NCBI GenBank assembly: GCA_007133875.1
Contig: SLLW01000232.1
Span: forward strand, 1 to 14,234
Direction of reading: 5' to 3'
DNA from: Balneolales bacterium
GTDB taxonomy: Bacteria > Bacteroidota > Rhodothermia > Balneolales > Natronogracilivirgulaceae
Length of the DNA: 14,234 nt
The notes beneath the pieces are model-generated. The model saw only the letters and a list, made by a program, of their open reading frames with translations. It was not told the DNA's origin and ran no database searches. Position numbers and translations under genes: made by a program. This document shows, piece by piece, positions 1 to 14,234 of this stretch (position 1 is its first letter; each line of letters opens with the position of its first letter).

Positions 1-148
1 GCTCTGTATCCGCTTCGCTTGTCGTTTCGGTATCATCCTCCCCTGCGCCTTCTGTATCGACCTCGCTTGTGGGTTCTGTGGGTAGTTCCTCCAAATCTAC
101 TTCACCTGTGCTTTCAGTATTAACTTCCCCTGTGGTTTCAGTATCAAC
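1..148 (-). repeat. Degenerate 24-bp tandem repeat coding for octapeptides
   Basis: The minus strand encodes successive units VDTETTGE, VNTESTGE, then VDLEELPTEPTSE (a longer, altered unit), VDTEGAGE, DDTETTSE and ADTE, cut by the window edge. At DNA level the units at about 101-148 are closest to one another (24 bases, differing at a few positions). The repeat is in phase with the reading frame, so changes in copy number would only lengthen or shorten the fibre. Confidence 0.75.
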
Positions 149-637
149 TTCTGCCGCTTGCTCTGTTTCCTTCGCCTCAACAGCTCCGGTCGTGTCGTTT
201 CCCCCAAAGATTTTTCCCGCATTGGCCGCTTCGGTTTCGTGGTCGTCTGCGGAGGTCATCGAGTGGAGGCGGTCGTGCTGCTTGTCTTCCCGAAATTCAA
301 TCGCCCCCGTTTCAGCGTTGGAGCCTATCAGTTTGCCGTAGTCCGCTTCCTCTGCTGGGCGGTGGTAGGTGGGGTCGTCAACATCATGAATACCCATCCG
401 TTCCCAGTTATCGTTATTCATTAGGTCTTCTTCTCCCTCCTCATCCGCCTTGCCAAACTTCAGGTGATACAACCCGCTTAGGCCATTAGGGTCATTGTAC
501 ACCGCCACAATCATTCCCCACCTCCGGCGATATTCCATAATGTCATCACGGTCGGCAATGGTTTTCACTCCGATATCCAACCTGTCTTGTATATCCTTGT
601 AATGCCGCTTGCCGCCTATGTACTTGCCCTGTTGCAT
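1..637 (-). CDS. Tail fibre protein, N-terminal part, with octapeptide repeats (cut by window edge)
   Basis: An open frame starting at the ATG at 637 (TAATG overlap with the preceding stop) and running 212 codons through the left edge without a stop. Residues 23-82 hold 'GVKTIADRDDIMEYRRRWGM' (23-42) and, at about 53-82, 'LYHLKFG' with 'NNDNWERMG'. This is the pattern of a collar domain at the N-terminus of fibres in Bacteroidota phages (IADRDxI...RR..GM ... NxxWxxMG). Residues about 121-155 ('HDRLHSMTSADDHE', 'AGKIFGGNDTTGAVEA') match the HSMTSxxDH-type fibre linker. From residue 164 on there is an acidic, Thr/Glu-rich tandem octapeptide of consensus VDTExTGE, which continues to the edge. 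The receptor-binding end is outside the window. Fibre is the best call; a collar or hub-attached adaptor is an alternative. Confidence 0.72.
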   Translation of the reverse strand, partial: MQQGKYIGGKRHYKDIQDRLDIGVKTIADRDDIMEYRRRWGMIVAVYNDPNGLSGLYHLKFGKADEEGEEDLMNNDNWERMGIHDVDDPTYHRPAEEADYGKLIGSNAETGAIEFREDKQHDRLHSMTSADDHETEAANAGKIFGGNDTTGAVEAKETEQAAEVDTETTGEVNTESTGEVDLEELPTEPTSEVDTEGAGEDDTETTSEADTE

Positions 638-1326
638 TATACACCAATTTGTACTGTTCCACCATGTTTAACTACCCACCAGTCAGATGATGATGGACTG
701 ACCGTTGTATTCACAACCGCCTTAACCGTTACCCATGAACCCAAGCCGCTTAGCTGCAACACGCCGCCCTCTGCATCATCCATGATAATACTATTCGCAT
801 TCAGAGTAACCACCCCGGTTCCCTTTGCTTTACGCACCGTAAATTCTGCTGTCCGGCGTGTGGGGGCATCTTCCAGCGAAATGTCGCATTGCCCGTTGTA
901 CACTACCAGCATGGTCGGGGTGTCCAAATCAGCCGCATGGGCAGATTCATTCACCACAACAGCATCGCGTCCCACTTCAACCTCTCCGGGGGTGGCTGTA
1001 ACCGTTGCAGCATATACCTTGCCGTCCGTGTTTATCCTTAAAGGAGAAGCACCAACAGATGGGGCCTGGTCTTTGATGTAGAAATTCCCCTGCTCGTCCA
1101 CCTCCACGTTTTCAGCGACCTCTAAAGCGCTTACGTTTACAAGTGTTCCGTGTATTTCTTTATCGTCTTTAGGTTGTATGCCATTTACCCCGACATCCTC
1201 CCATCGCGATTGCTCTTCGGCGGGTGCGGGGTTGTTCTTAAACCCGAACAAAGCATTCATAGCGTCGTTAATTTTTTGCCTCACGCTTGCACCACCTTCG
1301 TTATTTTCTATGTTTGTCCAGCTCAT
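637..1326 (-). CDS. Tail-tip or fibre-associated structural protein, function unknown
   Basis: 229 residues, no family recognised with confidence. The opening 'MSWTNIENNEGGASVRQKIN' (1-20) resembles the start of fibre-associated proteins in Bacteroidota phages, in which a short 'SVR-x-K-x-N' helix follows a tryptophan strand. The middle part is β-rich ('PLRINTDGKVYAATVTA'). The C-terminal part carries 'GVVTLNANSIIMDD', 'GSWVTVKAVV' and 'DWWVVKHGGTV', a pattern of repeated strands with an aromatic end common in fibre head or base modules. The position between the tail-tip gene and the fibre gene supports a structural part of the host-contact apparatus. Start and stop overlap the neighbours by ATGA and TAATG. 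No membrane or signal sequence is visible. Confidence 0.6.
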   Translation of the reverse strand: MSWTNIENNEGGASVRQKINDAMNALFGFKNNPAPAEEQSRWEDVGVNGIQPKDDKEIHGTLVNVSALEVAENVEVDEQGNFYIKDQAPSVGASPLRINTDGKVYAATVTATPGEVEVGRDAVVVNESAHAADLDTPTMLVVYNGQCDISLEDAPTRRTAEFTVRKAKGTGVVTLNANSIIMDDAEGGVLQLSGLGSWVTVKAVVNTTVSPSSSDWWVVKHGGTVQIGV

Positions 1327-3344
1327 TGAAATGTTATATTTATGGTTAAATCCTGATCCACTATTTCAAACGTTCCCGTTACCTCTTGATAGCCATCCTT
1401 AAAGGCTGTATAGGTATAGGTATCTATCTGTTTATTAGAAAACGTAACCTCATTATTTAATCCTGACCCGATTGTGTTTGACGGGCAGCATATATTTACA
1501 AGGTAATTGTTTACCGCGTTGGCTTGTGCGTCAACGGCAATAAATGTTACGCTATAAGTAGCCGAACCGTCATTCCATGATTCAGCATCTATCCATTGCC
1601 CCTGGTCGTTCCAGTATCCGCCTGCCAATATCCACACCAACTCCTCTGCGGGGATATCCTCCTGATAACTTACCAGCTCGGCGTTGTAAACACTATTTTT
1701 TACGTCATATACCATAGACGTGACAAGGTAGTCTAATTTAAGGAACCTATCATATACCAGCATCAACCCGTTTAATATATGATCTTTGTTATACATCTGT
1801 AAGTTTAGCCTTACCTTATCTTTACGGTGGTATGCGTCGTATCGCGACTTTAAAAACTCAAAATAACCCACCCTAAAGTCTGTTCTGTGCCTAAATAGCG
1901 GATCTATATTTAGGGCGTTTTTGTATATGTGTGGATCGCCTTCGAGAAATTGTATCTGGTTTATCTTGTCGCTTAAATTGTGTTCATTAATAACAGTCAC
2001 CTCCCTTACCTCCTTGCGCTCAAACGGTTCTTGGGTATCCCATTTTAAAGCCCTGACCTGAACATCTGAAATATCCAGATTACCAACCCCCACACCGTAT
2101 ATCTTAATGTCCGGCTCTTCGTAGATCGTGTCTAAATAAAACATACGCTCCGTGGGTAAAAACCCAGTAGTAAAAAATGTATCGATCTCCTCCCATCCCC
2201 CTATTAGCCTGCCGTCACTATCCCTGTGGGTGAACTCCTCGCTTTGCAATGTTTGGTTCGCGTGGGTCACCTGTAGCCTCCACGTCTGGCCCAGGCCCCT
2301 GTTTCTCGCCCTTATCTTCACACCCAATCTCACAGGGGTTCCTCTTCTTACGCCACGGTCAAAGGATTGTCTTATGTAATCGGTTCCCGATATAGTCGCT
2401 ACTCCTTCTGAAACACTAAACGCGCCCTCCCATCCATCCGTCCCCTCATCAAAAGAACCATTATAAATAAGGTTTTCTATGGGGTTTTTCGTTTGCGTGA
2501 CGATATTTTTTCTTAGCGGCCTGTCAATCTCTACACTCCCATACGCCCCCTCGTAGTCGTTGTATAAATCCTTTTTGGTGGCCGTACGAGGCCCCGTTTC
2601 TGTCAAGTTACCCTGATAGTCGTACTTGTCATAAAATGGAGCTTCTGGCTCGTCTACCAGCCTTATATAGTAGCTTCCTTTTACGCTCAATATCTGTGCT
2701 TCAAACATTGAAAGTATCTCCGTCAGCACTTCGTAACATGAGCGGTCAAACCAATTAAAAATTTGATGTGAAAAGCTGCCGTATATATTTTTATTTTCCT
2801 GAATGATATTCGATTCATAGCTTACAAGGTCGTACCAATCTGTCCTGTTCCCTGCCAAATACAAAACATAGCTTATAATGTCTTTCAGGGTAAACACTCC
2901 CCTTGTAGGGTTGTCGTCCGGCCTGAAAGGGATATCCCTTAAAAGGCCCAACCCATCAGTGGCCTCTATCTTCACCGATGGCGACTGCGGCCCGTATTCC
3001 TGGGTGTATGTTTGTGGCTTTAAAAAACCCCTGAATATCATATCCCCGTCGTAAACCTCGACTACATACTTTGTATCATCGCCTTTAGCTAAATTAATCA
3101 AGCCGTCGTATGTGTCTGTGTATAGCGACAGCCTACAGCTACTTCCGGCAACGGGGTTAAAAAAGTCTTTGTCTAAATAGCTAAAATCCAACCGTACCGG
3201 GTTCGTGCCGTAACCCCTGATAGTGGTGGCATCGCCTATGTAGTTGCGCTCTTTAATAAGAACTTCAAACATAGTCCCTGTTCGCGTCTGGTCACTAACA
3301 ATATAGCGCGTGCCGTAATATGGTAGTATTTCAGGTATATTCAT
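1323..3344 (-). CDS. Tail-tip / baseplate protein with carbohydrate-binding-like insert
   Basis: 673 residues. Following the tape measure gene, it takes the place of the distal tail and hub genes. N-terminal region (about 20-290): 'YVVEVYDGDMIFRGFLKPQT' (93-112) and 'VKIEATDGLGLLRDIPF' (124-140) match the pattern of tail proteins that I associate with Bacteroidota phages (a hub-like fold with 'ATDGLGLL'). Residues about 290-432 look like an inserted β-sandwich: 'NLIYNGSFDEGTDGWEGAFS' (291-310), 'GTDYIRQSF' and 'DISDVQVRAL' are the start, core and end of a CBM4/9-type carbohydrate-binding module. The hub-like part then resumes at about 440-565. The C-terminus (about 597-673) is a small β-rich domain ('AFKDGYQEVTGTFEI') like PEGA or carboxypeptidase-regulatory domains. 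This suggests a protein that sits at the tail end and touches surface glycans. Overlaps the next gene by ATGA. Confidence 0.75.
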   Translation of the reverse strand: MNIPEILPYYGTRYIVSDQTRTGTMFEVLIKERNYIGDATTIRGYGTNPVRLDFSYLDKDFFNPVAGSSCRLSLYTDTYDGLINLAKGDDTKYVVEVYDGDMIFRGFLKPQTYTQEYGPQSPSVKIEATDGLGLLRDIPFRPDDNPTRGVFTLKDIISYVLYLAGNRTDWYDLVSYESNIIQENKNIYGSFSHQIFNWFDRSCYEVLTEILSMFEAQILSVKGSYYIRLVDEPEAPFYDKYDYQGNLTETGPRTATKKDLYNDYEGAYGSVEIDRPLRKNIVTQTKNPIENLIYNGSFDEGTDGWEGAFSVSEGVATISGTDYIRQSFDRGVRRGTPVRLGVKIRARNRGLGQTWRLQVTHANQTLQSEEFTHRDSDGRLIGGWEEIDTFFTTGFLPTERMFYLDTIYEEPDIKIYGVGVGNLDISDVQVRALKWDTQEPFERKEVREVTVINEHNLSDKINQIQFLEGDPHIYKNALNIDPLFRHRTDFRVGYFEFLKSRYDAYHRKDKVRLNLQMYNKDHILNGLMLVYDRFLKLDYLVTSMVYDVKNSVYNAELVSYQEDIPAEELVWILAGGYWNDQGQWIDAESWNDGSATYSVTFIAVDAQANAVNNYLVNICCPSNTIGSGLNNEVTFSNKQIDTYTYTAFKDGYQEVTGTFEIVDQDLTINITFQ

Positions 3345-6013
3345 TCTAATAGCCTCCTCCTTACGTCCGCTCTCTTATTCGATAACATAATGTGGTCATG
3401 CTCCAGTCTTCCGACAAGCTCAATCTCATCATTAAACCCTTTCGATGTGGTGAAGTTACCCGACATAGCGGGCATAGCCGACCGACCGCCAACGTCTACC
3501 ATCGCGCTTGTAATAATCCTCGAAAGGTCAGAGAGTGGGGCAATGACTTCGGGGTTGCTTTTCACCCCTGCATACTCCCCAACTCTTACCAATGTATCAT
3601 CATATGCTATACCACCCGAAGCAAGCCCGGGGACATTCAGATTCAATGGCTTCATCACATCCGGATATGGCGTAAATCCTCCCCCGGACATTACAGCCCC
3701 GGCCACACCGCCAGTACCTCCCCCGAATGCCGTGCTTATCGTAGCACTGACTAACTGCATGGCAATCATTTTGGCCATCTCTTTCAGAACCTCCTGAATG
3801 CTCACCTTAGCCCCAAAAGCCATGTCCACAAAGGCAGAAGTAATTCCCTGCAAGGCCCCTTCTATAATCCGGGACATATCTACCATCGATTGTGTGAATT
3901 CCGCTTGGACTACTTCCATTTCCTCAAAACCACCACGAACCAACTGGATATTATCGCTCAAATCTCTGGTATTCTCCACGATGGCTTCTGTGCCAGTTTC
4001 AATCCGTTTCATCTTGGTGGGATCCATCCCAAACGGATTTTTGGCCTGTAGGCGGGCAAGGGTCAGGTGCTCATCCCTCTGTTCTTTCAGAGCATCCAAC
4101 ATCATCTCTGCCTCAACCAACTGCTCAGCGGTCTTGGCTTCGGCCTTGGTCTTGTTCCATTTCTCAATCTCCTCGTTGAGTTCTTGCCATGCGGTTTTAT
4201 TTTCATTGACCGCCTTTGTGTTGTCATCTATTGCACCCCCCGCACTTTCTGCGTTGTCGGCAAACTTTTCCAGCTCACCGTTAACAAGCCCTAAAGCGTC
4301 TTTGTATTTGGCTAAATCCTGCGACATGATAGCCCGCGTAACCTCGTTGGTTTCGTTTTGAAGGTCGCGCATCGCCTTTGGGATTTCGTCTTCAAGATAT
4401 AACCTTAAAGATTCCAGTTCTTCGCGCGTGAGGCTCTCTATGTTGTTAGCAAGGTTATCTATGCCTCCAACGGCCTTTAACGTGCCGTCTGCCATCCTTT
4501 CATAGCTATCGGCAAGAGTATAGTATATCTGCTCCCCAAGTGCCGCGTTGGTGTCTTTTACCGCGTCACCAAGTTTCCACTGCGCCTCTTCCGCCTCACT
4601 GGTTCTGTTTCTGAATATAAGCAGGTAAGAAGCTGCCGCAGTGAGTACGGTGACGAGCGCACCAATGGGGTTCATGGCTATTACGGTATTTAGCTTTACA
4701 AACCCCAGCTTTGTGGCGTGCAGCATCCTTACCAGGCTGGGAAGCATCCGCGCATGGAGAACAGCCCCCGCCTTAGCAAGTGTTCCCATGCTCCTTATTA
4801 ACGTACCAGAAACAAATATCAGCGGCCCCATCGCAGCAACAACGGAACCAAGAATCGTTCCCCACCTTAATAGCGACGGGTTTGTTTCAGATAGTCGGCG
4901 CGTAAATTCCGTAAGCCTACGAGTTAAGGCAGTCACCCAGTCCAAAAGGCCGCTCTGTGCGATAGCTATCTGTAATTCCTCAAAGGCCGACCTTAATTCT
5001 TTTAGTGATCCATTTAAACCCTCCATCTGCTGCTCCGCAACACGCTCTGCCGTGCCGCCCGCATTTTCAAGCTCTCCGGTATAGTCCCTTAAGGCATCCG
5101 CGCCCCTGTCCATTAAAACAGCAAAAGCAGGCCCGGCTCTTGTACCCAACGCCTCTACCATCTCGGCAGTGGTAAGGCCCTGTTTCTCGACTTCTTCAAG
5201 AATGTCTGCAAAGGGCAATAGCCTACCACTGGCATCTCTTATATTTAATCCTAACCCATCCGCCTGTTTCGCTAACTGAGCAAGTACCTGCCTAAAGCCC
5301 GTACCTGCGCGACCTCCTTTTATGCCCGCATCAGAAAGAAACCCTATCGCGGCGGTGGTTTCTTCTAATTCAATACCATAAGTTTTAGCCATCGGTGCGG
5401 CATAACTCATGGCTTCACCCAGCTCATGTAAATTGGTGTTGGCACTTGTAAATGCTTTGGCCATCGTGTCCACCGTCTGCTCTGTCTGTGAAGCATCACG
5501 GCCGAACCCCTGCATGACATTAGAAACAATGTCCGCAGCGTCAGCCATCTCCATCTGTCCGGCGGCGGCCAGGTTTAACGTCGAGGGCATAGCCTCCATG
5601 ACTTCTTTAACTTCAAACCCCGCCATCGCCAAATATGACATCGCATCAGCGGCCTCGGACGCGCTAAACTGCGTGGTGGAACCCAAATCACGGGCTTGTT
5701 TTTCCAGTGACGCTATATCAGATTCCGTGGCCTGACTGATGGCAGCAACACGGTTCATGGACTTCTCAAAATTCCCGGCGGTTCTTAGGGCCATCGCGCC
5801 AAATCCCACAATCGGAGTGGTTAAATACAGGGACATCTTCTTTCCTGCGCTCTGCATTTGCTTCCCTGTACGCTGCATCTGCTCACCGACCTGATGAAGC
5901 GATGAGGCCATTGCCCGCGAAGACTGCTCCATGCGCCTCTCGGCCTGGCGTATAGCCATCTCAAACTCCCTAGTGTCAAGTCCTAAACCCGCCGTTAACT
6001 TGCCTACGTTCAT
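3341..6013 (-). CDS. Tail tape measure protein (TP901 family)
   Basis: 890 residues. The region about 80-330 is the TP901 core: 'NFEKSMNRVAAISQATESDI' (81-100), 'LGSTTQFSASEAADAMSYLA' (110-129), 'MAGFEVKEVMEAMPSTLNLA', 'GIKGGRAGTGFRQ' (230-242) and 'MVEALGTRAGPAF'. An N-terminal coiled coil (about 15-60) precedes it. Two hydrophobic segments (about 384-406 and 445-467) are of the kind used to insert into the host membrane. A charged, helical segment follows, then a glycine-rich C-terminus ('GGGTGGVAGAVMSGGG') and 'VGEYAGVKSNPEVIAPLSDL', typical of the tape measure end that meets the tail tip. The protein sets tail length; at about 0.15 nm per residue this means about 130 nm. No peptidase or lytic transglycosylase domain is evident. 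Its start overlaps the chaperone extension, and its stop overlaps the next start, both by ATGA. Confidence 0.93.
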   Translation of the reverse strand: MNVGKLTAGLGLDTREFEMAIRQAERRMEQSSRAMASSLHQVGEQMQRTGKQMQSAGKKMSLYLTTPIVGFGAMALRTAGNFEKSMNRVAAISQATESDIASLEKQARDLGSTTQFSASEAADAMSYLAMAGFEVKEVMEAMPSTLNLAAAGQMEMADAADIVSNVMQGFGRDASQTEQTVDTMAKAFTSANTNLHELGEAMSYAAPMAKTYGIELEETTAAIGFLSDAGIKGGRAGTGFRQVLAQLAKQADGLGLNIRDASGRLLPFADILEEVEKQGLTTAEMVEALGTRAGPAFAVLMDRGADALRDYTGELENAGGTAERVAEQQMEGLNGSLKELRSAFEELQIAIAQSGLLDWVTALTRRLTEFTRRLSETNPSLLRWGTILGSVVAAMGPLIFVSGTLIRSMGTLAKAGAVLHARMLPSLVRMLHATKLGFVKLNTVIAMNPIGALVTVLTAAASYLLIFRNRTSEAEEAQWKLGDAVKDTNAALGEQIYYTLADSYERMADGTLKAVGGIDNLANNIESLTREELESLRLYLEDEIPKAMRDLQNETNEVTRAIMSQDLAKYKDALGLVNGELEKFADNAESAGGAIDDNTKAVNENKTAWQELNEEIEKWNKTKAEAKTAEQLVEAEMMLDALKEQRDEHLTLARLQAKNPFGMDPTKMKRIETGTEAIVENTRDLSDNIQLVRGGFEEMEVVQAEFTQSMVDMSRIIEGALQGITSAFVDMAFGAKVSIQEVLKEMAKMIAMQLVSATISTAFGGGTGGVAGAVMSGGGFTPYPDVMKPLNLNVPGLASGGIAYDDTLVRVGEYAGVKSNPEVIAPLSDLSRIITSAMVDVGGRSAMPAMSGNFTTSKGFNDEIELVGRLEHDHIMLSNKRADVRRRLLE
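3353..3362 (-). promoter_or_regulatory. Strong Shine-Dalgarno of the tail-tip gene
   Basis: AAGGAGGAGG on the minus strand lies eight bases before the ATG at 3344, inside the last codons of the tape measure gene. The start is therefore secured both by this site and by the ATGA overlap. Confidence 0.7.
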
Positions 6014-6381
6014 TTTTTCCTTTTTTTGTATGCATTAGCGATAGACCGCATCTGTTCTTTCATCTGATCAAGCGTCTGTGGCTTTTTCTTCTTCTCGTCC
6101 CACGGGAACTCAAACAACTCTGTTGGCTTTTTATATGCGTGCTTGACATGCCTGTTCTGCATATTCCACTGGTGCATCAACAACAGCCTTAATCGTTCAT
6201 ATTCCTGCTTTTCTTTTAGCTCAATAACATCATTGTGTGCTTCAAGCGCGTGATCCAGTTCTTTGGGTGTCATCTTTTTAAATTCCCTACCCGTAACACC
6301 CAACCGGGCGTTGGCAACCCCTGCAAGCTGAGCTATTGTTCTTTCTTCTGCCTTACCGGATCCCTGGGCAGAAGCTCCTCG
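6010..6381 (-). CDS. Tail assembly chaperone, -1 frameshift extension (lambda gpT-like)
   Basis: This frame has no plausible start of its own: it opens upstream at a GTG at 6420 without a ribosome site, and it overlaps the short chaperone gene. After -1 slippage at T TTT TTC the ribosome reads CGA GGA GCT (Arg-Gly-Ala) and continues for 123 residues to TGA at 6010. The complete product therefore spans 6010-6647 and has 89 + 123 = 212 residues. The extension has a conserved-looking 'TIAQLAGVANARLGVTGREF' part and then a long charged helix rich in Lys, Glu and Gln ('EHKEKQEY'-type composition around 'IELKEKQEYERLRLLLMHQW') and ends in a basic tail 'YKKRKK'. Its stop overlaps the tape measure start by ATGA. 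By analogy to lambda gpG-T, the extension recruits tube protein onto the chaperoned tape measure protein. Confidence 0.85.
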   Translation of the reverse strand, partial: RGASAQGSGKAEERTIAQLAGVANARLGVTGREFKKMTPKELDHALEAHNDVIELKEKQEYERLRLLLMHQWNMQNRHVKHAYKKPTELFEFPWDEKKKKPQTLDQMKEQMRSIANAYKKRKK

Positions 6382-6647
6382 AAAAAATCCGGAACCATCT
6401 GAATAAAGTCTCCATAGCACTTATTTAGTAGCTTTTTGGTCGCCGCTTTATCGGCCTTGTATTTCTCGCCTTTTTCTTCACCCCCGGCAATAAGCGACTG
6501 GTGAAAAAGCTCCAGATAATCCTTTAACTTAAAATCGGCAAAGTCCTTTAATGCCTTCCCGGTGCGCTCTTCGGTCTCCATGAGGGCCTCAAAGTTTACC
6601 ATCACCGGATATTCCTTTTCGTCAATCTTGATATATTTTACTTCCAT
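6333..6647 (-). CDS. Tail assembly chaperone, short form (lambda gpG-like)
   Basis: 104 residues, placed between tail tube and tape measure genes, where lambda has G and T. The N-terminal part 'MEVKYIKIDEKEYPVMVNFE' and 'LMETEERTGKALKDFADFKL' form the usual small domain of Gram-negative and Gram-positive tail chaperones; a charged helix follows (EKYKADKAATKKLLNKC). The short form is made by normal reading to TAG at 6333-6335. At codons 87-89 (GAT TTT TTC) a slippery heptamer allows some ribosomes to change frame and make the long form. In lambda, the two forms bind the tape measure protein and recruit tube subunits, and are absent from the virion. No good Shine-Dalgarno is seen before the ATG (AAAAAAATCTAATC), which suggests low expression. 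Confidence 0.85.
   Translation of the reverse strand: MEVKYIKIDEKEYPVMVNFEALMETEERTGKALKDFADFKLKDYLELFHQSLIAGGEEKGEKYKADKAATKKLLNKCYGDFIQMVPDFFEELLPRDPVRQKKEQ
6345..6387 (-). promoter_or_regulatory. Programmed -1 ribosomal frameshift site with stimulatory hairpin
   Basis: All parts of a canonical signal are visible. The slippery heptamer T TTT TTC (6387-6381) is in the correct register with the short chaperone frame (GAT TTT TTC). A six-base spacer GAGGAG (6380-6375) follows. Next comes a perfect inverted repeat CTTCTGCC (6374-6367) and GGCAGAAG (6352-6345), eight base pairs enclosing a 14-base loop that contains GGATCC. Slippage by one base back joins the two overlapping frames exactly. The heptamer is less slippery in E. 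coli than A AAA AAG-type sites, so the yield is probably low, as in lambda G-T. Confidence 0.85.
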
Positions 6648-6654
6648 GATTAGA

Positions 6655-6685
6655 TTTTTTTAAAAACCCCTGGTTAGGGTAGGTT
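6655..6685 (-). terminator. Possible attenuator after the tail tube gene
   Basis: Within the 42-base gap the minus strand reads AACCTACCCTAACCAGGGG then TTTTTAAAAAAA. CCCT (6679-6676) can pair with AGGG (6671-6668), with an outer AAC/GTT pair around a bulge, followed directly by a T run. The stem is short, so partial termination or 3'-end protection of the tube mRNA is the most it can be expected to do. Confidence 0.38.
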
Positions 6686-6689
6686 AATT

Positions 6690-7091
6690 TTAAGCTGTTG
6701 ATTCAACAAATATAGGCTCACCACTGATTGTAATGGTTACATCCATCGTGATCTGGTTGTCCACATCAATAGTAAGCGGCTGCTCGGCCACATAACCGTC
6801 AAATGACAGCGTTGAGCCGTCGGGCAGTGTCAGCTCGTAAGTCTGTATGACATCACTCTCAAAGTCCGTCTTCATCAACGTGTAGCTGGTCTTTGTGTAA
6901 TTCATACTGAGCGACATATCCCCTGCGTCCCTAAAACTGGGAATCTTCTCGCGGTATCCACCTGTTGATCCCAGTGATGTCACGTCGATCATTTCGCGTG
7001 TCATACCGGGGCCGCTGATGGACAGCACCTCGGCAATAGTGTCTCCATTTCTCGTAAGCGTGGAGCCAATGCCAGTTATCGCATCACTCAT
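6690..7091 (-). CDS. Major tail tube protein
   Basis: 133 residues with the pattern of small siphophage tail tube proteins: an N-terminal strand 'GSTLTRNGDTIAEVLSISGPG', cut here as GSTLTRNGDTIAEVLSISGP; the 'EMIDVTSLGSTGGYREKIPS' segment (in tube proteins the EEID-x-T-x-lGs pattern followed by a loop); 'GDMSLSMNYT'; and a terminal 'ITMDVTITISGEPIF'. These strands form the β-sandwich that polymerises into the hexameric rings of the tail tube. It has one of the four strongest ribosome sites in the window, as expected for a high-copy structural protein. A weak hairpin with U-run follows and may lower expression of the chaperone genes. The length is compact and there is no extra Ig-like domain at the C-terminus. 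Confidence 0.88.
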   Translation of the reverse strand: MSDAITGIGSTLTRNGDTIAEVLSISGPGMTREMIDVTSLGSTGGYREKIPSFRDAGDMSLSMNYTKTSYTLMKTDFESDVIQTYELTLPDGSTLSFDGYVAEQPLTIDVDNQITMDVTITISGEPIFVESTA

Positions 7092-7094
7092 AAT

Positions 7095-7484
7095 TTACCT
7101 CCTTTGTACGTTAAAATTTGTAACTAAAATTACTCTGCCGTTATCGTCATATTCCAGCATGGCAGGCCCACTGGTTAATCTGATAGCGGTATAATAAGCA
7201 CCGTTGCGCGTCTCATTTGCCCGGCCGTGCAACAGCTGTCTTATCTCATCTATTTGCGTCCATGCGCTTATGTAGTTGTTATCTCGAACCCTTACCTGTA
7301 TACTGCCCCTCTCATAACGCTCATCAGGATTAAAGTACAGGTCGTCGCCTTCTCCCGGAGTGTCGTATATCGTTACACAGCTATTCGGGCTTGTCGGCTC
7401 CCGGCTAATGAACAGATTTGTGCCGAATACCAGGTCGGTATCATCTACCAGCATGTCTTTTATGTCAACACTGATCGCGTTCAT
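7095..7484 (-). CDS. Tail terminator protein
   Basis: 129 residues, in the position between the gp10-like gene and the tail tube gene that tail terminators occupy. The sequence has the α/β style of this group (PF12691/DUF3168-like): an N-terminal helix 'ISVDIKDMLVDD', a strand 'SCVTIYDTPG', an edge strand 'GSIQVRVRDNNYISAWTQID' leading into the helix 'EIRQLLHG', then 'YYTAIRLTSGPAML' and a last strand 'ILVTNFNVQRR'. In other phages the protein caps the tail tube and binds the head connector. It overlaps the upstream gene by ATGA, and its last codons contain the Shine-Dalgarno of the tail tube gene. No clear deviation from the family is seen. Confidence 0.72.
   Translation of the reverse strand: MNAISVDIKDMLVDDTDLVFGTNLFISREPTSPNSCVTIYDTPGEGDDLYFNPDERYERGSIQVRVRDNNYISAWTQIDEIRQLLHGRANETRNGAYYTAIRLTSGPAMLEYDDNGRVILVTNFNVQRR
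7098..7105 (-). promoter_or_regulatory. Strong Shine-Dalgarno of the tail tube gene
   Basis: AAAGGAGG on the minus strand, six bases before the ATG at 7091 and overlapping the final codons of the tail terminator gene. It is identical to the site before the capsid gene, in keeping with the high copy number of both products. Confidence 0.75.
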
Positions 7485-7879
7485 AAGCTGTCTTTTATAA
7501 TCCTGACTATCTCTCTTTTGTTCCTTAACAGTGCCGCCTCAAAGAACTTTGCCCCACTGCCCGGTCTGTTAAATGTAGCTTCCATGTTTTCGTGTACATA
7601 TACCGCATAAGCAGCTGTAAACCCCATTAAAACACCCGGCCCAAACCTTCCTTTTACCGGATTAGTAAACCAGCTCCCCCTTAGGTTACCCGTGTCAACA
7701 GGTATCTTTGGCTCGGTCTTCTCCATGTCGCGGCGTATAAACATGGCGGCGTGCAACATGCCTTTTGAGCTACGTATTTTAAGGCCGTCCAGGTGGGTGT
7801 TTATGTTTTTTACCAAATCCTGGATGCCCTTTAACTCAAAGTCTTTTACATTAAACCCCTTTGCTACCTTCCCCCTCAT
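7481..7879 (-). CDS. HK97 gp10-like neck / tail-completion protein
   Basis: 132 residues. Two motifs identify the HK97 gp10 family: 'PVDTGNLRGSWF' (about 61-72), the P-x-DTG-x-L-R-S turn that is its strongest signature, and 'YAVYVHENMEATFNRPGSGAKFFEAAL' (in pieces: YAVYVHENMEATF, NRPGSGAKFFEAAL), the Y-A-x-Y-V-H/E followed by an aromatic-glycine segment before the last helix. The N-terminal 'LKGIQDLVKNINTHL' helix also fits. Family members lie at the head-tail interface and are needed for the tail to join the capsid. It overlaps both neighbours by ATGA. Start chosen because the ATG is coupled to the upstream stop. Confidence 0.85.
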   Translation of the reverse strand: MRGKVAKGFNVKDFELKGIQDLVKNINTHLDGLKIRSSKGMLHAAMFIRRDMEKTEPKIPVDTGNLRGSWFTNPVKGRFGPGVLMGFTAAYAVYVHENMEATFNRPGSGAKFFEAALLRNKREIVRIIKDSL

Positions 7880-8238
7880 AAGTAAACCATCATTACAAAT
7901 TCATCAATAGACCTAAACAGCGGCGACCTCATCTTGGTTTTAATCTCATAAGCCCCCTCAATACCCTTTGGGTCTGACTTTTGGCTTTCACTTAGCGACG
8001 TAAGCTCGCCAAGCCATAACTTCCCCTGAATATCCATGTCTTCAGGTGTCATCACCTCGGCCCGGCTGACAATCTCGCGGCCCTCGGAATCTACCACCAC
8101 CTCGGCCTTGTCTTCCCACCTAACATACCTCTGCTCTGGCGACCCATAATCAATCCCCCCAAAACCATCTATTTCAGGAGCAGGCCAATATACAGCAGGC
8201 TGCACACATACACTCTCTATGAACTTTATAATACCCAT
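7876..8238 (-). CDS. Probable head-closure / head-tail joining protein
   Basis: 120 residues without a strong family motif. The segment 'YVRWEDKAEVVVDSEGREIVSRAEVMTPED' (in pieces: YVRWEDKAEVVV, DSEGREIVSRAEV, MTPED) followed by 'GKLWLG' is the pattern of a small β-barrel stopper protein: a strand with charged residues, a reverse turn with Glu-Gly, and a strand ending in a hydrophobic Leu-Trp-Leu. This is the pattern seen in the second connector gene of many siphophages. Start and stop overlap both neighbours by TAATG and ATGA. There is no Shine-Dalgarno, so translation depends on the upstream gene. It would close the DNA exit channel after packaging. The call rests on gene order as much as on sequence. 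Confidence 0.62.
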   Translation of the reverse strand: MGIIKFIESVCVQPAVYWPAPEIDGFGGIDYGSPEQRYVRWEDKAEVVVDSEGREIVSRAEVMTPEDMDIQGKLWLGELTSLSESQKSDPKGIEGAYEIKTKMRSPLFRSIDEFVMMVYL

Positions 8239-8573
8239 TACAAGGCTATTAGTTTAACGATAGTCTTTGACTGTGATACACTCTGTAACCTCCCCGATGT
8301 ATCCATAACCATAGCTGTCTGACCGTAATGTGTGGAGGAAAGGTTTTCCCCAAACACGTCAGAATATTGTATCTCTGCTGTCCCTGCCTTTTCTCGTACC
8401 GAAATCTTGTCCCTGATAGCGATAAAGTGCGCGGCCAGCCATTTTTGTACTTCGCTCTTTACGGGGTCATCAATAGGGAGTTGATCCACCAGCACCCCGG
8501 CACTGTCAACATACGCCTGAATAATGCCGTCATCCAGTTCCGTTTCGATAATATCCTTTACTTTCTGTATCAT
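8238..8573 (-). CDS. Head-tail adaptor (HK97 gp6-like connector)
   Basis: 111 residues, a usual size for the connector ring protein that docks under the portal. The first half is helical ('MIQKVKDIIETELDDGIIQAY', cut here at 20: MIQKVKDIIETELDDGIIQA) and leads into 'VQKWLAAHFIAIRD', the W-AAH helix characteristic of gp6-like/DUF4054-type adaptors. The second half contains 'ENLSSTHYGQTAMVMDTSGRL', a glycine-tyrosine turn (T-x-YGQ-A) typical of the same group. It overlaps the sulfotransferase stop by ATGA and the next gene by TAATG. Position as the first of four connector genes before the tail tube agrees with the call. I am fairly sure of the role and less sure of the exact Pfam family. Confidence 0.75.
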   Translation of the reverse strand: MIQKVKDIIETELDDGIIQAYVDSAGVLVDQLPIDDPVKSEVQKWLAAHFIAIRDKISVREKAGTAEIQYSDVFGENLSSTHYGQTAMVMDTSGRLQSVSQSKTIVKLIAL

Positions 8574-9250
8574 TTTCTTGATTTTTCAAGTCGTTTATCA
8601 ACAAACCCCATAATATCCGGGTTCCACTTTAGGCCCGTCCATGATAACAACTGGTGTACCTGTTCGAAGTTTCCCCAAACCATGCGCTGCGGCCATATTA
8701 CTTTGCAGTCCAACCCAGCAGTTATCATCTCCACAAACCTGTCCTCGTACTGCCTCGCCATCCATAGCCACCCCTCGTCTTCTGTGTCCACCCCTAGGTC
8801 AGCCAGATTTTCAGGGTCTTTAAACGCGTCCATGTGGGCTGTTTTCTTACAGCTATGTATAATATCTCCCGTGCGCCTTCTTACGATTACCCATTTAGCA
8901 TCAGGAAAGGCAGCGTTCCAAACGGGCCACATTAAGGCTGCCTCCGGTGATTTAACAAACCATACACCGTCCCTGTAGCCGTCAGATACCATAAAATTCG
9001 TAATGTAGTCGTGCCAGTCTGCGGGAATCGTCAACCCCTTTGTTTGTTTAAGTGGGTATTGTCCAGTTATGTCAATGCCCTGTGTCGTCAAATACGGCCT
9101 TATTACCTGATCCCTTAGTGGGAGGTTTTCGTTTAGCTTTTCACTTAACGAGTCACCACCAAAGCCACCACACAGGTTTATGATGCCTGATATAATCCCC
9201 GCGCCGGAGCGTGGACATTCGGTAATTATTATAGGGGCTTTATCGTACAT
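8570..9250 (-). CDS. PAPS-dependent sulfotransferase
   Basis: 226 residues, short but near the length of compact P-loop sulfotransferases. The N-terminal strand-loop 'IIITECPRSGAGIISGIINL' (7-26) is the 5'-phosphosulfate binding loop, with Arg14-Ser15-Gly16. 'WFVKSPE' (97-103) corresponds to the usual K-x-P strand. 'WVIVRRRTGDIIHSCKKT' (120-137) is the 3'-phosphate binding region with the conserved arginine and serine (Ser133). The family moves a sulfo group from PAPS to a hydroxyl or amine of a sugar, peptide or small molecule. There is no signal peptide or membrane segment, so it acts in the cytoplasm on a nucleotide-linked, lipid-linked or protein-bound acceptor. Placed next to a glycosyltransferase, a glycan acceptor is the simplest inference. 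No ribosome site precedes the ATG; translation probably depends on the overlapping small ORF. The stop overlaps the adaptor start by ATGA. Confidence 0.85.
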   Translation of the reverse strand: MYDKAPIIITECPRSGAGIISGIINLCGGFGGDSLSEKLNENLPLRDQVIRPYLTTQGIDITGQYPLKQTKGLTIPADWHDYITNFMVSDGYRDGVWFVKSPEAALMWPVWNAAFPDAKWVIVRRRTGDIIHSCKKTAHMDAFKDPENLADLGVDTEDEGWLWMARQYEDRFVEMITAGLDCKVIWPQRMVWGNFEQVHQLLSWTGLKWNPDIMGFVDKRLEKSRK

Positions 9251-9345
9251 GGTTTTTTTCGTCGGTATAAATCACAAAAGGCACAAGTACTACAAGTAAC
9301 GATGACTTCATTTAGCTTTCCGTATAACTTCTCTGTCAGCATCAT
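9229..9345 (-). CDS. 38-residue cysteine-rich small ORF (CxxCxxC)
   Basis: It fills the apparent gap between the glycosyltransferase and the sulfotransferase. Translation starts at ATGATG overlapping the upstream stop (TTATGATG) and runs 38 codons to TAA, overlapping the sulfotransferase start by 22 bases. A good ribosome site, GGGAGAG (9358-9352 on the minus strand), lies six bases before the first ATG. The product begins MMLTEKLYGKLNEVIVT and then contains 'CSTCAFCDLYRRKKPC': four cysteines with spacing 2, 2 and 8, followed by TIKPL. This would suit a zinc or iron-sulfur site, though no family is recognised. The sulfotransferase ATG has no Shine-Dalgarno, so the ORF may also serve to bring ribosomes to it. 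Real translation is probable from the overlaps, but the protein could be only a coupling leader. Confidence 0.55.
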   Translation of the reverse strand: MMLTEKLYGKLNEVIVTCSTCAFCDLYRRKKPCTIKPL

Positions 9346-10862
9346 AACAACTCTCCCATTTTAAAGTCAAACGCAATAGGTATAAACTGCATAAAACCGG
9401 AGTGAGGAAAGAACGTGAACTCACTAAAATAGACCTCGTCGTCTTTAGTTAGCATGAAATCTATCCTTACATAATCAAAACCTTTAGATAGCCTTTCAGC
9501 CATATCGGACATATACCGAAGCGGCTTTGGCTTATCCACTTCCCCATGCACCAAATTTTTATTCCTTACATTCATGCGCTCCCATTTCGGGGTGTATAAA
9601 GATGAATAGTTTTTACCTCCAATCTTTTCAAAGGTTTGAATGTAAGCCACTTTTCCATGAATCATGTGGAGCTTATAATCAGACGGAGATGCAAGGTCAA
9701 GTAGTGGCTGCACTACAAGCTGTTTTTTTATCTTTGAATAGTGCCACTCCATCTTATCAGCCCCGTAGGATTCATTCAGCGCATGCCTGGCCTTCCTTTT
9801 GATCGCTCCTTTTGTTTCGCCAGTCCCGTAAATAAGATTCCTCCCGCTGGAATGTGCGGGCTTGATAATTACGGGTATATCCAGTAAAAGGTCTTTTTCG
9901 TCGTCAACAACCTGCAATATCGGTACACGTATCTCTTCAGGGACAAGCTCGTAGGCTTTTGCTTTATCGGCGTATTCAACAATGTCGGGGCGTGCAAATA
10001 TCTTATTGTGAAGTATCTTTTCGCTCATAGATCGTGGGTTAATTAAATCCATGTCATACCCACACAATAATCGCCCTTTTTTAAGTTGCTGGTTTAACTC
10101 TTTAATATAATCCTTTCTTTGAGGATAACTTTCCCCGCCCCAGTGTTGCTGTATCCATCGGTTGGCGTGATAACAGGTGAAAGGGTCTATTTGTCCCGCA
10201 AACAACACCATACACGCTTTATCGGGCAGTTCCTTACCTACCCCGTCGCGTGAGTTCCTTAGCTTGTAGTAGGCCATCACACCGTCCTCTTCATCGTCAA
10301 ACAATGCCTCGCCACGCCCTAAAACATGGCTTATCCATGCCTGATCTGTGCCTAAAATTTCGCGCTTTTTCTTTCTTTTGTCCATAACCTCAAGCGCTCC
10401 TTCAATGTCCTGCTCAAAGCGATCCCATACCTCGCTACGCGCCCCTGCGTCCATCATAAACAGCCCACCATTATAATACTGCTCTTTTGCCACGCCGTAG
10501 AACTTATTAATAATAAAGTCCTCGTCGCGTGAGAGTAGCTCGTCAAGTGACCCGGTAACGACACAGTCAAGGTCAATACATAAAAACCTGTCACCGATTA
10601 ACTCTTTCATATCCGATGAGAAGACATAAAGCCTGTTATAACAACCTCCAAGCTCTCTGCATTTATCCCATAAAGGAATTGTCCGGCACTCTATGCCTTC
10701 GGGGTCATCCGTAATACAGATAAACTCATGCGGTATGGTGGTATGCTTTTGAACTGATCGGTACAGGTTGTTGACATGCTGCGCCGTGTACTGGCCGATA
10801 GCATTTAAAGAGGGTAACTTATACCCTCCGGTATGGTTCCACTTAAAGCATACTATCTTCAT
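9342..10862 (-). CDS. Glycosyltransferase (GT-A, GT8-like) fused to a TupA-like ATP-grasp domain
   Basis: 506 residues, two enzymes in one chain. Residues about 1-250 resemble a GT-A glycosyltransferase: an N-terminal strand 'MKIVCFKWNH', a metal/nucleotide-sugar DxD in 'FLCIDLDCVV' (Asp97, Asp99), 'YYNGGLFMMDAG' (129-140) and 'GTDQAWISHVLG' (171-182), all in the order usual for GT8-like enzymes. Residues about 284-506 match the TupA-like ATP-grasp family, known from teichuronopeptide and capsule clusters: 'VIIKPAHSSGRNLI' (Lys334 as probable ATP-binding lysine), 'EWHYSKIKKQLVVQP', 'DYKLHMIHGKVAYIQ', 'YVRIDFM' (Asp468) and 'VYFSEFTFFPHSGF' (Glu481), ending 'KMGELL'. Such enzymes join a carboxylate to an amine with ATP. 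Catalytic motifs are intact in both halves. Neither signal peptide nor membrane segment is seen, so the protein should act in the cytoplasm. The stop overlaps the next small ORF by ATGA. Sugar and acceptor are unknown. Confidence 0.85.
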   Translation of the reverse strand: MKIVCFKWNHTGGYKLPSLNAIGQYTAQHVNNLYRSVQKHTTIPHEFICITDDPEGIECRTIPLWDKCRELGGCYNRLYVFSSDMKELIGDRFLCIDLDCVVTGSLDELLSRDEDFIINKFYGVAKEQYYNGGLFMMDAGARSEVWDRFEQDIEGALEVMDKRKKKREILGTDQAWISHVLGRGEALFDDEEDGVMAYYKLRNSRDGVGKELPDKACMVLFAGQIDPFTCYHANRWIQQHWGGESYPQRKDYIKELNQQLKKGRLLCGYDMDLINPRSMSEKILHNKIFARPDIVEYADKAKAYELVPEEIRVPILQVVDDEKDLLLDIPVIIKPAHSSGRNLIYGTGETKGAIKRKARHALNESYGADKMEWHYSKIKKQLVVQPLLDLASPSDYKLHMIHGKVAYIQTFEKIGGKNYSSLYTPKWERMNVRNKNLVHGEVDKPKPLRYMSDMAERLSKGFDYVRIDFMLTKDDEVYFSEFTFFPHSGFMQFIPIAFDFKMGELL

Positions 10863-11125
10863 AGCGTCTTTATAAAGTCCTCGATATCTGTCTTTCTCAG
10901 GGCTTTGTCGTTTAACCTTACCCCGTCCTTTTCTACGTCAAACCATCCCTTTTTGCGTTGGACAATATCGTAATCGTGGCCGATCTCTTCACCCTCTATT
11001 AACTCAAGGGTGGGCCTAAAAGCCCTGGATATATCCTTTTCGTCACACTCAAATTCGTCACCCTGATAGAACGTCCTACCGTCCTTTAGGGTTAAGCTAC
11101 CTCTGGTTAGTTTTTTCCATTTCAT
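10859..11125 (-). CDS. Small phage protein of unknown function between capsid and glycan genes
   Basis: 88 residues if the ATG at 11125 is used; a GTG at 11146 would add seven residues (MVLIFIA), but it lies within a small hairpin and has no ribosome site, so I prefer the ATG. That start also lacks a clear Shine-Dalgarno. The N-terminal half 'GSLTLKDGRTFYQGDEFEC' looks like the short β-rich opening of many small phage proteins encoded after the capsid gene. The C-terminal half 'GWFDVEKDGVRLNDKALRKTDIEDFIKTL' (split here: GWFDVEKDGV, RLNDKALRKT, DIEDFIKTL) reads as a β-hairpin followed by a helix. I do not assign a function. Its stop overlaps the glycosyltransferase start by ATGA, so the two are probably translated together. 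Confidence 0.75.
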   Translation of the reverse strand: MKWKKLTRGSLTLKDGRTFYQGDEFECDEKDISRAFRPTLELIEGEEIGHDYDIVQRKKGWFDVEKDGVRLNDKALRKTDIEDFIKTL

Positions 11126-11130
11126 AGCGA

Positions 11131-11152
11131 TAAAAATTAAAACCACATGGTT
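11131..11152 (-). terminator. Weak hairpin with U-rich tail after the capsid gene
   Basis: On the minus strand AACC-ATGT-GGTT (11152-11141) is followed by TTAATTTTTA. The stem has only four to five base pairs, so at most it is an attenuator that lowers expression of the accessory genes relative to capsid. It lies across a GTG at 11146, which argues against that codon as a start for the next gene. Confidence 0.3.
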
Positions 11153-11169
11153 AGTGATTTGTGATTAAT

Positions 11170-12252
11170 CTATGCCAGCAAAGTAATACCGCTCTTGCCG
11201 TTATAGTCTGAGCGAATTTGTGGCACTTGAATAGTCATAACCTTGTATTTGGTAATCATGTTACCTTCCTGCTGCCATTCAACGTTCTGAATGCCCATGC
11301 CGCGCACAAGCCTTACAACGTCGGGGGTCATCTGCACAAACACAACATGATCGTCTGGCAACGTATCAACAACTTTGATACCCTGAATGCCGCCAATCTT
11401 AAGGATGCGCTCACGGATGGTCTGTGTAGATTCACCGGAAACGTCATAATCCTCATCGAGCTTGGTTTCATAAGCAGTAGGTACATAGATCATCCACGGG
11501 CCATAATGAAGCTCGTCGATAGACTTTTGCTTAAGCGCGATAACGTCAGCCAAAACCTCTGCTGCGGTAGTCCCACTATCAGACCATGACTTATCCAATG
11601 AAACATCATTTTTATCAGGGAAGTTCACGTAGCTGTAAATGCTACCCCCGCCAAAAGTGTATGTTTCATTAGTAAACAGCATCTTCTCAAGCCTTTCAGC
11701 AACCTTCCTGGAAGCGCGCTCGGCCTGTGTGGTGTCAAGTGCATTGCCCATGTTACGGCTCGCGGCAAGTACCCTTGCGTTGATCTCATAGTCCACATGG
11801 ATAATCGGCACAGGCAGATAGTTGGTAGAGTAGTTAACCCTGTCGTTACGCGCCCTCGTGATACCGTCCATTGTCAGGTCGGCCTCCAGGCTGTCGCTGA
11901 TGTCATGGGATTCCAGTACAGTCGTCCCCATAGCATTACCCAGGTTGTAAACCAATCCCTTTTCTACCAGGTCGTTAATACCGTTAAGGCGCGTTTCGGC
12001 AACACCCACAACAGCATCGTCAAGCTGCTTCCACTCGTCCCGGCGCAGCGTCCCACTGTTAACCTGTACCGTCTGGTAACTTTCTGCTTTCTTAGGGTCG
12101 CCACCTTTGTAAGTGGTCATGTAAGCCCTTCCATCTTCACCGATATATGGCCTCATCGAGCCGGGGTCAATCTTGCCGCTGTTAGCCAGCATGTTTGCCA
12201 CAGGCCCCTGTGAGCTTTGTCCATTGGTGAAATCCATATTTGCATCACTCAT
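11170..12252 (-). CDS. Major capsid protein (HK97 fold)
   Basis: 360 residues, a usual length for a HK97-fold capsid protein without a long delta domain. Supporting features: position directly after protease and decoration genes and before the connector genes; a strong Shine-Dalgarno; and a sequence with the features of capsid proteins. These are an extended N-terminal arm (about 1-75), a long helix-rich segment with 'DSLEADLTMDGITRARNDRV' (about 121-140) followed by 'LPVPIIHVDYEIN', a spine-like region 'ASRKVAERLEKMLF', and a terminal β-rich P/A-domain segment 'IKVVDTLPDDHVVFVQMTPDVVR'. It forms the icosahedral shell. No obvious cleavage site for the protease could be fixed by eye. A comparison with phage capsids of the encapsulin-like branch seems likely to hit, but I could not test this. 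Confidence 0.87.
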   Translation of the reverse strand: MSDANMDFTNGQSSQGPVANMLANSGKIDPGSMRPYIGEDGRAYMTTYKGGDPKKAESYQTVQVNSGTLRRDEWKQLDDAVVGVAETRLNGINDLVEKGLVYNLGNAMGTTVLESHDISDSLEADLTMDGITRARNDRVNYSTNYLPVPIIHVDYEINARVLAASRNMGNALDTTQAERASRKVAERLEKMLFTNETYTFGGGSIYSYVNFPDKNDVSLDKSWSDSGTTAAEVLADVIALKQKSIDELHYGPWMIYVPTAYETKLDEDYDVSGESTQTIRERILKIGGIQGIKVVDTLPDDHVVFVQMTPDVVRLVRGMGIQNVEWQQEGNMITKYKVMTIQVPQIRSDYNGKSGITLLA

Positions 12253-12257
12253 AACTT

Positions 12258-12265
12258 CCTCCTTT
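12258..12265 (-). promoter_or_regulatory. Strong Shine-Dalgarno of the major capsid gene
   Basis: AAAGGAGG on the minus strand sits five bases (AAGTT) before the ATG at 12252, inside the 15-base gap after the decoration gene. It is the same octamer as before the tail tube gene, and both genes begin ATGAGTGATGC. Confidence 0.78.
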
Positions 12266-12267
12266 CT

Positions 12268-12717
12268 TTATACAATTCTTACTTTGATTCTTGCCGTGCC
12301 ACCTGTCGCGGTAACCGCCTCAAGGGCCTGTCCGATGATCTGCTTTCCATAAACGGTAAGCAGCCCTGCGCTGTCTGCGTCCTCGACGTGCTTCTTAAGC
12401 GTGCCGTCGCCCGCGCTGGAAAGAAAATCACCGATAGCAACATTCTCATCTTCGGCCAAAATAGCATAAACCTGGTCGCCACGCGTGGGAATCCACACCT
12501 GTACCTGGTCGTTTGCAGCATACGCATCAGTAATTTTGTTGCCCTGTAGTTCATCTTCAAGGGCGAACATAGGCAGTGCGTTCTGGTTTTCATCACTGTG
12601 GACAGCGGCTTTTCCGTCTGAATCCATCTCTACCAGATGTCCGGGAGTGATTGCACCTGCGGCCACCATCTCTTCAAAGACATTCAGGTAATTTTTCAAT
12701 CTGATTGTGTTACTCAT
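12268..12717 (-). CDS. Head decoration / capsid cement protein
   Basis: 149 residues. It resembles phage head-decoration proteins encoded immediately before the major capsid gene: an N-terminal segment with 'AAGAITPGHLVEMDSDGK' (about 19-36), then 'FALEDELQGN' and 'DAYAANDQVQVWIPTRGD', 'GDGTLKK', and a terminal β-strand 'GTARIKVRIV'. The repeated short β-strands fit a small β-barrel that binds at capsid threefold or local threefold sites. Such proteins stabilise the expanded shell and are exposed on its outer surface, so they are plausible targets for any virion modification by the glycan genes downstream. The gene has a strong Shine-Dalgarno (AAAGGAGGA) and lies 15 bases before the capsid gene, as expected for a high-copy partner. 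The family assignment is by recognition of sequence style, so it is probable and not certain. Confidence 0.75.
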   Translation of the reverse strand: MSNTIRLKNYLNVFEEMVAAGAITPGHLVEMDSDGKAAVHSDENQNALPMFALEDELQGNKITDAYAANDQVQVWIPTRGDQVYAILAEDENVAIGDFLSSAGDGTLKKHVEDADSAGLLTVYGKQIIGQALEAVTATGGTARIKVRIV

Positions 12718-12722
12718 TTTTG

Positions 12723-12731
12723 TCCTCCTTT
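12723..12731 (-). promoter_or_regulatory. Strong Shine-Dalgarno of the decoration protein gene
   Basis: On the minus strand AAAGGAGGA lies five bases before the ATG at 12717 and begins on the last base of the protease stop. This is a near-perfect match to the 16S anti-Shine-Dalgarno. It fits a structural protein needed in hundreds of copies, and it also fixes the start codon. Confidence 0.75.
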
Positions 12732-13786
12732 CATTTCACGTTAATTCCGGCAGGAAACAGCGGCTCCACTTCGGGCTTGCTGTTGTTAGCACTCATCGCG
12801 CTGTAGTCTGCCTTTTTGGTTGTTTTGGAAATCTTTTCAAGCATAGCCGTATCTTGCGCTTCAAGCTCGCCATCTTCCCATGCGTCGGTGTTCTTTTTGA
12901 TATTGGCAATAAGCTGATCACGGTGATCGTTATACAGCTCAAGGCCCGACTGCATCTGGGACTTCATCTCCTGTGGCATCAGGTTAAGGTAATCTTCTGC
13001 CGTGGAGAGCGATTCCTTTAACGCCTCAATAGCCTGCTCTTTGTTTACGCTTGGCTGCACTTCGATCGGCTCTAACTTATTTAAAACCGCCTCGTCTTGC
13101 TCCATCAGCCAATCCCTGTCATCTGTGGTGAATTGCGTCTGCTCGTTGGCTATCAGCTTCTCCACCTTCTTCATGAAACAGGGCGATTTGTTGTCGCTCA
13201 TAACTTTTTCATTTTTTTGGTTCATAACTTCTTCCCTGCTTTTCTCCACATTCACTCTGATGCCGCACCCGTCCTGCCATGAACACGCCCCTACGTCGCC
13301 GGGCAGCAACGCCAAATGATCGGGCCTGTGGTTACGGGCAATAGCACTGTATTGTTCATCATTCCAGACCCCGGCCATCTCCACCTCCTCGGTAAAGACC
13401 CCTATACTAACCTCAATAGGGCGGCCTTCAATGATATGCTGATATGCCTGAGGTGATGCTGCGATAAGTTTTTGCTCATCCAGCCACGCCTCGGCTTTAA
13501 GTTTTCTGTCCTCTACCTTCGGGGCCGACACCTTGCCTACGGCATGGTTGTCGTTAGCGGAAACGAATTTACCGCCCTCCTGCGGGTGGTGTACCGTAAC
13601 AGGCATACCTTCCCATGTCTGCGGGTCTTTTCCTAACTCCGAAATAGGGTGAAACAGCGGCCCCCGGCTGCCATGATGCACCCCCTCAACCATCATTACG
13701 ACGGGCGCTACCAGGTATTTCTTTCCGTCCTGATGCTCCGTCCTTAAGGTGTAGTCCTTTAGTGAATAACTTGTTAGCTGCTCCAT
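12731..13786 (-). CDS. Prohead protease, DUF2213-like, with scaffold-like C-terminal region
   Basis: 351 residues in two parts. Residues about 1-180 look like the DUF2213 phage family, which is regarded as a head maturation protease: 'WEGMPVTVHHP' (58-68), 'GRPIEVSIGVF' (121-131) and 'RPDHLALLPGDVGAC' (154-168). Candidate catalytic residues are Ser127 with His66/His67 or His157; this assignment is inferred from conservation of the motifs and not shown. Residues about 185-351 are charged, rich in Glu, Lys and Gln, and predicted to be helical, as in internal scaffolding regions that are cleaved away on maturation. No separate scaffold gene is seen between this gene and the capsid gene, which fits a fused protease-scaffold. 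The start ATG has AAAGGA about ten bases upstream. An in-frame ATG at 13225 (Met188), preceded by GGGAAG, could give a scaffold-only product. Confidence 0.78.
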   Translation of the reverse strand: MEQLTSYSLKDYTLRTEHQDGKKYLVAPVVMMVEGVHHGSRGPLFHPISELGKDPQTWEGMPVTVHHPQEGGKFVSANDNHAVGKVSAPKVEDRKLKAEAWLDEQKLIAASPQAYQHIIEGRPIEVSIGVFTEEVEMAGVWNDEQYSAIARNHRPDHLALLPGDVGACSWQDGCGIRVNVEKSREEVMNQKNEKVMSDNKSPCFMKKVEKLIANEQTQFTTDDRDWLMEQDEAVLNKLEPIEVQPSVNKEQAIEALKESLSTAEDYLNLMPQEMKSQMQSGLELYNDHRDQLIANIKKNTDAWEDGELEAQDTAMLEKISKTTKKADYSAMSANNSKPEVEPLFPAGINVK

Positions 13787-13787
13787 G

Positions 13788-14234
13788 TTATCTGTCCTTT
13801 ATTTTTACTGGCAATGCAATACACCTACACTGTGGGTGAAGCGGTATCATACCCTCTATCTGGTCAAGTGTATAAATGCTGTTTTCTAAATCTAAACAGT
13901 CAGGGCAAACCCTATCATCCCCCGCCGTTTGCCACTCAGCACGCACCCTGACACCTTCCGCCCCCCAGTTGCGGTACTCCTGAACGGTGGCTGCGTGGTG
14001 CGCCCTTATTACCTCCGTGCGGGCAAGCATCACAGCCCTGCGCTCGGCAGGAATAAACCTTCCTAGTGTATCGGTCAGCCCCAGGTCTCCCGATGGCCCC
14101 GATATTACCCTGTTTAGCCTTCTGGCGATCTCTCTCGGCCCATCACCATCAGCCATGCTTTGCGACAACACCCTGCTTATCTGACCATCCATCGCCTCTG
14201 TGATACCTTTAAGGTCGCTAAAGGTTCGCGTGTA
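13788..14234 (-). CDS. Phage head morphogenesis (SPP1 gp7 / Mu gpF-like minor head) protein, C-terminal part
   Basis: The frame is open to the right edge of the window (14 further codons precede the first in-window ATG at 14192), so the true start and N-terminal part lie outside. The visible 148 residues end in the hallmark of the minor head protein family: an 'ARTEVIRAHHAA' helix, then a zinc-site-like pair 'CPDC' and 'HPQCRC' close to the C-terminus. Family members are built into the prohead in a few copies near the portal and assist DNA packaging or ejection; the portal gene would be expected just upstream, beyond the window. The stop is separated by one base from the protease start (TAACATG), and the protease Shine-Dalgarno AAAGGA lies inside this gene's last codons, which suggests coupling. 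The family call is secure from the motifs. The exact role in this phage is inferred. Confidence 0.88.
   Translation of the reverse strand, partial: YTRTFSDLKGITEAMDGQISRVLSQSMADGDGPREIARRLNRVISGPSGDLGLTDTLGRFIPAERRAVMLARTEVIRAHHAATVQEYRNWGAEGVRVRAEWQTAGDDRVCPDCLDLENSIYTLDQIEGMIPLHPQCRCIALPVKIKDR

Follow-up and report, generated by a model that had tools for sequence, protein, structure and literature searches.

A Variable Cassette of Predicted Glycan-Building and Sulfating Enzymes between the Capsid and Adaptor Genes of Uncultured Tailed Phages

Introduction

Why would a phage keep genes for enzymes predicted to build and sulfate a glycan among the genes for its head? The question is raised by a contig of a Balneolales bacterium (assembly GCA_007133875.1, SLLW01000232.1), of which a stretch of 14,234 nucleotides, hereafter the window, was analyzed. 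Virion glycosylation by phage enzymes is already known in mycobacteriophages, where phage glycosyltransferases (GTs) are described as glycosylating capsid and tail-tube subunits and a glycan shield has been proposed (parts of PMC12619734 and PMC11256854). Our literature search found no capsid-linked cassette that ends in a sulfotransferase, and the available part of a 2023 paper describes the biological role of sulfotransferases in phage genomes as unclear (PMC10580990). Here, we report a computational analysis of this block, its relatives and its possible function.

Results

Gene layout in the window

The block and its neighbor genes occupy the minus strand of the window:

11170..12252, minus strand: major capsid protein, bordering the cassette site on the left and used as seed of the capsid scan (PF19774, E 3.5e-21; phrog_771, E 5.4e-23)
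10859..11125, minus strand: small protein "Sm89", 88 aa, with its ATG at 11125 (phrog_26087, unknown function, E 2.4e-5)
9342..10862, minus strand: fusion of a GT and a TupA-like ATP-grasp enzyme, 506 aa, with domain matches in both halves
10140..10862, minus strand: GT domain, residues 1-241 of the fusion, GT-A type by its DxD motif (phrog_1962, E 2.9e-16)
10566..10574, minus strand: DxD motif, D97-L-D99, identical in all 18 aligned fusions
9348..9995, minus strand: TupA-like ATP-grasp domain, residues 290-505 of the fusion (PF14305, E 8.9e-27, 94.6 bits against a cut-off of 25)
9229..9345, minus strand: Cys-rich ORF of 38 aa, a doubtful gene (ORF call)
8570..9250, minus strand: sulfotransferase, 226 aa (PF13469, E 6e-4, below the cut-off; AlphaFold2 model; PDB matches)
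9203..9214, minus strand: PRSG loop, residues 13-16 (R14, S15 and G16 in 26 of 27 aligned homologues, with one gap; P13 in only 15 of 27)
8852..8881, minus strand: RRRTGDIIHS, residues 124-133 (R124, R125, T127, D129 and S133 invariant in 27 homologues)
8238..8573, minus strand: DUF4054-like head-tail adaptor, right border of the site (PF13262, E 9e-4, below the cut-off; phrog_302, E 4e-4)

By Pfam and PHROG matches, the flanking genes encode MuF, a DUF2213 protease, a cement/decoration protein, the capsid protein, the DUF4054-like adaptor and a Neck1-type protein. As read from the sequence, the small protein and GT genes, the GT gene and the 38-aa ORF, and the sulfotransferase and adaptor genes overlap by four bases each (ATGA), and the 38-aa ORF and the sulfotransferase gene by 22 bases. 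The original prediction of a block set between the capsid and adaptor genes and sharing an operon with head genes is thus borne out by the coordinates and by overlaps running through to the adaptor. Promoters or terminators of the block's own were dropped as candidates because sites inside it do not exceed the level of shuffled sequence, as was an RNA element, for which Rfam gave no match. NCBIfam matched none of five proteins. PADLOC matched none of the three main window proteins, nor one Maf-like relative, and a defense function was set aside.

The fusion protein and the sulfotransferase

The predicted identity of the fusion protein is upheld by the PF14305 and phrog_1962 matches and by residues that are invariant across the 18 aligned fusions, namely D97, D99, N131, D173 and Q174 in the GT half and, among the C-terminal acidic residues of the ATP-grasp half, D468 (E481 is nearly so). 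A PDB sequence search with the profile of the fusion returned no match. Taken by itself, membership in the TupA family suggests that an amide-linked group could be placed on a sugar.

The sulfotransferase assignment stands as well. PF13469 (Sulfotransfer_3) scores 20.5 bits for the window protein, against a cut-off of 27, and 29.1 bits, above the cut-off, for the relative L299. The AlphaFold2 model (pLDDT 95.7) contains the P-loop PAPS-sulfotransferase fold, and its best PDB matches are sulfotransferases. We take the PRSG loop to be a motif of the 5'-phosphosulfate-binding type and RRRTGDIIHS, presumably, one of the 3'-phosphate-binding type; K100 is kept in 25 of 27 homologues. The fold, the RSG loop, K100, R124/R125 and S133 are shared with tyrosylprotein and bacterial PAPS sulfotransferases, from which the window enzyme differs in its 226-aa length, its location in a phage operon and its identity of 14-15% in TPST structure alignments. 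The nearest solved structures are of enzymes that sulfate protein tyrosine, not sugar. In TPST, a catalytic glutamate follows the PRSG loop; its candidate counterpart, E41, is kept by 20 of the 27 homologues, the window protein among them, and is absent from seven. The window sulfotransferase has no match in any of 50,697 phage records, NC_020840 included.

APS kinase is the usual source of PAPS; none was found in the window's bin (76% complete), and one is present in a 98% complete congener. A proof of the host from prophages failed: the capsid was matched in one of 20 family genomes and the sulfotransferase, at E 1e-20, in one of 395 phylum genomes, in both cases solely their own.

A recurrent locus with fixed ends and a variable middle

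Among 316 records scanned, 115 have both capsid and adaptor genes, and collapse at 95% capsid identity leaves 69 loci. A cassette occupies the site in 66 of these 69 and is missing from three, a proportion that is not a population frequency because four scans supplied the best 80 of 278, 371, 319 and 266 confirmed loci and the capsid profile was built from cassette-bearing loci. This recurrence, which the original prediction had proposed looking for, excludes a recent cargo insertion in a single genome. The capsid-adaptor gap in cassette loci spans 1.0-9.8 kb. Gene calling took the longest ORF, giving precedence to profile matches and strand, and was checked twice, with the strand rule lifted and with ATG starts; gene labels derive from profiles iterated on these loci, some of which cross-match (for example, the 343-aa "MTP" in L237).

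An enzyme of the Maf/sialyltransferase fold is present in 63 of the 66 cassettes and comes first in 62 of them (shuffle mean 14), and a sulfotransferase, present in 57 and missing from nine, is last before the adaptor in 47 (shuffle mean 13), small-protein genes having been removed prior to counting. The window block, which has no Maf-like gene, is a minority form of this widespread variable locus; a TupA-like ATP-grasp of its type occurs in just four cassettes. The middle genes (glycosyltransferases, methyltransferases, epimerases, ATP-grasp enzymes) vary even where capsids are at least 80% identical: 11 of 22 such locus pairs have no variable family in common, by a single-linkage clustering at 60% coverage that counts fused proteins as separate families. 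The cassette proteins form 121 families, 83 of which are single proteins. Pfam scans took in 20 of these families, and 15 of the 16 matched representatives are of glycan-related kinds; among the methyltransferases, one representative hit a phrog that bears the name DNA methyltransferase, a Capsule_synth match was found in L215, and cassette enzymes are fused to one another in L016 and L008. A simple hydropathy count detected no polytopic proteins: none of 456 cassette ORFs has three or more TM-like segments, and two have two.

The first and last enzymes follow the capsid gene as other head genes do. The observed identity tracking with the capsid was reached in none of 200 permutations each for the adaptor, decoration, Neck1-type and Maf-like proteins, in one of 200 for the sulfotransferase and in 63 of 200 for the last GT. 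Tracking with the adaptor was reached in four of 200 permutations for the Maf-like enzyme and is weak for the sulfotransferase (rho 0.16; 11 of 200). In the five of 14 records covered for cultured phages with related capsids, no glycan genes are annotated at the site.

The modeled Maf-like enzyme has a Maf/GT42-like catalytic fold and aligns with residues 261-510 of 632 in 5mu5. By this alignment and by length (median 233 aa in 55 proteins), it lacks the extra flagellin-binding (TPR) part of Maf-1. In its predicted fold, the commonest first enzyme resembles Maf, a protein O-glycosyltransferase; a PDB sequence search with its profile gave chance-level matches alone, including HPPK of the MptE type at E 0.15. 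A search of the rest of the 76% complete bin, run without a positive control and with the phage on a partial contig, turned up no Maf-like gene for the window phage.

The small proteins

Sm89 is encoded by the first gene after the capsid in 64 of the 66 cassette loci, six loci have its N-terminal domain fused to larger cassette proteins, and the family is missing from both empty-site groups. The window member has no Pfam family, and 31 members scanned with Pfam and PHROG have no family in common. Since three of five cultured relatives have, after the capsid gene, small genes resembling Sm89 (E 0.0007-0.03 in an eight-protein search), the protein may be of ordinary head-gene origin, and its status as an exclusive part of a glycan system was set aside. 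The Cys-rich ORF that the original prediction included in the block is present, with its overlaps, but is not conserved. ORFs of this kind occur in nine of 115 records: the window, its duplicate L001 and its sibling L002/L084, to which true counterparts are confined, and L100, L170, L191, L192 and L220, where they are dissimilar. It was rejected as a conserved component.

Discussion

The analysis shows the gene content, order and recurrence of the cassette, the predicted solubility of its enzymes, their folds and their conserved motifs. We consider it probable that the window block represents one allele of a virion-glycosylation locus that is variable in content, has a fixed capsid-adaptor site in a group of uncultured tailed phages and encodes soluble enzymes for building and sulfating a glycan.

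The acceptor, sugar identity, order of action, function and benefit we infer as follows. Soluble enzymes translated alongside head proteins would build a short glycan in the cytosol during head assembly, on a virion surface protein that may be the capsid, the decoration protein or the small protein adjoining the capsid gene. In most relatives, the Maf-like enzyme would probably attach the first sugar, variable glycosyltransferases would lengthen the glycan, methyltransferases would decorate it, joined in a few relatives by ATP-grasp ligases, and the sulfotransferase would transfer sulfate from host PAPS, probably as the final step. In the window, the fused enzyme would carry out the sugar and amide steps before the sulfotransferase finishes. 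Fast turnover of the middle genes would give related phages different, serotype-like coats, which could benefit them by hiding the particle from inhibitors, predators or adsorption traps, or by altering adsorption.

A more specific proposal, which we put forward tentatively, is a "coat serotype locus" in which a long-kept Maf-like initiator and a terminal sulfotransferase bracket exchanged glycan genes, the small protein serves as acceptor or docking partner, and the product is a sulfated, strain-specific virion glycan. Docking to the head is suggested because the N-terminal domain of the small protein is fused to some cassette proteins. We know of no report of a sulfated phage particle of such kind.

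Several observations count against the virion-glycosylation reading: the missing Maf-like gene in the window, the rarity of ATP-grasp, the cassettes lacking a sulfotransferase, the bin without APS kinase, the TPST-type nearest structures, the weak adaptor-sulfotransferase tracking, the cultured relatives without annotated glycan genes at the site, and a host-surface interpretation of cyanophage GT clusters.

Under that last interpretation, the cassette would alter host surface glycans (O-antigen, capsule), blocking superinfection or changing the cell during infection. GT, epimerase, methyltransferase, ATP-grasp and sulfotransferase genes are known from bacterial polysaccharide loci too, and the Capsule_synth match is in keeping with this. 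Gtr-type serotype conversion employs a polytopic flippase and a membrane-anchored GT; the 456 cassette ORFs include no flippase-, polymerase- or anchor-like polytopic protein, which is not decisive because the host could supply them. The cyanophage clusters, similar to ours, are read as modifying host-surface polysaccharides in the available part of PMC7824862. We nevertheless regard this alternative as unlikely, given a cassette lying with overlaps within the head operon, end enzymes that follow the capsid gene and a usual first enzyme that is protein-O-glycosyltransferase-like. The preference for virion decoration expressed in the original prediction is thus supported by the lack of polytopic proteins, the capsid tracking of the end enzymes and the Maf fold.

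Direct modification of virion proteins, by tyrosine sulfation and ATP-grasp ligation of amino acids with glycosylation as a separate matter, also seems rather unlikely: the E-value is marginal, the candidate glutamate E41 is missing in seven of 27 homologues, neighboring GTs and NDP-sugar enzymes favor a sugar, and structural rank does not fix the substrate. That the site is merely a tolerant hotspot for unrelated cargo, with enzymes lacking a common product, would agree with the pairs sharing no variable family and the many single-protein families; the predominance of glycan-related matches, the fixed ends and the enzyme fusions make it improbable. Finally, phage GTs frequently act on DNA, the subject, reportedly, of a 2024 paper cited in PMC12619734, and the cassette could serve to attach sugars to the bases of phage DNA, a hypermodification seen in T4-like phages among others. 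This is very improbable, as the 20 representatives scanned include no base-hydroxymethylation or nucleotide-synthesis match, and the late head-operon site and the Maf-like and sulfotransferase ends suit protein or glycan acceptors.

Virion glycosylation thus remains our preferred reading, and the known systems are compared with it as far as the available parts of their reports go. Mycobacteriophage virion glycosylation (Freeman et al. 2023) likewise depends on phage-encoded glycosyltransferases; in the related phage Maravista, however, the GT genes are found close to the genome's 3' end rather than at the capsid-adaptor junction, and the cassette differs in its fixed ends, Maf-like enzyme, sulfotransferase and, sometimes, ATP-grasp. 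Bacterial flagellar glycosylation islands with Maf also place hypervariable glycan genes and a Maf-fold transferase next to genes of self-assembling surface proteins, and Maf-2 requires a co-encoded partner, GlfM (PMC13317340); the constant small phage protein might play a comparable role. Compared with these islands, the phage enzyme (~233 aa) covers the catalytic fold alone, and a sulfotransferase stands at the end. Chlorovirus PBCV-1 glycosylates its capsid protein with virus-encoded multidomain GTs (A111/114R), without host organelles, but is a virus of a eukaryotic alga, with an N-glycan and no capsid-adaptor cassette (PMC7826918). "Tetraselmis viridis virus" S20 (NC_020840) has GTs, two sialyltransferase-annotated genes and a methyltransferase between a presumed capsid gene and Hc1; this capsid gene, annotated as hypothetical, does not match the window capsid profile.

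The cassette supplies a context for phage sulfotransferases and, as a compact set of soluble enzymes, is testable in E. coli. It points to the diversification of a chemical coat in a group of uncultured phages, comparable to that of O-antigens in bacteria, with possible consequences for adsorption, neutralization, predation and the immune recognition of phages.

Organization of the glycan-enzyme block

On the minus strand of the window, which is the whole of contig C78 (14,234 bases) of bin G000 (2.4 Mb, 76% complete), the structural genes follow in the order MuF, DUF2213-type protease, cement/decoration protein, capsid, the glycan-enzyme block, DUF4054-like adaptor, connector, Neck1-type protein, tail genes and tape measure. 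The block between capsid and adaptor genes described in the original prediction is real, with gene ends and overlaps read from the sequence:

11125 (ATG start) to 10859, minus strand: small protein; ATGA overlap with the glycosyltransferase (GT)-ATP-grasp gene
9342-10862, minus strand: GT-ATP-grasp fusion, 506 amino acids; ATGA overlap with the 38-amino acid ORF
9229-9345, minus strand: cysteine-rich 38-amino acid ORF; 22-base overlap with the sulfotransferase gene
8570-9250, minus strand: sulfotransferase; ATGA overlap with the adaptor gene

In 500-base windows, G+C is 0.39-0.41 over 9001-9750, which spans the start of the sulfotransferase gene and the end of the ATP-grasp half, below the 0.48-0.52 found inside the capsid gene. 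Ahead of the tape measure, two minus-strand ORFs (6333-6647 and 6010-6420) overlap by 88 bases; the stretch contains GGATTTTTTCGA, which gives Phe-Phe in both frames, so that the two are likely a -1 frameshifted tail-chaperone pair.

The GT half of the fusion matches the phrog_1962 glycosyltransferase family (E 2.9e-16), and the DxD residues D97 and D99, along with N131, D173 and Q174, are invariant across 18 aligned full-length fusions. The second half, at 94.6 bits against a cut-off of 25, is a TupA-like ATP-grasp. Among the matches listed in the database search, there are 34 relatives besides the window's own protein, 17 of them full fusions; in one relative (P0022), the same GT is joined to a protein named methyltransferase, and another (P0030) carries methyltransferase and MptE/Maf-type domains. 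Over residues 1-150, the relatives P0004 and P0006 share 98-100% identity with the window's protein, falling to 16-38% over residues 251-450, a pattern which points to exchange of the ATP-grasp half by recombination. The sibling locus L002 has capsid and sulfotransferase 100% identical to those of the window and a fusion 97% identical in the best segment. At L002:6977-8496, GT and ATP-grasp lie in different frames, representing either a split fusion or an assembly indel.

Recurrence and variation of the locus

The fusion and the sulfotransferase served as queries against viral contigs, followed by the capsid alone and the adaptor alone, so that empty sites could show up. The capsid profile was built from cassette-bearing loci and each scan comprised the best 80 matches, and the cassette counts are therefore biased toward carriers. 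Both capsid and adaptor were present in 115 of 316 records, forming 69 groups at 95% capsid identity (best 80 matches per scan). In this carrier-leaning sample of the best 80 matches per scan, 66 of the 69 groups have a cassette between the two genes, with a capsid-adaptor gap of 1.0-9.8 kb. A cassette is found in all 41 groups with a capsid-scan member (best 80 matches, carrier-leaning) and in 27 of the 30 with an adaptor-scan member (best 80 matches). In two groups, the adaptor directly follows the capsid (L272, 15 bases; L314, 67 bases), and in a third, L305, the small-protein gene alone lies between the two. The block is a recurring locus rather than a one-off.

Among empty-site phages, doubled decoration-profile matches occur within one ORF in L272 and L314, and doubled tail-tube-profile matches in L258, L272 and L314; the tail-tube is doubled as well in L311, a contig that begins at the adaptor. 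These doubled ORFs are perhaps an alternative way to build the virion surface.

The window is a minority form of the locus. Together with L004 and L005 (the latter contig stops ahead of the sulfotransferase), it lacks the Maf-like gene, the usual first cassette gene in relatives, and combines small protein, GT-ATP-grasp and sulfotransferase. The L263 cassette consists solely of small protein and sulfotransferase, and that of L273 of small protein, Maf-like protein and sulfotransferase. In phages of the contractile-tailed type (L006, L007, with tail sheath phrog_23, and L163, by its title a Cloacimonadota MAG), the same ATP-grasp and GT, adjacent or fused, lie between neck and sheath genes, preceded by a small protein with similarity to the C-terminal half of that in the window. 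The site beside the capsid gene is used repeatedly for GT clusters, including in phages with an unmatched presumed capsid: S20 (L083, NC_020840), L040, L057, L068 and L075 each have such a cluster flanked by Hc1 and a presumed capsid gene, and the window's capsid profile matches none of these presumed capsid genes; that of S20 is annotated as hypothetical and read as capsid by position.

In L187, L201, L207 and L215, larger cassette proteins begin with the N-terminal domain of the small protein; in L217 and L301, this domain stands ahead of a Maf-like one. A Capsule_synth match is found in the L215 protein; that of L207 matches no Pfam or PHROG family. By analogy with flagellar Maf-2, which, according to PMC13317340, binds flagellin only with its co-encoded partner GlfM, we would guess that the small protein is a docking partner. 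Against this, the small protein is present in the window, where the Maf-like gene is absent, and cultured relatives devoid of glycan genes likewise carry a small gene at this position, albeit with weak resemblance.

Virion or host surface

The cassette could alter the host surface rather than the virion, as the GT clusters of cyanophages are interpreted in PMC7824862. We prefer the virion. Cassette genes lie on the head-gene strand in 66 of 66 loci with an ORF picker favoring that strand, and without the strand rule, a single 54-amino acid opposite-strand ORF appears in 1 of 67; gene junctions overlap in 341 of 525 cases (319 of 521 with ATG starts). Host polysaccharide export requires membrane steps, as in O-antigen and Gtr systems, yet none of 456 cassette ORFs has at least three TM-like segments (two have two and 37 have one), compared to 61 of 138 tape-measure ORFs. 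The missing polytopic ORFs are a strong but not decisive argument against a host-polysaccharide role because the host could supply the membrane steps.

The bin organism is no more than a candidate host, since the bin itself gave the sole match both for the capsid, among 20 genomes of the family, and for the sulfotransferase, among 395 of the phylum. APS kinase, the usual source of the sulfate donor PAPS, has no match in this 76% complete bin; it is present in the congener G001 (98% complete) and in 24 of 40 genomes searched, 3 of the 24 by short matches only. Two sulfotransferase queries matched none of 50,697 deposited phage records (E 0.01), which leaves no cultured phage to work with.

In mycobacteriophages, phage enzymes are known to glycosylate virions (Freeman et al. 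2023, as cited in PMC12619734 and PMC11256854), and chlorovirus capsids are glycosylated by fused virus-encoded GTs (PMC7826918); the role of phage sulfotransferases is said to remain unclear in PMC10580990. Judged by title and abstract start, across all matches of some searches and part of those of others, and with most subscription papers outside their reach, no report was found of a glycan cassette between capsid and adaptor genes with a sulfotransferase as its last gene.
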